Below are positions 1 through 64,000 of a DNA stretch of 64,000 nucleotides, in pieces. Positions within the stretch are counted from its first letter, which is position 1; every line of letters starts with the position of its first letter. The position numbers and the translations under genes are program-made. Where the stretch lies: contig NZ_FOAP01000008.1 in the NCBI RefSeq assembly GCF_900109545.1, forward strand, positions 1 through 64,000, given 5' to 3'. The DNA comes from Stigmatella aurantiaca. Lineage in GTDB: Bacteria; Myxococcota; Myxococcia; Myxococcales; Myxococcaceae. The notes beneath the pieces are model-generated. The model made no database searches. It had not been told where the DNA came from and saw only the letters and a list, made by a program, of their open reading frames with translations.

Positions 1-58
1 ACGGGCGGGACGGGGCAGTTCGCAGGACGGGGCAGGACGGGCGGGACGGGGCAGGACG
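1..58. repeat. G-rich imperfect direct repeat at window edge
   Basis: An 18-base unit beginning ACGGGCGGGACGGGGC occurs at 1-18 and again exactly at 37-54, with partial copies (GGACGGGGCAGG) between them. The G tracts are all on the + strand. The repeat touches the window edge, so its full length is unknown. The rest of the gap to the first gene (59-264) stays G-rich, with scattered GGACGG-like words, and holds no convincing gene. Confidence 0.6.
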
Positions 59-264
59 CAGGGTGGGGGAGGGGGACGGTCGGAGGGAACGGCAGTGCAG
101 TGAGGACGTCGCGGAAGTGGGGGCGTGACGTTGGGGGGATGGAAGGTCGGGGGGTTTAGGAACGGCTCAGGGGTAGGTCGAGTGGCGGGGATGGAGAGCC
201 GGTACCTGGCGGAGGAGCACGCTCGCTGGGACCGGCGTTTTCACGTTCGGAGGGGAGGGCGAGC

Positions 265-894
265 ATGACATGGGTGTTCGCGCTTCTCGCGATGGGGCTC
301 GTGTTCCTGGCCCCGAGAGCGCATGCGCTGGATGGCCGGGCGCACGCGTTTGGAAATGAAGTCCGGCTGCGGATGCAGGATCCGGAGCGTCTGGCGCCCT
401 TCGGGCTGCTGCTGGACGCGAACCTGCCCGAGAAAATCGGTTGGTCCGCGGTGTTCCGGCCCTCGCCGCACCTGCGGCTGCAGATGGGGGGCGCGCACAA
501 TGGCCTGCGGCTGGGGGGCCGGGTGGCGGTGACGCTGCGGCCATTGCCGGCGGGCGCTTCGCCCTCTCTCTCGTTCGAGCTGGGACACGCGTTCGCCGGC
601 AGCGCCCATGCGCTGACGCGGCGCCTGTCGGACAGCTCGCAGATGCCAGGCCCCACGATGGACCGCGTGGGCTACTCCTACGCCAGCGTGCACCTGGGCT
701 TCGAGGCCGGCGCGCCCGGCCGGTACATGTTCTTCGTCCGGGGGGGCATGAGCTGGGTGCAGCTCGATGTGCCCAACCTGGAGACGCTGGGAGAACCCTT
801 CCTCGCGAACCTCGGTTCGCTGGAGGCGCAAGGGGGCCGGTTCCTCTACGCCAGGCCCTCCGCGAAGCTGGGGCTCATCGTCTACTTCGGGTGA
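265..894 (+). CDS. Predicted outer membrane or secreted protein of unknown function
   Basis: This 209-residue protein has a signal peptide: a hydrophobic core over about residues 4-18 and a likely cleavage after AHA. The rest alternates hydrophobic and polar residues with glycines and ends in LGLIVYFG, a short aromatic C-terminal strand of the kind found in outer membrane beta-barrels. I do not recognise the family. The start is preceded by GGAGGGGAGG, a strong ribosome binding site. Its stop overlaps the 3' end of the convergent hydrolase gene by 13 bases. Export is well supported; the barrel assignment is inference. Confidence 0.7.
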   Translation: MTWVFALLAMGLVFLAPRAHALDGRAHAFGNEVRLRMQDPERLAPFGLLLDANLPEKIGWSAVFRPSPHLRLQMGGAHNGLRLGGRVAVTLRPLPAGASPSLSFELGHAFAGSAHALTRRLSDSSQMPGPTMDRVGYSYASVHLGFEAGAPGRYMFFVRGGMSWVQLDVPNLETLGEPFLANLGSLEAQGGRFLYARPSAKLGLIVYFG

Positions 895-1868
895 GCCTGC
901 CGGGCGAAGTGGCCGAGGAACTCCAGCACCTGGGCATCGCCCCAGAAGCGCGGGGCGCGCCAGTGGCCCGAGACGAAGCCCACGTGGCCCCCGTGCTCCG
1001 TCAACACGATGCTCAGCAGCGGGTTGTCCGCGGCGCCGGGTGGGATGACGGGGGTTTCCAGCATGGGGTCATCGCTGGCGCTCAGCAGCAGGGTGGGCCG
1101 CTGGATGGCGTGCAGCCGGGGCCCGGAGGAGGCCTCCGCGTAGTAGTGGGCCGCGTCCCGGAAGCCATGCAAGGGCGCGGTGACGGCATCATCGAAGGCG
1201 CGGATGGAGTGCGCGGCCTCCATGGCCTTGCGATCGAAGGCGCCGGGAAAGCGCCGCAGCTTCTCGCGGGCCTTGTGCTTGAGCGTGCGCAGGAAGCGCT
1301 CCCGGTACAGGCGCTGGAAGGGGCCCGGACCGTCGATCTTGCGGCAGCACGCATCCAGCAAGAACGGCGCGCTCACGGCCGCCGCGGCCTCCACGGGGGC
1401 CTCCGCGCCCGTCTCCGCCAGCAGCCGGCAGAGCACGTTGGCGCCCAGGGAGAAGCCCACGGCGTACAGCGGGCCCCGCAGGCGCCGGCGCAGGAGCCCC
1501 ATCACCTCGAGCGCGTCGCCGATCTCTCCCGAGTGGTACGAGCGCGCCAGGCGGTTCGGCTCGCCGCTGCAAGAGCGGAAGTTGAGCGCGGTCGCGCCCC
1601 AGCCCCGCGAGGCCGCGCCCCGGAGGACGGCGGCGACGTAGCCCGACCCGGACGAGCCCTCCAGCCCGTGGAGCACCAGCACGTGCGGCGCGCCCTCGGG
1701 CGAGTCGAGAATGTCGAGGTCGACGAAGTCCCCGTCGGACAGCTCGTGCCGCTCACGGCGCAGGGGCGGAACACGGGTGGGCCGCACGAGCGACGCATAG
1801 ATGGTCTGCGCGTGGGGGGAGGCCAGCCACGGCGCGGGAGCGAAGGCTTCGGTGGGTTGGAATCGCAC
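882..1868 (-). CDS. YheT-type alpha/beta hydrolase
   Basis: This is an alpha/beta hydrolase of the YheT/ABHD1-3 type, which act as carboxylesterases or lipases. The order is typical: the N-terminal PHAQT motif, an oxyanion-region LHGLEGSSGSGY, the nucleophile elbow GFSLG (Ser near residue 140), an Asp in SASDDPM (near 266) and the His in EHGGHVGFV (near 295). The GTG start at 1868 gives 328 residues, normal for the family, and begins right before the conserved core. The frame stays open upstream, but that part lies inside the preceding gene. It is last in a leftward operon with the cysteine-cluster and GNAT genes. The substrate is unknown. Confidence 0.88.
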   Translation of the reverse strand: MRFQPTEAFAPAPWLASPHAQTIYASLVRPTRVPPLRRERHELSDGDFVDLDILDSPEGAPHVLVLHGLEGSSGSGYVAAVLRGAASRGWGATALNFRSCSGEPNRLARSYHSGEIGDALEVMGLLRRRLRGPLYAVGFSLGANVLCRLLAETGAEAPVEAAAAVSAPFLLDACCRKIDGPGPFQRLYRERFLRTLKHKAREKLRRFPGAFDRKAMEAAHSIRAFDDAVTAPLHGFRDAAHYYAEASSGPRLHAIQRPTLLLSASDDPMLETPVIPPGAADNPLLSIVLTEHGGHVGFVSGHWRAPRFWGDAQVLEFLGHFARQAHPK

Positions 1869-1879
1869 GGGCCGGCAAT

Positions 1880-2173
1880 CTACAGGGCGCCGCGGGCCTG
1901 GCGCATGGACGTGCAGCCCTTCTGCCGGAGGGTGGCCGCCTCGGCGCCCAGCTCGAACAGCTCCAGGTACTTCTGGACGCGCTCGTCCAGCGTGGGCGCC
2001 TCGATGAGGCGGCACACCTCATCGGCCTGGTAGCTGCGGCAGACGCTGGGCCGCCGGTCATACACCGTGCAGAGGTTCTCCTCGGAGAGGTGGGGACAGC
2101 GCATCCCCAGCGGCTTGTCCAAGGCGGCGATGTCGGGCGCGACGCAGCAGGCGCCACAGCGGGTGCACTCCAT
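1880..2173 (-). CDS. YkgJ-family cysteine cluster protein
   Basis: This 97-residue protein starts with a CxxCxxCC motif (Cys3, 6, 9, 10) and has further cysteines near 26, 35, 45 and 54 in the arrangement of the YkgJ/UPF0153 family, which is thought to bind Zn or an Fe-S cluster. The segment YDRRPSVCRSY is the family signature. The N-terminal cysteine cluster right after the initiator Met fixes the start. It lies 11 bases before the hydrolase gene and 26 bases after the GNAT gene on the same strand, so co-transcription is likely. No biochemical role is established for the family. Confidence 0.88.
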   Translation of the reverse strand: MECTRCGACCVAPDIAALDKPLGMRCPHLSEENLCTVYDRRPSVCRSYQADEVCRLIEAPTLDERVQKYLELFELGAEAATLRQKGCTSMRQARGAL

Positions 2174-2199
2174 GGCGCGATGCTACCCCTGTTTCCGCG

Positions 2200-3153
2200 C
2201 TACACCCACAGGGCCCGGGCAACGGGCAGGTCCTCGGCCAGGAGCACCCCGGGCCGCAGCGCCTGCAGCATGGGCAGGGAGCCGTCCCGAGGCTCCCGCG
2301 TGGCGCCCGGGACGCGGGCCAGCCAGGGGGCGGTGGCCGGCTCCTCCCACACCTCCACCCGGGAGAGCCCCGCACGGTGGGCCACGCGCTGGGCGGCGCC
2401 CAGGAGGGCGGCGGCGTCCTGGGCGCTCCGGGCATCGAGCCACAGCAGCACGAGCACGCCATACCGGCCCACCATGGCCCAGAGCGCGGTGGAGTCACCC
2501 ACGGTGGCGCCGCAGGCCTCCGGGCGGGGGCGGCCGAGCTGCTCCGCATAGATGCGCTCGCGCTCGAGGTGCCAGTCCACCTGCGCGGCGGTGGGCCAGA
2601 GGTAGAAGGGCCGCTCGGGCGCCTTCGCGCGGTCCAGGGCGCGCTCCAGGTCCTTCTCCGTCAGCAGTCCATCCACACCCGTGGCGGGGTCGCCCGGCTC
2701 GGGCGCGAGGGTCCAGTTCCAGGCGGGCACCTCGCGGTAGCCCGAGCGCTGGTAGAGGGGGGCGCCCACATCGGAGAAGAGCAGGGCGGCCTGGGCGTTG
2801 GGCGCACGCCCGAGCTCCGTCACGAGCAAGTCCATCATCCGCGTGGCGTAGCCGCGGCCCCGCAGCCGCTCCTCGGTGAAGACGCTGGCAATGGCGAAGC
2901 TGTCCCCCGGCACCGGTGTCCCGTCCCCGGCGCGCAGGACGCTGCGGGTGCGGAACGTCTCGCAGGAGGCGAGCACGCTGTCCGCCTCGTCACACAGCAG
3001 CCACGTCTGCATGCCGGCGCGGGCCCAGGGGTGGGCGCGCAGCCGCTGCTCGCGGACGGCGTAGCCCTCGCGGGTGAGGGGCGGCCCCCACTCCGAATAG
3101 GTGACGGCATCGCGTGTGGTCTTCTGGGCGTCGGTGGCGAGGACGAGGCGCAT
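2200..3153 (-). CDS. GNAT-family acetyltransferase with a C-terminal extra domain
   Basis: The N-terminal half (roughly residues 1-150) is a GNAT fold. The acetyl-CoA pyrophosphate loop is visible as LRGRGYATRMM, and a later strand reads ALLFSDVGAPLYQRSGY. The second half (about 160-317) forms an additional domain rich in Trp, resembling the two-domain layout of LYC1-type lysine acetyltransferases; that comparison is from memory and tentative. At 317 residues it is about twice a minimal GNAT. It starts 3 bases after the stop of the outer membrane protein gene, so the two are probably translated from one mRNA. The acceptor substrate is unknown. Confidence 0.8.
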   Translation of the reverse strand: MRLVLATDAQKTTRDAVTYSEWGPPLTREGYAVREQRLRAHPWARAGMQTWLLCDEADSVLASCETFRTRSVLRAGDGTPVPGDSFAIASVFTEERLRGRGYATRMMDLLVTELGRAPNAQAALLFSDVGAPLYQRSGYREVPAWNWTLAPEPGDPATGVDGLLTEKDLERALDRAKAPERPFYLWPTAAQVDWHLERERIYAEQLGRPRPEACGATVGDSTALWAMVGRYGVLVLLWLDARSAQDAAALLGAAQRVAHRAGLSRVEVWEEPATAPWLARVPGATREPRDGSLPMLQALRPGVLLAEDLPVARALWV

Positions 3154-3156
3154 GGC

Positions 3157-3834
3157 TCAAATCCGGGTGGTGACGGGGACGCGGAAGTGGAGCAGCAGGT
3201 AGGGCTGGCCCACGTGGAAGATGGACGCATCCAGGGGCTTCACCTCGCCCAGGGTGCCCAGCTTCTGGGGAACATAGACGGTGGAGGCCCACCCGAGGCT
3301 CAGCAGGAAGCTCTTGCTGAGCTGGAACTCGAGATCCAACCCGGCCTGGAGCCCGGGCCGCAGGAAGTGGGTGTTCTCCAGCGTGTCCGAGTACAGATAG
3401 GCGTAGGTGAGCACCAGGCCCGCGTCGAACGAGAGGCGCACGGGGCTGGGGGTGAGCCCGAGCCCAATGCCCAGCGGCTTCCAGGTGGCGCCGTAGATGC
3501 CCGTGTTCCGGTACTTCGGAGAAATGATGAGCGTGTCCGGAATGAGGGCCGCCAGGGGAGGCGCGACGCGGATCTCCCCGGCCTTCAGGGCCTGGCTCCG
3601 GTACCTGCGGGGGATGAGGGACCGGTTCTTGCGCAACCACTCCGGGTCGAGCACCGCCTCCACGTCGAGCTTCAGGCCGGTGTGCAGGGGCTGGTCCTCG
3701 AAGACGGGCCCGAAGAAGAGGAGCGCGGAGGGGCCCACGGCGAAGTCCACCGGCACGGTGACCTGACGGGCCGCGGACGCAGCGCCGGGAAGAAGCAGCA
3801 GCAGCAAAAGGAGGGCAGGGGAGGTGGGCTTCAT
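3157..3834 (-). CDS. Predicted outer membrane protein of unknown function
   Basis: This 225-residue protein has a clear signal peptide (a poly-Leu core at residues 9-15, cleavage near ASA) and a mature part rich in alternating beta-strand patterns with many Tyr, Phe and Gly. It ends in a short strand, LLLHFRVPVTT. These features suggest a beta-barrel or outer membrane associated protein. I do not recognise the family. The ATG at 3834 lies at the front of the signal peptide. It heads the leftward operon that continues through the GNAT, YkgJ-type and YheT-type genes. A 14-base palindrome lies about 50 bases upstream. Confidence 0.7.
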   Translation of the reverse strand: MKPTSPALLLLLLLLPGAASAARQVTVPVDFAVGPSALLFFGPVFEDQPLHTGLKLDVEAVLDPEWLRKNRSLIPRRYRSQALKAGEIRVAPPLAALIPDTLIISPKYRNTGIYGATWKPLGIGLGLTPSPVRLSFDAGLVLTYAYLYSDTLENTHFLRPGLQAGLDLEFQLSKSFLLSLGWASTVYVPQKLGTLGEVKPLDASIFHVGQPYLLLHFRVPVTTRI

Positions 3835-3883
3835 GGAAATCCGCTCCGGGGGGCTGAACGCACCGCGCAGGAAGAGTAAAGGG

Positions 3884-3897
3884 AGCGGACGTCCGCT
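3884..3897. promoter_or_regulatory. 14-bp perfect palindrome between divergent envelope genes
   Basis: AGCGGACGTCCGCT is self-complementary over all 14 bases. It sits in the 102-base gap between the divergent outer membrane gene (start 3834) and the DUF481 gene (start 3937), about 40-50 bases from each start codon. The position suits an operator for a dimeric regulator acting on both genes. No cognate regulator is adjacent, and the function is inferred. Confidence 0.4.
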
Positions 3898-3936
3898 GTC
3901 GTCAGGACAACACAAAGGATCCGAAGAGAGTCTCCC

Positions 3937-4923
3937 ATGCTGACCGCCTTCCTCGTTGCCACGTCCCTCCAGTCCCAGGTTCCCCCCGCTTCCGCCCCGC
4001 CCCCCCCGGCGCCCGCGCAGACCGCCGCCGCCGAGCGTGCCGCGGCCGCCGCGGAGAGCGCCGCCACCGCGGCCCAGGAAGCAGCAAAGGCCAGTGAGCG
4101 CATGGCCACCGCCGTGGAGAAGCTGACGGAGGCCCTGGCCCATCCCCCCGCCGTCCCCCCCGCGGCGATGCCCGGAGCGCCCCAGAAGGGTGATGCGCCG
4201 GTGGTGCCGGACCCCTGGACGGGGGCGGTGGGCCTGGGCCTCATCTCCCTGTCGGGCAATGCCTCCACGCTGACGTTCAACGGGCTGGCCACCGCGCAGC
4301 GCAAGACGCGCGATTGGATCTACGCTGTCCGGGCCCAGGCGGTGTACGGCCGCAGCCGCCTGCCGGCCACGGAGACGGAGCCCGAGCGTGCCCAGGTGGT
4401 GGCGCTGGGCGCTGCACTGCAGGTCCGCGGGGATCGCCGCTTCACCGAGGTGGTGAGCGGCTACCTGCTGGCGGGCGCCGAGACCGACCACATCAAGAGC
4501 GTGGAGCTGCGAGGCCTGGGTGAGGCCGGTACCGGCATCCTCTGGTGGGACGAGAAGAGCGCCGACGGCCGGGAGTCCTTCCTGCGCACGGACCTGGCGT
4601 TCCGCTTCCTGCGCGAGACGCGCTTCCAGTACTACCCCACCCGGGAGGACCTGCCCGATGTGGACCTGGGCGGCCCCCGGCTGGGCGTCGCGCTGCGCTA
4701 CGGCATCTCCAAGGACGTCATCTTCACCGAGGAGGCCGAAGCGGTGCCCAACGTGCTCGGCGATGCGCGCCTGCTCGTCAACAGCCAGTCCAAGCTCACG
4801 GCGCGGCTGACCCAGACGCTGGCGCTCGCCACCAGCTTCCTCGTCCAGTACGACAGCTCGCCCGCCGAGGGGAAGGTGTCCACCGACACCGCGCTCTCGG
4901 TCAGCATCGAGGTGGGATTCTAG
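3937..4923 (+). CDS. DUF481/YdiY-like outer membrane protein with Ala-rich N-terminal helix
   Basis: The protein has 328 residues. The C-terminal part (about 95-328) matches the DUF481 (YdiY, salt-induced outer membrane protein) pattern: it opens with GLGLISLSGNAS, which corresponds to the family's GNT-like entry strand, then runs through repeated amphipathic strands with polar turns and ends in VSIEVGF, with the terminal Phe usual for barrels. The N-terminus is a short signal peptide followed by a Pro linker and an Ala/Glu-rich helix at about 29-70 that looks like a coiled coil. That helical prefix is unusual. It is monocistronic and converges on the cox genes across a strong hairpin. Confidence 0.8.
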   Translation: MLTAFLVATSLQSQVPPASAPPPPAPAQTAAAERAAAAAESAATAAQEAAKASERMATAVEKLTEALAHPPAVPPAAMPGAPQKGDAPVVPDPWTGAVGLGLISLSGNASTLTFNGLATAQRKTRDWIYAVRAQAVYGRSRLPATETEPERAQVVALGAALQVRGDRRFTEVVSGYLLAGAETDHIKSVELRGLGEAGTGILWWDEKSADGRESFLRTDLAFRFLRETRFQYYPTREDLPDVDLGGPRLGVALRYGISKDVIFTEEAEAVPNVLGDARLLVNSQSKLTARLTQTLALATSFLVQYDSSPAEGKVSTDTALSVSIEVGF

Positions 4924-4938
4924 GCCCCGCAAATGCCA

Positions 4939-4969
4939 CGCGGCGCCGGGGAGAACCCTCGGCGCCGCG
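4939..4969. terminator. Bidirectional terminator-like hairpin
   Basis: A perfect 10-base stem (CGCGGCGCCG at 4939-4948 with CGGCGCCGCG at 4960-4969) continues inward as GGG/CCC with one bulge and closes with an AGAA loop. It lies between the convergent ends of the DUF481 gene and coxD and could end transcription from both sides. No U tract follows, as is common in GC-rich genomes. Confidence 0.65.
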
Positions 4970-4996
4970 CGGTGAAGCAGGGTGCTGTCCGTCCCG

Positions 4997-5431
4997 CTAC
5001 GGGTGCGTGGACGGGTTCTTCAGGTCATGCGAACCGCCGTGGATCGCATCGCCCTGGGCCTCCGGGAAGTTGAGATCCTTCAGGTCGCTCACGTGCGAGC
5101 CGGGAGGATTCGAACCGCGGAAGCGCGTGGCGAAGTCCGCCATCGGGGCGGCGATCATCAGCACCACGAAGAGCAGCGACACGCCCATGACGAGGCGGTT
5201 GGCGCCCTTGTGGTCGATGAGGTGCATGAAGAACAGCAGCACCAGGGTGCCCTTCACCGTGGCGATGACGAGCGCCAGCAGCAGCCCGAAGGTGGGCAGG
5301 TGCATGCGGCCGGTAATCACCGTGATGAGGGTGAAGGCCAGGAGCGCGCCGTACACAATCCAGTACCGGGCCGTGCCGTGGTGCTCCTGCATGTTGCGGT
5401 GCTCCGTGTGGGTCTCGTTGACGATGGCCAT
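4997..5431 (-). CDS. coxD: Cytochrome c oxidase subunit IV (caa3-type)
   Basis: This 144-residue membrane protein is the last gene of the respiratory operon. Three hydrophobic helices are visible (about 23-42, 45-70 and 80-98), separated by short loops, the layout of the prokaryotic cytochrome c oxidase subunit IV family. The motif KGTLVLLFFMHL at the second helix is the family signature. A hydrophilic tail of about 45 residues follows the last helix. It starts 12 bases after the coxC stop. The role is structural or assembly support of the oxidase. Confidence 0.9.
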   Translation of the reverse strand: MAIVNETHTEHRNMQEHHGTARYWIVYGALLAFTLITVITGRMHLPTFGLLLALVIATVKGTLVLLFFMHLIDHKGANRLVMGVSLLFVVLMIAAPMADFATRFRGSNPPGSHVSDLKDLNFPEAQGDAIHGGSHDLKNPSTHP

Positions 5432-5443
5432 GTGGGAGCGCTC

Positions 5444-6098
5444 CTAGACGAGATACAGCATCGGGAAGAGGAAGATCCACACCAGGTCCACCAGGTGCCA
5501 GTACATGCTGGCGAGCTCCATGCCCGTGTAGTTGTCGGGGCCGAAGCTCTTCTGGGTGAGCGCCCGGAGTCCCATCCAGCTCAGCACGCCCATGCCGATG
5601 GTGACGTGCAGCGCGTGCAGGCCCGTGGTGAGGAAGTAGATGGTGAAGTACATGGGCGCCCCAGGTATCTGGAGCCCCGCGTAGTGGTAGTGCTTCCCGG
5701 GCAGCGTGCCCTCGTGGAACTTGTGCGAGTACTCGAAGCCCTTGATGACGAGGAAGCCCACCGCCATCAGCAGGGTGAGCCCCACCATCACCGCCACCAG
5801 GTTGTTCTTCCCCTCCTTCGCGTAGTGCACGGCGAGAGCCGCCGTCAGCGACGAGGTGATGAGCACCACCGTGTTCACGGTGCCCAGCGTCAGGTCCAGG
5901 TGGCGGCTCGCCAGCGCGAACGCCTCCGGATAGAGGTAGCGGTAGCAGGCGTAGCAGACGAACAAGCCCGCGAAGAGCAGGATTTCCGTCGAGAGGAACA
6001 GCCACATGCCCAGGCGGGCCGCGTGGTTCTGCACCTCCAGGGACGCGAAGTGCTCAGCGAACTTCGGGCCGGGCGCCGCGCCGTGGGCGGCCGGAGCG

Positions 6099-6106
<8 letters not shown>
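5444..6106 (-). CDS. coxC: Cytochrome c oxidase subunit III
   Basis: Subunit III of the heme-copper oxidase, 220 residues. It is predicted to have five transmembrane helices, the short bacterial form. Recognisable motifs include LGMWLFLSTEILLFAGLF near residue 33, with the conserved Glu in the helix, the HAxHVTIGMG segment in the fourth helix, and a C-terminal YWHLVDLVWIFLFPMLYL. Its start codon overlaps the end of coxA by 8 bases, which indicates translational coupling. It stabilises the proton-pumping core. Confidence 0.95.
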
Positions 6107-7764
<1,658 letters not shown>

Positions 7765-7781
<17 letters not shown>

Positions 7782-8811
7782 AGGCGGGGCCCTCCGGGGA
7801 GGCTTCGCGGACGTTCGCGGTGCGCAAGGTCTTGAGGTACTCGACGATGGCGGCCGTCTCGGGGCCCTGCAGCTTGCCCTGATAGGTCGGCATCACGTTC
7901 TGGTATCCGACCACCAGGTGAGCCCCGGGGTCCATCATCGACTGGGTGATGTAGGCTTCATCCACACGGACCGTCTGGCCGTCCGCCAGCTTCTCCTCGC
8001 GGTCATACAAGCCGAGGAACGTGGGGCCCACGTGCTGGGAGCCGTCCACCGTGTGGCACTTGAGGCAGCCCTGGGAGACGGCGAGCTTCTCGCCCTGCTC
8101 GGCCATGCGGGCCACCGGCGGCACCAGCGAGGTGTCCGCCAGCGCATCCTGCCGGCCCTGGAGCCGGCCGCGCTGCTGCTCCTTGAGCCACTCCTCGTAG
8201 TCCTCCGGGGCCAGGACGACGACCTCGGCGAGCATCTTCGAGTGCGACAGGCCGCAGTACTCGGTGCAGAGTACCTGGTACGTGCCGGGCTTGGTCGCCT
8301 CGAACCACACCTGCGTGTAGCGGCCGGGCAGCGCATCCATCTTGATGCGGAAGGCCGGCACGTAGAAGGAGTGGAGCACGTCGCGGGACGTGATGAGCAG
8401 CCGCACCGGGCGGTGGGCCGGCACGTGCAGCACGTTCACGCCGTTGGGCCCCTCCGGGTAGGCGAACTTCCACATCCACTGCTTGCCCATGACGTAGACG
8501 TCCATCGCGTCCTTGGGCGGCGTGGTGACCCAGGTGAAGTCCCGGAAACCAATGGCGAACCAGGCCAGGAAGAACACCAGGGGCACCGAGACGAAGAGGA
8601 ACTCCGTCTTGAGGTCTGGCGTCACGTACTCGGTGGTCTGGTTGGGCACGCGCCGGCGGTAGCGGAAGAAGAAGAACAGCGCCGCCAGGCCCACGCCCGC
8701 CGACATCACCATGGTGGTGCCGACGACGAAGTAATGGAGGACGTCGACTCGATCAGCGAAGGTCGACGCGCGCTCCGGAAGGAAGAGGATTTTATTGGCA
8801 ATGTCGCTCAT
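7765..8811 (-). CDS. coxB: Cytochrome c oxidase subunit II with fused cytochrome c domain
   Basis: Subunit II of a caa3 oxidase, 348 residues. Two N-terminal membrane helices (about 27-50 and 70-90) are followed by the CuA cupredoxin domain with ligands His147, Cys182, Glu184, Cys186, His190 and Met193. A fused C-terminal cytochrome c domain carries the heme motif CLKCH (249-253) and a likely axial Met in VMPTYQG. The fusion defines the caa3 class and lets the enzyme accept electrons directly from partners such as the ActE or ActA cytochromes. It shares an ATGA overlap with the upstream SCO gene. Confidence 0.96.
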
Positions 8812-9689
8812 GCCGTCGCGCCTTTCTTCAGCTCGCGCCTCCAGAAGTAGATCAGCATTGTCGAGAGCGCGCCGAATACCATGAGCGCGCCCACCCGGAT
8901 GAAACCGAAGATGTAGAAGCCATACCGCCGCGTGGCCGTGTCGTACTTGAAGCAGGTCATCAGGACACGGTCAAAGCTGGTGCCTATCTTGCCGTGCGAG
9001 GCCTCCACCAGCGCCATCTTCATGTCGCTGGCGGGAAAGCTGGTGCCGTAGAGGTACCGGGAGATGGTCCCCTCGGGGGTGAGAACGAACACCACCGCCG
9101 CATGGCCGTACTGCTGGGTGCTCTCGTCGTAGGTGTACTTGAATCCCAACGATTCCGCGAGCTTGTGAATGTTCTCCTCACTGCCCGTGAGAAAGTGCCA
9201 GGGGGCCGTCTCGGGCTTGCCCATGGCCTGGAGGTGGCGCCGGCGCCGGTCCAGGCTCTGGGTGGAGGTGTCCTTGGGGTCGATGCTCACCGTCACCGAC
9301 TCGTAGTCCTTGCCCAGCTCCAGCCCCAGCTCGCGCATGGCGCTCACCTGGCCGTTGATGACGAGGTTACAGAGCATGGGGCACTGGTAGTACACCAGCG
9401 TCATCAGGGTGGGCTTGTCCTTGGGCAACACATCGCCCAGGCGCACCTCGTTGCCCTGCGCGTCCGTGAAGCGCGTCCCGGTGGGCACCAGCTCGCCCAG
9501 GTGCTCCTCCACGTCCACGCCGCGCATGGCCGGGGGGGTATCCGATTGCGCCTCGATGATGGCGCGGGGCGTCTTGCCGCCGCCCGGCAGCGCCGCCGCG
9601 GGCAGCGCCGCCCCGAGGAGCAGCACCGCCGCGGCGAGCCCGAGGGCCCGCGGGGCGCGGACAGACGTGTGAGTGGAGAGGGAGGACAT
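8808..9689 (-). CDS. SCO1/SenC-type copper chaperone with C-terminal membrane anchor
   Basis: A SCO-family thioredoxin-fold protein of 293 residues that delivers copper to CuA of subunit II. The copper motif CPMLC follows the strand TLVYYQ, and the third ligand His is in YGHAAVVFVL. A signal peptide lies at about 11-31. Unusually, it ends with a long hydrophobic helix (about 265-287) followed by basic residues, so it is probably anchored in the membrane at the C-terminus. The ATG at 9689 was chosen because it precedes the signal peptide; the open frame upstream is low-complexity Pro/Arg. It sits directly before coxB. Confidence 0.9.
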   Translation of the reverse strand: MSSLSTHTSVRAPRALGLAAAVLLLGAALPAAALPGGGKTPRAIIEAQSDTPPAMRGVDVEEHLGELVPTGTRFTDAQGNEVRLGDVLPKDKPTLMTLVYYQCPMLCNLVINGQVSAMRELGLELGKDYESVTVSIDPKDTSTQSLDRRRRHLQAMGKPETAPWHFLTGSEENIHKLAESLGFKYTYDESTQQYGHAAVVFVLTPEGTISRYLYGTSFPASDMKMALVEASHGKIGTSFDRVLMTCFKYDTATRRYGFYIFGFIRVGALMVFGALSTMLIYFWRRELKKGATA

Positions 9690-9699
9690 CGTCAGGAGG

Positions 9700-10173
9700 C
9701 TAGCGCTTGGGCGAGGGGGAAGGGGAGACGGGGGCCGGGGCGGCCTCCGGCGCGGGGGCCGGGGGCGGCGGCGGGGGCGCGCGGCGGGCATCGGAGATGA
9801 CGCGCTCCATGGCCTGCTCCAGGTTCGGATGGGCCGCGGTGCCCGGCTGGTCACCCCAGCCGTTGCGAAGCGCCTGCTGCTGGCCGGCGATCTTCTGCTC
9901 GGCGTGGAAGTCCTGCTGGAACAGGCGCTGGTTGACGATGCCGATCTCGTACTGGCCCATGGCGGCAGGGCGGGGGGTGGGGCCCTCCGGCAGCTGCTCG
10001 TTCATGGTGGCCACCTGGATGCGCCAGGCCCACACGCCGCCCACGGCGAAGATGATGAGCGAGATGACGCCCACGCTGACCACCTTGCCGAGGATGAGGT
10101 GATCCTCCTCGGCCGCCACGCCATGCGCGCCGGTGATGATGCGCGACTCCTGCTCGACCTGGGTCTTCTTCAT
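9700..10173 (-). CDS. Small single-helix membrane protein between actF and SCO genes
   Basis: A 157-residue protein with one predicted membrane helix (about residues 28-50). Next come a short conserved-looking extracytoplasmic region with YEIGIVNQRLF and QALRNGWGDQPG, a helix LEQAMERVI and a Pro/Ala-rich tail. No heme or metal motif is visible. It overlaps actF by 4 bases (ATGA) and lies 10 bases before the SCO gene, inside the respiratory operon. I do not recognise the family. The position between complex III and oxidase genes suggests an accessory subunit or a linker of the two complexes; this is inference. Confidence 0.8.
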   Translation of the reverse strand: MKKTQVEQESRIITGAHGVAAEEDHLILGKVVSVGVISLIIFAVGGVWAWRIQVATMNEQLPEGPTPRPAAMGQYEIGIVNQRLFQQDFHAEQKIAGQQQALRNGWGDQPGTAAHPNLEQAMERVISDARRAPPPPPPAPAPEAAPAPVSPSPSPKR

Positions 10174-11366
10174 GGCTGCACGTACCTCAGGGACTCGGCG
10201 ATGTACGGATCCTTCACCGGCAGCGTGTACCGGCCGCGGATGCGGAACAGGGCGAAGGCGATGGAGATGCCTCCCACGCCCAGGAAGGCGGTGACGAGCG
10301 TCCAGTGGAAGGACGGGTGCTCGGGGCTGAGGGCCGGCCAGATGAGCCAGTACAGGTCCACCGCGTGGATGACGAGCAGGTACACGGCCACCACCGCCAG
10401 CTTGCGCGGCTGCAGCTTGAGGTTGCGCGACAGGAGGATGGCGAACGGCAGCAGGAAGTGCAGGAAGAACAGCGAGATGGACAGGCTGCGCCAGCCGGTG
10501 GCGATGCGCGTGTGGTACCAGGGCGCCTCTTCCGGAAGGTTGGCGATCCAGATGAGGAAGAACTGGGAGAAGGCGATGTAGGCCCAGAAGGCCGTGAAGC
10601 CCAGCATCAGCTTGCCCAGGTTGTGGAAGTGCGAGGGCTTCACCAGATTGCCGTACAGGTTATGCCCCTGCGCGTTCACCGACACGATCGTCAGCACGCA
10701 GAAGACCGCCAGGAAGCTGCCCGTGAAGTAATAGACGCCGAAGATGGTGGAAAACCACAGCGGCGTGAGGCTCATCATCCAGTCGAACGAAGCAAAAGTA
10801 ATGGTGAGCGCAAGGAAGGGCAGGGAGCCCGGGGACCACTTGCGCAGGCTCGCGGTGCGCTCGAGCTGACCGTCCTCGTCCTGGCGGGTGCTGAGCGAGT
10901 GCAGCCGGTGGCTCACGAAGATCCACACGCCGAAGTAGATGACCTGGCGCACGGCGAAGAACGTGGGGTTCAGGTAGCCGTGCTGCTTGTGGCCCAGGTG
11001 CTCGCGCTCCAGCTCGCTCAGGCTGTTGACGAGCTCCGAGCCGGGGAACCAGGGGTAGATGTGCTTGAGGGCCGGGATGAGGCCCAGGAAGAGCACCGCG
11101 AACAGGGGGATGGACACGGCCATCGTCTCCATCACCCGGCGCAGCACCGTCATCCACGTGGCCTTGGCCGTGTGGAAGATGGCGATCATGATGGTCGAGG
11201 CGATGGAGATGCCGGCCCAGTACGCGAACGCCAGCAGGTAGCTGTGGCCGGTGGCGCGCGGGTCCACGAAGTACCCCGCGGCGGTGGCCAGCAGGCCGAG
11301 CACGCCGATGCCGCCGGCCAGCGGCATGAGCTTGGGCGTGGCGGTGTAACGCTCCACGGAAATCAT
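10170..11366 (-). CDS. actF: Alternative complex III subunit ActF (NrfD-like membrane subunit)
   Basis: Integral membrane protein of 398 residues with about ten hydrophobic helices, the smaller NrfD-like subunit of alternative complex III. The order actC-actD-actE-actF and the weak similarity in layout to ActC support the assignment. A characteristic loop WFPGSELVNSL and polar residues inside helices (for example His65 in AIFHTAK) are visible; equivalent polar residues are proposed to form a half proton channel in this family. It overlaps actE by 4 bases and the small membrane protein gene by 4 bases. Confidence 0.92.
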   Translation of the reverse strand: MISVERYTATPKLMPLAGGIGVLGLLATAAGYFVDPRATGHSYLLAFAYWAGISIASTIMIAIFHTAKATWMTVLRRVMETMAVSIPLFAVLFLGLIPALKHIYPWFPGSELVNSLSELEREHLGHKQHGYLNPTFFAVRQVIYFGVWIFVSHRLHSLSTRQDEDGQLERTASLRKWSPGSLPFLALTITFASFDWMMSLTPLWFSTIFGVYYFTGSFLAVFCVLTIVSVNAQGHNLYGNLVKPSHFHNLGKLMLGFTAFWAYIAFSQFFLIWIANLPEEAPWYHTRIATGWRSLSISLFFLHFLLPFAILLSRNLKLQPRKLAVVAVYLLVIHAVDLYWLIWPALSPEHPSFHWTLVTAFLGVGGISIAFALFRIRGRYTLPVKDPYIAESLRYVQP

Positions 11367-11926
11367 CGGTTCTCCTGGGGAAGGGGCTCGCCTCCCGGAC
11401 GGGTGGACCGGGCGGCCTGGAGCGCGCGCACGTAGGCGACCACGGCCCAGCGCTCCTGGGTGTTGAGCTCGCCGCTGAAGGACGGCATCACGCCGTAGCC
11501 CTCGTTGATGGCGGTGTAGAAGTGGCCCGCCGGGCGCTCGGACAAATCCAGCAGGGACGGCGGCAGCCGCAGGCCCATGTTCTCCGCGACGATGCTGTTT
11601 CCGTCACCGAGCACGCCATGGCACTGCGAGCAGACGATGTTGTACTTCTTCTGGCCGAGCAGCAGCAGGCTCTTGTCCACGGACACCGGGATGGCGGACA
11701 CCAGCTGCGTGCCCACGCGGCCGGTGGTCAGCCCCGGGTTGCCCACGAGCTGCTCGCGCGCGACGGTGCCCTCAGGCGGGGTGCGCATGGCACGCCCGTC
11801 GGCCCAGAACTCGGAGGTCTCGTAGTACTCGTACTTGGCCTGGTCCTCCATGCGCTGGAGGGTTTCGGAGGAGACGTGGCAGCCGGTGAGGGCCACCAGT
11901 CCCATGGCGGGGATGAGGGACTTCAT
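11363..11926 (-). CDS. actE: Alternative complex III subunit ActE (mono-heme cytochrome c lipoprotein)
   Basis: A 187-residue cytochrome c. The N-terminus is a lipoprotein signal with lipobox LTGC (Cys16). A single heme site CSQCH lies at residues 99-103, and the axial Met is probably Met147 in YGVMPSF. It belongs to alternative complex III and carries electrons from ActA/ActB towards the caa3 oxidase on the periplasmic face. It overlaps both neighbours by 4 bases, which implies coupled translation. Confidence 0.93.
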   Translation of the reverse strand: MKSLIPAMGLVALTGCHVSSETLQRMEDQAKYEYYETSEFWADGRAMRTPPEGTVAREQLVGNPGLTTGRVGTQLVSAIPVSVDKSLLLLGQKKYNIVCSQCHGVLGDGNSIVAENMGLRLPPSLLDLSERPAGHFYTAINEGYGVMPSFSGELNTQERWAVVAYVRALQAARSTRPGGEPLPQENR

Positions 11927-12468
11927 TCCTTCTCTCCGGTGACGACGGTCACCTGGGTGGCGCCCAGGCCCTGCAGCTGCTTCATGACATCATCCGTGTT
12001 CACGCCCGCGAGCTTCGGAACGCTCAACCAGAAGCCGTGCGTGGAGGCGCTGCGGAACGCCTCGTGCTCGAACACCGGGTGGTAGAGCTGGGGCAGACGG
12101 CTGAGCGCCATGAGGCCGAAGAAGATGCCGAAGGCGGTGAAGAGCACCGACAGCTCGAAGGTGACGGGCACCCACGAGGGCAGGCTCAGGATGGGGCGGC
12201 CACCCACGTTGAGCGGGTAGTCCACCGAGTTCATGAACGTCTGCATCGTCAGCGCGGTGATGCAGCCGGTGAGCGTGCCGCCCAGGGCGATGGCGGGCAC
12301 CTTGGAGGGGGGCAGGCCGAGCGCCTCGGACCCGCCGTGCAGCGGGTACGGGGAGTACGTGTCCATGCCCTGAAAACCCTTCAGGCGCATTTCATTGGTG
12401 GCGGCGACCAGGGCTTCGGGCGTCTCGAATTCGCCCAGCACATAGCTGTCGAGGACCTTGGCTTGCAT
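11923..12468 (-). CDS. actD: Alternative complex III subunit ActD (DUF3341)
   Basis: A 181-residue DUF3341 protein, the ActD subunit. The N-terminal soluble part contains MDTYSPYPLHG, a family motif (around residue 36). Two membrane helices follow (about 58-78 and 101-122) with a short hydrophilic tail. It is known as a peripheral/structural subunit of alternative complex III. It starts 4 bases after actC and overlaps actE by 4 bases. Confidence 0.93.
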   Translation of the reverse strand: MQAKVLDSYVLGEFETPEALVAATNEMRLKGFQGMDTYSPYPLHGGSEALGLPPSKVPAIALGGTLTGCITALTMQTFMNSVDYPLNVGGRPILSLPSWVPVTFELSVLFTAFGIFFGLMALSRLPQLYHPVFEHEAFRSASTHGFWLSVPKLAGVNTDDVMKQLQGLGATQVTVVTGEKE

Positions 12469-12472
12469 GGCT

Positions 12473-13918
12473 CTAGTGCGCTCCGTGGGTGAGGGTTCCC
12501 GCCGCGCCCGTGTCGTTGGCGTGGCCTGCGTGGGCAGCGTGGGCGGCGTGCTTGAGCTCCAGCTGCATCTCCTTCACCTCGCTGATGGCCACCGCGGGGA
12601 TGAACTTGAGGAACAGCAGGAACAGGGTGCCGAACAGGCCCAGCGTGCCGATGTAGATGGACCAGTCCACCCAGGTGGGCGCGTACATGTCCCACGAGGA
12701 GGGCAGGAAGTCCTGGTGCAGCGAGGTGACGATGATGATGAAGCGCTCGCACCACATGCCGATGTTCACCAGGATGGAGGCCACCCACATGATGGGGATG
12801 CTCGTGCGGCACTTCTTGAACCAGAAGATGTTCGGGGTGATGACGTTGCAGGCGATCATCAGCCAGTACACCGGCCAGTAGGGCCCCCGCGCGCGGTTCA
12901 CGTAGAAGGTCCAGATTTCATACTGGCTCTGCGAGTACCAGGCGATGAAGTGCTCCATCATGTACCCGTAGGACACGAGCAGGCCCGTCGCGAGGATGAC
13001 CTTGTTCATGTTCTCCAGGTGGCGGTCCGTAATCACGTCGCGCAGGCCCATGTACTTGCGCGCCGGGACGATGAGCGTAATCACCATGGCGAAGCCGGAG
13101 AACACGGCGCCGGCCACGAAGTAGGGCGGGAAGATGGTGGCGTGCCAGCCGGGCAGCAGCGACACCGCGAAGTCGAAGGACACGATGGTGTGCACCGAGA
13201 CGACGAGCGGCGTGGAGATACCGGCCAGGAGCAGGTAGGCGATCTTGTAGTTGTGCCAGTGCCGCCCGGAGCCGCGCCAGCCGAGGCTGAAGATGCCGTA
13301 GAGGATGCGCTGGAGCTTCGTCTTCGACGAGTCGCGCAGCGCCGCCAGGTCCGGCACGAGGCCCACGTACCAGAACAGCGCGGACACCGTGAGGTAGGTG
13401 GAGATGGCGAACACGTCCCAGAGCAGCGGGGAGCGGAACTGCGGCCACGCACCCAGGGTGCTGGGGTAGGGGAACAGCCAGAAGGCGAACCAGGGGCGGC
13501 CGGTGTGGAACAGCGGGAAGAGACCCGCGCACATCACGGCGAACAGCGTCATCGCCTCGGCGAAGCGGTTGATGCTCGTGCGCCACTTCTGCTGGAAGAG
13601 CAGGAGGATGGCGGAGATGAGCGTACCGGCGTGGCCGATACCCACCCACCACACGAAGTTGACGATTTCGAGCGCCCAGCTGACCGGCTGGTTGTTACCC
13701 CACGTGCCGATGCCCTTGGCCACCGTGTAGGTGAGGCCGATGACGAGCAAGCTCAGCAGGCACAGGGAGATGCCGAACAGCATGAACCAACCCTTGCCCG
13801 GCTTTTGCCAGACATAGTCGAGCAGGGTCTCGTTGAGCGTCCGGTCGTTGTGGTGCGGCGGGACGAGGTCCCGCGGCTCGAGGGGGTCGAGCGCGGAATG
13901 AGCGGCGGTCTCGGCCAT
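12473..13918 (-). CDS. actC: Alternative complex III subunit ActC (NrfD-like quinol-binding subunit)
   Basis: The large NrfD-family membrane subunit of alternative complex III, 481 residues with about ten helices. The segments [25 protein letters not shown] and [16 protein letters not shown] fit the family, in which this subunit binds menaquinol next to the ActB iron-sulfur chain and may take part in proton translocation. A His-rich tail ([12 protein letters not shown]) closes the protein. It starts 2 bases after the actB stop. Confidence 0.94.
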
Positions 13919-13920
13919 GA

Positions 13921-17183
<3,263 letters not shown>

Positions 17184-17196
<13 letters not shown>

Positions 17197-17846
17197 GTGG
17201 AGCAGCTCGTCCGCGAGTGAACTTCGTATTCCTTGGCCAGCGTCTCACCGAGGGCGGCAGCCTCTTTCGGGTCCGCGGGCGGGGTCCAGGTCATGCTGGT
17301 GATGTACTCGGCCGGCCGCAGGTGCGGCTTCGGGTCCCGGTGACAGTCCAGACACCAGGCCATGGTGAGGGTGGAGGCCTGGTGGATGGCGGCCATCTGG
17401 TCCACGCGGCCGTGGCACGTGGCGCAGCCCACGCCCTTGTTCACGTGGATGGCGTGGTTGAAGTAGACGAAGTCCGGCAGGTTGTGCACGCGCACCCAGG
17501 GGATGGGCTGGTCGGCGAAGTAGGCCTTGCGCACCTCGGTGAGGTACGGGCTCTTGTTCCAGATCTGCGCGTGGCAGGACATGCACACGGTGGTGGACGG
17601 GATGCCCGCCGACGGGGCGCTCTCCACCGTCCAGTGGCAGTACCGGCAGTCGATCTGCTCGTCACCCGCGTGGTGGCGGTGGTCGAACTCGATCGGCTGT
17701 TCGATGGGCTGATTCTGGTTGGTGACGTGCGGGGAGCGCGCGTAGGCCAAGAGTCCGCCGATGGAGAGGGCGGGGACTGCGAACAGGCCCGCGACGGACA
17801 GCCGCGACACCGTGTTCGTCCAGCGAGGGAAAAGAGGGCCGCTCAT
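17184..17846 (-). CDS. actA: Alternative complex III subunit ActA (pentaheme cytochrome c)
   Basis: A multiheme cytochrome of 220 residues with five CxxCH sites: CRYCH, CMSCH, CATCH, CLDCH and CSTCH. An N-terminal hydrophobic helix (about residues 11-31) anchors or exports it. Five hemes are the expected number for ActA of alternative complex III. The ATG at 17846 places the start right before the charged-then-hydrophobic signal; another ATG 39 bases upstream is in frame but adds only polar residues. It is the first gene of a 12-gene leftward unit, and the promoter region lies in the 418-base gap upstream. Confidence 0.94.
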
Positions 17847-18137
17847 ACCAGGACCTGGGGATAGCTGTGGACTGCGGTGGAACACAACGGAAGGGAAGAG
17901 GCGCCTTGCCAGCGGGGTTCTGCTCGGTGCGGGAGGCTCATGTGTCTCATCTCGTCGAGGCAGTCAGGGCGACGCGCGGGGCGTGCACGGGCATGGAGAA
18001 CACGATCAAAGTCGACGACTGAAATCCCAAGAGATGCCGCGGGCGGGGACCCTCTTTCATTTCCCGTTCCAACGCGGCGCGCGACCATCGACCAACAACT
18101 CCTGACTGTCAATCTTCTTTCGTTAAGGCCATGACCT
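17847..18137. other. Leader and promoter region of the respiratory operon
   Basis: This gap between actA and the repair operon holds no convincing gene. It is less GC-rich than its surroundings, especially near 18040-18125, as expected for a regulatory region. A perfect -35-like TTGACA on the minus strand is annotated separately. If used, it leaves an untranslated leader of about 235 bases before actA, long enough for post-transcriptional control, but I found no riboswitch consensus in it. Confidence 0.5.
18084..18112 (-). promoter_or_regulatory. Possible sigma-70 type promoter for actA
   Basis: On the minus strand TTGACA (18112-18107) is followed after 17 bases by GATGGT (18089-18084). The -35 is a perfect match and the spacing ideal, but the -10 matches only at A2, T3 and T6. 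It faces actA. Support is limited to this pattern. Confidence 0.3.
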
Positions 18138-18164
18138 GGCGCGCCGGGATACCACGGCGCCGCC
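18138..18164. terminator. GC-rich hairpin downstream of the repair operon
   Basis: GGCGCGCCG (18138-18146) can pair with CGGCGCCGCC (18155-18164) with one bulged base and an 8-base loop. It lies about 100 bases beyond the stop of the HNH gene, on its downstream side, and upstream of the actA promoter candidate. It could end the repair operon transcript. No U tract is visible. Confidence 0.35.
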
Positions 18165-18264
18165 CGCAGGGTGCGCCAATCCGGCCTCAGCCGATGACGT
18201 TCTCTTCTGGCAATCGGAAGGGGGGTTGAATGAGGACTGGATCAGGCCTGTTACATCCGGTGGC

Positions 18265-18621
18265 TCAGTCCGCGTCCGGGTCGCGCCAGCGCTCGCGGCG
18301 CCGGGCCTGGAGCCGGGCCACCAGCTCCTGCGCGCGGGCGTCCTTGAGGTAGCGCGGGTCGTGGCGGCTGCCCTTGCCCTGATTACACCGGGCGCACGCC
18401 AGGCCCAGGTTCTCCAGCGCGTCGGTGCCGCCGTGGGTCCGGGGGATGATGTGCTCGATGGTGGCCCGGCTGATGGGCTCGCCCTGGAGGCTCACCATCA
18501 GGTGGGCATTGCAATGCAAGCACTTGCCCAGCCACACCTCGTGCTCCCGGAACCAGGTGCGCTCGAAGGTGGCATCGGTGGCGATGATGCCCAGGACGCG
18601 GCGGCGCTTGGTGGCGCTCAT
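18265..18621 (-). CDS. HNH endonuclease
   Basis: A 118-residue HNH nuclease. Zinc-binding pairs are Cys34-Cys37 (CLHC) and Cys76-Cys79 (CARC). Between them lies the catalytic stretch with His57 in IEHIIPRTHGG, followed by the family's Asn71 and Asn80 in ENLGLACARCNQGKG. Such domains cut DNA with a metal in the beta-beta-alpha fold. The ATG at 18621 begins a normal-length domain; an earlier in-frame ATG lies inside pdeM. It starts 4 bases after the pdeM stop, so it is probably the last gene of the ligase-associated repair operon. A role in that pathway is inferred from position. Confidence 0.88.
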   Translation of the reverse strand: MSATKRRRVLGIIATDATFERTWFREHEVWLGKCLHCNAHLMVSLQGEPISRATIEHIIPRTHGGTDALENLGLACARCNQGKGSRHDPRYLKDARAQELVARLQARRRERWRDPDAD

Positions 18622-18625
18622 CGCC

Positions 18626-19276
18626 TCAAACCTCCACCACCGTTTCTTCTGCGATGGCGAAGATGCGCTCACCGGCCCGGCGGGACACGTTCAGCCCGCC
18701 GGTGAAGGCGCTGAAAGCAGGAAGTATGCCCAGGGAGGGGCCCACGTGGAAGCACGGCAGGCGCAGCCGGTCCGCTCCGGACGACAGCCGGACCACCGGG
18801 TGGAGGTGCCCCGCCCAGAGGTAGCGCCCGGCGACGGGCTCCGGGTGGTGGGCGAAGCGGAAGGGGCCCTCGTCCAGGTGCTCCTCGCGGACCTCCAGGC
18901 GCCAGGAGGCCGGGAGCGCGGCGAGGTGCCGGTCGTGGTTGCCCCGGATGAGCACCATCTCCACGTCGTGGAGGGCGCGCCACTGGGCGATGCGCTCCAC
19001 CACGGCCGGCGTCACCCCTCCCTTGGAGTGGATGAGGTCTCCCACGAGCAGCAGCCGGCGCGCCCCCGTGGTCCGCAGGGCCTGGGACAGGCGCGCCAGG
19101 TCATCCTCCAGTACCCCGAGGGGCAGAGGAATTCCGAACTGCTGGAAGCTCTCCGGCTTGCCCCAGTGCAGGTCCGCCACGGCGAGCACCCCCCCCTCGG
19201 GCCAGTACAGGCCCCGCTCGGGGAGCAGCTCCACCGGGGTGCCGCTCACGCGGACCTGGCATCGTCGCGTTGCCAT
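18626..19276 (-). CDS. pdeM: Ligase-associated DNA damage response endonuclease PdeM
   Basis: A 216-residue calcineurin-like metallophosphoesterase. Metal-binding motifs are in order: VADLHWGK, GDLIHSKGG, RGNHDR and AGHLHP, the pattern of the PdeM group that accompanies ATP-dependent DNA ligases and Lhr-type helicases. The enzyme is expected to cut DNA ends or flaps. It overlaps the helicase gene by 31 bases, which argues for coupled expression. Confidence 0.93.
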   Translation of the reverse strand: MATRRCQVRVSGTPVELLPERGLYWPEGGVLAVADLHWGKPESFQQFGIPLPLGVLEDDLARLSQALRTTGARRLLLVGDLIHSKGGVTPAVVERIAQWRALHDVEMVLIRGNHDRHLAALPASWRLEVREEHLDEGPFRFAHHPEPVAGRYLWAGHLHPVVRLSSGADRLRLPCFHVGPSLGILPAFSAFTGGLNVSRRAGERIFAIAEETVVEV

Positions 19277-21741
19277 CGCTCCTTGAGGCGCGTCACCCGC
19301 TCCAGCAGGGACTCGCTGGAGAGGCTCGCGCTGATGCGTTCAACGACGAGCGGGAAGCCCAGCGGCGTGGGCCGCCGCACGGGCACGAACTCCAGGGTGG
19401 AGCGCTCCAGGCGCTCCAGCGTGGCGGTGAGCCGGTTCTGCTCGAACTGCTGCTCCAGCACCTCGCGCCGGGCCTGGACCAGGAGCAGGTTGTCCGGGTC
19501 GTACTTGGCGAACACATCATATAAGAGCGAGGCGCTGGCCTGGACCTGGCGCGTGGACTTGCGCGCCCCGGGCAGCCCCGGCAGGACGAGCCCCGCCACG
19601 CGCGCCACGTCCCGGAACTGCCGCCGGGCGAGCTCGCTCAGGTTGACGCTCTCCAGGATGTCCTCCACCAGCCGCTCGCGGGTGAAGAGGGCCGGGCGCA
19701 GCGCCTCCTCGAAGGGGAAGTCCTCCGGCGTGAGGAACTCAATGCCGTAGTCGTTCACCGAGAGGCTGAAGGTGGCCTTCCGCATCCGGGTGAAGCGCAG
19801 CGCCAGGAGGGCCGCCAGCCCCTCGTGCACCAGCCTCCCTTCAAATGGATAGAGGAAGAGATGGTGCCCATCCCGCGTCTGGCACGTCTCCGCCAGGCAG
19901 GTGCCCTCCCCAGGGATGCGCGAGAGCCGGGCCTGCGCCTCCAGCACCGGCCAGGCCGCCGCCAGCTCCTCGGCCGTGACATCCCCGTACCGGGCGGCGT
20001 TCAATGTGCGGCGCACCGCCGCAGCCAGCGAGCCCGAGAGGGGCAGGCGGCTGCCGCCCCAGCGTGGCGTCTGCGTGGCCTTGGCCTTCGCGGGCTTCAC
20101 GTAGGCCGTCATGTCCTTGAAGCGGCTGAACTCCAGGCGCTTGCCCGCGAAGAGGAAGACATCCCCCGGGCGCAGGCGGCTGATGTAGGACTCCTCCACG
20201 CTGCCCAGCCGCCCGCCGCTCCAGTAGCTCAGCTGCACCGTGGCGTCCGAGGCGATGGTGCCGATGTTGAGCCGGTGCAGCCGGGCGATGCGCGCGTCCG
20301 CCACCACGAATCGCCCCTCGTGCTCCACCACCCGGCGGAACTCCGGGTAGGCCTTGAGCGTCGGGCCGCCCTCGCGCACGAGCGCCAGCGTCCACTCGAA
20401 CTCCTCGTCCGTGAGGTGGGCGTAGCTGGTGGCCTCGCGGACCTCGGCCCGCATCGCCTCCCGGGTGAAGCCGCCGCCCAGGGCACAGGTGACGAGGTGC
20501 TGGGCCAGCACGTCCAGGGGCTTGCTCAGGGGCACGCGGGCTTCCACCTCCCCCTGTTCGAGCGCCTGGCGCGCGGCGGCCATCTCCACCAGCTCCAGCG
20601 CGTGCGTGGGGACGAAGAGCAGGCGGCAGGTTTCCCCGGGCCGGTGGCCGCTGCGGCCGGCGCGCTGGAGCGAGCGGGCGATGCCCTTGGGGCTGCCCAC
20701 CTGCACCACGCGCTCCACCGGGCCGAAGTCCACCCCCAGGTCCAGCGAGGAGGTACACACCACGAGTCGCACCGAGCCGTCCTTCAGGCCGCCCTCCACC
20801 CGCTCGCGCTCCTCCCGGTCGATGGAGCCATGGTGCAGGGCGAGCACGGGCTCGAACTCGGGCCGGGCGAAGCGCAGGCCCTCGAACCAGCGCTCCGCCT
20901 GGGAGCGCGTGTTGGTGAAGAGCAGCGTGGAGCGGGCCGGGTCCAGCCACGCCGCCACCTTCTCCAGCATGGAGAAGCCCAGGTGGCCCGCCCACGGAAA
21001 GCCGTCCACCTGGTCCGGCAGCAGGGTGCTCACCTCGATGGGGCGCTCCAGGTCGGCGCTCAATAAGGTGGGCACCGTCTGCGTGCCCACCACGGCGCGG
21101 GCGGCCTGCTCCAGGTTGGCGAGCGTGGCGGAGAGCGCCCAGGTGCGCACGCCCGGGGCGAAGCGGCGCAGGCGCGCCAGGGCCAGCTCCATCTGCGTGC
21201 CGCGCTTGCTACTCAGCAGCTCGTGCCACTCGTCGGCGATGACGGCGCGCAGGGAGGAGAACAGCTCCGCGGCGCGCTCGTTGGACAGGAGCACGGAGAG
21301 GGACTCCGGCGTGGTGATGAGCACCTCGGGCAGCCGCTGGCGCTGGCGCTGGCGCACCGAGGAGGAGGTGTCCCCCGTGCGGCTCTCCACGTCGATGTCC
21401 GCGCCGAGCGCCATCAGCGGCGCCCGCAGCGCCAGCTCCACGTCCCGGGACACGGCCCGCAGCGGGGTGACATAGAGAATCTGGAGCCCCTTCTGGCCCC
21501 GCTCCGCCACGTCGGCCAGGGGCCCGATATAGGCGGCGTAGGTCTTCCCCGCGCCCGTGGGGACGTGGATGAGGCCGCTCTCGCCCCGGGCGTAGGCCGC
21601 CCAGGCCTGCTCCTGGAAGGGGTAAGGGGTCCACCCGCGCTCCTGGAACCAGGCACGGAGCTGGTCGAGCGGGGGCCCTGCCTTTTCCGGCAGGGGTTTG
21701 GGTGGCGGGGCCCGGACACTTCGCCGCTTAGTGCTGGGCAT
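19246..21741 (-). CDS. Ligase-associated DEXH-box helicase (Lhr-like)
   Basis: A large superfamily 2 helicase of 831 residues. Motif I PTGAGKT is at about 61-67, the Walker B-type box reads DEWH (about 170-173), TTPES and the SAT-like LSATLAN follow, and motif VI is QRAGRSGHRPG. The long C-terminal part is the Lhr-type winged-helix and associated region. It is the helicase of the ligase-associated repair set and probably unwinds or translocates on damaged DNA. I chose the ATG at 21741, 14 bases inside the ligase 3' end; the frame runs further up but only as a shadow of the ligase gene. Confidence 0.94.
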   Translation of the reverse strand: MPSTKRRSVRAPPPKPLPEKAGPPLDQLRAWFQERGWTPYPFQEQAWAAYARGESGLIHVPTGAGKTYAAYIGPLADVAERGQKGLQILYVTPLRAVSRDVELALRAPLMALGADIDVESRTGDTSSSVRQRQRQRLPEVLITTPESLSVLLSNERAAELFSSLRAVIADEWHELLSSKRGTQMELALARLRRFAPGVRTWALSATLANLEQAARAVVGTQTVPTLLSADLERPIEVSTLLPDQVDGFPWAGHLGFSMLEKVAAWLDPARSTLLFTNTRSQAERWFEGLRFARPEFEPVLALHHGSIDREERERVEGGLKDGSVRLVVCTSSLDLGVDFGPVERVVQVGSPKGIARSLQRAGRSGHRPGETCRLLFVPTHALELVEMAAARQALEQGEVEARVPLSKPLDVLAQHLVTCALGGGFTREAMRAEVREATSYAHLTDEEFEWTLALVREGGPTLKAYPEFRRVVEHEGRFVVADARIARLHRLNIGTIASDATVQLSYWSGGRLGSVEESYISRLRPGDVFLFAGKRLEFSRFKDMTAYVKPAKAKATQTPRWGGSRLPLSGSLAAAVRRTLNAARYGDVTAEELAAAWPVLEAQARLSRIPGEGTCLAETCQTRDGHHLFLYPFEGRLVHEGLAALLALRFTRMRKATFSLSVNDYGIEFLTPEDFPFEEALRPALFTRERLVEDILESVNLSELARRQFRDVARVAGLVLPGLPGARKSTRQVQASASLLYDVFAKYDPDNLLLVQARREVLEQQFEQNRLTATLERLERSTLEFVPVRRPTPLGFPLVVERISASLSSESLLERVTRLKERWQRDDARSA

Positions 21742-23323
21742 GCAGCAGGTCCTTGAGGCGGTCCAGGGAGTCCGCGTCCTGGGGCTTCTTGTCCAGGCGC
21801 CAGCGGGCAATGCGCGGGAAGCGCAGGGCCACGCCCGACTTGTGCCGGGGCGAGGCGGCGATGCCCTCGAAGTGCAGCTCGAACACCTGCTCGGGCGCCA
21901 CGGAGCGCACCGGGCCGAACTTCTCCTTGGTGTGGGCGCGGATCCACCGGTCCAGCTTGGAGATCTCCTGGTCCGAGAGCCCCGAGTACGCCTTGGCCAC
22001 CGGCAGCAGGTCCTCGCCGTTCCACACCGCGAAGGTGTAGTCCGTGTAGAGCGAGGCCCGCCGGCCGTGCCCCGGGTGCGCGTACAGGAGCACCGCGTCC
22101 ACGGTGAACGGATCGATCTTCCACTTCCACCAGTCCCCGCGCTTGCGCCCGTGCTGGTAGGTGGACTCCATGCGCTTGAGCATGAAGCCCTCGACGTTGC
22201 GCTCGCGGGACTCGTGCCGCAGCTCCGCCAGGGCCTCCCAGGATTCCGGCGACACCGCGGGCGACACGGTGAAGCCCGGCTTGTCCTTCAAGAGGGCCAC
22301 CAGCCGCGCGCGGCGCTCCCGCAGGGGCTTGCCGCGCAGATCCTCGCCTCCCTCCTCCAGCAAGTCATAGGCGATGAAGGCCGCGGGGGCCTCGGCCAGC
22401 ACCTTGGCGGTCAGCTTCTGCCGGCCGATGCGCCGCTGGAGCCGGCTGAAGGGCAGGGGCTTGCCGTCCTCGTAGGCCAGCACCTCTCCGTCCAGCACCA
22501 CCCCGTCCGGCAGGGCCGCCGCGGCCTCGGTGATTTCCGGAAAGCGCTCGGTGATGAGCTCCTCGCCCCGGCTCCACAGGTACACCTGCCCGTGGCGCCG
22601 GATGAGCTGGCCGCGGATGCCATCCCACTTCCACTCGATGAGCCAGTCCGCGGGCTCTCCCAGTGCCTCCACGGGCTGCTCCAGCGGGGAGGCGAGATAG
22701 AAAGGATACGGGCGGGAGACATCGCCGTCCGAGACATCGGGCGAGAGGAGTTGCTCGAAGAAGGTGCGCGTGGGGGACCACGTGCCCATCAGCCGGTGCG
22801 ACACGGTGGCCGGGGGCAGCCCCGCCACCTGGGCCACGGCGCGCACCACCAGCGTGTCCGACACGCCCACCCGCAGCTCGCCCGTGAGCAGCTTGTTGAG
22901 CAGGAACAGCTCCCGTCTGGGCAGCGTGTGCCACCAGGAGAGCACCTGCTCGCGCTGCTCGGGGACCTCCAGCTCCTTCAAGGGCAGGAGCCGCTCCTCC
23001 AGCCACCACGACAGGGGCATCTCCTCGGGGGCGGGGGGGCGCTCGTACTGGTCGAGCAGCAGCGCGATGACCTCCGCCAGGTCGCCCACGGAGGCGTACA
23101 CCTCGTCGAAGAGCCAGTCGGGCGTGCCCGTCAGCTCCTGCGTCCACTGGGCCAGGAGCTTGGAGGTCAGCAGCCGCTTCAGGCGCCGGCCCGTGAGGAA
23201 GTACAGCCCCCAGGCCGCATCCTGGGGCGGTGCCTCCCGGAAGTAGCCCACCATGGCCTCCACCTTGGCGTTGGTGGAGGTGGTGGCGTCCAGCGCCTCG
23301 TACAGGTCCGCGAGCCGTCGCAC
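21728..23323 (-). CDS. ATP-dependent DNA ligase (repair type)
   Basis: An ATP-dependent ligase of 531 residues. An N-terminal DNA-binding domain (about 1-200) is followed by the nucleotidyltransferase domain with the adenylated Lys in WKWDGIRG (near Lys232), VVLDGEVLAY, the motif EGFMLKR and WWKWK, and a C-terminal OB domain. It lies in the repair operon with exonuclease, helicase and phosphoesterase and would seal nicks after processing. The GTG at 23323 begins with the conserved LADLYEALD; the exonuclease gene stops one base upstream of it. Confidence 0.94.
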   Translation of the reverse strand: MRRLADLYEALDATTSTNAKVEAMVGYFREAPPQDAAWGLYFLTGRRLKRLLTSKLLAQWTQELTGTPDWLFDEVYASVGDLAEVIALLLDQYERPPAPEEMPLSWWLEERLLPLKELEVPEQREQVLSWWHTLPRRELFLLNKLLTGELRVGVSDTLVVRAVAQVAGLPPATVSHRLMGTWSPTRTFFEQLLSPDVSDGDVSRPYPFYLASPLEQPVEALGEPADWLIEWKWDGIRGQLIRRHGQVYLWSRGEELITERFPEITEAAAALPDGVVLDGEVLAYEDGKPLPFSRLQRRIGRQKLTAKVLAEAPAAFIAYDLLEEGGEDLRGKPLRERRARLVALLKDKPGFTVSPAVSPESWEALAELRHESRERNVEGFMLKRMESTYQHGRKRGDWWKWKIDPFTVDAVLLYAHPGHGRRASLYTDYTFAVWNGEDLLPVAKAYSGLSDQEISKLDRWIRAHTKEKFGPVRSVAPEQVFELHFEGIAASPRHKSGVALRFPRIARWRLDKKPQDADSLDRLKDLLHAQH

Positions 23324-23324
23324 G

Positions 23325-24347
23325 TCAGTCCTCCGCCTCGCCCTCGAAGGGGGTGGCAAGGGGCGCCGCGTCCAGCCCCTGCTCGCGCAGGTAGCGCGCG
23401 AGCTGATCGCTGAACCCGTGGGTGGCGAGCACCCGCGCGGCCTGGGTGTCCTTCACCGTCCGCAACAGCTCGGGCCAGTCCGCATGGTCCGAGAGCACGA
23501 AGCCCCGGTCGAACCCGCGCCGCCGCCGGTTGCCGCGCACGCGCATCCACCCCGAGGCGAACGCCGTGGCGTAGTCCCCGAAGCGCCGCATCCACGTCGA
23601 GCCCCCCGCGCTGGGCGGGGCGAGCACGAGCGCGCCCGTGAACGAGGCCCCCTTCTCCGTCTCGGACACGAGCTGCGTGGGCACCATCTTCACGCCCGCC
23701 TCGCGGTAGCACGCCACGAGCCCGTTCACGGCGCCATGCACCAGCACGGGCCGGTCCGTCAGCCGGGAGAGCTCCCCGAGGATGCGCTGCGCCTTGCCCA
23801 GCGCGTAGCAGAACAGCACCGAGGCGCGCCCTGCCTCGCGGTTGCCGTCCCACCAGCGCAGGATGTCCTCGGCCACCAGCCGCGGGTCATCCCAGCGGTA
23901 GATGGGCAGGCCAAACGTCGCCTCGGTGATGAAGGTGTCGCAGCGCACCACCTCGAACGGGGTACACGTCGGGTCCGGCGTGCGCTTGTAGTCCCCGGAG
24001 ACGATCCACACCTCGCCCCGGTGCTCGATGCGGATCTGCGCGCTGCCCAGCACGTGCCCCGCCGGGTGGAAGCTCACGGTGGTCTCCCCCACGGTGAGCC
24101 GCTCGCCGTACTCCAGCGTGGCCAGCTCTGTGTTCGCCCCCAGCCGCTTATGCAGAAGCCCCTGGCCCGCCCGGGCCGCCAGGTAGCGCTGGCTGCCTCC
24201 GCGCGCGTGGTCCCCGTGTGCATGGGTGATGAGGGCCCGCTCCACGGGCCGCCAGGGATCGATGTGGAAGTTGCCCGGGGGGCAGAACAAGCCCTGAGGC
24301 GTCACCGAGACCAGCGGCGGTCTGTCCTGGAACGGGTAGGTGCCCAC
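23325..24347 (-). CDS. Ligase-associated DNA exonuclease (metallo-beta-lactamase fold)
   Basis: A metallo-beta-lactamase/beta-CASP type nuclease related to SNM1 and Artemis. The metal motif HAHGDH lies at about 42-47, and later signature parts read HPAGHVLGSAQI, SGDYKRT and, near the end, SDHADW. The group is the exonuclease that accompanies ATP-dependent ligase and Lhr-like helicase in a DNA damage set. I prefer the GTG at 24347 (340 residues, usual family length); an in-frame ATG at 24437 would add 30 residues that look non-coding. It heads the operon and diverges from trpE. Confidence 0.88.
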   Translation of the reverse strand: MGTYPFQDRPPLVSVTPQGLFCPPGNFHIDPWRPVERALITHAHGDHARGGSQRYLAARAGQGLLHKRLGANTELATLEYGERLTVGETTVSFHPAGHVLGSAQIRIEHRGEVWIVSGDYKRTPDPTCTPFEVVRCDTFITEATFGLPIYRWDDPRLVAEDILRWWDGNREAGRASVLFCYALGKAQRILGELSRLTDRPVLVHGAVNGLVACYREAGVKMVPTQLVSETEKGASFTGALVLAPPSAGGSTWMRRFGDYATAFASGWMRVRGNRRRRGFDRGFVLSDHADWPELLRTVKDTQAARVLATHGFSDQLARYLREQGLDAAPLATPFEGEAED

Positions 24348-24487
24348 GCGTCCAATTTGGTAACGGCCGCCCAGACCGGCGGCGGGAAGGGACGGCGCCT
24401 CAGTGCCCGCTGCCTCCAAGCCCGGCCAGGCAGCCAACCCCTCTTCCTGTGCCTTGCACTCCTTGTAAATCCAAAGGGGTAGGGGAA

Positions 24488-24515
24488 TTGGGTCGATGGT
24501 GGGAATGGATATTTT
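24488..24515 (+). promoter_or_regulatory. Candidate sigma-70 type promoter for trpEG
   Basis: TTGGGT (24488-24493) is followed after 16 bases by TATTTT (24510-24515), an AT-rich word that stands out in this genome. It lies 93 bases before the trpE start. The -10 matches the consensus at four of six positions. The leader after it contains a CCTGGC/GCCAGG inverted pair but no clear terminator. Confidence 0.4.
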
Positions 24516-24607
24516 CGATGAAAACGGACCTGGCCCTTGGCACCGCGCAGCGCTCGGGGGACACTGGGGCGGACCCTGCCAGGATGTTCACAGCCAGGGG
24601 GGAAACG

Positions 24608-26113
24608 ATGACGATGAACGCAGAAGAGCGGAAGGCGGCGTACCGCCAGCGCGCGGAGAAGGGCGAGGCGGTCCCCGTCTCGGTGGACATTCCTGCGGAT
24701 CTCGACACGCCGCTGTCGGTCTATCTGAAGCTGGGGTTGGGGGCCGGGCAGCGGGGCTTCGTGCTCGAGTCGTGCCACGGCGGAGAGAGCTTTGGCCGCT
24801 ACAGCCACGTGGGCACCGCGCCCGCGGGCCGCGTCCGGCTCGACCGGGGCGGGGCCACGGTGTGGCGCGGGGAAAGGCAGGAGCGCCGCGACGGCAAGCC
24901 GCTGGACGTGCTCCGCACGCTCTGGAAGGAGCTGGCGGTGGCGTCGTTGCCCGGCGAGGCGCCGTTCCTCGGCGGGCTCGTGGGCTACATGGGCTACAAC
25001 TGCATGTCCTGGTTCGAGCGCCACATCCCGGACCGGCACCCGAGCGACTTGTCCTTCCCGGACTCCGAGTGGCTCCTGTGCGAGGAGTTCGTCACCCACG
25101 ACTCGCGCAGCCAATCGCTGCGGCCCACGGTGATTGCCCGGCCGTCGATGTTCGGCAGCGTGGCCCAGGCGCTGAAGGACGCGGAGGAGCGCGCGGAGGC
25201 CCTGGCCGAGCGCCTGCGCCGGCCGCTGCCGCCGGAGGCCTATACGTCGGCCCCGAAGATGCGCGGCGAGCCCGAGATGGTGGTCCACTGGGACCGCGCC
25301 GGGTACGAGGCCGCCGTGGAGCGCGTGAAGGAGTACATCCGCGCGGGCGACTGCATGCAGGTGGTGCTGGCGCGGCGGTTCGAGTCTCCGGGTGCGCCGC
25401 CGCCCTTGAGCCTCTACCGGGCGCTGCGGCGGGTGAACCCCTCGCCGTACCTGTTCCTGGTGGAGCTGGGCGAGGCGCGCGCGCTGGTGGGCGCCTCCCC
25501 CGAGCTGCTGGTGCAGGTGCGGGATGGGGACGTGGTGGTGCGCCCCATCGCCGGCACGCGGCGCCGGGGCAACAGCGAGGCCGAGGACCAGGCGCTGGAG
25601 AAGGAGCTGCTCGCCGACGAGAAGGAGCGCGCCGAGCACACCATGCTCGTGGACCTGGGGCGCAATGACGTGGGCCGCGTGGCGGCTCCGGGCTCCGTGA
25701 AGGTCGAGGAGCTGATGATCATCGAGCGCTACAGCCACGTGATGCACATCGTCTCGCAGGTGCGCGGCAAGCTGGGCAAGGGCTTCGACGCCCTGGATGC
25801 GCTGGCGTGCACGTTCCCGGCGGGCACGGTGTCGGGGGCGCCGAAGATCCGCGCGATGCAGATCATCGACGAGCTGGAGCCGATGCGCCGCGGGCCGTAC
25901 TCGGGCGCGGTGGGCTACCTGAGCTTCTGCGGCACGTTGGATGTGGCCATCGCGCTGCGGACGTTCTTCGTGGACGGAGACCGCACGTTCTGGACCGCGG
26001 GCGCGGGCCTGGTGGCGGACTCGGTGCCCCGGCTGGAGGCGGATGAGACGGAGGCCAAGGCGCGCGCGCTCGGCGCGGCGCTGAAGCTGGCCCGTGAGGG
26101 AGGTGGACGGTGA
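24608..26113 (+). CDS. trpE: Anthranilate synthase component I
   Basis: The chorismate-using subunit of anthranilate synthase, 501 residues. The N-terminal part holds the feedback region around residues 20-60. The catalytic chorismate-binding domain shows RRFE, NPSPYLF, ASPELLV, the IAGTRRRG loop, DLGRNDVGRVA and FPAGTVSGAPKIRAM. The ATG at 24608 follows the strong ribosome binding site AGGGGGG. Its stop overlaps the trpG start (GTGA). It makes anthranilate from chorismate with ammonia supplied by TrpG. Confidence 0.96.
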   Translation: MTMNAEERKAAYRQRAEKGEAVPVSVDIPADLDTPLSVYLKLGLGAGQRGFVLESCHGGESFGRYSHVGTAPAGRVRLDRGGATVWRGERQERRDGKPLDVLRTLWKELAVASLPGEAPFLGGLVGYMGYNCMSWFERHIPDRHPSDLSFPDSEWLLCEEFVTHDSRSQSLRPTVIARPSMFGSVAQALKDAEERAEALAERLRRPLPPEAYTSAPKMRGEPEMVVHWDRAGYEAAVERVKEYIRAGDCMQVVLARRFESPGAPPPLSLYRALRRVNPSPYLFLVELGEARALVGASPELLVQVRDGDVVVRPIAGTRRRGNSEAEDQALEKELLADEKERAEHTMLVDLGRNDVGRVAAPGSVKVEELMIIERYSHVMHIVSQVRGKLGKGFDALDALACTFPAGTVSGAPKIRAMQIIDELEPMRRGPYSGAVGYLSFCGTLDVAIALRTFFVDGDRTFWTAGAGLVADSVPRLEADETEAKARALGAALKLAREGGGR

Positions 26114-26673
26114 TCCTCGTCATCGACAACTACGACTCGTTTACCTTCAACCTCGTGCAGCTCTTGTACACGCTGGGCGCCGAGGTGAGGGTGGAGCGCA
26201 ACGACGAGATCGACGCCGCCGGGGTGGCGGCCTCGGGCGCCTCGCACGTGGTGGTGTCGCCGGGCCCCTGCACGCCGTATGAGGCAGGGGTGAGCATGGC
26301 GGCCATCCGCGACGCGAAGGTGCCCGTGTTCGGCGTCTGCCTGGGGCACCAGTCCATCGGCGCGGTGTTCGGGGGCAAGGTGATCCGGGCCCCGGAGCCC
26401 ATCCACGGCAAGACGTCGCCGGTGAAGCACGAGGGCACGGGCCTGTTCACGGGGATGAAGCAGGGCTTCCAGGCGGGGCGCTACCACTCGCTGGTGGTGG
26501 AGGCCTCGTCGCTGCCCGGGGATCTCCAGGCCACGGCGTGGACGCCGGACGGGCTCATCATGGGCCTGCGGCACAAGACGCGGCCGGTGGTGGGCGTGCA
26601 GTTCCATCCGGAGAGCGTGCTCACGCCGGATGGGCCGACGCTGGTGAAGAACTTCCTGGAAGGCCGTTACTGA
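26110..26673 (+). CDS. trpG: Anthranilate synthase component II (glutamine amidotransferase)
   Basis: A 187-residue class I glutamine amidotransferase that feeds ammonia to TrpE. The N-terminus IDNYDSFTFNLVQ, the oxyanion loop SPGPCTP, the nucleophile Cys in VFGVCLGHQSIG and the HPES motif with the catalytic His-Glu near the C-terminus are all present. Translation starts at GTG inside the trpE stop (GTGA), so the two subunits are made together. A stem-loop follows 10 bases after the stop. Confidence 0.96.
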   Translation: MILVIDNYDSFTFNLVQLLYTLGAEVRVERNDEIDAAGVAASGASHVVVSPGPCTPYEAGVSMAAIRDAKVPVFGVCLGHQSIGAVFGGKVIRAPEPIHGKTSPVKHEGTGLFTGMKQGFQAGRYHSLVVEASSLPGDLQATAWTPDGLIMGLRHKTRPVVGVQFHPESVLTPDGPTLVKNFLEGRY

Positions 26674-26682
26674 GAGGCTGAC

Positions 26683-26704
26683 GGGCGCTCCCGGAGGAGC
26701 GCCC
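26683..26704. terminator. Shared terminator hairpin between trpEG and trpA
   Basis: GGGCGCTCC (26683-26691) and GGAGCGCCC (26696-26704) form a perfect 9-base stem closed by a CGGA tetraloop. It lies in the 51-base gap between the convergent ends of trpG and trpA and can serve both transcripts. There is no U tract on either side. Confidence 0.6.
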
Positions 26705-26724
26705 GCGGCCCGGCGCTGAAGCCG

Positions 26725-27516
26725 TTACCGCTTCAGGCCGCGCTTGATCTCCGCGCAGAGCTGACGCGCCGCGGACGGACCGTCCGCGTGCGCCGCACGC
26801 ACGAGAGCACTGCCCACCACCACGCCATCCGCATGCGCGCCAATCGCGCGCGCCTGCTCCGCGGTGGAGATGCCGAACCCGGCCGTGATGGGTACCGGCG
26901 AGGCTCGCTTCACCAGCTCGAGCCGCGAGGAGAGGTCCGCGGGCAGCTCGGCGCGCATGCCCGTCACGCCCGCCACGGACACGCAGTAGACGAAGCCACG
27001 GGCGTCCTTTGCAATCGCCTCGGCGCGTGCCGGGGGCGTGGTGGGCGCGCACAGGGGGATGAGGTCCATGCCGGCCGCATCGAAGGCCGCGCGGATCCCC
27101 ACGCTCTCCTCCGGCGGCAGGTCCGGGAGGATGGTTCCGGAGATGCCCTTCTCCCGGGCCAGCTTCGCGTACTTCTCCTGGCCCATCGCCATCACCACGT
27201 TGATGTACGTCATCACCACGAGCGGCGTCTCGGGGCAGCGCTTGCGCACCTCGGGCACCACCTCGTCCAGCACGCGCTTGAGTGAGGCTCCCGCCTTCAG
27301 CGCCCGCTCCGAGGCCGCCTGGATGACGGGCCCGTCCGCGATCGGGTCACTGAACGCCACGCCGATCTCCAGGATGTCCGCGCCGCCTTCCACCATCGCC
27401 GCGAAGACATCCACCGAGCGGGCCAGGTCCGGATCTCCCGCCATGGCGTACGCCACCAGCGCGCCTTCGCCCCGAGCCTTCGCCTTCGCGAAGGCCGCCG
27501 CGATCTCTCCACTCAT
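26725..27516 (-). CDS. trpA: Tryptophan synthase alpha subunit
   Basis: A TIM-barrel enzyme of 263 residues that releases indole from indole-3-glycerol phosphate for the beta subunit. The catalytic Glu is in [12 protein letters not shown] (near residue 49) and the Asp in [10 protein letters not shown]; the phosphate-binding part reads ITAGFGIST. The ATG at 27516 overlaps the trpB stop (ATGA). It is the last gene of the aroF-trpDCFBA operon. Confidence 0.96.
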
Positions 27517-28727
27517 GACTTGTTCCCCGTGATGGCCGCAGGGATGCCCCGGGCCGCGATGGTGGCCACGTCCTTGTCGCCGCGGCCCGAGCAGTTGATG
27601 ACCAGGTGCTTGCCCTTGCCCAGCTCCCGCGCCAGCTCCGCGCCCCGCGCGAACGCGTGCGAGGTCTCCAGCGCCGGCAGGATGCCCTCGGAGCGCGACA
27701 CCTCGTAGAAGGCCTGGAGTGCCTCGTCGTCCGTCGCCGTGCGGATCTCCATGCGCCCCGTCTTCACCAGGTAGGCCAGCTCCGGGCCCACGCCCGGGTA
27801 GTCCAGACCGGCGGAGATGGAGTGGGCCTCCTGAATCTGTCCGTTCTCGTCCTGCAGCACCAGCGACCGCGAGCCGTGGAGCACGCCCTCGGTGCCCAGC
27901 GTGAGAGACGCGCCGTGCTGCTTGGTGTTCAGGCCGTGGCCGCCCGCCTCGACGCCCACTAGCCGCACCTGCTTGTCCCCGACGAACGGCTGGAGCACGC
28001 CGATGGCGTTCGAGCCGCCGCCCACGCACGCGATGATGGCATCCGGCAACTGGCCGAAGAGCGCGTGGGACTGCTTGCGCACCTCGTGGCCGATGATGGA
28101 TTGGAAGTCCCGGACGATGGTGGGGTAGGGGTGCGGCCCCGCCGCGCTGCCGATGACGTAGTGCGTGTCCTGCACCTGGGAGACCCAGGTGCGCATCGCC
28201 TCGTTCATCGCGTCCTTCAGCGTCTTCGAGCCCAGCTCCACCGGGCGCACCGTGGCGCCCAGCGCGCGCATGCGGAAGACGTTGAGCGCCTGGCGCTCCA
28301 CGTCCAGCGCGCCCATGTACACCTCGCACGGCAGGCCGAAGAGCGCGCACGCCGTCGCGGTGGCCACGCCGTGCTGGCCCGCGCCCGTCTCCGCGATGAT
28401 GCGCTTCTTGCCCATGCGCCGCGCCAGCAGCACCTGGCCGATGGTGTTGTTGATTTTGTGCGCGCCCGTGTGCGCCAGGTCCTCGCGCTTGAGCCACACC
28501 TGGGCGCCGCCCCAGGCCTCGGTGAGCCGGTACGCAGGCGTCAGCGGCGTCTCCCGGCCCACGAACTCCTTGAGGACCTGGGCCACCTGCTTGCCAAAGG
28601 ACGGGTCGGCCTGGGCCGCGGCGTAGGCGGCCTCCAGCTCCAGCAGGGCCGGGACGAGCGTCTCCGGCACATAGCGGCCTCCGAAGGGACCAAAGCGGCC
28701 AACGGTTGCGGAAGTCTCGATGCTCAT
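27513..28727 (-). CDS. trpB: Tryptophan synthase beta subunit
   Basis: The PLP enzyme that joins indole and serine, 404 residues. The start [15 protein letters not shown], the PLP Lys in [10 protein letters not shown]-like [12 protein letters not shown], the phosphate loop GGGSNAIG and the C-terminal NCSGRGDKD identify a TrpB1-type subunit that pairs with TrpA. It starts 18 bases after trpF and overlaps trpA by 4 bases, which favours equal amounts of the two subunits. Confidence 0.97.
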
Positions 28728-28745
28728 GGTGTTACTCCCTGAAGC

Positions 28746-29372
28746 TCACAGTGCCTTGGCGGCGCGAATGAACGTCCGCACCGCGTCCACATCCTTGATA
28801 CCCGGGCGGGACTCCACCCCACTCGCCACGTCCACACCATAGGGGCGCGTGGCGCGGACCGCCTCGGCCACATTGGCCGGCGTCAGCCCGCCCGCCACCA
28901 GCACGGGCACGCCCGCATCCGTCAGCCGCGCCACCAGGCTCCAGTCGAACGTCACGCCGCCGCCCCCGTAGCCGGGCGCCGCGCCGTCCAGGAGCAGCGC
29001 CGCCACATCCCCCACGCCCACGTACGTCCGCGCCCGCTCCACGTCCTCCTCGCCGCGCACCCGCAGGGCCTTGATGATGGGCACCCCGTAGCCGGTACAG
29101 GCCTCGGGCGGCTCATCCCCGTGGAGCTGCACCGCGGTGAGGCCGCACTCGCGCACCCGCGCGAGGATGGTGACCGGCGTCTCGTTGACGAAGACGCCCA
29201 CCACCGCGCCCAGCGCGGGCCGGGTCTTCGCCAGGGCCGCCGCCGTGGCGGGCTCCACGTAGCGGGGCGAGCGGGGGTAGAAGTTCAGCCCCAGCGCGTC
29301 CGTGCCCGCATCCCACGCCGCGCGGGCATCCTCCGGCCGCGTCACCCCACAAATCTTCACCCGGACGCTCAC
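28746..29372 (-). CDS. trpF: Phosphoribosylanthranilate isomerase
   Basis: A 208-residue TIM-barrel isomerase. It begins with KICGVTRPEDA, with the catalytic Cys, and has the usual VGVFVNE, QLHGDE (with the conserved Asp region), LLLDG and VASGVES signatures. The GTG at 29372 overlaps the trpC stop (GTGA), which sets the start. It converts phosphoribosylanthranilate to the CdRP intermediate used by TrpC. Confidence 0.95.
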   Translation of the reverse strand: MSVRVKICGVTRPEDARAAWDAGTDALGLNFYPRSPRYVEPATAAALAKTRPALGAVVGVFVNETPVTILARVRECGLTAVQLHGDEPPEACTGYGVPIIKALRVRGEEDVERARTYVGVGDVAALLLDGAAPGYGGGGVTFDWSLVARLTDAGVPVLVAGGLTPANVAEAVRATRPYGVDVASGVESRPGIKDVDAVRTFIRAAKAL

Positions 29373-30148
29373 TTCGTGCCGTCCCCGGCGGCCAGCAGCC
29401 GCGCCAGGGCCCGGCCCGGGTCCGCGTCCCGCAGGAGCGACTCGCCCACGAGCACCGCGTCCGCGCCGGCCGCCTGCGCCGCGGCGAAGTCCGCCGCCGT
29501 CTTCAGCCCGCTCTCGGCCACCAGCGCCCGGGAGCGCGCCCGCAGCCGGGGCATCACCCGGAGCGCCGTGGCCGTGTCCGTGCGCAGCGTGGACAGGTCC
29601 CGGTTGTTGATGCCCACCAGCTCCGCGCCCGCCGCCAGCGCCCGCTCGGCATGCGCCGCCGTGTGCGCCTCCACCAGGGCCGCGATCCGGCACGCCTTCG
29701 CCGTGGAGAGCATCTCCCGCAGGAGCCCGTCCTCCAGCGCGTCCGCGATGAGCAGCACCGCGTCCGCGCCCATCGCCGCGCTCTCCTCCACCTCCTGTGA
29801 GGCCACGAGGAAGTCCTTGCGCAGCACGGGCAGGCGGATGGCGGCGCGCACCTGATCCAGGTCCTCCACGCTGCCGCCGAAGTCCACGTCATCGGTGAGC
29901 ACGCTGATGGCGCTGGCGCCCCCGGCCTCGTACCCCCGGGCCACCTGGACGAGATCCTGATGGGGGAAGGGGCCGCCCGAGGGGCTGCGCCGCTTCACCT
30001 CGGCGATGACGTTGATGACCGCCTCCGGGCGGCGCTGGAGCAGGGCCGCCGTGAAGTCCCGGCCCGGAGGGCGTACCCGGGCGCCCAGGGGGGCGCGCGC
30101 GGCGAGCTCCCGGCGCTTGCGTGCGAAGATGTCCGCGAGCAGATTCAT
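29369..30148 (-). CDS. trpC: Indole-3-glycerol phosphate synthase
   Basis: A monofunctional enzyme of 259 residues. Motifs include VIAEVKRRSPSGG (Glu-Lys-Ser phosphate site), SVLTDDVDFGGS, VLRKDFLV, GINNRDLSTL and VAESGL near the C-terminus. It closes the indole ring in tryptophan synthesis. It overlaps trpD by 4 bases and trpF by 4 bases, so the three are translated in series. Confidence 0.96.
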   Translation of the reverse strand: MNLLADIFARKRRELAARAPLGARVRPPGRDFTAALLQRRPEAVINVIAEVKRRSPSGGPFPHQDLVQVARGYEAGGASAISVLTDDVDFGGSVEDLDQVRAAIRLPVLRKDFLVASQEVEESAAMGADAVLLIADALEDGLLREMLSTAKACRIAALVEAHTAAHAERALAAGAELVGINNRDLSTLRTDTATALRVMPRLRARSRALVAESGLKTAADFAAAQAAGADAVLVGESLLRDADPGRALARLLAAGDGTK

Positions 30149-31173
30149 TCCTGTTTCTCCGAGACGGCTCCCTGAATGAGTGCCGCGAGCTTGCGCGCCG
30201 CGGCCCCGGAGTCGATGGACTCCGCGGCCCGCTGGACGCCCTCGCGCAAATCGGCTGCTTTTCCCACGACAACGAGCGCGGCCCCGGCGTTGAGCAGCAC
30301 CGCGGTGCGCACCCCGGAGCGCTCTCCGTCCAGCAGCGCCCGGAGCATGCGCGCGTTCTCTGGCGCGTCTCCGCCGGCGATGGCCGAGGGCGGCACCCGC
30401 TCCAGCCCCACGTCCTCGGGGACGATGGTGAAGATGCGCACCGTGCCGTCCTCGCGGAGGTCCGCGACATCGGAAGGGCAGCAGGGGGAGATTTCATCCA
30501 GCCCGTCCTGGCCGTGGACCACCCAGGCGCGCTGGCTGCCCAGGCGCTTGAGCACGCGCGCCGTCTGCGACAGGCGCTCGCCGGCGAAGGTGCCCAGGAG
30601 CTGGTAGCGCGCCCCGGCGGGGTTCGTCAGCGGCCCCAGCAGGTTGAAGAGGTTGTGAAACCCCATCTCCCGGCGGGCCTGCGCCACGTGCCGCATGGTG
30701 CTGTGGTGCGCGGGGGCGAAGAGGAAGCCCAGCCCATGCTCCTCGATGTCGCGGGTGATGGACGCGTGGGGCCGGTTCATGGGCAGCCCCAAGGCCTCCA
30801 GCACGTCCGCGCTGCCGCAGCGGCTGGAGATGGCGCGGTTGCCGTGCTTGGCCACCGTGACCCCGGCCCCCGCGGCCACGAAGGCCACCGCGGTGGAGAT
30901 GTTGAAGGTGTGGGCGCCGTCGCCGCCGGTGCCGCACGTGTCCAGCACCACCTCGGCCTTGACGGGCAGCTTCGCCGCGCGCTCGCGCATGGCCTCGGCG
31001 GCCCCGAGAATCTCATCCTCGGTCTCGCCCTTCATCCGGAGCGCGGCGGCCAGCGCGCCCACCTGGGCGGGCGTGGCCTCGCCGGCCAGCATGACGCCCA
31101 TGACGGCGGTCATCTCCTCCCGGGTCAGGTCGCGCCGGCTCAACACGATGCCCAGCGCCTCTTTGAGTGTCAT
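30145..31173 (-). CDS. trpD: Anthranilate phosphoribosyltransferase
   Basis: A 342-residue enzyme that transfers phosphoribose to anthranilate. The glycine-rich PRPP loop LDTCGTGGDGAHTFNIST, the KHGNRAISSRCGSADVLEALG block and FAPAHHSTMRHV are intact. It is a stand-alone TrpD, not fused to TrpG. It starts 6 bases after aroF and overlaps trpC by 4 bases. Confidence 0.96.
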   Translation of the reverse strand: MTLKEALGIVLSRRDLTREEMTAVMGVMLAGEATPAQVGALAAALRMKGETEDEILGAAEAMRERAAKLPVKAEVVLDTCGTGGDGAHTFNISTAVAFVAAGAGVTVAKHGNRAISSRCGSADVLEALGLPMNRPHASITRDIEEHGLGFLFAPAHHSTMRHVAQARREMGFHNLFNLLGPLTNPAGARYQLLGTFAGERLSQTARVLKRLGSQRAWVVHGQDGLDEISPCCPSDVADLREDGTVRIFTIVPEDVGLERVPPSAIAGGDAPENARMLRALLDGERSGVRTAVLLNAGAALVVVGKAADLREGVQRAAESIDSGAAARKLAALIQGAVSEKQE

Positions 31174-31179
31174 GGGGGC

Positions 31180-32205
31180 CTATCCTAGCCTTGCGACATC
31201 GCGCCCAATGGCTCCGGCAATGGCCCGTACCTCGTCCATGGCCTTTTCGAACTCGGGAAAGTCCAGGGTTTGGTGGCCATCCGAGATGGCCCGCGGCGGG
31301 TCCGGGTGGACCTGCACGAGCAGGCCGTCGGCGCCGGCCGCCACCGCGGCGCGCATCAGCGCGGGCACCGCCTTGCGCATGCCGATGCCGTGCGAGGGAT
31401 CCACGAAGACGGGCAGGTGGCTCAGGGACTTGAGCATCGGCACCGCGTTCAGGTCGAGCGTGTTGGGCGTCATCGTCTCGAAGGTGCGGATGCCGCGCTC
31501 GCAGAGGATGACGCGGGTGTTGCCGCGGGCGACGATGTACTCGGCCGCCATCAGCATCTCCTTGAGGGTGGCGCTGATGCCGCGCTTGAGAATCACCGGC
31601 TTGCGCACCTCGCCCACGGCCTCCAGCAGCGCGTAGTTCTGCATGTTGCGCGAGCCCAGCAGGAGGATGTCGGCCACCTCGGCCACCTGGGGCAGCGTCG
31701 CCGTGTCCTTCACCTCGGTGACGATGGGCAGGCCCGTCTCCCGGCGCGCTTCGGCGAGCAGCGCCAGCCCGTCGTGCTTCAGCCCCTGGAACTCGTAGGG
31801 GCTCAGGTGCGGCTTGAACGCGCCGCCGCGCAGCAGCGTGGCGCCCGCCTTCTTCACCCCCTGCGCGGTGCCCACGATCTGGTCGCGCGTCTCCACGGAG
31901 CTGGGGCCGGCGATGACGTGGATCGACTTGCCGCCCAGGACGAGGGGGCCCGCCTGGAACTTGCTGTCCTCCGGCTTCACCTCGCGGCTGACGAGCTTGA
32001 AGGGCTGGGAGATGAGCACCGCGTCCGCCACGCCCGGCAGCACGCGGAAGGGCTCAGGCTCGACGACGCCCCGGTTGCCGGTGATGCCGATGGCGGTGCG
32101 GGTACCCCCGGGAATGGCGTGGGGTTGCCAGCCCCGGCGGCGGATCTCCGCATTGACCTGTTCGATGTCCTGGGGTGTCGCATCCGGTCGCATCACGATC
32201 AACAT
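31180..32205 (-). CDS. aroF: 3-deoxy-7-phosphoheptulonate synthase (type I beta)
   Basis: DAHP synthase, first step of the shikimate pathway, 341 residues. An N-terminal ferredoxin-like regulatory domain (about 1-70, starting [13 protein letters not shown]) precedes the KDSA-like barrel with [39 protein letters not shown] and VFVDPSHG. The N-terminal domain is the site of aromatic amino acid feedback in this subgroup. The ATG at 32205 follows GGAGA. It heads the trpDCFBA operon, tying precursor supply to tryptophan synthesis. Confidence 0.94.
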
Positions 32206-32409
32206 GGGGTGCTTGTCTCCGCTGCTCCCGCGCGGAAGTTCCGGCGGGAGGACTCGTGGGCCGCGTGGCACGGGAACCAGGGAGGGCGCCTCCTGGCGGA
32301 GTGCTCACGGGGGTGCGAGTGTCCCTTGCAGCACAGAAGCAAATCAAGTGACGTTGAAGGCTTTCACTCTCGACGGTTGGCCGCCTGCGGTCAGGACAGG
32401 GGAGGAAGT
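32206..32409. promoter_or_regulatory. Divergent control region of the aroF-trp operon and the CPBP gene
   Basis: A 204-base gap between divergent genes. A hairpin formed by CCAGGGAGG (32277-32285) and CCTCCTGG (32289-32296), with one bulge, lies 72-91 bases before aroF and would be in its leader. A less GC-rich patch (32334-32365) may hold the promoters. I saw no Trp-rich leader peptide on the minus strand, so classical attenuation is not supported. Confidence 0.35.
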
Positions 32410-33030
32410 GTGGGTGAAGCGTCTACGCACCGGGAATGGACGGTGGCCGCGAGCGTGACGGCGCTCGTCTGGGCCGTGCTCGTCCAGCTTCGCTTCCCGG
32501 GCTTCTACCTCGTCGCGCCGCTCTACTGCCTGGGGTGGCTGGGGCTCTCGTGGAAGGCCCTGGGGGCTCCGCGCGTGCGGCGCCCTGCCTCCTTCGGGAA
32601 GGAGGTGCTGCTGGGCGCGGCGGTGGGGGCGGGGATGGTGGGCGTGTCGCTGGCGGTGGCCTGGGGGCTCTGCAAGGGCGCCACGTGGCCCGTCTGCCAG
32701 CCGGTGGAGACGCTGACGCAGCAGGCCAAAGGGGTGAGCGCCGCGGCGCTGCTCGGCGTGGGGCTGCTCGTCGTGCCCGCGGAGGAGGTGTTCTGGCACG
32801 GCGTGGTGCAGACGGCGCTGCGGCCGAGGGTGGGCCTGCTTGCGCGCGGGGGGCTGTCCACGGGACTGCTGGCGCTGTCCTATCTCCTGGTGGGCGCGTG
32901 GGAGCTGGCCCTGGCGGCGCTCCCGACGTTCCTCGTCTGGGGGTGGCTGACGGAGTGGCGCCAGACGCTCGTGGCCCCGCTGGTGAGCCACGGCCTCTGG
33001 ACGGTGCTGATGATCGCCCTCCTCGGTTAG
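32410..33030 (+). CDS. CPBP-family intramembrane metalloprotease
   Basis: A membrane protein of about 206 residues with six to seven helices. The CPBP (Abi/CAAX protease-like) motifs are present: EEVFWHGV with the paired Glu in one helix, a later helix with F-x-x-x-W, and VSHGLWTV with the metal-ligand His near the C-terminus. The Arg of the usual EExxxR motif is replaced by His-Gly. The GTG at 32410 is chosen for its nearby GGGGAGGAA; GTG 32443 is an alternative. The substrate is unknown. The stop lies inside a terminator stem shared with htpG. Confidence 0.8.
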   Translation: MGEASTHREWTVAASVTALVWAVLVQLRFPGFYLVAPLYCLGWLGLSWKALGAPRVRRPASFGKEVLLGAAVGAGMVGVSLAVAWGLCKGATWPVCQPVETLTQQAKGVSAAALLGVGLLVVPAEEVFWHGVVQTALRPRVGLLARGGLSTGLLALSYLLVGAWELALAALPTFLVWGWLTEWRQTLVAPLVSHGLWTVLMIALLG

Positions 33031-33039
33031 AGGAGGGCG
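33015..33039. terminator. Bidirectional terminator between CPBP protease and htpG
   Basis: CGCCCTCCTC (33015-33024) pairs perfectly with GAGGAGGGCG (33030-33039), leaving a GGTTA loop. The CPBP stop codon lies in the loop and second arm, so the stem is partly coding. It can stop both convergent transcripts. Confidence 0.6.
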
Positions 33040-33047
33040 AGGGGGCC

Positions 33048-34967
33048 TCAGGCCTGCGCGGCCACCTGGGTGAGCAGGGCCGTCATCCGCCGGGCGAAGC
33101 GGTTGGGGTCCTCCAGCCCGCTGCCCTCGGTGAGCAGGGCCTGGTCGTGCAGCAGCTCAATCCACTCGGTGAGCCGCTCGGACGTCGCATCCTTCTCCTG
33201 TAGCTTGCGCAGGTGCTCCACCACGGGGTGCGTGGGGTTCACCTCGAGAATGCGCTTGGCGCGCGGGGCGGCACGGCCGTTCTCGCGCAGGAGCCGCTCC
33301 AGGAAGGCAGGCGAGCCCCCTTCCGGGAGCACGAGGCACACGGGCGAGTCGGTGAGCCGGTCCGACACGCGCACCTCGCGCACGGACTCCTTGAGCACCT
33401 CCTTCATCCGCTCGGTGAGGGGCCCCAGGCCCTTGGCGTGCTCCTCCTGCTGCTTCTTCTCCTCCTCGGTGGCCTGGATCTTCAGGTCCGCCTGGAGCGC
33501 GGAGACCAGCGGCTTGCCCGAGAACTCGTTCAGCCCCTGGGCGGCCCACTCGTCCACGGGGTCGGTCATGAAGAGGACCTCGTAGCCGCGCTTGGTGAGC
33601 GTCTCCATGTGAGGGGAGCCCTCCAGCGTTTTGCGCGACTCGCCGTAGGCGTAATAGATGGCCTGCTGGCCTTCCTTCATGCGCGAGACGTAGTCGGCGA
33701 GCGAGGTGAGCCCCTCCTGGCTGCTGCTCTCGTAGCGCACCAGCGAGCCCAGCTTCTCGCGCTGCTCGCTGTCGGCGGCGAGCCCCTCCTTGAGGGTGAC
33801 GCCGAAGTTCTTCCAGAACGTCTGGTAGTCCTCGGGCTTGTCCTTGGCGAGCTTCTCCAGCTGGTCCAGCGTCTTCTTGACGACGTGCTTGCGGATGGAG
33901 CGCACCACGGCGGAGTCCTGGAGCAGCTCGCGCGAGACGTTGAGCGGCAGGTCATCCGAGTCCACCACGCCGCGCACGAAGCGCAGCCAGGGCGGCAGAA
34001 TCTCCTCGCAGTCATCCATGATGAAGACGCGCTTGACGAACAGCCGCACGCCGCGGCGCTTGCCGGAGGCGTCCATGTCGAACGGCTTGCGCTTGGGCAC
34101 GAAGAGCAGGCCGGTGAACTGCTGGTTGCCGTCCGTCTTGAAGTGCGTCCACGTGAGCGGCGGCTCGAAGTCGTGGGTGAGCTGCTTGTAGAACTCCTGG
34201 TACTTCTCGTCGGTGAGCTCCGACTTGGGGCGCTGCCACAGGGCGCTCGCCTTGTTGACGGTCTCCAGCGCCGTGGTGACGGTCTTCTGGCCCGTCTGCG
34301 CGTCGATGACGTCGGTGGTCTTCTTCACCTGGAGCTGGATGGGGTGGCCGACATAGTCGGAGTACTGGGTGATGAGCTGGCGCAGGCGCCACTCGTCCAG
34401 GAACTCCTTCTGGTCCTCCTTCAGGTGCAGGGTGACGGCGGTGCCCCGCGCGGCGCGCGTGGCGGGCTCCACCGTGAAGGTGCCCTTGGCCTCGGAGGTC
34501 CACCGCCAGGCCTGGCTGTCGGCGCCGGCCGCGCGGCTGACCACCTCCACCCGGTCGGCCACGAGGTAGGCGCTGTAGAAGCCCACGCCGAACTGGCCGA
34601 TGAGGTTCACGTCCTTCTGGCCGCGCTGGGAGAGCAGCTCCAGGAACTCGCGCGAGCCCGAGTGGGCGATGGTGCCCAGGTTCTTCACCAGCTCGTCGTG
34701 CGTCATGCCGACGCCGGTGTCCTCGATGGTGAGCGTGCCCTTCTCCGCATCCGGGAGGATGTGGATTTCCAGGGCCGCCTGGTCTCCCAGCAGCTCCGGC
34801 TCGGTGATGGAGCGGAAGCGCAGCTTGTCCAGCGCGTCGGAGGCGTTGGACACCAGCTCCCGGAGGAAGATCTCCTTGTGGCTGTACAGGGAGTTGATGA
34901 CGAGGTGCAGCAGCTGATTGATTTCAGCCTGGAAAGAGTGGGTTTCCCGTGGGGTTTCGACGGACAT
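33048..34967 (-). CDS. htpG: Chaperone HtpG (Hsp90)
   Basis: Bacterial Hsp90, 639 residues, normal length. The N-terminal ATPase domain shows [45 protein letters not shown] and the later G-T-xV loop; the middle domain has VKRVFIMDD and [15 protein letters not shown]; the C-terminal dimerisation domain ends after LTQVAAQA. The ATG at 34967 is the natural start of the family ([15 protein letters not shown]). Downstream it meets a shared hairpin; upstream it diverges from a metalloprotease gene. Confidence 0.97.
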
Positions 34968-35051
34968 GGGGCCTCCGGGCGCCCCCGGTGGGGGGCTGCC
35001 TGTCGCGTTCCCCATAACCATCCCAGACGGCTTGTCGAGTCCGGAATGGGT

Positions 35052-35066
35052 GGGGAATTTTTCCCC
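35052..35066. promoter_or_regulatory. 15-bp inverted repeat between htpG and the M49-like gene
   Basis: GGGGAA-TTT-TTCCCC is a perfect inverted repeat 26 bases before the M49-like start and 85 bases before htpG. It may be an operator or a leader hairpin. It does not resemble CIRCE (TTAGCACTC-N9-GAGTGCTAA). Confidence 0.35.
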
Positions 35067-35091
35067 GGTTGACGCCAGGGGGGAGGGGGGT

Positions 35092-36813
35092 ATGACTCCG
35101 CCCATGACACGCACCCTCCTGTCCCTCCTCACGGCGGTGTCCCTTGCGGGGGCCGCCCCGGCCGCGGAACCCGCCGCCCCGGCGCTGCCCAACGCCGCCC
35201 AGCTCCAGCGGATGACGGCGCGCTTTGCCCCGGTGGACCTCAAGGCCGACCTGTCGAAGCTCCCGGAGAACGAGAAGCGGGCGCTGGCCAAGACGCTCCA
35301 GGCCGCCCGGCTGATGGATGTGCTGTTCCTGCGCCAGTCCTGGGTGGGCAACGAGGCCCTGCTGCTGGACCTCCTGAAGGACACGTCGCCCCTGGGCCGC
35401 GCGCGGCTGCAAGCCTTCCTGCTCAACAAGGGGCCCTGGTCCCGGCTGGACGAGGGGCGGCCCTTCCTGCCGGGCATCCCGGCGGAGCCCCCCGCGCAGG
35501 GCAACTTCTACCCCGCGGGCGCCACCAAGGAGGACGTGGAGCGCTGGGTGAAGACGCTGTCCGAGCCGCAGCAGCGCGAGGCAACGGGCTTCTACACCAC
35601 GCTGCGCCGCGCGCCGGACGGCAAGTTCATCACCGTGCCCTACAGCGTGGAATACCAGGGCGAGCTGTCGCAGGCGGCGCAGCTCTTGCGCGAGGCGGCG
35701 GCGCTCACGAAGCAGCCCACGCTCCAGGCGTTCCTCACGGCGCGCGCGGACGCGTTCCTGTCCAACGACTACTACGCCAGCGAGGTGGCGTGGATGGAGC
35801 TGGATGCCAGCATCGAGCCCACCATCGGGCCCTACGAGGTCTACGAGGACAACTGGTTCAACTACAAGGCCGCCTTCGAGGCCTTCATCACGCTGAAGGA
35901 CGAGACGGAGACGCAGAAGCTGTCGCGCTTCAGCGGCGAGCTCCAGTGGCTGGAGGACCGCCTGCCCATCGACCCGAAGATGCGCAACCCGAAGCTCGGC
36001 GCCCTGGCCCCCATCAGCGTCGTCAACAGCGTCTTCTCCTCGGGCGATGCGAACCGGGGTGTGCAGACGGCCGCCTTCAACCTGCCCAACGACGAGCGGG
36101 TGACGGCGGAGAAGGGCAGCAAGCGCGTGATGCTCAAGAACGTGCAGGAGGCGAAGTTCCAGCAGGTGCTCAAGCCCATCGCCCAGGTGGCGCTGCCCGC
36201 GAAGGACCGCAAGGACGTCTCCTTCGATGCCTTCTTCACGCACATCCTCATGCACGAGCTGATGCACGGCCTGGGGCCGCACACCATCACCGTGAACGGC
36301 AAGCCGACCACGGTGCGCCAGGCGCTCCAGGTCTCCTCCAGCGCCACCGAGGAGGCCAAGGCCGACATCTCGGGGCTCTGGGCGCTGCAGCAGTTGGTGA
36401 ACAAGGGCGTGCTGGACAAGTCCCTGGAGCGGACCATGTACACCACGTTCCTGGCCTCCGCGTTCCGCTCCATCCGCTTCGGCATCGACGAGGCGCACGG
36501 CAAGGGCGTGGCGCTCCAGCTCAACCACTTCCTGGACACCGGCGCGGTGAAGGTGAACGCGGACGGGACGTTCTCCGTCGTTCCCGAGAAGATGCAGGCC
36601 TCCGTGGAGAGCCTCACCAAGCAGCTCATGGAGCTGCAGGGCCGCGGGGACCGGGCCCAGGCCGAGGCGCTGCTGGCCAAGCAGGGCGTGGTGCGCCCCG
36701 AGGTGAAGCGCGTGCTCGACAAGCTCCAGAACGTGCCGGTGGACATCGCCCCGCGCTTCGTCACCGCCGACCAGCTCCTCCAGGAGTACGGCGCCGGAGC
36801 CGTTCAGAAATAA
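35092..36813 (+). CDS. Secreted M49-like zinc metalloprotease (HELMH variant)
   Basis: A 573-residue protein with a signal peptide (hydrophobic core 7-19, cleavage near APA). The zinc site is probably HELMH at 388-392 with a downstream EEAKAD (420-425) supplying the third ligand. This pair recalls dipeptidyl peptidase III (M49, HELLGH and EECRAE), but the first motif is a five-residue HExxH rather than the six-residue M49 form. The segment EVYEDNWFNYKAAFEAF also fits M49-like proteins. The ATG at 35092 directly follows a GGGAGGGGGG ribosome binding site. Peptidase activity is inferred. Confidence 0.78.
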   Translation: MTPPMTRTLLSLLTAVSLAGAAPAAEPAAPALPNAAQLQRMTARFAPVDLKADLSKLPENEKRALAKTLQAARLMDVLFLRQSWVGNEALLLDLLKDTSPLGRARLQAFLLNKGPWSRLDEGRPFLPGIPAEPPAQGNFYPAGATKEDVERWVKTLSEPQQREATGFYTTLRRAPDGKFITVPYSVEYQGELSQAAQLLREAAALTKQPTLQAFLTARADAFLSNDYYASEVAWMELDASIEPTIGPYEVYEDNWFNYKAAFEAFITLKDETETQKLSRFSGELQWLEDRLPIDPKMRNPKLGALAPISVVNSVFSSGDANRGVQTAAFNLPNDERVTAEKGSKRVMLKNVQEAKFQQVLKPIAQVALPAKDRKDVSFDAFFTHILMHELMHGLGPHTITVNGKPTTVRQALQVSSSATEEAKADISGLWALQQLVNKGVLDKSLERTMYTTFLASAFRSIRFGIDEAHGKGVALQLNHFLDTGAVKVNADGTFSVVPEKMQASVESLTKQLMELQGRGDRAQAEALLAKQGVVRPEVKRVLDKLQNVPVDIAPRFVTADQLLQEYGAGAVQK

Positions 36814-36902
36814 GCACAGGCGCTTGCCCGTCCGTTCCCCCGCCCGCCACGCCCGTCTTTTCCCGTGCATGGCGGCGGGGACATGGCCAGAACCACCCCT
36901 GC

Positions 36903-37640
36903 ATGAGCGCTCGCGTCGACCATGGCCCCTGGGGGGTTCCCATCGCGCTGTTCATCCTCGGCGCGTGGGGCGGCCACCTCGTCTGGATGCTCACGGCGGA
37001 CGGGCTCTCGGCCACCTCGCCGCTCGCCTGGCTGCACGTCCTGGTGCAGGGCTACCTGTGCACGGGTCTCTTCATCACCGGCCATGACGCGATGCACGGC
37101 ACGGTGAGCCGCCGCCGGTGGCTGAACAACGCGGTGGGCACGGTGGCGTGCTTCCTCTTCGCGGGGCTCTCGTACCACCGGCTGGTGGTGAACCACCGCG
37201 CCCACCATGCGGACCCTACCAGCGAGAGGGACCCGGACTTCTCCACCCGCTTCCAGTCCTTCCTGCCGTGGCTGGGCACCTTCATGGTCCGCTACGTCAC
37301 GGTGATTCAGTTCTCCGTGATGGCGGTGAAGTTCAACATCCTCTGGTGGCTGGGCGTGGACCAGTGGCGCATCTGGATGTTCTGGGTGGTGCCCGCCGTG
37401 CTGGGCACGCTCCAGCTCTTCTACTTCGGCACATACGTGCCCCACCGCCGCCCGGAGACGCCGGAGATGGCGCCCCACCACGCCCGCACCCTGCCGCGCA
37501 GCCACCTGCGGGCCATGCTCTCGTGCTACTTCTTTGGCTACCACTGGGAGCACCATGAATCGCCCTCCACCCCCTGGTGGGCCCTCTGGCGCATGAAGGA
37601 CGCGCGGGCCTCGGTAACCGATGCGCGGCCTGCCGCGTAA
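36903..37640 (+). CDS. crtW: Beta-carotene ketolase-like membrane di-iron enzyme
   Basis: A 245-residue membrane fatty-acid-hydroxylase-type protein. The His clusters fit CrtW ketolases: HDAMHG (61-66), [11 protein letters not shown] (92-102) and [14 protein letters not shown] (213-226), with [10 protein letters not shown] (175-184) in between. CrtW adds 4-keto groups to carotenoid rings; keto-carotenoids of the myxobacton type are known from Stigmatella. No other carotenoid gene is nearby. The start has several Met options; 36903 gives the usual length. The msrPQ genes follow 11 bases later. Confidence 0.87.
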
Positions 37641-37651
37641 TCTCAAGACCC

Positions 37652-38671
37652 ATGTCCGACAAGAAGGCTCCCCAGCCCCCCGAGTCCGAAGTCACCCCCG
37701 AGCCGCTCTACCGGCGGCGCCGTGAGTTCATCAAGAACGTGGGCCTCTTCGCCGGGACGGCCGCGGCCGTGGGAGGCGGCCTCTACCTGCTGGCGCCCAA
37801 GCGCGGCAAATCCCCGGAGCCGCCTCCGCCCGAGGCTGCTGGCAAGGCAGGGCCCGCCGAGCCGCCCGCGGCGCAGGCCAGCGCCGCCGGGAACCCCGCG
37901 GGCCCCTACGACACCACCGAGGAGCAGACGCCCTACGAGGACGTCACCTCCTACAACAACTTCTATGAGTTCGGGCTCGACAAGAGCGACCCGGCCCGCA
38001 ACGCCCATACGCTCCAGACGCGGCCCTGGTCCGTCGTGGTGGACGGCGAGGTGCACAAGCCGCAGACGGTGGACATCGATCAGCTCAAGGCATGGTTCAC
38101 GCCGGAGCAGCGCATCTACCGGATGCGCTGCGTGGAGGCCTGGTCCATGGTCATCCCCTGGCTGGGCATTCCACTGGGCGAGGTGCTCAAGCGCGTGGAG
38201 CCCACCAGCCGCGCGAAGTACGTGGCCTTCACCACCCTGGTGAACCCGGAGCAGATGCCCGGCCAGAAGCGCCAGGTGCTCGACTGGCCCTATGTGGAGG
38301 GGCTGCGCCTGGACGAGGCGCTCCACCCGCTGACGCTGCTGGCCACCGGGCTCTACGGCCGCGAGCTGCCGCCGCAGAACGGCGCGCCCCTGCGCCTGGT
38401 GGTGCCCTGGAAGTACGGCTTCAAGGGCATCAAGTCGATTGTCCGCATCACGCTCACCGAGCGGCAGCCGCCCACCACGTGGAACCTCGCCGCCGCCAAC
38501 GAGTATGGCTTCTACGCGAACGTGAACCCCGCGGTGGACCACCCGCGCTGGAGCCAGGCCACCGAGCGGCGCATCGGCGAGTTCCGCCGCCGGCCCACGT
38601 TGCCGTTCAACGGCTACGCCGAGCAGGTCGCCTCCCTCTACGCGGGCCTGGACCTGCGCGAGAACTACTGA
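37652..38671 (+). CDS. msrP: Protein-methionine-sulfoxide reductase catalytic subunit MsrP
   Basis: A 339-residue molybdopterin enzyme of the YedY/MsrP type that repairs oxidised methionines in the periplasm. A Tat signal is visible (RRREFIKN, then a hydrophobic stretch 31-50). A Pro/Ala-rich linker follows, then the catalytic domain with the Mo-binding Cys in [27 protein letters not shown] near the C-terminus is also diagnostic. The gene is followed after 3 bases by msrQ, its membrane electron donor. Confidence 0.95.
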
Positions 38672-38674
38672 GCC

Positions 38675-39295
38675 ATGGCCTCTCCTCCATTGCCCTGGCT
38701 CAAGCCCGCCGTGCTGGTGGGAGGGCTGAGCCCCCTGGCGCTCCTGCTCGTGCAGGGGCTGCAAGGCGAGCTGGGCGCCAACGTCATCGAGGTGGTGCTC
38801 AACCAGACCGGCCTGCTGACGCTGGTGTTCCTGCTGGCGTCGCTGGCGTGTACGCCGCTCAAGCTGCTCTTCGCGTGGACGTGGCCTATGCGGCTGCGAA
38901 AGCTGCTGGGGCTGATGGCCTTCGCCTATGCGGTGCTGCACTTCCTCACGTATGCCGTGGTGGATCAGGGGTTGGCGCTGGGCCGCATCTTCCAGGACGT
39001 CACCGAGCGCGGCTTCATCGCCGTGGGCTTCCTCGCGCTGATGCTGCTGGTGCCCCTGGCGGTGACGTCCACGAACGCCTCCGTGCGGCGCCTGGGCTTT
39101 CCCGCCTGGCAGCGCCTGCACCGGCTCGTCTACGTGGCGGCGGTGCTGGGCGTGGTGCACTTCGTGTGGCGGGTGAAGAAGGATCTCACCGAGCCGCTCA
39201 TCTTCGGAGCAATCCTCGCCCTGTTGCTGGGCATCCGGGCCGTGGAGGCCGTGCGCAAGCGTCGCCGCGTCCGGTCCTCGCCGCGTCCCGCCTGA
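38675..39295 (+). CDS. msrQ: Heme-binding membrane subunit MsrQ
   Basis: The cytochrome b-type membrane partner of MsrP (YedZ family), 206 residues with about six helices. Conserved histidines occur in LHFLTYAVVDQG and in RLHRLVYVAAVLGVVHFVW, which fits heme ligation in the ferric-reductase-like fold. It passes electrons from the quinone pool or flavin reductase to MsrP. It stops 2 bases before the end of the convergent P450 gene. Confidence 0.94.
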   Translation: MASPPLPWLKPAVLVGGLSPLALLLVQGLQGELGANVIEVVLNQTGLLTLVFLLASLACTPLKLLFAWTWPMRLRKLLGLMAFAYAVLHFLTYAVVDQGLALGRIFQDVTERGFIAVGFLALMLLVPLAVTSTNASVRRLGFPAWQRLHRLVYVAAVLGVVHFVWRVKKDLTEPLIFGAILALLLGIRAVEAVRKRRRVRSSPRPA

Positions 39296-39297
39296 GG

Positions 39298-40491
39298 TCA
39301 GCCCGAGGAGGTGAGCCGCTCTCCGGGCGTGAAGTGGAGCGGCAGGTGCGTGGGGCCATGCACGTGGAGGGCCTTCCGGGGCGTCCAGGGCGTGGGGCTT
39401 GCGAGCCGGAAGTCCTTCAGCCGCTCCAGCAACACGGAGAGGGCCACCCGGGCCTCCAGCCGTGAGAGCGGCGCCCCAATGCAGAAGTGGATGCCGTGTC
39501 CAAAGGCGATGTGCGGGTTGGGCTCCCGGTGGATGTCGAAGCGCTCCGCGTCGCGGAACTTCAGAGGGTCCCGGTTCGCGGCGCCAATCATGGGCAGCAC
39601 CAGCTTCCCGGCGGGAATCACCTGGCCGTGCAGGGAGACCTCGCGCCGCGTCAGCCGGAACATCGCCTGGACCGGGGCGCGGTAGCGCAGCACCTCTTCG
39701 ATGACCGAGGGCAGGAGGGCGGGGGATGCCTGGAGCTGGGCGAGCGCATCCGGATGGCCGAGCAGGCAGAGCACCGCGTTGTTGAGCAGGTTCGTGGTCG
39801 TCTCGTGGCCCGCCGAGAGGAGCAACTGGAAGAACCCCAGCAGCTCCTCCTCCGTCAGGCGTGCTCCGTCCACCTCGGCTTCCACGAGCCGGGTCAGGAG
39901 GTCCTCCCGGGGCTCCGCCCGCCGCTGCCCGGCCAGCGCGTGGAGGTAGGCCTTCATCTCGGCGGAGACCTCGGCGAACTCGCGGTGGACCCGGGCGGCG
40001 GCCTCGCCGCCTTCGAGGGTGTAGCCCAGGGCCATGATGACATCGCTCCAGCGCTTGAACCGGGGCTGGTCCTCGATGGGGGCGCCGAACATCTCCGCGA
40101 TGACGATCAACGGGAGGGGAACCGAGAAGTCCGCCGCGAGGTCCATCTCCCCGCGTTCGATGTGCGGGTCCAGGAGCGCGTGGGCCAGCGCCCGGATGCG
40201 CGGCTCGAGGCCCGCCACGCTGCGCGAGGTGAAAGCCCGCATGATCAACGCCCGGAGCTGGGCATGACGCGGGGGATCGGCGAAGACGAGCCATTGCGAG
40301 GTCTGCGCGGACGGGGGCGCCACGAGCGAGCTGAACGCCTCGTGATCCATGAGCACGCGCTTCACGCCCTCGTAATCGAACACCATCCAGGTATCGGAAT
40401 GGGGATCGTACAAGAGTGGAGTGCGGGTCCGGAGCTGGGCATAGGCAGGGTAGGGATCTCGCCGCGTCTCATCCGAGAGAAAGTTCATCAT
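39298..40491 (-). CDS. Cytochrome P450
   Basis: A soluble bacterial P450 of 397 residues. The oxygen-binding I-helix motif AGHET is at 227-231, the ExxR pair is in EEVLR (266-269), and the heme-binding loop FGHGIHFCIGAPL gives Cys337 as the axial ligand. FADPPRHAQLR is the usual helix C signature. It looks like the CYP107-type group, but I cannot name the subfamily or substrate. No ferredoxin or reductase gene is adjacent. It diverges from an AraC regulator across 61 bases, so that regulator is the likely controller. Two adjacent Met codons make the exact start uncertain by one residue. Confidence 0.94.
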   Translation of the reverse strand: MMNFLSDETRRDPYPAYAQLRTRTPLLYDPHSDTWMVFDYEGVKRVLMDHEAFSSLVAPPSAQTSQWLVFADPPRHAQLRALIMRAFTSRSVAGLEPRIRALAHALLDPHIERGEMDLAADFSVPLPLIVIAEMFGAPIEDQPRFKRWSDVIMALGYTLEGGEAAARVHREFAEVSAEMKAYLHALAGQRRAEPREDLLTRLVEAEVDGARLTEEELLGFFQLLLSAGHETTTNLLNNAVLCLLGHPDALAQLQASPALLPSVIEEVLRYRAPVQAMFRLTRREVSLHGQVIPAGKLVLPMIGAANRDPLKFRDAERFDIHREPNPHIAFGHGIHFCIGAPLSRLEARVALSVLLERLKDFRLASPTPWTPRKALHVHGPTHLPLHFTPGERLTSSG

Positions 40492-40552
40492 CGCTCACCA
40501 CCTCCAGGGCTGGGGCCTTCAGGGCCGAGAGGGCACGGTAGAGTTCCACGCC

Positions 40553-41305
40553 ATGGAGCGCTTGAACGAATCGCGGATCATCGGGGCTGTCCTCACGGAC
40601 GCGTTCGCGGTGCGCGCTTCCCCTTCAACGGTCTCGACCCTGCATGCCGCGCACGGCACCTCGCTCCTCGTGGGCCTGGACAGCGAGGTGACGGTACAGG
40701 AGCCCGGCCGAGCGCCGGTGCGGGGCCGGGCCGTCCTGGTGCCCCCCCACCAGCCGCACGCGGTGACAGGGCCAGGGACGACCCTGGGCTTCCTCTATGA
40801 TCCGGAGCGGAACCCCCGGCTCGCGGGCTTCGCGCGCCAGCGAGGGGGGGCCGTCGCGCTGGAGGGCCCGCTCGCGCTCCGGCTCGCCGGGGCCATGGCC
40901 GCGCACCGGGCGTCCCTTGCCACCCCCGAGGTGCTTGAAGGCCTCGCGCACGAGTACGCCGGCTGGATCGGCGGAGAAACTCCCTTCCGTGGCATCGACC
41001 GGCGCGTGGCCCGGGTCTCCAACGCCCTGCGGGCGCCCACCGCTGACCGGCGGCTCATCGCCGCGCAATCGGGACTCTCGCCCGCGCACTTGCAGGCCCT
41101 CTTCGTCCGCGACGTGGGGTTGCCCATCCGCACCTTTCAGCTCTGGCACCGGCTCCTCGCCGCGCTGTCGGCGTTCGCCCACCGGGATGCGACGGATGCC
41201 GCACATGCCGCCGGCTTCGCGGACCTCGCGCACTTCTCCAGAACCTGCCGCCGCATGCTGGGCTATTCGCCCACCGTGTTGCGCCAGGGACGGCTTGTCC
41301 TTTGA
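40553..41305 (+). CDS. AraC-family transcriptional regulator
   Basis: A 250-residue regulator. The N-terminal half is a cupin-like sensing domain (for example PPHQPHAVTGPGTTLGF), and the C-terminal hundred residues hold two helix-turn-helix units, RRLIAAQSGLSPAHLQALFVRD and DAAHAAGFADLAHFSRTCRR, ending GYSPTVLRQGR as usual for AraC. It is divergent from the P450 gene and may control it. Confidence 0.9.
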   Translation: MERLNESRIIGAVLTDAFAVRASPSTVSTLHAAHGTSLLVGLDSEVTVQEPGRAPVRGRAVLVPPHQPHAVTGPGTTLGFLYDPERNPRLAGFARQRGGAVALEGPLALRLAGAMAAHRASLATPEVLEGLAHEYAGWIGGETPFRGIDRRVARVSNALRAPTADRRLIAAQSGLSPAHLQALFVRDVGLPIRTFQLWHRLLAALSAFAHRDATDAAHAAGFADLAHFSRTCRRMLGYSPTVLRQGRLVL

Positions 41306-41320
41306 TTCCTTGAAGAAATG

Positions 41321-41377
41321 CTAATTCGGGATTAGGCCGTCGCCCGTGGGCGGACGGGTGTCCAGCCCACACCCCGT
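41321..41377 (+). promoter_or_regulatory. Leader with a CTAAT inverted repeat and two overlapping hairpins
   Basis: CTAAT-TCGGG-ATTAG (41321-41335) is a perfect inverted repeat. Two further hairpins follow: CCGTCGCCC with GGGCGGACGG (41337-41357) and ACGGGTGT with ACACCCCGT (41354-41377). The last two share ACGG and cannot both form fully. The block ends 31 bases before the start of the HExxH/crystallin gene. It may combine termination of the upstream AraC gene with control of the next one. Confidence 0.4.
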
Positions 41378-41408
41378 CTCGTCTCAAGAAAGCGCCGGAG
41401 TCTGATCC

Positions 41409-42563
41409 ATGAGAAGCCTCATCCCCGCTGCCGCCTTCGCCGTGCCCTTGCTCGCGTCCGCCACGGCCTGGGCGCAAGTTCCCCCCGCCACCTGGCAGGA
41501 GCACTGGTTCGAGCACAACCAGGTGGTGACCCGCGTCTTCCAGGACAATGACGTGGCCATCTACTTCGACAAGGATGTGGACCGGTCCATCACCTGGCCG
41601 AACGCGTATGTCGGCGCGGTGTGGCGCTACACGAAGAAGACCTACGGGCACTTCGGCGCCTCCCCCCACCTCTACGCCATCTTCCACACGGCCAAGTACA
41701 GCGGCGGGCACCCCTCCACGTACTTCGACACCAGCCATGACTCCCGGAACGTCATCGACGTGGGCTCCAACGCCACCAACGCGTGGATCTCCGGCGCGGG
41801 CAATGACCTGGACCTCGTCACCCACGAGGTGGCCCACATCGTGGAGGGCGCCTCGAAGGGCATCCAGCGCTCGCCCGCCTTCGGCATCTGGGGCGACAGC
41901 AAGTGGGCGGAGATCTTCAACTACGACGTGTACCTGGCGCTGGGGCGCACCGCCGATGCCAACCGGTGGTTCAACCTGATGCAGAACGCGACGGACAACT
42001 TCCCCCGCGCCAACACGCACTGGTTCCGCGACTGGTTCCACCCCATCTACAAGAACTACGGCGGCGCCACGGTGCTCAACCGCTACTTCGTGCTGCTGGC
42101 CCAGTACCTGCCGAAGAACGGCAGCGCCTACGCGCGTGACTTGAACTGGGGCGAGTTCGTCCACTTCTGGAGCGGCGCCGCGGGCGTCAACCTGAAGACC
42201 CTGGCCACCTCCGCCTTCGGCTGGCCCGTCGAGTGGGAGAACCAGTTCGTCCAGGCGCAGCGGAGCTTCCCCTTCACCTACGCGAACCCCGGCCCCTCGG
42301 TGGTGACCCTGTTCCAGGACATGAACTACGGCGGCTATGGCACGAGCTTGCCCGTGGGCCGCTACACCCTGTCGGCCTTGAGCGCCTGGGGCATCCGCAA
42401 TGACGACATCACGTCCCTGAAGGTCTCCAGCGGCTACAAGGTGGTGTTCTACGCGGACGACAACTTCACCGGCGCCACCCTCACGAAGACGGCGGACGAC
42501 GCCTCGCTGGTGGACGACGGCTGGAACGACCGGGCCACGTCCCTCGTGGTGAGCGCGAACTAA
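41409..42563 (+). CDS. Secreted HExxH protein with C-terminal beta/gamma-crystallin domain
   Basis: A 384-residue exported protein. A signal peptide (about 1-22) is followed by a region with a zinc-protease-like HEVAH at 139-143 and a possible third ligand Glu168 in KWAEIF, 25 residues on, as in gluzincins. The C-terminal part (299-382) is a beta/gamma-crystallin-type domain: VTLFQDMNYGGY and VVFYADDNFTG are the two Greek-key openings, with NDDITSLKV and NDRATSLVV as the calcium-site type strands. I know no named family with this combination. Enzyme activity is inferred from the motif only. Confidence 0.82.
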   Translation: MRSLIPAAAFAVPLLASATAWAQVPPATWQEHWFEHNQVVTRVFQDNDVAIYFDKDVDRSITWPNAYVGAVWRYTKKTYGHFGASPHLYAIFHTAKYSGGHPSTYFDTSHDSRNVIDVGSNATNAWISGAGNDLDLVTHEVAHIVEGASKGIQRSPAFGIWGDSKWAEIFNYDVYLALGRTADANRWFNLMQNATDNFPRANTHWFRDWFHPIYKNYGGATVLNRYFVLLAQYLPKNGSAYARDLNWGEFVHFWSGAAGVNLKTLATSAFGWPVEWENQFVQAQRSFPFTYANPGPSVVTLFQDMNYGGYGTSLPVGRYTLSALSAWGIRNDDITSLKVSSGYKVVFYADDNFTGATLTKTADDASLVDDGWNDRATSLVVSAN

Positions 42564-42575
42564 AGACGTCTCCTT

Positions 42576-42625
42576 GCCCCTCCCCGTGGGGAGGGGCGAG
42601 CCCTGCCCGCGGTGTTGTCGCGGGC
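42576..42625 (+). terminator. Tandem terminator hairpins after the crystallin gene
   Basis: The first stem pairs GCCCCTCCCC (42576-42585) with GGGGAGGGGC (42588-42597) around GT. The second pairs GCCCGCG (42605-42611) with CGCGGGC (42619-42625) around a 7-base loop. Both are perfect. They begin 13 bases after the stop codon and should end that transcript. Confidence 0.6.
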
Positions 42626-42673
42626 GCTGGCCTCCCCCCACATTCACGCAGTACTTCGCAGGAGGGGGGCACG

Positions 42674-43339
42674 ATGAGCTGCAAACGGGGAATGGGTTGG
42701 AAGGTGTGGGTGGTGGGGGGGATGGCTGCGCTGTCGCTGGGGACCACCGCGTTCGCGAACGACGGGGCCAAGAAGGAAGCGCAACGCATGGGCAAGGCGG
42801 AGGCCAAGAGCGACGCCTACCTGGACCAACTGGCCCTCTTCAATGCCAAGCAGGTGGCCATGGCCGAGCTGGCGCTGCAACGCGCGCAAAGTCCGGAGGT
42901 GCGCGAGTTCGCCCAACATCTGGTGCAAGACCACCGGCAAAACTCCGATGACTGGATGGCCTGGGCGGGCAGTCAGGACATCGAGATGATGATGGCCGAT
43001 CTGTCCATTCCGATGATGGGCACGGGTGGCTCGGGCACGGCCGGCATGGAGGACAAGGCCTACGGCGAGGAGATGAAGAAGGCCGGCAAGCACATGGACA
43101 AGCGGGCCATGGAAGCCCAGAAGGAGCTCGACAAGCTCGGCGCGAAGGAGGGCATGGACTTCGACAAGGAGTTCCTCTCGCGCGTCATCGATGACCACGA
43201 GAAGGGCCAGAAGATGCTGGGCAAGGGGGAGAAGAAGTTCGCGTCGGATCCCGCCTTCGCCAGCCTCATCGCCAAGACGGACTCGATCATGATGGGGCAC
43301 ATCACCGAGGGCAAGCGCCTCAAGGACACCATGAAGTGA
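42674..43339 (+). CDS. DUF4142 (ferritin-like) exported protein
   Basis: A 221-residue protein with a signal peptide (cleavage near AFA at about residue 25). The mature part is helical and shows the DUF4142 pattern: DAYLDQLALFNAKQVAMAELALQRAQSPEVREFAQHLVQDH and a second half with FLSRVIDDHEKG. The family is ferritin-like in fold and often found in the periplasm of stress-tolerant bacteria. A Met/Gly-rich insert (about 97-125) separates the helices. A perfect GGAGGGGGG ribosome binding site precedes the ATG. Confidence 0.86.
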   Translation: MSCKRGMGWKVWVVGGMAALSLGTTAFANDGAKKEAQRMGKAEAKSDAYLDQLALFNAKQVAMAELALQRAQSPEVREFAQHLVQDHRQNSDDWMAWAGSQDIEMMMADLSIPMMGTGGSGTAGMEDKAYGEEMKKAGKHMDKRAMEAQKELDKLGAKEGMDFDKEFLSRVIDDHEKGQKMLGKGEKKFASDPAFASLIAKTDSIMMGHITEGKRLKDTMK

Positions 43340-43360
43340 GTGCCTGACAGGGCTGGGCCG

Positions 43361-43389
43361 CGGTGCATCCGGTGTCTCCGGGTGCGCCG
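43361..43389. terminator. Terminator-like hairpin between convergent genes
   Basis: CGGTGCATCCGG (43361-43372) pairs with CCGGGTGCGCCG (43378-43389) over 12 positions with two G-T pairs and a TGTCT loop. It lies between the DUF4142 stop and the end of the C45-type gene. Confidence 0.5.
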
Positions 43390-43420
43390 CAGCCACTTTG
43401 GGGGGGGCTGCCGGGAAGGC

Positions 43421-44491
43421 TCACACGTGAAACGCGGTGAAGGGCTCGCGGCACGCCGGCCCTTTGGCCACCCACATCATGCGGCGGGCGGGGGCTATCA
43501 CCACCGTGGCCCGGGTCTCCCGGGGCAGGGCACCCGGCACTGGCGGTGTGCCGTGAATGCAGAGGCAGCCCTCGGGCGTGCCGTGGTCCGCCAGGAGCTT
43601 CATTACCGACTCGGGGGTGTGCCGGCCATGTCCGGCAGCCAGCAGCGCCACCAGCCGCTCTTCCCGCTGGAAGGTGCAGGGCACGTACTGGTGGGTGATG
43701 TCCTCGCCCCGGAAGCGTTCGGACTTGTAGTGGTTGGCGTGGACGAGGACGCCCCGCTCGGGCCGCATCAGCACGTGGCCTTCGGAGGTGCTCTCGATGC
43801 CGGCCACACGGCCGTTGCCGTCCGCGAGGTGGTAGTAGCCGATACCACGCGCGGCCTGGATGAGCACCTCAAGCGCCGCCGGGAGGCTGGATTGGCGCAG
43901 GGCCTTCGGCAGGTACACGGCCAGCGGTAACAGCGAGGGACACACGCGGGGCGCGGTGAGGGTCAGGTTGGCGCAGTTGCCGATGCCATCGCTGTTGAGG
44001 TGGTAGTACGGCGAGCCGTCCAGACACAGCGAGAGTTGAGCGCGTCCATCCGGGTGGCGGATGCGGAGCAGCTCCACCCGTGCCCCGGGGTTCCAGTCGA
44101 TCGTCTGGCCCAGGATCGCCTGGCCATCCGGGGTGGCCTCGCCCGTGAGGGCCATCGAGGTGCACATGCTGCCGATCTGGGCGTAATGGGTCGCGACCTC
44201 CAGCATGCACTGGAGCGTGAACGCCTCCGCATACGGCAGCCCGGACCCCTCGGCCTGGCCCCGGATGAGCTCGAGGGCCTCCGGTGCGAACGCCCGGACG
44301 TTGGCCTCCAGCTTCATCGCGGTGCTCACCGCGTCTGCCCGGGAGGCCCGCAGCGGACCCATGGACAGGGCCAGAAAGAACGCCTCGGCCGAGGCGCGCA
44401 GGCTTTCCCGGGAGGCTTCGCCCCACTGCTGCCCCACCTGGTGGGGCGTCCCATGGCAATCGATGACCTGGAGAGGAGGGGATGTCGTCAT
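43421..44491 (-). CDS. C45-family Ntn hydrolase (acyl-CoA:6-APA acyltransferase-like)
   Basis: A 356-residue protein of the C45/PVA-like Ntn group. The likely nucleophile is Cys110 in GSMCTSMAL, which would become the new N-terminus after self-cleavage, followed by QTIDWNPG and later YYHLNSDGIGNCANLTL, typical of the family. These enzymes hydrolyse or transfer acyl groups on amides. The natural substrate cannot be read from the sequence. It lies 64 bases downstream of an AraC-type gene on the same strand; a perfect 7-6-7 inverted repeat separates them. Confidence 0.83.
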   Translation of the reverse strand: MTTSPPLQVIDCHGTPHQVGQQWGEASRESLRASAEAFFLALSMGPLRASRADAVSTAMKLEANVRAFAPEALELIRGQAEGSGLPYAEAFTLQCMLEVATHYAQIGSMCTSMALTGEATPDGQAILGQTIDWNPGARVELLRIRHPDGRAQLSLCLDGSPYYHLNSDGIGNCANLTLTAPRVCPSLLPLAVYLPKALRQSSLPAALEVLIQAARGIGYYHLADGNGRVAGIESTSEGHVLMRPERGVLVHANHYKSERFRGEDITHQYVPCTFQREERLVALLAAGHGRHTPESVMKLLADHGTPEGCLCIHGTPPVPGALPRETRATVVIAPARRMMWVAKGPACREPFTAFHV

Positions 44492-44504
44492 GGCGTGAAG
44501 CTAC

Positions 44505-44524
44505 CGGGCGGCGGACCCCGCCCG
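44505..44524. promoter_or_regulatory. 20-bp inverted repeat ahead of the C45-type gene
   Basis: CGGGCGG-N6-CCGCCCG is perfect over 7-base arms. It starts 13 bases upstream of the C45-type start codon and 31 bases past the AraC stop. It may be a terminator of the upstream gene, a leader hairpin or an operator. Confidence 0.4.
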
Positions 44525-44555
44525 CTTGAACGGATGCGACACGCGTGAAGGGGCC

Positions 44556-45311
44556 TCAGGCGGGGGGGCGGAAGGCGCTGGGCGGGCGGCCTGTCAGCTC
44601 GCGGAACTCCCGCGTCATGTGCGCGTGGTCCGCATAGCCGCTCTGGTAGGCGAGCTCGGAGAGAGAGGGGGGAGGGGCGGCGCGCAAGGCGGACAGGGCC
44701 CCCTGCAGCCGGGCGATGCGGGAGTAGGTGCCGGGGCAGAAGCCCACGCGCTCCTTGAAGGCACGCTGGAGCGTGCGGGGGCTGAGGTGCAGGGCCTTCG
44801 CCAGCACGCCCGGACGGGGCGGCCCGGGATGGGTGCGCAGGTAGTGCAGCACCCGGTCGAACGTGTCCCCGCGCGGGGCACAGAGGCGCCGCAGCAGCGG
44901 CTCGAGGACCTCGCACATGGGCGCCAGCGTGCCCGCGGCCAGCAGCCGCGCCCCCAGCGCGTCCAGGGACACTCCGCCGAGGGTCCGCAGCTCCACGGCC
45001 TCGTTGACCAGCTCGGCGGCGGTGGCGTCCACGAGCCGTGGCAGGGCCCCCGGGTGGAAGTGCACGGCGAGATAGCCGTGCCCAGCCTGGGTGGGGACGC
45101 GGCGGGGGCGTGTCAGGGGCCCGTGGAGGACCGCCCGGCAGTGCCCGTCCGACAGCTCCAGGAGCAGGTCGGCGTTGGCGTCGGGGATGACTTCGTGCTC
45201 CCGCGTGAGGGAGCCCGAGGGAGGAACCCACAGCAGGAATTCCACCCGCTCGGCCAGCGGGGCGCAGACAGCCACCTCTTGTAGCCGCGCGGGCGCGGTC
45301 GTGGCGGGCAT
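44556..45311 (-). CDS. AraC-family regulator with DUF6597-type sensor domain
   Basis: A 251-residue regulator. The N-terminal domain (about 1-130) resembles the DUF6597 sensor that precedes many AraC-type HTH domains (VEFLLWVPPSG, HGPLTRP, AVHFHPGALPRL). The C-terminal part has ARRLQ-like LHLSPRTLQRAFKERVGFCPGTYSRIARLQ and LAYQSGYADHAHMTREFRELTGRPPSAFR. The ATG at 45311 lies inside the second arm of a long hairpin. Targets may include the neighbouring RND efflux or C45 genes; not shown. Confidence 0.88.
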   Translation of the reverse strand: MPATTAPARLQEVAVCAPLAERVEFLLWVPPSGSLTREHEVIPDANADLLLELSDGHCRAVLHGPLTRPRRVPTQAGHGYLAVHFHPGALPRLVDATAAELVNEAVELRTLGGVSLDALGARLLAAGTLAPMCEVLEPLLRRLCAPRGDTFDRVLHYLRTHPGPPRPGVLAKALHLSPRTLQRAFKERVGFCPGTYSRIARLQGALSALRAAPPPSLSELAYQSGYADHAHMTREFRELTGRPPSAFRPPA

Positions 45312-45338
45312 GGCCCCAGCATAACCGGCTGGGGCCAT
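45310..45338 (-). terminator. Terminator of the RND operon overlapping the AraC start codon
   Basis: ATGGCCCCAGC (45310-45320 on the + strand) and GCTGGGGCCAT (45328-45338) form a perfect 11-base stem with a 7-base loop. It starts 14 bases past the permease stop, in the direction of its transcription. The second arm ends in the AT of the AraC ATG, so the start codon of that gene would be hidden in read-through RNA. Confidence 0.6.
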
Positions 45339-45351
45339 GGACGCAGGGGGC

Positions 45352-48300
45352 TCAGGCCTCCTGCGGGGTGGGCGCCGGGCCCGCGGGGTGCTCCTTCTTG
45401 CGGCGCTTCAGGACCCGCTCGCGCCCCGCTTCCACCAGCACGTACAGCACGGGGATGAAGATGAGGTTGATGAAGGTGGACAGGAACATGCCGCCGAACA
45501 CCGCCGTGCCCAGGGACTTGCGGGCCGCAGCCCCCGCGCCCGAGGCCAGCACCAGCGGCAGCACGCCCAGCAGGAACGCGATGGAGGTCATCAAGATGGG
45601 GCGCAGCCGCGTCTCCGCCGCTTGCACCGCCGCGTCCACGATGGACTTGCCCTCGCCGCGCAGCTGCTCGGCGAACTCCACGATGAGGATGGCGTTCTTG
45701 CTCGCGAGGCCCACCAGCATCACCAGGCCCACCTGGCAGAACACGTCGTTGGGCAGCCCGCGCAGGTTCTGGAGCCCCAGCGCCCCCAGGATGGCCACCG
45801 GCACCGAGAGGATGACCACCAGCGGCAGCGCGTAGCTCTCGAACTGCGCCGCCAGCACCAGGAACACGAAGACGATGCCCAGGGCGAAGATGAGCAGCAC
45901 CTGGCCGCCGGCTTGCTTCTGCTCCAGCGAGATGCCCGTCCACTCGTAGGTGTAGCCGGGCGGCAGCGTCTTCTGGGACACCTCCTCCATCGCGTTCAGG
46001 GCCTCGCCCGTGCTGACCCCCGGCGCCTGCTGGCCGTTGATTTCAGCGGACCGGAACAGGTTGTAGTGGCGGATGGTCTGCGCGCTGGTGATGGGGTTGA
46101 TGGTCACCAGGCTGTCCAGCGGCACCATGCTCCCATCGCCGGCGCGCACGTAGAAGGAGCCGATGTCCTTCGGCTCGTCCCGGAAGGGCGTCGCCGCCTG
46201 CACATAGACGCGGTACACCCGGTTGGCGAAGGAGAAGTCGTTCACGTATTGGCTGCCCAGGTACACCTGGAGCGTGGAGAACAGGCTGTCCAGCGAGATG
46301 CCCAGGGACTTGGCCTTCTCGCGGTCCACCTTCACGTCCAGGAGCGGGGTGTCCGCCGTGAACGTGGAGAACACGCCGCGCAGCGCCTCCGACTGGTTGG
46401 CGGCCCCCGACAACTGCTTGGTGACCTGGGCCAGCTCCTCCAGGGAGCGCTCGCCCTGCTGGTCCTCCAGAATGAACTGGAAGCCGCCCACGCTGCCCAC
46501 GCCGCGGATGGCCGGGGGCTGGAAGGGCAGCACGCGCGCGCCGCTGATGGCGCTCAGCGGGCCGCGCAGCCGCTCCACCAGGCCCGCCACGCTGCTCTCC
46601 TGCTTCTCGCGCTCGGACCAGGGCTTGAGGCTGACGTAGAGCGTTCCATAGTTGGGCCCGTTGCCCTGGAACGAGAAGCCGCCGATGGTGAACAGGGTGT
46701 TCACCTCGGGCTGCTTGCGCAGCACCTCCTCGGTCTTCAGGAGAATGTCCCGCGTGTACTCCAGTGAGGTGCCCTCCGGCCCCTGCACGGAGACGATGAA
46801 GTAGCCCTGGTCCTCGTCGGGGATGAAGCCGGTGGGCGTGGCCTTGTAGACGAGCACCGTGAGCCCCACGAGCAGGACGAACACCCCCGCCACCACCCAG
46901 CGCATCCGGCCGAGCAGCTTGCGCAGCAACCAGTCGTAGCCCCGGCGCGTGGCGTTCAGCCCCTGGTCCACCCAGCGGAACACCCGCCACTTGGAGCCAT
47001 GCTGCGGGCGCAGCAGCCGGGCGCACATGGCCGGGGACAGGGTGAGCGCGCACAGCGCCGACAGGGCGATGGAGAAGGCGAGCGTGAGCGCGAACTGCCG
47101 GTAGATGGCGCCCGTGGTGCCCGGGAAGAAGGCCACCGGCACGAACACCGCCGAGAGCACCAGCGCGATGGCCACCACGGCGCTGGCCACCTGCCGCATG
47201 CCCTTGGAGGTGGCCTCGCGCGCGTTCAGCTTCTCCTGCTCCATGACGCGCTCGACGTTTTCGATGACGACGATGGCGTCATCCACCACGAGGCCCGTGG
47301 CCAGCGTCAGGCCGAACAGCGTGAGCGTGTTGAGCGAGAAGCCGAACAGGGACACGAACGCGAAGGTGCCCACCAGGGACACCGGCAGCGTCAGCGCGAC
47401 GATGAGCACGCTGCGCCAGCCATGCAGGAAGATGAACACCACGAGCACCACCAGCGCGATGGCCTCGGCCAGCGTGGTCAGCACCTCCTCGATGGAGGCC
47501 TCCACCGCGAGCGTCGTGTCCGTGGACACCTGGTACTTCATCCCCGGCGGGAAGCGGTCCTTGAGCCGCTCCAGCTCCTTCACCACGCCCTCGCGCACAT
47601 CCAGGGCGTTGGCCTCGGGGAGCTGGAAGATGCCCAGGCCCACCGCGTCCTGCCCGTTGAAGCGCAGGAGCTGCCCGTAGTTCTCCGCCCCCAGCTCCGC
47701 GCTGCCCACGTCCTTGAACCGCACGAGCTCGCCGCTGGCGCCGCGCTGGATGATGAGGTTGCCGAACTCCGCCGGCTCGTTCAGCCGCCCCTGGACCCGG
47801 ACGCTGAGCTGGTAGGACTGGTCCGCGGGGGAGGGGGGCTGGCCCACCTGGCCCGCGGCCACCTGGAAGTTCTGCTCGCGCAGCGCCGCCACCACGTCCT
47901 GCGCCGTGAGGCCGCGGGCCGCCAGCTTCGACGGGTCCAGCCACAGCCGCATGGCGAAGCGCCGCTCGCCGAAGATGCGGACATCGCCCACGCCGGGCAC
48001 CCGCCGCAGCGAGTCGCGGATGTAGACGTCCGCGTAGTTGCTCAGGAACTCGCGGTCGTAGCGCTGGTCGGGATCGAACAGGCCGAAGGTCATCAGGAGC
48101 TGCGTCTGGGCCTTGTTGATGGTGAGGCCCACGGCGTTCACCTCGGCCGGCAGGCGCGCGGAGGCCGTGGACACGCGGTTCTGCACGTCCACCGCCGCCA
48201 GGTCCACATCGCGGCTGGGCTCGAAGGTGAGCGTGATCTGACTGGTGCCGTCATTGGTGCTGCTGGAGGAGATGTAGCGCATGCCCTCCAGGCCGTTGAG

Positions 48301-48507
48301 CTCGCGCTCCAGCACCGTCGTCACCGCGCTCTCCACCACCTCGGCGGAGGCGCCCAGGTAGGTGGCCTGCACGGTCACCTGCGGCAGGGCCAGGTTCGGG
48401 TACTGGGCCACCGGCAGAGAGGGAATGGAGATGGCGCCGACCAGGACGATGAGGATGGACAGAACGGTGGCGAAGACGGGCCTGCGGATGAAGAAGTCCG
48501 TGAACAT
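45352..48507 (-). CDS. RND efflux transporter permease (HAE1/AcrB-type)
   Basis: The inner membrane pump, 1051 residues, the usual size. It starts MFTDFFIRRPVFATVLSI, contains the two large periplasmic loops (about 40-330 and 560-860) and twelve helices. The helix IV segment ATGLVVDDAIVVIENVERVM carries the paired Asp of the proton relay, as in AcrB. PVAFFPGTTGAIYRQFALT and LVGLASKNAILIVEFAEQLR are family signatures. It would export hydrophobic compounds with the adaptor encoded 9 bases upstream; no outer membrane channel gene is in the operon. Confidence 0.96.
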   Translation of the reverse strand: MFTDFFIRRPVFATVLSILIVLVGAISIPSLPVAQYPNLALPQVTVQATYLGASAEVVESAVTTVLERELNGLEGMRYISSSSTNDGTSQITLTFEPSRDVDLAAVDVQNRVSTASARLPAEVNAVGLTINKAQTQLLMTFGLFDPDQRYDREFLSNYADVYIRDSLRRVPGVGDVRIFGERRFAMRLWLDPSKLAARGLTAQDVVAALREQNFQVAAGQVGQPPSPADQSYQLSVRVQGRLNEPAEFGNLIIQRGASGELVRFKDVGSAELGAENYGQLLRFNGQDAVGLGIFQLPEANALDVREGVVKELERLKDRFPPGMKYQVSTDTTLAVEASIEEVLTTLAEAIALVVLVVFIFLHGWRSVLIVALTLPVSLVGTFAFVSLFGFSLNTLTLFGLTLATGLVVDDAIVVIENVERVMEQEKLNAREATSKGMRQVASAVVAIALVLSAVFVPVAFFPGTTGAIYRQFALTLAFSIALSALCALTLSPAMCARLLRPQHGSKWRVFRWVDQGLNATRRGYDWLLRKLLGRMRWVVAGVFVLLVGLTVLVYKATPTGFIPDEDQGYFIVSVQGPEGTSLEYTRDILLKTEEVLRKQPEVNTLFTIGGFSFQGNGPNYGTLYVSLKPWSEREKQESSVAGLVERLRGPLSAISGARVLPFQPPAIRGVGSVGGFQFILEDQQGERSLEELAQVTKQLSGAANQSEALRGVFSTFTADTPLLDVKVDREKAKSLGISLDSLFSTLQVYLGSQYVNDFSFANRVYRVYVQAATPFRDEPKDIGSFYVRAGDGSMVPLDSLVTINPITSAQTIRHYNLFRSAEINGQQAPGVSTGEALNAMEEVSQKTLPPGYTYEWTGISLEQKQAGGQVLLIFALGIVFVFLVLAAQFESYALPLVVILSVPVAILGALGLQNLRGLPNDVFCQVGLVMLVGLASKNAILIVEFAEQLRGEGKSIVDAAVQAAETRLRPILMTSIAFLLGVLPLVLASGAGAAARKSLGTAVFGGMFLSTFINLIFIPVLYVLVEAGRERVLKRRKKEHPAGPAPTPQEA

Positions 48508-48516
48508 GCAGAGCCC

Positions 48517-49740
48517 TCACTGTCCTGCGCCGATGCCGCCGCCCACACCCGCATCCCCGCCGCCGCCCACGCCCTCGCGGCGCTCCTGCTGCGGCTTGGG
48601 CTCGATGGGCTGGCCGTTCTGGAGCAGCTGGAGGCCGCTCACCACCACCTTGTCGCCGGCCTTGAGCCCCTCGCGGACCTCGTAGGCGTTGTCGGAGATG
48701 TCCCCCAGCGTCACCGGGCGCCGCTGCGCCGCGGGCCCGCCGCCGTCGCCCTCGGCCACGACCCAGGCGAAGCTCTGGCCGCTCTGCCGGGCCACCGCGT
48801 AGGTCGGCATCCGCAGGGCCTCGCGCACGTCGAACACCACCCGGACGGGGACGCGCTGGCCCGCGCGCAGGCCCACCTCGTTCTGGAAGGTGGCCTTGAT
48901 TTCCACCAGCTGCGTCTGCGGATCGGGCGTGGGCGAGACGAAGAAGACGGTGGAGGCCGCCACGGGCTCGTTCTTCTCGCCCAGCACCTCCACCTCCGTC
49001 TGGCCCGGCTTCACCTCCGCGGCGCGCTCTGCGGGCAGCGCCACGGAGATCTCCAGCGCCTGGCTCTGGTCCACGCGGGTGATGGCCGTCTGGGGCGAGA
49101 TGAAGTCGCCCACCTTCACGGGGATGTCGCCGACGATGCCAGCGAAGGGGGCCTTCACGTGGGTGAAGCCCAGTTGCACCGCCTGGACGGCGAGCTGGGC
49201 CGAGACGGCGCGGGCGTTGGCCTCGGCCGCCCGGGACTGCGCCACCGCCTGGTCATACTCCTGCCGGCTCATGAGCCCCTCGCGCACGAGCTGCTCGCTG
49301 CGCTTGAGGCTGCGCTGGGCCAGCTCCAGGTTGGCCTGGGCCGAGGCGCGCTGGGCCTGGACGCCCTCGAGCAGCGCCCGCCCCTCGCGGGGATCCACCT
49401 GGATGAGCACCTGGCCGGCCTCCACCTTCTGGCCAGGCCTCACCTCGATGCTCTGCACGTAGCCGGTCGCCTGGGGGTACACGGTGACGCTGGTGCGGGA
49501 GATGAGCGTGCCCAGGTAATCCTGCGTCTCCCGCAGGGGGCCGGGCTTCAGCTCCACCACCTCCACGGCGGCAGGCTTGCCCTGGCCACTGCCGCCGTCC
49601 TGCCCGCCGCTGGCGGCCTTCTCCTCCTTGCTGCAGCCCGAGAGGGCCACCACCGTCAGGGCCGTCCAGGCCACCGTGCCGCGAAGGGACGCCAGCGTCC
49701 AGAGTGCCCGCTGCCCGTTGATACGACTCACCCGCTGCAT
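48517..49740 (-). CDS. RND efflux periplasmic adaptor lipoprotein
   Basis: A membrane fusion protein of 407 residues. The signal has a lipobox LSGC near residue 36. Next come a Gly/Ser-rich linker, the barrel-sandwich halves (VYPQATGYVQSIEVRPGQKVEAGQVLIQVDP and APFAGIVGDIPVKVGDFISP), a coiled-coil hairpin between them (about 115-185) and the beta-barrel part. The C-terminal tail is Gly-rich. The ATG at 49740 follows GGGGAGG; the open frame continues upstream but precedes the signal. The order adaptor then permease is standard. Confidence 0.94.
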   Translation of the reverse strand: MQRVSRINGQRALWTLASLRGTVAWTALTVVALSGCSKEEKAASGGQDGGSGQGKPAAVEVVELKPGPLRETQDYLGTLISRTSVTVYPQATGYVQSIEVRPGQKVEAGQVLIQVDPREGRALLEGVQAQRASAQANLELAQRSLKRSEQLVREGLMSRQEYDQAVAQSRAAEANARAVSAQLAVQAVQLGFTHVKAPFAGIVGDIPVKVGDFISPQTAITRVDQSQALEISVALPAERAAEVKPGQTEVEVLGEKNEPVAASTVFFVSPTPDPQTQLVEIKATFQNEVGLRAGQRVPVRVVFDVREALRMPTYAVARQSGQSFAWVVAEGDGGGPAAQRRPVTLGDISDNAYEVREGLKAGDKVVVSGLQLLQNGQPIEPKPQQERREGVGGGGDAGVGGGIGAGQ

Positions 49741-49832
49741 GCCGCCTCCCCAGCCCACGCCGCCACGCCGCCACGCTCCAGACGCCGCGAGCAGGGAAGC
49801 GGCCAAAGAACCGCTCTCAGATGTAGGTATTG

Positions 49833-49860
49833 CCCCCCCGGTGGGGCCACCCGGGGAGGG
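49833..49860. terminator. Possible terminator downstream of the DoxX gene
   Basis: A C7GGTG / CACC-C-GGGG-A-GGG hairpin with two bulges lies about 90-115 bases beyond the DoxX stop on its downstream side, in a 207-base gap that also carries the RND operon promoter. Nothing else recognisable is in the gap. Confidence 0.3.
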
Positions 49861-49947
49861 GGGGGCCCTTCGCCTGGAGAACAGAGGCATGGCGGCTCTG
49901 CTCAGCAGTGGATGGAGCGGCCCGTGGGGTGCTCCGGGAGCAAGCGA

Positions 49948-50397
49948 TCAGGCGTGCTGGGGCACGCGCGAAGCTGTCCCCGAGTGCAGGGTTGCGCGCC
50001 GCGCGTCCAGGCTCAACGCGCCCGGGCCCGCGACCGCCTGGGCGAGCAGGCCGCCGATGAGGCTCAGGTTCTTCATGAAGTGGATGAGGTGCATCTGGCG
50101 GGCCTCGCCGGTATGCGCCCAGAAGGCGTGCATGGTGAGGGAGACGGGGACCAGGAAGGCCGCCAACATCAGCGCGCCCCACGGGGTCCGGTACCCCAGC
50201 AGCAGCGACAGCCCCCCGGCCAGCTCCGCCGCCGCCGCCCCCGCCAGCAGCAGGTTCGCCAAGGGCAGGCCCTGGCTCGCCATGTGCGCCGCCGTTTGCT
50301 CCCAGTTGCCCAGCTTGCCCAGCCCACTGATGACGAACAGCGAGCCGAGCAGCACCCGGCCTACCAGGGACACCCACTTCGAATTCACGTTGTTCAC
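49948..50397 (-). CDS. DoxX-family membrane protein
   Basis: A 149-residue membrane protein with four helices. The DoxX/MauE-type start is clear: VGRVLLGSLFVISGLGKLGNWEQT, then AAAAELAGGLSLLLGYRTPWGALMLAAFLVPVS. Members often work in redox or thiosulfate-related membrane roles, but the exact job is unknown. The GTG at 50397 is preceded by AGGAG about 9 bases away; a GTG at 50388 is possible. It diverges from an HxlR-type regulator, a frequent pairing. Confidence 0.87.
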   Translation of the reverse strand: MNNVNSKWVSLVGRVLLGSLFVISGLGKLGNWEQTAAHMASQGLPLANLLLAGAAAAELAGGLSLLLGYRTPWGALMLAAFLVPVSLTMHAFWAHTGEARQMHLIHFMKNLSLIGGLLAQAVAGPGALSLDARRATLHSGTASRVPQHA

Positions 50398-50559
50398 GGG
50401 ACCCGCTCCTGACGCTTTCCTGAGGGAAGCGACTGTTTTTGAGATAGCCCATCTATAACCGTGGGCTTTCGAATGGCAATGAACTTTCTTTTGGAAAGCT
50501 CGTGGCCCTGGAGAAAGAGGGTGGCGCGGGGCAGGCCGCCGCCCCATGATTGGATCACC
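50398..50559. promoter_or_regulatory. Control region of the DoxX/HxlR divergent pair
   Basis: A gap with AT-rich patches at 50420-50500, clearly below the local GC level. It contains AGAT-AGCCC-ATCT and CTTTC-N5-GAAAG (50484-50498), inverted repeats that could be sites for the HxlR dimer. The core promoters cannot be fixed by eye. Confidence 0.35.
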
Positions 50560-50961
50560 ATGCAGGACCCTGCCCACGCTCTGTGCCCCAGCATTCAGGC
50601 TGCGCTCGACATCCTGGGGCGTCCCTGGACGGGGCTCGTGCTGGTCAGCCTCCAGAATGGGCCCTTGCGCTACAGCGAGCTGGCGGCCCGGCTGCCGGGG
50701 CTGGGCGACAAGACGTTGTCTGCCCGGTTGAAGGAGCTGGAGGCCAAGGGGTTCATCTCGCGCCGGGTGCTCCCGGAGCCGCCCATCCGCGTGGAGTATG
50801 CGCTCACCCCCAAGGGCACCGCGTTCCGGGCCGTGATGGAGGCCATCCACGACTGGGGCCAGCAGTTCGGCGGCGAGTCCGGCCGCGCGGCCCCGGCGGA
50901 GCCCAAGGCGGCCCCGGCGAGCCTCCCCAAGCGGGCCCGCTCCCAGCGCAAGGCGGGGTGA
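50560..50961 (+). CDS. HxlR-family winged-helix regulator
   Basis: A 133-residue HxlR-type regulator. Typical segments are ALCPSIQAALDILGRPWTGLVLVSL near the start with the Cys before the helix, RYSELAARLPGLGDKTLSARLKELEAKGFISRRVLPEPPIRVEYALTPKG for the winged helix, and a basic Ala/Lys tail. Many members sense electrophiles or redox through the N-terminal Cys. The ATG at 50560 gives the usual length; the reading frame is open further upstream. It probably controls the divergent DoxX gene. Confidence 0.88.
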   Translation: MQDPAHALCPSIQAALDILGRPWTGLVLVSLQNGPLRYSELAARLPGLGDKTLSARLKELEAKGFISRRVLPEPPIRVEYALTPKGTAFRAVMEAIHDWGQQFGGESGRAAPAEPKAAPASLPKRARSQRKAG

Positions 50962-50964
50962 GCC

Positions 50965-51420
50965 TCAGGGCTTCTTGCGCAGCCGGGTGAGCTCCCGGTC
51001 CAGGGCGGCGGCGAACTGCTGGCGGTCCTGGGCGGAGAAGCCTCCCGGGCCGCCCGTCATCACCCCGCTCTCGCGCAGCTCCTGCATGAAGTTCCGCACC
51101 GAGAGGCGCTCGGCGATGTTCTCCTCGCTGAAGAGCTCGCCGCGTGGATCAATCGCCACCACGCCCTTGGGGACGAGCAGCGCGGCCAGGGGAATGTCCT
51201 GCGTGATGGCGAGGTCTCCCGGCTGGGCCGCCGCGGCGATGTGGCCATCCGCCACGTCGAGCCCGGCGCCCACCTGCACCGAGGAGACGAACTCCGAGCG
51301 GGGCAGGTTCAGGCGCTTGTTGGCCACGAAGACCGTGGGCACCTGGAGCCGCTGGGCGGCCCGGACGATGATGTCCCGCACGGGTCCTGGACAGGCATCG
51401 GCATCGACCCAGATCTTCAT
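50965..51420 (-). CDS. YaiI/YqxD-family protein (DUF188, PIN-like)
   Basis: A 151-residue UPF0178 protein. It starts KIWVDADACPGPVRDII and keeps the family's FVANKRLN, DVADGHIA, DLAITQDIPLA and GPGGFSAQDRQQFA motifs. The fold is PIN/NYN-like with Asp residues suited to a metal-dependent nuclease, but function is unproven. It stops 4 bases past the convergent HxlR gene. Confidence 0.92.
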   Translation of the reverse strand: MKIWVDADACPGPVRDIIVRAAQRLQVPTVFVANKRLNLPRSEFVSSVQVGAGLDVADGHIAAAAQPGDLAITQDIPLAALLVPKGVVAIDPRGELFSEENIAERLSVRNFMQELRESGVMTGGPGGFSAQDRQQFAAALDRELTRLRKKP

Positions 51421-51535
51421 GGTCCGCGCATCCTCGCGGATTCCGTCCGGGTGGGCGAGTCCCGTGGCATTGGGCTGTCCCATGGAACAATGTGTCCCAC
51501 CCTGGGAGGCTGGTTCCCGGCGGGGGCTGCCCCCA

Positions 51536-51549
51536 TCATGCCGGCATGA
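51536..51549. promoter_or_regulatory. 14-bp perfect palindrome upstream of pirin
   Basis: TCATGCCGGCATGA is fully self-complementary. It lies 33 bases before the pirin start, in the 162-base divergent gap with the YaiI-type gene. It is followed by a duplicated GGGCCCGC. It looks like an operator for pirin or for both genes. Confidence 0.4.
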
Positions 51550-51582
51550 GGGCCCGCTTCCAGGGCCCGCGAGGAGCGACAC

Positions 51583-52506
51583 ATGAGCTGGGACGCGGAC
51601 GAGACACGGCGGCACCCCGCGCTGGAGACCCTGATCGTCACCCGGACGCGGGAGATCTCCGATGGGTTCGACGTGCGGCGGGCCCTCCCCTCGATGCACC
51701 GGCGGATGGTGGGCCCCTTCATCTTCCTGGACCAGATGGGGCCCGCGGTGTTCCAGGGCGGCAAGGGGCTGGATGTCCGGCCCCACCCGCACATTGGCCT
51801 GGCCACCGTCACCTACCTGCTGCAGGGGGAAGTCCTGCACCGGGATGGCCTGGGCACCGTGCAGTCCATCCGGCCCGGCGAGGTGAACTGGATGACGGCG
51901 GGGCGCGGCATCGCCCACTCCGAGCGCACCGGCCCGGAGTCCCGGGCTTCGGGAGGGCCGCTGTTCGGCCTTCAGGCCTGGGTGGCGCTGCCCAAGCAGC
52001 ACGAGGAAACCGCCCCGTCCTTCGTCCACCACGAGGCCCACACGATTCCCTTCCTGGAGGGCGAGGGCGTGCGGATGCACCTCATCGCGGGCTCGCTCCA
52101 CGGGAAGCGCTCCCCGGTGAAGACGTTCTCGGAAATGTTCTACGCGGACGTGGCGCTCCAGGCGGGCGCGCGCCTCCCGCTGCCGGCCGGGCACGAGGAG
52201 CGGGCCCTCTACCTCTTCGAGGGCACGCTGGAGGCGGACGGCATGGTGTTCGGTCCCGGCGAGCTGCTCGTCTTCCGGCCCGGTGCGGAGCTCGTTCTCA
52301 AGGCCCCCCAGGCCGCGCGCATGGTCCTGCTCGGGGGCGAGCCCATGGATGGGCCTCGCTACATCTATTGGAACTTCGTCTCCAGCTCGAAGGAGCGGCT
52401 GGAGGTGGCCAAGGCGGACTGGCGTGAAGGCCGCTTCGCCCCGGTGCCCCAGGAGACGGAGTTCATCCCCCTGCCCGACGAGCCCACGCCCGTCCGGTAT
52501 CCGTGA
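51583..52506 (+). CDS. Pirin-family bicupin protein
   Basis: A 307-residue pirin. The N-terminal cupin carries the metal ligands in [16 protein letters not shown] (two His) and [13 protein letters not shown] (His and Glu). The C-terminal cupin follows (about 190-290). Some pirins act as quercetin dioxygenases and others as redox-sensing cofactors; which applies here is unknown. The start has GAGGAGCG ahead. The stop overlaps a possible GTG start of the transglycosylase gene (GTGA). Confidence 0.93.
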
Positions 52507-52514
52507 GAGGGCCG

Positions 52515-53303
52515 ATGCGCCGGAACGTGGGCAAGGTGCTGGCGGTGGGGGTGCTGGGGCTCGTGGCCTTCGCTACCTTCGAGTACCTGCGGCTGCCCGA
52601 GGCCGGGCCCCTGGTGGATCAAAACCCGAAGACGACGGCGCTCATGGAGCAGCGGGCGGCCGAGGCGCAAGAGGCCGGACGCAAGCCACGGCAGCGCCAG
52701 CACTGGGTGAGCCTGTCGAGCGTGTCCAAGCCGGCCATCGACGCGGTGCTGCTCTCGGAGGACGCGGGCTTCTATGTCCACCAGGGCGTGGACACCGTGG
52801 AGCTGAAGCGGGCGCTCACGGAGGCGTGGGAGGAGGGGGAGCTGGGGCGGGGCGCTTCGACGCTCACGCAGCAGCTGGCCAAGAACCTGTGGCTGTCCAC
52901 GGACCGGAGCCTGCTGCGCAAGCTGAAGGAGGTGGTGCTGGCGCGGCGCCTGGAGAAGGCGCTGACCAAGAACCGCATCCTGGCGCTGTACCTGAACGTG
53001 GTGGAGTGGGGCAACGGCGTGTACGGCATCGAGGCCGGCGCCCGCGAGCACTTCGGCATCTCCGCCTCGCGGCTCTCGGTGGCCCAGGGCGCCGTGCTGG
53101 CGGCGATGCTGCCCTCGCCCCGGAAGCGCCCGGTGTCCTCCGGCTCGAAGGCGCTGCGCAAGCGGGCCTTCTGGATCATCGATCAGATGGAGACCTTCCA
53201 GCGCATCTCCTCCGCGCAGGCCCAGGCGGCCCGGACGGAGCTGGCCCAGCTGCTCGATGGGAAGGCCGCCTCCGGAGAAGGGGACGGCGAGGACGCGCCT
53301 TGA
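52515..53303 (+). CDS. mtgA: Monofunctional biosynthetic peptidoglycan transglycosylase
   Basis: A GT51 glycosyltransferase of about 262 residues. One N-terminal membrane helix (about 8-24) anchors it, and the catalytic domain shows SEDAGFYVHQGVD with the catalytic Glu, GASTLTQQLAKNLWL and ALYLNVVEWGNGVYGIE. It polymerises lipid II into glycan strands without a transpeptidase domain. The ATG at 52515 has AGAGG ahead; an in-frame GTG at 52503 overlaps the pirin stop and is the alternative. Either way it is co-transcribed with pirin. Confidence 0.92.
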   Translation: MRRNVGKVLAVGVLGLVAFATFEYLRLPEAGPLVDQNPKTTALMEQRAAEAQEAGRKPRQRQHWVSLSSVSKPAIDAVLLSEDAGFYVHQGVDTVELKRALTEAWEEGELGRGASTLTQQLAKNLWLSTDRSLLRKLKEVVLARRLEKALTKNRILALYLNVVEWGNGVYGIEAGAREHFGISASRLSVAQGAVLAAMLPSPRKRPVSSGSKALRKRAFWIIDQMETFQRISSAQAQAARTELAQLLDGKAASGEGDGEDAP

Positions 53304-53321
53304 GGGGACGGGCCGCGGCGG

Positions 53322-53798
53322 CTACAGGTTGCGCGGCAGGATGGTGTCCACCAGCGTCATCAGCTGCGCGCAGCTCACCGGCTTGCGCACGAAGGCGTTG
53401 ATGCCCGCGCGCTGGCCCAGCGCGCGCACTTCCGACACGTTCGGATCACCCGTCATCATCAGGATGGGCGTGCGGGCGATGCGCGTATCGGGGTGGGCGC
53501 GCATGGCCTCCGCCAGCTCCGCGCCGCTCATCCCATCCATGCGGTAGTCTGTCAGCACCAGGTCCACCGCGCCCTGCTCCAGCAGCTGCAGGGCCTCCTC
53601 GCCGGACTCGGCCTCCACGTACTCGAAGCTGCGCGCCATCAGGTAGATCTTCAGCAGCGTCCGGATGGAGCGGCTGTCATCGACCAGGAGGACTCGCTGG
53701 GGAGCTCCCGGGGCGACCTTCAGCCCGGGACGGGAGGTTTCAGCGGCGGGGCGGGAGCCAGGGACAACTGCGATGGAGGTGAATGTAGCAGCTGTCAT
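53322..53798 (-). CDS. Orphan response regulator (receiver domain only)
   Basis: A 158-residue protein with a single CheY-like receiver from about 34 to 156. Acidic pocket DD (near 40-41), the phosphoacceptor in LTDYRMDGMSG (near Asp84), the Thr in MMTGD and KPVSC (Lys near 138) are all present. There is no output domain. A 33-residue Pro/Ala-rich tail precedes the receiver; the ATG has GAGGGA ahead. No kinase gene is adjacent, as is common in myxobacteria. A promoter candidate and a 20-base inverted repeat precede it. Confidence 0.92.
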   Translation of the reverse strand: MTAATFTSIAVVPGSRPAAETSRPGLKVAPGAPQRVLLVDDSRSIRTLLKIYLMARSFEYVEAESGEEALQLLEQGAVDLVLTDYRMDGMSGAELAEAMRAHPDTRIARTPILMMTGDPNVSEVRALGQRAGINAFVRKPVSCAQLMTLVDTILPRNL

Positions 53799-53810
53799 GG
53801 GCCGTCCCTC

Positions 53811-53830
53811 GTTCAGGTGTCACCCTGAAC
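53811..53830 (-). promoter_or_regulatory. 20-bp inverted repeat in the response regulator leader
   Basis: GTTCAGG-N6-CCTGAAC (perfect 7-base arms) lies 12 bases before the start codon at 53798 and directly before its GAGGGA ribosome binding site. In RNA it would form a hairpin touching the ribosome site; as DNA it could be an operator just downstream of the promoter. Confidence 0.5.
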
Positions 53831-53842
53831 TGCAGTATTCGC

Positions 53843-53871
53843 ATAGTGCCGGAAAACCCGTGGGCTGTCAA
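53843..53871 (-). promoter_or_regulatory. Sigma-70 type promoter for the orphan response regulator
   Basis: On the minus strand TTGACA (53871-53866) is followed after 17 bases by CACTAT (53848-53843). The -35 is perfect; the -10 keeps A2, A5 and T6. The region is AT-richer than its surroundings, which supports use. Confidence 0.5.
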
Positions 53872-53900
53872 ATTAGCGCCAACTTCGTAAAACAGGAAAT

Positions 53901-55139
53901 CTAGGGAACCTCCACGGTGAAGGCCTGACTGTCCACGGCGGGCAGGCCGAAGCCCGGGGCGAGTGAGGGAGCGAGCTCGTTGGGGACGCGCCAGACCTGT
54001 CCAGAAGACTGCATGACGACGACCGCGTAGCGCCCGGAGGGCAGGCCCTGCAGCCGGACGGGGGCCGCCGGGTTCCGGGCGTCGAAGGCCACGGGCTGGA
54101 TGCCCACGGTCAGCTCGGAGACCTCCAGCGTCTTGTCCAGGAGCGGACGGCCCGAGGCGTCGAAGAGTTGGGGGCGGTACACATCCAGCGCCAGCCCCGC
54201 GGCGAGCACCACGAGCTGGGGGAACTCGTCCGGCTGGCCATCGGCGCGCGGGTAGCTGACGCCCTCGGCATCCAGCACGCCGTTGTTGTCCAGGTCGTTC
54301 TCGTCGCGCAGGCCGGCCTCGGTGTCGGCCAGCTTGCGCACCACCACGCGGGGCCAGAGGTCCGGCCGTCCGTCGCCATTGGTGTCATCGGGCTCGCCGT
54401 CGCCGTTCTCGTCCGCGAGGTGGACGCGGAAGATGGGGGCCTGCAGGTCGATGACGCCCTCGCGAATGGCGCGGGCGCGCAGCTGGAGCACCTTGGGCCC
54501 GGCGCCCTCCTCGAGGCGCGGGGTGCCCTGCACCTCGAACACGGGGCGCTCGTTCTGCACGGTGGCCTGCTTGCCGAAGCTCACCGCGACGCCCAGGGTG
54601 GGCACGGGCTTGCCGTCCGCATCCACGCCCACCTCCACCATGCGGGGCTTGAGGGCGGTATCCACCGCGGCCCCGCCCACGTCGTGCACGTTGGGCTCGC
54701 CGGTGACGGTGTACCAGGGGCTGAAGTCCGGCCCATGGCAGGGCTGCAGGCCCATGAGGCAGGTGTCCACGTCGATGAAGCCGCGCAGCAGGTAGTGGCC
54801 CGGGACCAGGTTGCTGAAGGTGAAGGGCGCCGTGAAGGGGCCCTCGTTGGAGGGGCCGGGCGGCTCCTCGCCGAACAGCGTGGCCTGGGGAATCACGGTG
54901 AAGGACAGGGGGCGCCCGGTGCCCAGCGGGGGCGGGGGGCGCGAGGCGTCATAGAGCAGCACCACGGCGTTGCCCCGCGCCGGGCCCTGCATCACCACGT
55001 GGCCCTCGATGCGCGCGGTGTGGCGGTTCTGCTGCCGGTCCTGGGTGGGCACCACGGGCGGCGGCTCGCAGCCGGCGGTGAGCAGGGTGGCGAGGGCCAG
55101 GCCCACGAAGGCCTTCTGACGCGGGCGGAGCGTGCTCAT
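53901..55139 (-). CDS. Lipoprotein with Asp/Asn-rich calcium-type repeats
   Basis: A 412-residue lipoprotein (lipobox LTAGC, Cys24). The middle region (about 240-290) has two acidic loops, DENGDGEPDDTNGDGRPD and DENDLDNNGVLDAEG, that resemble dockerin or thrombospondin-3-type calcium-binding loops. The rest looks like beta-sandwich modules (for example VPGHYLLRGFIDVDTC and LPSGRYAVVVMQSSGQVW). I do not recognise the family. It overlaps the TonB receptor by 4 bases and is last in the kinase-led operon. A surface or outer-membrane partner of the receptor is plausible. Confidence 0.82.
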   Translation of the reverse strand: MSTLRPRQKAFVGLALATLLTAGCEPPPVVPTQDRQQNRHTARIEGHVVMQGPARGNAVVLLYDASRPPPPLGTGRPLSFTVIPQATLFGEEPPGPSNEGPFTAPFTFSNLVPGHYLLRGFIDVDTCLMGLQPCHGPDFSPWYTVTGEPNVHDVGGAAVDTALKPRMVEVGVDADGKPVPTLGVAVSFGKQATVQNERPVFEVQGTPRLEEGAGPKVLQLRARAIREGVIDLQAPIFRVHLADENGDGEPDDTNGDGRPDLWPRVVVRKLADTEAGLRDENDLDNNGVLDAEGVSYPRADGQPDEFPQLVVLAAGLALDVYRPQLFDASGRPLLDKTLEVSELTVGIQPVAFDARNPAAPVRLQGLPSGRYAVVVMQSSGQVWRVPNELAPSLAPGFGLPAVDSQAFTVEVP

Positions 55140-57679
55140 GGGGTCACCGTCACGGTCGCGTAGACGCGGCGCTCGACGCGGTTGCCGAAGGGGTGCTGGA
55201 AGTGGGAGCTGCCCAGGTTGGAGCCCACCACGGCCACCGTGAGCTTGTCCTGGAGCATCGAGTAGCCCACCCGGGCGTTGAGCACGGTGTAGGCGGGAAG
55301 CTGGTTGGCGATGAAGTCGATGCGGGTGGGGTCCCCCAGGTCGGGCTCGCGTTCGATCCAGGTGGTGTCCGAGGTGAAGGCCGCGTCGATGCCAAACTCC
55401 AGGTCGGCGCGCGTGCGGTAGGTGAGGCCACCGAACAGCCGCACCTGGGGCGCTTGGTTGCACGGGGCGCACCGCGACTCCTCTTCGCCCTCCGCCGTCA
55501 CCTTCTGCAGCGCGGCGCTGGCCTTGATGCCCAGGCCGTCCACGGGGGCCAGCGACACGCCCACCTCGGCGCCGCGCGAGGTGTAGGTGGCCTGCTCGTT
55601 CTGGAAGAAGGAGCGGCCGGCCAGGTACGAGCCGGTGACGGGGTCGAACGACTCGCCCGCGGGCATCCGCTGCAAGGGGGACAGGCCGATGAGGTTCTTC
55701 ACCGTGTTCTGGTAGAGGGCCACGTCCCAGTCGATGCCCAGGGTGGGCGCCTCGCCGCGGTAGCCCAGCTCGTAGGCCACCAGCCGCTCGGGGCGCAGCG
55801 TCCGGTTGCCCTGGGTGAGCGCGCTGGCGCCCGGCACGCCGGGCACGGGCACGCGCAGCGCGGTGTAGCTCTCCAGGAAGGCGGGCTCCCGGAAGGCGGA
55901 GGCCGCGGTGGCGCGGAAGGCATGGCCCTCGAAGGGCATGAGGATGCCGGAGACGCGCGGCGAGTGCGCCAGCCCGGGCTCGCCCTGGGACAGCAGCGGG
56001 TGCCGGTCCATGCGGTAGGAGGCGATCAGCCGGAAGGGATCCACGGGCCGCCACTCATCCTGCACGAAGGCGGCGGTGTGGAACTCCTCCTTGGCCCCAG
56101 GCCCCAGGTAGTCCCAGATGACGCGCTTGAAGCGGCCCTCCACGCCCACGTTGAGCAGGTGCTCACCGCCGAGCTCGAAGCCCTTGCTGAAGAGCGCCTC
56201 GCCGTTGAAGACGTGGAAGTCGACGCGGCTGCTCAGCGAGCGCTGGCCGATGCTCTGGTACTGCGGCGCGGCCTTCGAGCCGGTGTGGTTCCAGAAGGCC
56301 TTCACCTTCACGGGGCCCAGGCCCAGGTCGGTCTTGGCGTAGGCGCTCAGCCCGTCCAGGTAGAAGTTGCGCAGCACCCCGAGCGGGTACACCTCGGTGT
56401 AGTACCGGTGGACTCCGGAGGACACGCCCAGGTCCACCCCCGAGTCGAACTTGTACTCGGTGGACAGGTTGGCCCGCGCGCCGCGGTAGCCCAGGTCCTT
56501 CAGGGGCGTCGTCTGGGCGATGTCGGGCCGGTTGTCCCCGAAGTCCCGGCTCCACTTGTCCTCCTGCCCGTAGCCCACGGACAGGCGGTAGCGCAGGCCG
56601 CCCGCGGCCCCATGGCTCAGGAAGGAGCCGGCCGCGGTGTTGCCGCCGCCCGCCCGGGCGATGAACTGCCGGTCCCCGGAGCCGGGCGCCTGGGTGATGA
56701 TGTTGACCACGCCCAGCATCGCGTTGGCGCCGTACAGGGCGCTGCCCGGACCGCGGATGACCTCGATGCGCTCGATTTCCTCCAGCCCGATGGGGAAGTT
56801 GGCCCACAACGTCATGCCCAGGAAGTCCTGGTACTCGGTGCGGCCGTCCACCAGCACGAGCACCTTGTTGGCCATGCGCTGGTTGAAGCCGCGGAAGGAG
56901 AGGTTGGCGCTCGTGACGCCCATCTCCATCACGTCCGCGCCCGGCACCCGGCGCAGCAGCTCCACCAGGCTGGTGGCCCCCGACAGGCGGATGTCCTCGG
57001 CGGTGATGACGGTGGTGGCGTTGGGCGCCTCCAGCGCGGACTGGGCCCGGCGGCTGGCCGTCACCACGCGCTCTTCATAGGGCACCGCGCCCACGTCCTC
57101 CTCGGCCCGCGGCAGCGCGGCGCGGGAGGACGCGGTGGCGCCCGGCGCCGTGGGGGCGGGCGTGGCGGAGGCGGTGGGCAGGGACTCCGCGCGGGCAATG
57201 GCCTTCTCCAGCCGCTCCAGGAGCTGCGCCAGGGCCTGCGCATCCGGCGCGGCCGTGGGCGTGGCCGGGGTGGGCCGGGGCGTGCCCGGCGGCGGCGGCA
57301 TGGGGAGCTTCTGGGCCAGGCTGGAGGACTCGGGCTCGGAGGCCTTCACCGCCTCCTCCAGGCGGGCGATGGTGGCGCGCACGGAGACCGCGTCCGCGGG
57401 GTTGGTCTCCAGGTAGCGCTGGTACCACTCCAGCGCCTCCGGCGAGCGGCCGGCGTCGAGGTACGCGCGCGCGATGTTGTAGAGCACGCTGGGGTGCGGC
57501 TTGATGGCGTACGCTTCCTTCAACTCGGCGATGCCCGGGTCGAACGCCCCCTGGGCGATGAGGCTCATGCCGTTGCGGAAGTGGCGCCGCGCCTCCAAGC
57601 GCTCGTCGGCCAGGGCATTTCCCGCGTACAGGGACAGCGCGAGAAGGCCCGCTCGCTTGAACACTTCGGTGAGTTTCAC
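55136..57679 (-). CDS. TonB-dependent receptor with N-terminal TPR region
   Basis: An 847-residue outer membrane receptor. After a signal peptide (about 1-24) come TPR-like helices (about 27-115: LEARRHFRNGMSLIAQGAFDPGIAELKEAY, LYNIARAYLDAGRSPEALEWYQRYL), then a Pro/Ala-rich linker to about 205. The plug domain follows (VVTASRRAQSALEAPNATTVITAEDI, RRVPGADV, RIEVIRGPGSALYGANAMLGVVNIIT), then the 22-strand barrel. The TPR prefix in a receptor is unusual. It overlaps the kinase stop by 4 bases and the lipoprotein start by 4. The ligand is unknown. Confidence 0.92.
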   Translation of the reverse strand: MKLTEVFKRAGLLALSLYAGNALADERLEARRHFRNGMSLIAQGAFDPGIAELKEAYAIKPHPSVLYNIARAYLDAGRSPEALEWYQRYLETNPADAVSVRATIARLEEAVKASEPESSSLAQKLPMPPPPGTPRPTPATPTAAPDAQALAQLLERLEKAIARAESLPTASATPAPTAPGATASSRAALPRAEEDVGAVPYEERVVTASRRAQSALEAPNATTVITAEDIRLSGATSLVELLRRVPGADVMEMGVTSANLSFRGFNQRMANKVLVLVDGRTEYQDFLGMTLWANFPIGLEEIERIEVIRGPGSALYGANAMLGVVNIITQAPGSGDRQFIARAGGGNTAAGSFLSHGAAGGLRYRLSVGYGQEDKWSRDFGDNRPDIAQTTPLKDLGYRGARANLSTEYKFDSGVDLGVSSGVHRYYTEVYPLGVLRNFYLDGLSAYAKTDLGLGPVKVKAFWNHTGSKAAPQYQSIGQRSLSSRVDFHVFNGEALFSKGFELGGEHLLNVGVEGRFKRVIWDYLGPGAKEEFHTAAFVQDEWRPVDPFRLIASYRMDRHPLLSQGEPGLAHSPRVSGILMPFEGHAFRATAASAFREPAFLESYTALRVPVPGVPGASALTQGNRTLRPERLVAYELGYRGEAPTLGIDWDVALYQNTVKNLIGLSPLQRMPAGESFDPVTGSYLAGRSFFQNEQATYTSRGAEVGVSLAPVDGLGIKASAALQKVTAEGEEESRCAPCNQAPQVRLFGGLTYRTRADLEFGIDAAFTSDTTWIEREPDLGDPTRIDFIANQLPAYTVLNARVGYSMLQDKLTVAVVGSNLGSSHFQHPFGNRVERRVYATVTVTP

Positions 57680-59328
57680 TGGTAGGGATCGTCCTTGTAA
57701 CCGGTCGAGCCCGGCCGCTGCCGCGAGGGGCCCTTCTTCTTCTTGAGCTTGTGGGTGAAGCGCACTTCAGGCCCCTCGCCCTCCGCCTTGACGGTGGCGC
57801 GGGGGTAGCCGCTGAGCTCGAACGTCAGCTCGGCGCTGGCCCGGCCCGCCGCGTTCGCCGGGAGCTTCAGCTCCACGGGCGTCTGGCCCAGGTCCTTGCC
57901 CCGGTGCTTCACCCGGGCGCCGCTGGGCTCGCTGGCGATGAGGAAGCGCACCAGGGAGGCCTGGGCCACGGCCTCCGGCGCGGCGGGCTCGGGAGGGGCC
58001 TCCTCCACGGGAGCGGAGGGCGCCGCGGGGGCCTCCGGCTCGCCGGTGAGGTTCGCGGCGAGCGCATCGGGAGCCGGCTCCGTGCCGGCGGGGGCCTGCG
58101 TGGGGGGAGGGGCCGGGAGAGGCGCCGGGGCCGCCACGAGCGGGGCCGGGGGCGGCTTGGAGGCGGGCGTGCTCAGGGCGAACACCAGGGACACGGCCAC
58201 GCCGGCCAGCACCGAGCCGGCGAGCAGGGCGATGGCCAGGGAGTTGCGGCGCCCCTTCGTCCGCGGCTCCTCCTCCTCCACGGAGATGTCGAGCGCCATG
58301 GTGGAGGCGTTGGAGGGCGAGGGCGGCGTGCCGATGGGGCCCGTGTGGGGGCCACTGCCGGGGGTGATGAAGGAGCGGGGGCCCGAGTAGAAGCCGCTGC
58401 TGAGGCCGGCCGCGGCGGTGGTGCGGCGGATGCTGTCGAGCACCCGGTCCATCGAGTCGAAGCGCTCCGCGGGCTGCTTGGACAGGCACTTCATCACCAG
58501 CGCCTCCACCTCGGGAGGGATGGTGTGGTTGGGCCAGATGGCCGCGAAGGTGGGGGGCGGCTCGTTGAGGTGCTTGACGATGATGTCGATGCTCTGCTCG
58601 GCCAGGAACGGGGGGCGCCCCAGCAGCATCTGGTAGAGCACCACGCCCAGCGAGTACACGTCGCTGCGCGGGTCGGAGATGTTGCGCGCCTGCTCGGGCG
58701 CCATGTACTGCGGCGAGCCGAGGATGACGCCCGCCTGGGTGAGCGACACGTCCGCGGGGAAGCTGCCCCCGTCGGGCATGAAGGACTTCACCAGCCCGAA
58801 GTCCAGCACCTTCACCAGGTCGTGGTCCTTCTCCTGGTTGAGAATCATCACGTTGGCGGGCTTCAGGTCGCGGTGGATGAGGCCGACCTTGTGCGCCTCG
58901 CGCAGGGAGCGGGCAATCTGCTGGGCGATGCTGAGCGCGCGCGGCCAGGGCAGGGGGCCCGTCTGGGTGAGCATCTGCGAGAGGGTCAGCCCCTCGATGT
59001 ACTCCATCGCGATGTAGTAGATGCCGTCGTCGGTCTTCCCGTAGTCGATGATGGTGATGGTGTTGGGGTGGCGCAGCTTCGCGGTGACGTTGGCTTCCAG
59101 GAAGAAGCGGCGCTGGAACCCGGGATCCTTGTCCTGGCCGTACTGGGGGTTGAGGATCTTCAGCGCGACCATGCGGTCGAGCGGGGACTGGATGGCCTTG
59201 TACACGCGTCCCATGCCGCCGGCGCCCAGCGCTTCGACGATCTTGAAACGCTCGTTGAGAACCCTGCCCAACAGGGGGTCCTCGATGGGGGGTGGCGCGC
59301 CCCCCGCAGAGGCGTCGCTTTCAATCAT
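57676..59328 (-). CDS. Membrane Ser/Thr protein kinase with C-terminal PEGA-like domain
   Basis: A eukaryote-like kinase of 550 residues. The glycine loop GAGGMGRVY (35-43), Lys57, HRDLKPAN (152-159), DFG (176-178) and YMAPEQA are intact, so it is probably active. A helix at about 365-385 anchors it. Outside lie a Pro/Ala linker and a PEGA-like domain (about 465-535; IASEPSGARVKHRGKDLGQTP). It leads a three-gene operon with a TonB receptor and a lipoprotein, each joined by ATGA overlaps. It may sense the envelope and control the receptor system. Confidence 0.94.
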   Translation of the reverse strand: MIESDASAGGAPPPIEDPLLGRVLNERFKIVEALGAGGMGRVYKAIQSPLDRMVALKILNPQYGQDKDPGFQRRFFLEANVTAKLRHPNTITIIDYGKTDDGIYYIAMEYIEGLTLSQMLTQTGPLPWPRALSIAQQIARSLREAHKVGLIHRDLKPANVMILNQEKDHDLVKVLDFGLVKSFMPDGGSFPADVSLTQAGVILGSPQYMAPEQARNISDPRSDVYSLGVVLYQMLLGRPPFLAEQSIDIIVKHLNEPPPTFAAIWPNHTIPPEVEALVMKCLSKQPAERFDSMDRVLDSIRRTTAAAGLSSGFYSGPRSFITPGSGPHTGPIGTPPSPSNASTMALDISVEEEEPRTKGRRNSLAIALLAGSVLAGVAVSLVFALSTPASKPPPAPLVAAPAPLPAPPPTQAPAGTEPAPDALAANLTGEPEAPAAPSAPVEEAPPEPAAPEAVAQASLVRFLIASEPSGARVKHRGKDLGQTPVELKLPANAAGRASAELTFELSGYPRATVKAEGEGPEVRFTHKLKKKKGPSRQRPGSTGYKDDPYQ

Positions 59329-59660
59329 GTGCTCCCCCGCCGCAAGGCGGCTTCAAAGCCAGTAGGGCAGGAATGCTAGCACCGGATGTTCTACTGCCCA
59401 AGAGACCGGGCTGCGGAGAAGCCCTCCAGGCCCGGAAATCCGGCCTCGGGCGAGGGCCGCTTCCCCGAGGGATCAGCCCCCGCCCTTCTCACGCGCAGTG
59501 TGGCTGAAATCGCCCGGAGCCCCCTCTGGCCCGCCGCCCGGGCCGGTGTTCGGCGCGCTGCGCCAAAAACCCTGGCGGTTTGTGACATGCGGGAAACGGG
59601 GGAGGGGGCAGGGGGCCGGCAGGTGACCGGAGGGGAACTCCCGGGCATAAAGTGCCCGGC
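59329..59660. other. Divergent control region of the kinase operon and the B12-type gene
   Basis: A 332-base gap with no convincing gene. CCGCC-GCAA-GGCGG (59337-59350) is a small hairpin directly before the GGGGAG ribosome site of the kinase gene. GGGCAG (59365-59370) and CTGCCC (59394-59399) form a wider inverted pair. CGCCA-N7-TGGCG (59561-59577) lies in an AT-richer patch. I looked for a cobalamin riboswitch because the + strand gene is BtuF-like and could not find the consensus boxes. Confidence 0.4.
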
Positions 59661-60524
59661 ATGACGGCCTCCCTCGACCGGTTGCTTGCTTCCGCGCCCC
59701 GGTACCCCCAGCGCATCGTCTGCATGACGGAGGAGACGACGGAGACGCTCTACCGCATTGGCGCCGGGGACCTGGTGGTGGGGGTCTCGGGCTTCACGGT
59801 GCGCCCCCCCGAGGCGCGCAAGAAGCCGCGCGTCAGCTCGTTCCTGGACGCGAACTTCGAGCGCATCCTGGAGCTGAAGCCCGACCTGGTGCTCGGGTTC
59901 TCGGACCTGCAGGCGGACCTGGGGCGCGAGCTGTGCAAGCGCGGCGTGCCCGTGTACCTGTTCAACCAGCGCTCGGTGGCGGAGATCCTCCAGACCGTGC
60001 GCGTGGTGGGCGCGCTGGTGGGGCGGGCGGAGGCGGCGGAGCACCTGGCGGACACGCTGAGGGCCAACCTGGAGCGCCACGCGCACGCCGCGGAGGCCCT
60101 GCCCCGGCGGCCCCGCATCTTCTTCGAGGAGTGGCACGAGCCCCTCATCTCCGGCATCCGCTGGTGCTCGGAGCTGGTGGAGCTGGTGGGCGGCGAGGAC
60201 GTGTGTGCCGAGTCCCGCGCCCACCCGGAGGCCAAGGGCCGTATCTTCACCCCCGAGGAGGTGGCGCGGCGCAACCCCGAGGCGGTCATCGCCAGCTGGT
60301 GTGGGCGCAAGGCCAAGCGGGACAAGATCGTCTCCCGCCCGGGCTGGAAGGAGGTCCGCGCCGTGGTGGATGATCAGCTCTACGAGGTGAAGAGCTCCTT
60401 CATCCTCCAGCCGGGCCCGGCGGCGCTCTCGGACGGGGTGGATCAGCTCGCGCGCATCGTGGCGGCCGTGGCCCAGGGGCGCACGTTGCCCTCGCCCCGC
60501 CCGGAGGACCTGCGCACGGCGTGA
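59661..60524 (+). CDS. BtuF-like periplasmic-binding-fold protein lacking a signal peptide
   Basis: A 287-residue protein with the class III substrate-binding fold of BtuF and helical-backbone proteins: RIVCMTEETTETLYRIGAGDLVVGVS, LELKPDLVLGFSDLQ, a backbone helix (about 95-140) and ASWCGRKAK, VVDDQLYEVKSSFILQPGPAALSDGV. These carry cobalamin or iron chelates to ABC importers. There is no signal peptide or lipobox at either possible start (59652 or 59661), and no transporter gene is adjacent. A cytoplasmic cobalamin-binding role is possible. Confidence 0.85.
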   Translation: MTASLDRLLASAPRYPQRIVCMTEETTETLYRIGAGDLVVGVSGFTVRPPEARKKPRVSSFLDANFERILELKPDLVLGFSDLQADLGRELCKRGVPVYLFNQRSVAEILQTVRVVGALVGRAEAAEHLADTLRANLERHAHAAEALPRRPRIFFEEWHEPLISGIRWCSELVELVGGEDVCAESRAHPEAKGRIFTPEEVARRNPEAVIASWCGRKAKRDKIVSRPGWKEVRAVVDDQLYEVKSSFILQPGPAALSDGVDQLARIVAAVAQGRTLPSPRPEDLRTA

Positions 60525-60537
60525 CCGGGACGCGCGC

Positions 60538-60918
60538 TCAGGCCGCGTGCTGGGCCAGGGCGGCGAGCTCTTCTTCGACGATGTTGAGGAACTCGTTGAT
60601 GTCCAACGGCTTGTGGAGCATGCGCACGCCCGCGGGGGGCACGACCCGGGGATGCGCGGTGATCATCACCACCCGCGTCTGGCGGACACAGCCCTCTTTC
60701 ATGGCCTGCTCCACCAGCCAGCCGCCGCTCTCCCCGGGCAGCATGTAGTCGGTGATGAGCAGGTGGACGTGCTGGCGCTGAAGCTGGGCGAGCCCTTCCT
60801 CCGCCGTGCCCACGGGGATGATGCCGTAGCCTTCGGCTTCCAGCAGGGTGCTCAGGCCCTCTCGGATGTCTTCGTTGTCTTCCACCAGGAGGACCCTGGG
60901 TCCACGGATAGGGTCCAC
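60538..60918 (-). CDS. Orphan response regulator (receiver only)
   Basis: A 126-residue CheY-like receiver. LLVEDNEDIREGL, ITDYMLPGESGG with the phosphoacceptor Asp, MITAH and HKPLD with the conserved Lys fit an active receiver. There is no output domain and no adjacent kinase. The GTG at 60918, with GGGAG eight bases ahead, gives the usual length; the open frame extends further up but lacks family features. Confidence 0.87.
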   Translation of the reverse strand: MDPIRGPRVLLVEDNEDIREGLSTLLEAEGYGIIPVGTAEEGLAQLQRQHVHLLITDYMLPGESGGWLVEQAMKEGCVRQTRVVMITAHPRVVPPAGVRMLHKPLDINEFLNIVEEELAALAQHAA

Positions 60919-61070
60919 GATGATGCGCTCCCGAGATGCGGTCCGGCCCGTACTCTTGCGTGTGAAACGTTCCGTTGGAATGAAAAATCCCCCGGCGGTA
61001 GGAGCCAACTGTCTACCAGTAGGCGTTTCAGCGGCGAATTGGATGCATTTCAACCCTGGAAATGTCTCCT

Positions 61071-61090
61071 CATGCACGGCTTTGTGCATG
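61071..61090 (+). promoter_or_regulatory. 20-bp inverted repeat in the leader of the Omp85-like gene
   Basis: CATGCAC-N6-GTGCATG has perfect 7-base arms. It ends one base before the GAGGA ribosome binding site (61092-61096) of the GTG-started barrel gene. It can form an RNA hairpin that crowds the ribosome site or act as a DNA operator. Confidence 0.45.
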
Positions 61091-61103
61091 CGAGGATGGG
61101 CCG

Positions 61104-62849
61104 GTGCCGTTCGCGCTCCTTGCCCTGCTGATCCCACCCCTGGTGATGTCGGCGCCCGAGGCCCCGCCTAAGGTTCAAGAGGGGTACGAGGAGACGCTCG
61201 TGTCCTGGGGGTTGGCCCAGCACGGGCGCCTGCTGGAGCCCGTGCCCGAGGGCAAGCGGCTCGAGGCCATCCTCGTCGCGGCCGAGGATGTGGTGGCCGA
61301 GAGTGATCCATACCCCAACTTCCTGAACCTCTTTCACGCACGCACGCGCGAGACGGTCATCCGCCGCGAGGTGCTGCTGGAGCCCGGCCAGCCGTACTCC
61401 GCCGCGCTCGTGCAGGAGACGATGCGCAACCTGCGCAAGCTCGGCATTTTCGCCGTGGTGCGCGGGGTGGCCGTGCAGGGCGAGTCCCCCGGCGGGGTGG
61501 CCCTGCTCATCATCACCAAGGACCTCTGGTCGCTGCGGCTCAACCAGACCTTCGAGGTGGTGGGCTCCTTCGTGAGCTACCTGAAGCTCCAGGGCACGGA
61601 GGCCAACTTCCTGGGGCTCAACCAGCGCGTGGCGGCGGACTTCATCCTGCGCCCGGACACCTTCAGCTTCGGCCAGAGCTACATCAACCGGCGGGTGGGC
61701 GGCAGCCGCTGGTACTTCGGCGAGAGCGCCGCCCTCATCCTGGGGCGCGAGAGCGGCAAGCCCGAGGGCTCGCGGGGCTCGGTGGCCATCCAGCGCCCGC
61801 TGTACTCGCTGTCCACGCCCTGGGGGCTCAGCACGTCCGCGTCCTGGAACGTGGCGACGACGCGGGTGTACCGGGGCACGGAGGTGTGGCAGCTGGACTA
61901 CCCGGAGGGCGCGCCGGTCCCCTACATCTACAAGACGCGCGAGGTGTCCGCGGACGCGCAGTACACGCGCTCCTATGGCGGGCTCCACAAGGTGAACGTG
62001 AGCGGCGGGGTGGCCGCCTACCACCGCGATTACCGCGCCCCCGAGGAGGCGCCGCTGGATGAGGGGCAGCGCGCCTGGCTCCGGGACACCCTGCTGCCGC
62101 GCAGCGAGGACGCCGCCTATGCCCTGCTGAGCCTGTCCGCCTTCCAGGCGCGCTACCAGGTGATGCGGGATGTGGACTCGTACGCGCTCTCGGAGGACTA
62201 CCAGCTGGGGCACTCGGTCTTCGCCAGCGTCCGGTACGCGCCCCCGGTCTTTTCCTCCGCGGCGCACTACGCGGAGCTGGGCGTGGCGGCGCGCTACCGG
62301 TGGCTGTGGGGGGATGCGCTCACCACGGTGGCGGCGGCCGCGGCCATCCGCCGCGCGCTCGGGGACGGAGGCGGGTGGACCAACCGGCGCTGGGCCACCG
62401 AGGTGCAGCAGGTCTCCCCGCGCGTGCTGGGGGGCCGCTTCGTGGCGCGCGGCGTGCTGGACGTGAACATCGATGATCTGTTCGACCGGGTCACCCTGCT
62501 GGGAGGAGGCAATGGGCTGCGCGGGGCGAGCCCGGATGCCTACTCCGGCAAGCGGATGCTCCTGGTGAACCTGGAGTACCGCACGGTGCCCGTCGTCTTC
62601 CAGACGCTGCACCTGGGCGGGGTGCTCTTCTACGACGCGGGCTCCGCCTTCGACCGGCGGCCAAAGGTGGTGCACTCGGTGGGTCTGGGGGTCCGCTTCC
62701 TGTTCCCGCAGTTCAACCTGTACCCGTTCCGGTTGGACTTCGGCTACGTGCTCAACGACACGATGCCCTCGGTGGGGCAGCGCTTCACGTTCAGCGGCGG
62801 GCAGATCACCGACTACCGGCCCGGCTTCCTGGACTCGCCCCTGCGGTGA
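61104..62849 (+). CDS. Omp85/BamA-TamA-like outer membrane barrel protein
   Basis: A 581-residue protein with a short hydrophobic signal at the N-terminus. One POTRA-like domain is visible (about 90-160: REVLLEPGQPYSAALVQETMRNLRKLGIFAVVRGVAV), then a long beta-barrel to the C-terminus. Barrel signatures of the Omp85 group are present: LLGGGNGLRGASPDAYSGKRMLLVNLEYR, with the conserved RG tip, and GGVLFYDAGSAF. It does not look like a full BamA, which has five POTRA domains. GTG 61104 fits the GAGGA site; an ATG at 61062 is an alternative. Confidence 0.85.
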   Translation: MPFALLALLIPPLVMSAPEAPPKVQEGYEETLVSWGLAQHGRLLEPVPEGKRLEAILVAAEDVVAESDPYPNFLNLFHARTRETVIRREVLLEPGQPYSAALVQETMRNLRKLGIFAVVRGVAVQGESPGGVALLIITKDLWSLRLNQTFEVVGSFVSYLKLQGTEANFLGLNQRVAADFILRPDTFSFGQSYINRRVGGSRWYFGESAALILGRESGKPEGSRGSVAIQRPLYSLSTPWGLSTSASWNVATTRVYRGTEVWQLDYPEGAPVPYIYKTREVSADAQYTRSYGGLHKVNVSGGVAAYHRDYRAPEEAPLDEGQRAWLRDTLLPRSEDAAYALLSLSAFQARYQVMRDVDSYALSEDYQLGHSVFASVRYAPPVFSSAAHYAELGVAARYRWLWGDALTTVAAAAAIRRALGDGGGWTNRRWATEVQQVSPRVLGGRFVARGVLDVNIDDLFDRVTLLGGGNGLRGASPDAYSGKRMLLVNLEYRTVPVVFQTLHLGGVLFYDAGSAFDRRPKVVHSVGLGVRFLFPQFNLYPFRLDFGYVLNDTMPSVGQRFTFSGGQITDYRPGFLDSPLR

Positions 62850-62858
62850 GCTCCGGCT

Positions 62859-63968
62859 TCAAGCGTCCGGCCGCCACAGCTCCCAGCTCGTCTCCGGAGG
62901 CGCCTCGGGAGAAGGCGCGTGATTTCCCACGACGAGGAACGTGCCTGCGCCCACGGCCGCCAGCCGGTGGCCTGCCCGGGGCACCGCCAGCGGCTTTCCG
63001 AGAGACCAAGTGCGAGTCTCCGGATTCCAGATCTCCGCCACCGCCGTGGGCTCGGAGGTGCCCGTCACGAGCCCCCCGGACACCACCGCCCGTCCGTCCG
63101 GGAGCGCCGTCAGGGCGAAGGAGGACCGCGCCGAGGCCAGCGTCCCCGCGGCACTCCAGGTCCCGGTGCCGGGCTCCCACACTTCCGCGGTGGCAAGGAG
63201 CTGGCCCTGGTCCCAGCCGCCCACCACGAGGATGCGCTCCTCCGAGAGGGTGACCCCCTGGGCCTCATCGCGGGACTCCATCAAAGGGCCACTCGTCCGC
63301 CACAGCCGGCGCTCGGACTCCCACAGCTCGGTGGTCCGCGAGAGGGGCGGCGCGTAATGAGTGCCGTCGATGATGGCGAAGCCGAAGCCATTGTCCCGGC
63401 CGCCCGCGATGACCACCTGGCTGCCGCTCACACAGACCGGGCCGGTGTGGAAGATGCGAGCCGTCTGTCCGGCGGCCTCCCAGGCGCGGGCGCCCGGACG
63501 CAGCAGCTCGGCCCGCGTGCCGCGCTCCAGGTCATCGTCGTACTCGGAGCCCAGGACGAGCACCGCGCCATCCGGCAGCGTCACCGCGACGGGGCGGGCC
63601 CGGGCCTCGCGCAGCGGAGGGCCCTCCTGGAAGGCCTGGGTTCTGGGGTCCCAGAGCAGGGTGCTGTGCATCTCCATGATCTGGTCGGCCCGCCCGCCGA
63701 TGAGGAGCGCGCGCCCGTCCGGCAGCGTCACCGCCGCATGGTCATGCCTCGGGGAGGGCAAGGGGGCCAGGGGATGCCACGCCTCGGCCGAGGCGTCCCA
63801 GAACGCCGCGCCTCCCGTCGTCTGGCTCCTGGAGCCGATGCCGTCGGGGTGCCACTCGATGCCACCGGCCAGCAGGGCGCCCCCGGGGACGGCCGTCAGG
63901 CTGTAATTGTCGATCCAGATGCCAGCGTAGGGGATGCGTCGCGGGAGAGAGGAACGGCCAGCGCTCAT
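62859..63968 (-). CDS. Kelch-repeat protein
   Basis: A 369-residue protein of repeated kelch blades. Recurrent units of about 50-60 residues show the pattern hydrophobic strand, GG, then Trp/Thr: for example ALLIGGRADQI, VLVLGSEYDD, VVIAGGRDNG, ILVVGGWDQG and AVVSGGLVTG, each followed by a W-containing strand such as ELWDSE- or TGTWSAAG-like segments. Such propellers bind proteins or sugars. No signal peptide is apparent. An in-frame TGA lies 3 bases before the ATG at 63968, so the gene is complete in the window. Confidence 0.88.
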   Translation of the reverse strand: MSAGRSSLPRRIPYAGIWIDNYSLTAVPGGALLAGGIEWHPDGIGSRSQTTGGAAFWDASAEAWHPLAPLPSPRHDHAAVTLPDGRALLIGGRADQIMEMHSTLLWDPRTQAFQEGPPLREARARPVAVTLPDGAVLVLGSEYDDDLERGTRAELLRPGARAWEAAGQTARIFHTGPVCVSGSQVVIAGGRDNGFGFAIIDGTHYAPPLSRTTELWESERRLWRTSGPLMESRDEAQGVTLSEERILVVGGWDQGQLLATAEVWEPGTGTWSAAGTLASARSSFALTALPDGRAVVSGGLVTGTSEPTAVAEIWNPETRTWSLGKPLAVPRAGHRLAAVGAGTFLVVGNHAPSPEAPPETSWELWRPDA

Positions 63969-64000
63969 GCCTCATCGTATCCGATGTGGCGGGCCACACG

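Follow-up and report, generated by a model that had tools for sequence, protein, structure and literature searches.

A conserved myxobacterial operon couples a tagged Ser/Thr kinase, a TPR-bearing TonB-dependent receptor and a lipoprotein in a candidate trans-envelope signalling module

In a 64,000-nucleotide stretch of the Stigmatella aurantiaca genome (contig NZ_FOAP01000008.1; the whole stretch analysed is called the window), three consecutive genes on the minus strand, at 53901-59328, encode a Ser/Thr kinase, a TonB-dependent receptor with a TPR domain, and a lipoprotein, in that order. New here is a tag at the C terminus of the kinase that follows the TPR domain of the receptor. We propose, at a probability of about one half, that the operon encodes a trans-envelope module in which the state of the receptor would reach the kinase through contact of the TPR domain with the tag and the PEGA domain; we infer the contact, its direction and its dependence on TonB from sequence. 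All coordinates below refer to the minus strand.

The first gene (57676..59328) encodes a 550-aa protein with a cytoplasmic Ser/Thr kinase, one membrane span, a periplasmic PEGA domain and the C-terminal tag; the second (55136..57679), with a GTG start, encodes the 847-aa receptor; and the third (53901..55139) encodes the lipoprotein, of 412 aa and without a Pfam family. Kinase stop and receptor start overlap in GTGA (57676..57679), and receptor stop and lipoprotein start overlap in ATGA (55136..55139). The initial annotation, which had all three genes joined by ATGA overlaps, was thus right for the second junction and wrong for the first. Overlaps of 4 nt recur between receptor and lipoprotein in 35 of 39 distinct loci and between kinase and receptor in 17 of 34, which exceeds chance; two loci (L048 and L065) that share contigs with others (L039 and L042) were dropped from these counts. 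Upstream of the kinase gene, a block conserved in an alignment of six species contains a promoter-like TTGGGC-17-TAGCAT (59373..59401), chosen by eye; a promoter/terminator consensus scan found nothing. Inspection of the upstream region by eye revealed no Fur-like operator, and an Rfam search for a riboswitch as a clue to the substrate gave no match at the gathering threshold in the window and nine loci. There is no TonB or ABC partner gene within the operon and no ECF sigma factor among six scanned neighbour proteins. A response regulator lies downstream of the operon in 20 of 42 distinct loci and a divergent periplasmic-binding-protein gene upstream in 18 of 42 (window included in both counts); because they are found in only these fractions of the loci, we placed both genes outside the core.

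The catalytic domain of the kinase occupies residues 28-291 (58456..59247; Pfam Pkinase, 8.6e-48). Five catalytic motif patterns, which mark it as a Hanks-type Ser/Thr kinase, are complete in 29 of 31 kinases, and one pattern is missing in each of L069 and L073. Its relatives in the PDB are PknB and PknA; it scores 313 bits against NF033483, for which the curated cut-off is 450 bits, and Pfam detects no PASTA repeats in it, so it is not a PASTA kinase. A hydrophobic stretch at residues 363-388 (58165..58242), judged by eye, is the probable membrane span. Beyond it lie a proline/alanine-rich linker, a PEGA domain (residues 463-530; 57739..57942; 21.0 bits against a Pfam cut-off of 20.8), a lysine-rich linker and the C-terminal tag YKDDPYQ (57679..57699), recognised by its conservation. 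The initial annotation had described a membrane Ser/Thr kinase with an external PEGA-like domain; Pfam bears out both kinase and PEGA, and the domain is periplasmic rather than external.

The receptor begins with a signal peptide, recognised by eye, and a periplasmic TPR domain (residues 25-110; 57350..57607), delimited by alignment and a Pfam TPR match at 36-105. A Foldseek list obtained with the TPR domain of a relative has TPR folds on top; the list also includes a Sec72-Ssa1 C-terminal peptide fusion. A low-complexity linker (residues 111-198; majority-residue share, 0.40) separates the TPR domain from the TonB box region YEERVVTASRRA (residues 201-212; 57044..57079; share, 0.89), in which EERVVTASR aligns with ETMVVTAS of Cir. 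The plug domain (residues 216-324; 56708..57034; PF07715, 4.9e-23; share, 0.85) and the beta-barrel (residues 365-847; 55139..56587; PF00593, 2.5e-34 for 365-822) complete the chain, and plug, barrel and TonB box together place the protein in the TonB-dependent receptor superfamily. The Pfam matches to TPR, plug and barrel confirm the outer membrane TPR/TonB receptor that had been read from the sequence. Another receptor of the same genome (L082:8500-11361) carries a TPR, three PEGA domains, a plug and a barrel in one chain; TonB receptors that combine TPR with PEGA thus exist.

The lipoprotein has the lipobox LLTAGC (Cys24), followed by Glu. Neither it nor its 27 aligned members matched a Pfam family at an E value of ≤0.01. 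Calcium-type loops are found at residues 243-260 (DENGDGEPDDTNGDGRPD; 54360..54413) and 282-290 (DLDNNGVLD; 54270..54296); these putative calcium sites were identified by conservation, and D251, D252, D282 and D290 are kept in 27 of 27 members. The lipobox and these aspartates agree with the initial description of a lipoprotein with acidic calcium-type loops, and the loops suggest that the protein may be stabilised by calcium. It may serve as a ligand-binding cap. In the portion of PMC3222651 consulted, on lipoprotein sorting in Myxococcus xanthus, Lys at +2 marks the inner membrane and Ala at +7 the extracellular matrix; residue +2 is Glu or Asp in 27 of 27 members and +7 is Val here, which would fit outer-membrane sorting by that rule. 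The AlphaFold model has a mean pLDDT of 71. Fimbrial/adhesin beta-sandwich matches to residues 40-233 reach a Z score of ≤7.4, in the range of a common arrangement, and we claim no fold relatives from them; a profile search of solved structures gave a single weak match (E value, 0.048). The lipoprotein query found no relative on the genome contigs and no match on plasmids, and the receptor query found four named loci on the genome contigs.

Within the order, 98 of 145 genomes have a match to the lipoprotein query at an E value of up to 0.001. We read neighbourhoods from a spread of genera, and wherever the contig was long enough, kinase, TPR-TonB receptor and lipoprotein stood in this order on one strand, with three exceptions (G003, G012 and G130). 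The same gene order is found in family f2, where kinase and receptor each show roughly 40% identity and the lipoprotein frame holds several domain copies, with frames of up to 1686 codons. Outside the order, the full set of kinase with tag, TPR-TonB receptor and lipoprotein occurs in another family of the class (G163, locus L149) and in another family of the phylum (G187, L153). Three further loci (L077, L154 and L179) do not contain the operon. In the portions consulted of published work on TonB receptors of M. xanthus, we found no link to this operon.

No stretch of the kinase is better conserved than the tag, a near-invariant periplasmic YK[DE][DN]PY. Across 31 aligned kinases, each 450 residues or longer, the mean majority-residue share of YKDDPY is 0.96, compared with 0.79 in the catalytic domain, 0.59 in PEGA and 0.41 in the linker that directly precedes the tag. 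All but one of 34 distinct kinases terminate in [YF]K[DE][DN]PY with at most one residue beyond; the exception (L040) is a broken frame whose genome (G044) has tag DNA at the expected place. Neither the tag nor the FecA-like placement of the TPR domain was in the initial annotation.

At the DNA level, the S. aurantiaca genome has the tag pattern with its stop codon once. Across the phylum, 87 of 195 genomes contain this pattern and 0 contain it reversed. Its last codon, TRR, allows TGG as well as the stop codons, and one match (G097:C122) is of the TGG kind. The match in G167 is due to chance. Among the listed genomes of family f3, the tag is found in 0 of 24. The comparison of tag and lipoprotein positions covered 95 of the 98 lipoprotein-matched genomes (G054, G089 and G129, with weak partial matches, were left out). 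Both marks are present in 81, and in 77 of these the tag, and thus the kinase end, shares the strand of the lipoprotein and lies 2498-3097 bp (2.5-3.1 kb) upstream of it; 75 of these placements rest on the best lipoprotein piece, and for G007 and G087 a lower-scoring piece on the tag contig was used. The remaining 4 of 81 have the two marks on different contigs, and there are 0 contradicting cases. The genes therefore co-occur in relatives, which upholds the earlier view of them as one conserved set. Six genomes have the tag and are not among the lipoprotein matches listed: G163 and G187, which are operons; G167; G129, in which the sequence ends inside the receptor; G002, in which the receptor has one internal stop and runs to the contig end; and G003. 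Fourteen genomes have the lipoprotein without the exact tag pattern, and in the four that were read (L052, L069, L081 and L156), Phe replaces the first Tyr of the tag.

Natural losses separate the parts of the operon. G003 (family f2, L152) keeps the kinase and tag and has lost the barrel and lipoprotein within one contig; its receptor gene ends just past the TonB box and so encodes a TPR protein of 226 residues. G012 (f2, L171) keeps a kinase ending in YRDDPY and a full receptor, with no lipoprotein beside the receptor or elsewhere at an E value of up to 0.001. The G130 kinase (family f1) is 64-68% identical to the operon kinases of its genus, terminates without linker and tag, and has no adjacent receptor. 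Its best match in G132-G136 is the operon kinase (65-68%), followed by a paralogue at 52-54%; G130 also has this paralogue, which is the match listed for G131, where the operon kinase is cut by the contig end. TonB receptor matches in G130 are generic only (best E value, 8.2e-24; 29% identity), compared with a full-length match of 80% in its congener G131. Each of these losses is seen in one draft genome, and that of G130 has 640 contigs and a contamination value of 5. Taken together, the three genomes indicate that the tag follows the TPR domain and not the lipoprotein or barrel. They also bear on the initial description of the three genes as a complete sensing and uptake system. Sensing gains indirect support from the tag-TPR pairing, and uptake has only receptor homology in its favour; completeness is not supported, given the lack of a TonB or ABC partner in the operon and the loss of the lipoprotein from at least one genome (G012) that keeps kinase and receptor.

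A tail-TPR pairing recurs in a second kinase family. In S. aurantiaca itself, the kinase at L006:2057-3505 (minus strand) ends in RDELIDPFAM, and its gene overlaps the next one, which encodes a secreted TPR protein; the periplasmic part of the kinase is PEGA-like by eye, with no Pfam PEGA match. Relatives of this kinase (E value up to 1e-100) occur at 24 loci in 23 of 49 genomes. A TPR match lies directly downstream of 16 of the 19 kinases with a [DN]PF tail and of 0 of the 5 without; these counts include the S. aurantiaca pair (L181) and the locus that prompted the idea (L180). Two of the three tailed kinases without an adjacent TPR (L197 and L201) end in HPDPFKL. Because the loci are related, we treat the pairing as an association and not as independent events. 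Tail and adjacent TPR are both absent in all eight further S. aurantiaca kinases of the PEGA list; L104, L105, L110 and L118, which have no complete frame, were left out. A third kind is found in G123, where an FHA-kinase-PEGA protein ending in DDLKASPY is followed by a TPR-PEGA protein.

In the module that we propose, the outer-membrane receptor would bind a ligand and probably import it with the assistance of the lipoprotein; we infer these roles of ligand and lipoprotein. The TPR domain, which precedes the TonB box, would reach into the periplasm and grip the C-terminal tag of the kinase; the PEGA domain next to the tag may add a second contact. When ligand binds and TonB pulls, the contact of TPR and tag would alter, and the activity of the cytoplasmic kinase would change. 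We favour this module because the gene order persists from family to family, also in two families outside the order, because the kinase is nowhere better conserved than in the tag, which holds its place in 77 of 81 genomes, because the tag was kept with the TPR domain in G003 and G012 and lost with the receptor in G130, because the second family pairs its tails with TPR proteins, because PEGA and TPR share one receptor chain in the same genome, and because the consulted parts of the literature on FecA and FpvA describe precedents in which a domain precedes the TonB box. A joined-chain model gives PEGA and TPR confidently and, judged on confidence values alone, a slightly raised confidence at the tag (block means, 54, 74 and 63); it is only compatible with a predicted TPR-tag contact. 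Counted against the module are that genes of an operon may share a function without touching, that related loci are not independent and, in the second family, 3 of 19 tailed kinases have no adjacent TPR, and that kinase and receptor genes overlap in only 17 of 34 loci. More tentatively, some transmembrane kinases of myxobacteria may form a class in which a periplasmic P[YF] tag at the C terminus docks onto interchangeable TPR partners: free periplasmic TPR proteins, TPR-PEGA proteins or, as in this operon, a TPR domain fused to a TonB-dependent receptor. The fused form would give a Ser/Thr phosphorylation cascade a TonB receptor as its sensor, and this route of TonB-dependent signalling could do without sigma and anti-sigma factors.

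The same contact could instead be structural, with the kinase monitoring the link between the membranes as a tether or integrity sensor and the receptor acting mainly as an outer-membrane anchor. G003, which retains kinase, tag and TPR without a barrel, and the free TPR partners of the second family speak for this reading; we nevertheless consider it unlikely, since plug (0.85) and TonB box (0.89) are among the best-kept parts of the receptor, which is unexpected for a mere anchor, and the TPR protein that remains in G003 has no outer-membrane part. It is about as improbable, in our estimate, that receptor and lipoprotein import a nutrient while a merely co-regulated kinase senses another cue, such as the state of the cell wall via PEGA. 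The overlap of receptor and lipoprotein genes (35/39) is indeed tighter than that of kinase and receptor genes (17/34), and G130 has a kinase without a receptor; its tag, however, disappeared together with the receptor, the tag-TPR pairing recurs in another kinase family, and gene order is kept in distant families.

The evidence for tag and TPR would also fit control from the inside out, in which the tag, bound to the TPR domain, restrains the TonB box or releases it, and the state of the kinase sets uptake. According to the parts consulted of PMC11658791 and PMC9249621, the extra N-terminal domain of FecA and FpvA can cover the TonB box. Such control is nonetheless very doubtful here: the long, variable linker of residues 111-198 (share, 0.40) separates TPR domain from TonB box, and the conserved catalytic domain suggests a cytoplasmic output.

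The operon shares single features with several known systems. PknB/PrkC-type PASTA kinases likewise combine a Hanks-type catalytic domain, one membrane span and an extracytoplasmic sensor part, which consists of PASTA repeats there and of PEGA and tag here. SusC/SusD and BtuB/BtuG are receptor-lipoprotein pairs in which a TonB receptor gene is coupled to a lipoprotein gene; the operon adds a kinase gene to this arrangement, and its lipoprotein is not SusD-like, as no SusD match was found among its 27 members (Pfam, E value ≤0.01). Eukaryotic TPR domains bind C-terminal EEVD peptides. The proposed contact would be analogous in that a short, conserved, acidic peptide at a C terminus would sit in a TPR groove, whereas the tag here is periplasmic and different in sequence, and its binding is putative.

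Among the matches listed in open-licence literature (titles and abstract openings), we found no TonB receptor coupled to a Ser/Thr kinase, no TPR signalling domain on a TonB receptor and no description of the kinase tag. The word "kinase" is absent from two TonB reviews (PMC9249621 and PMC11658791), as are "TonB" and "outer membrane" from a review of bacterial Ser/Thr kinases (PMC6213207) and "TonB" and "PEGA" from a kinase classification paper (PMC2877116). The tag offers a handle for finding kinase-partner pairs by genome scan, and with only seven residues it makes the roles of the periplasmic PEGA and TPR domains directly testable.

The closest comparison is with FecA-FecR-FecI and FpvA. 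FecA-type receptors, as described in the parts consulted of PMC9249621 and PMC11658791, have a signalling domain that precedes the TonB box and touches FecR at its periplasmic C-terminal part. The receptor described here likewise has an additional periplasmic domain in front of the TonB box, and its adjacent partner spans the inner membrane with a periplasmic C terminus that would receive the signal, PEGA and tag standing, in the model, in the place of the FecR end. The receptor is nevertheless not a member of the FecA class: the STN domain (PF07660) is absent among the 18 Pfam families matched at an E value of ≤1, and Pfam finds no FecR-like partner beside the receptor. Where the FecA system has an STN domain and FecR, the operon has a TPR domain and a Hanks-type kinase with PEGA and tag. 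If the contact of receptor and kinase is real, it would be a novel route by which a receptor of this kind passes signals inward; it would give one of the many orphan myxobacterial Ser/Thr kinases a defined input and provide, beside the FecA system, a second means, free of sigma factors, of carrying a signal from the outer membrane to the inner membrane.

In the second kinase family, whose loci are related to one another (L006:1348-3505 in the S. aurantiaca genome and L181-L204), kinases with a [DN]PF C-terminal tail are mostly accompanied by an adjoining TPR gene. An adjacent TPR gene was found for 16 of the 19 kinases with this tail, versus 0 of 5 kinases without it. A TPR-PEGA protein gene also follows the gene for an FHA-kinase-PEGA protein in genome G123 (L180:3972-6648); the C-terminal end of the latter protein is DDLKASPY.

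The S. aurantiaca genome encodes a further TonB-dependent receptor on contig C15 (L082:8500-11361), a single chain that carries three PEGA domains and TPR in addition to the plug and barrel. We saw no directly adjoining kinase gene among its neighbors at that locus. Elsewhere, Ser/Thr kinases themselves end in a TonB C-terminal domain, at L169:4759-6858 (genome G122; PF03544, 52.8 bits) and L170:4171-6255 (G086; 49.3 bits; cutoff for both, 24.6 bits). By eye, a putative ATP synthase alpha subunit gene lies directly downstream of each.

Two genes flank the operon in the window: a divergent PF01497 binding-protein gene (59652-60524, plus strand), whose product lacks an obvious signal peptide, and a downstream single-domain response regulator gene (53322-53798, minus strand). 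Both adjoin the operon only in part of the family. In family f2, the lipoprotein region contains long open frames with several tandem copies of the lipoprotein domain (L071:7505-12379, L072:7713-11732, and L073:5275-8340). Distant relatives of the lipoprotein occur outside the operon, at L077:8752-9381 and L075:8554-9561.
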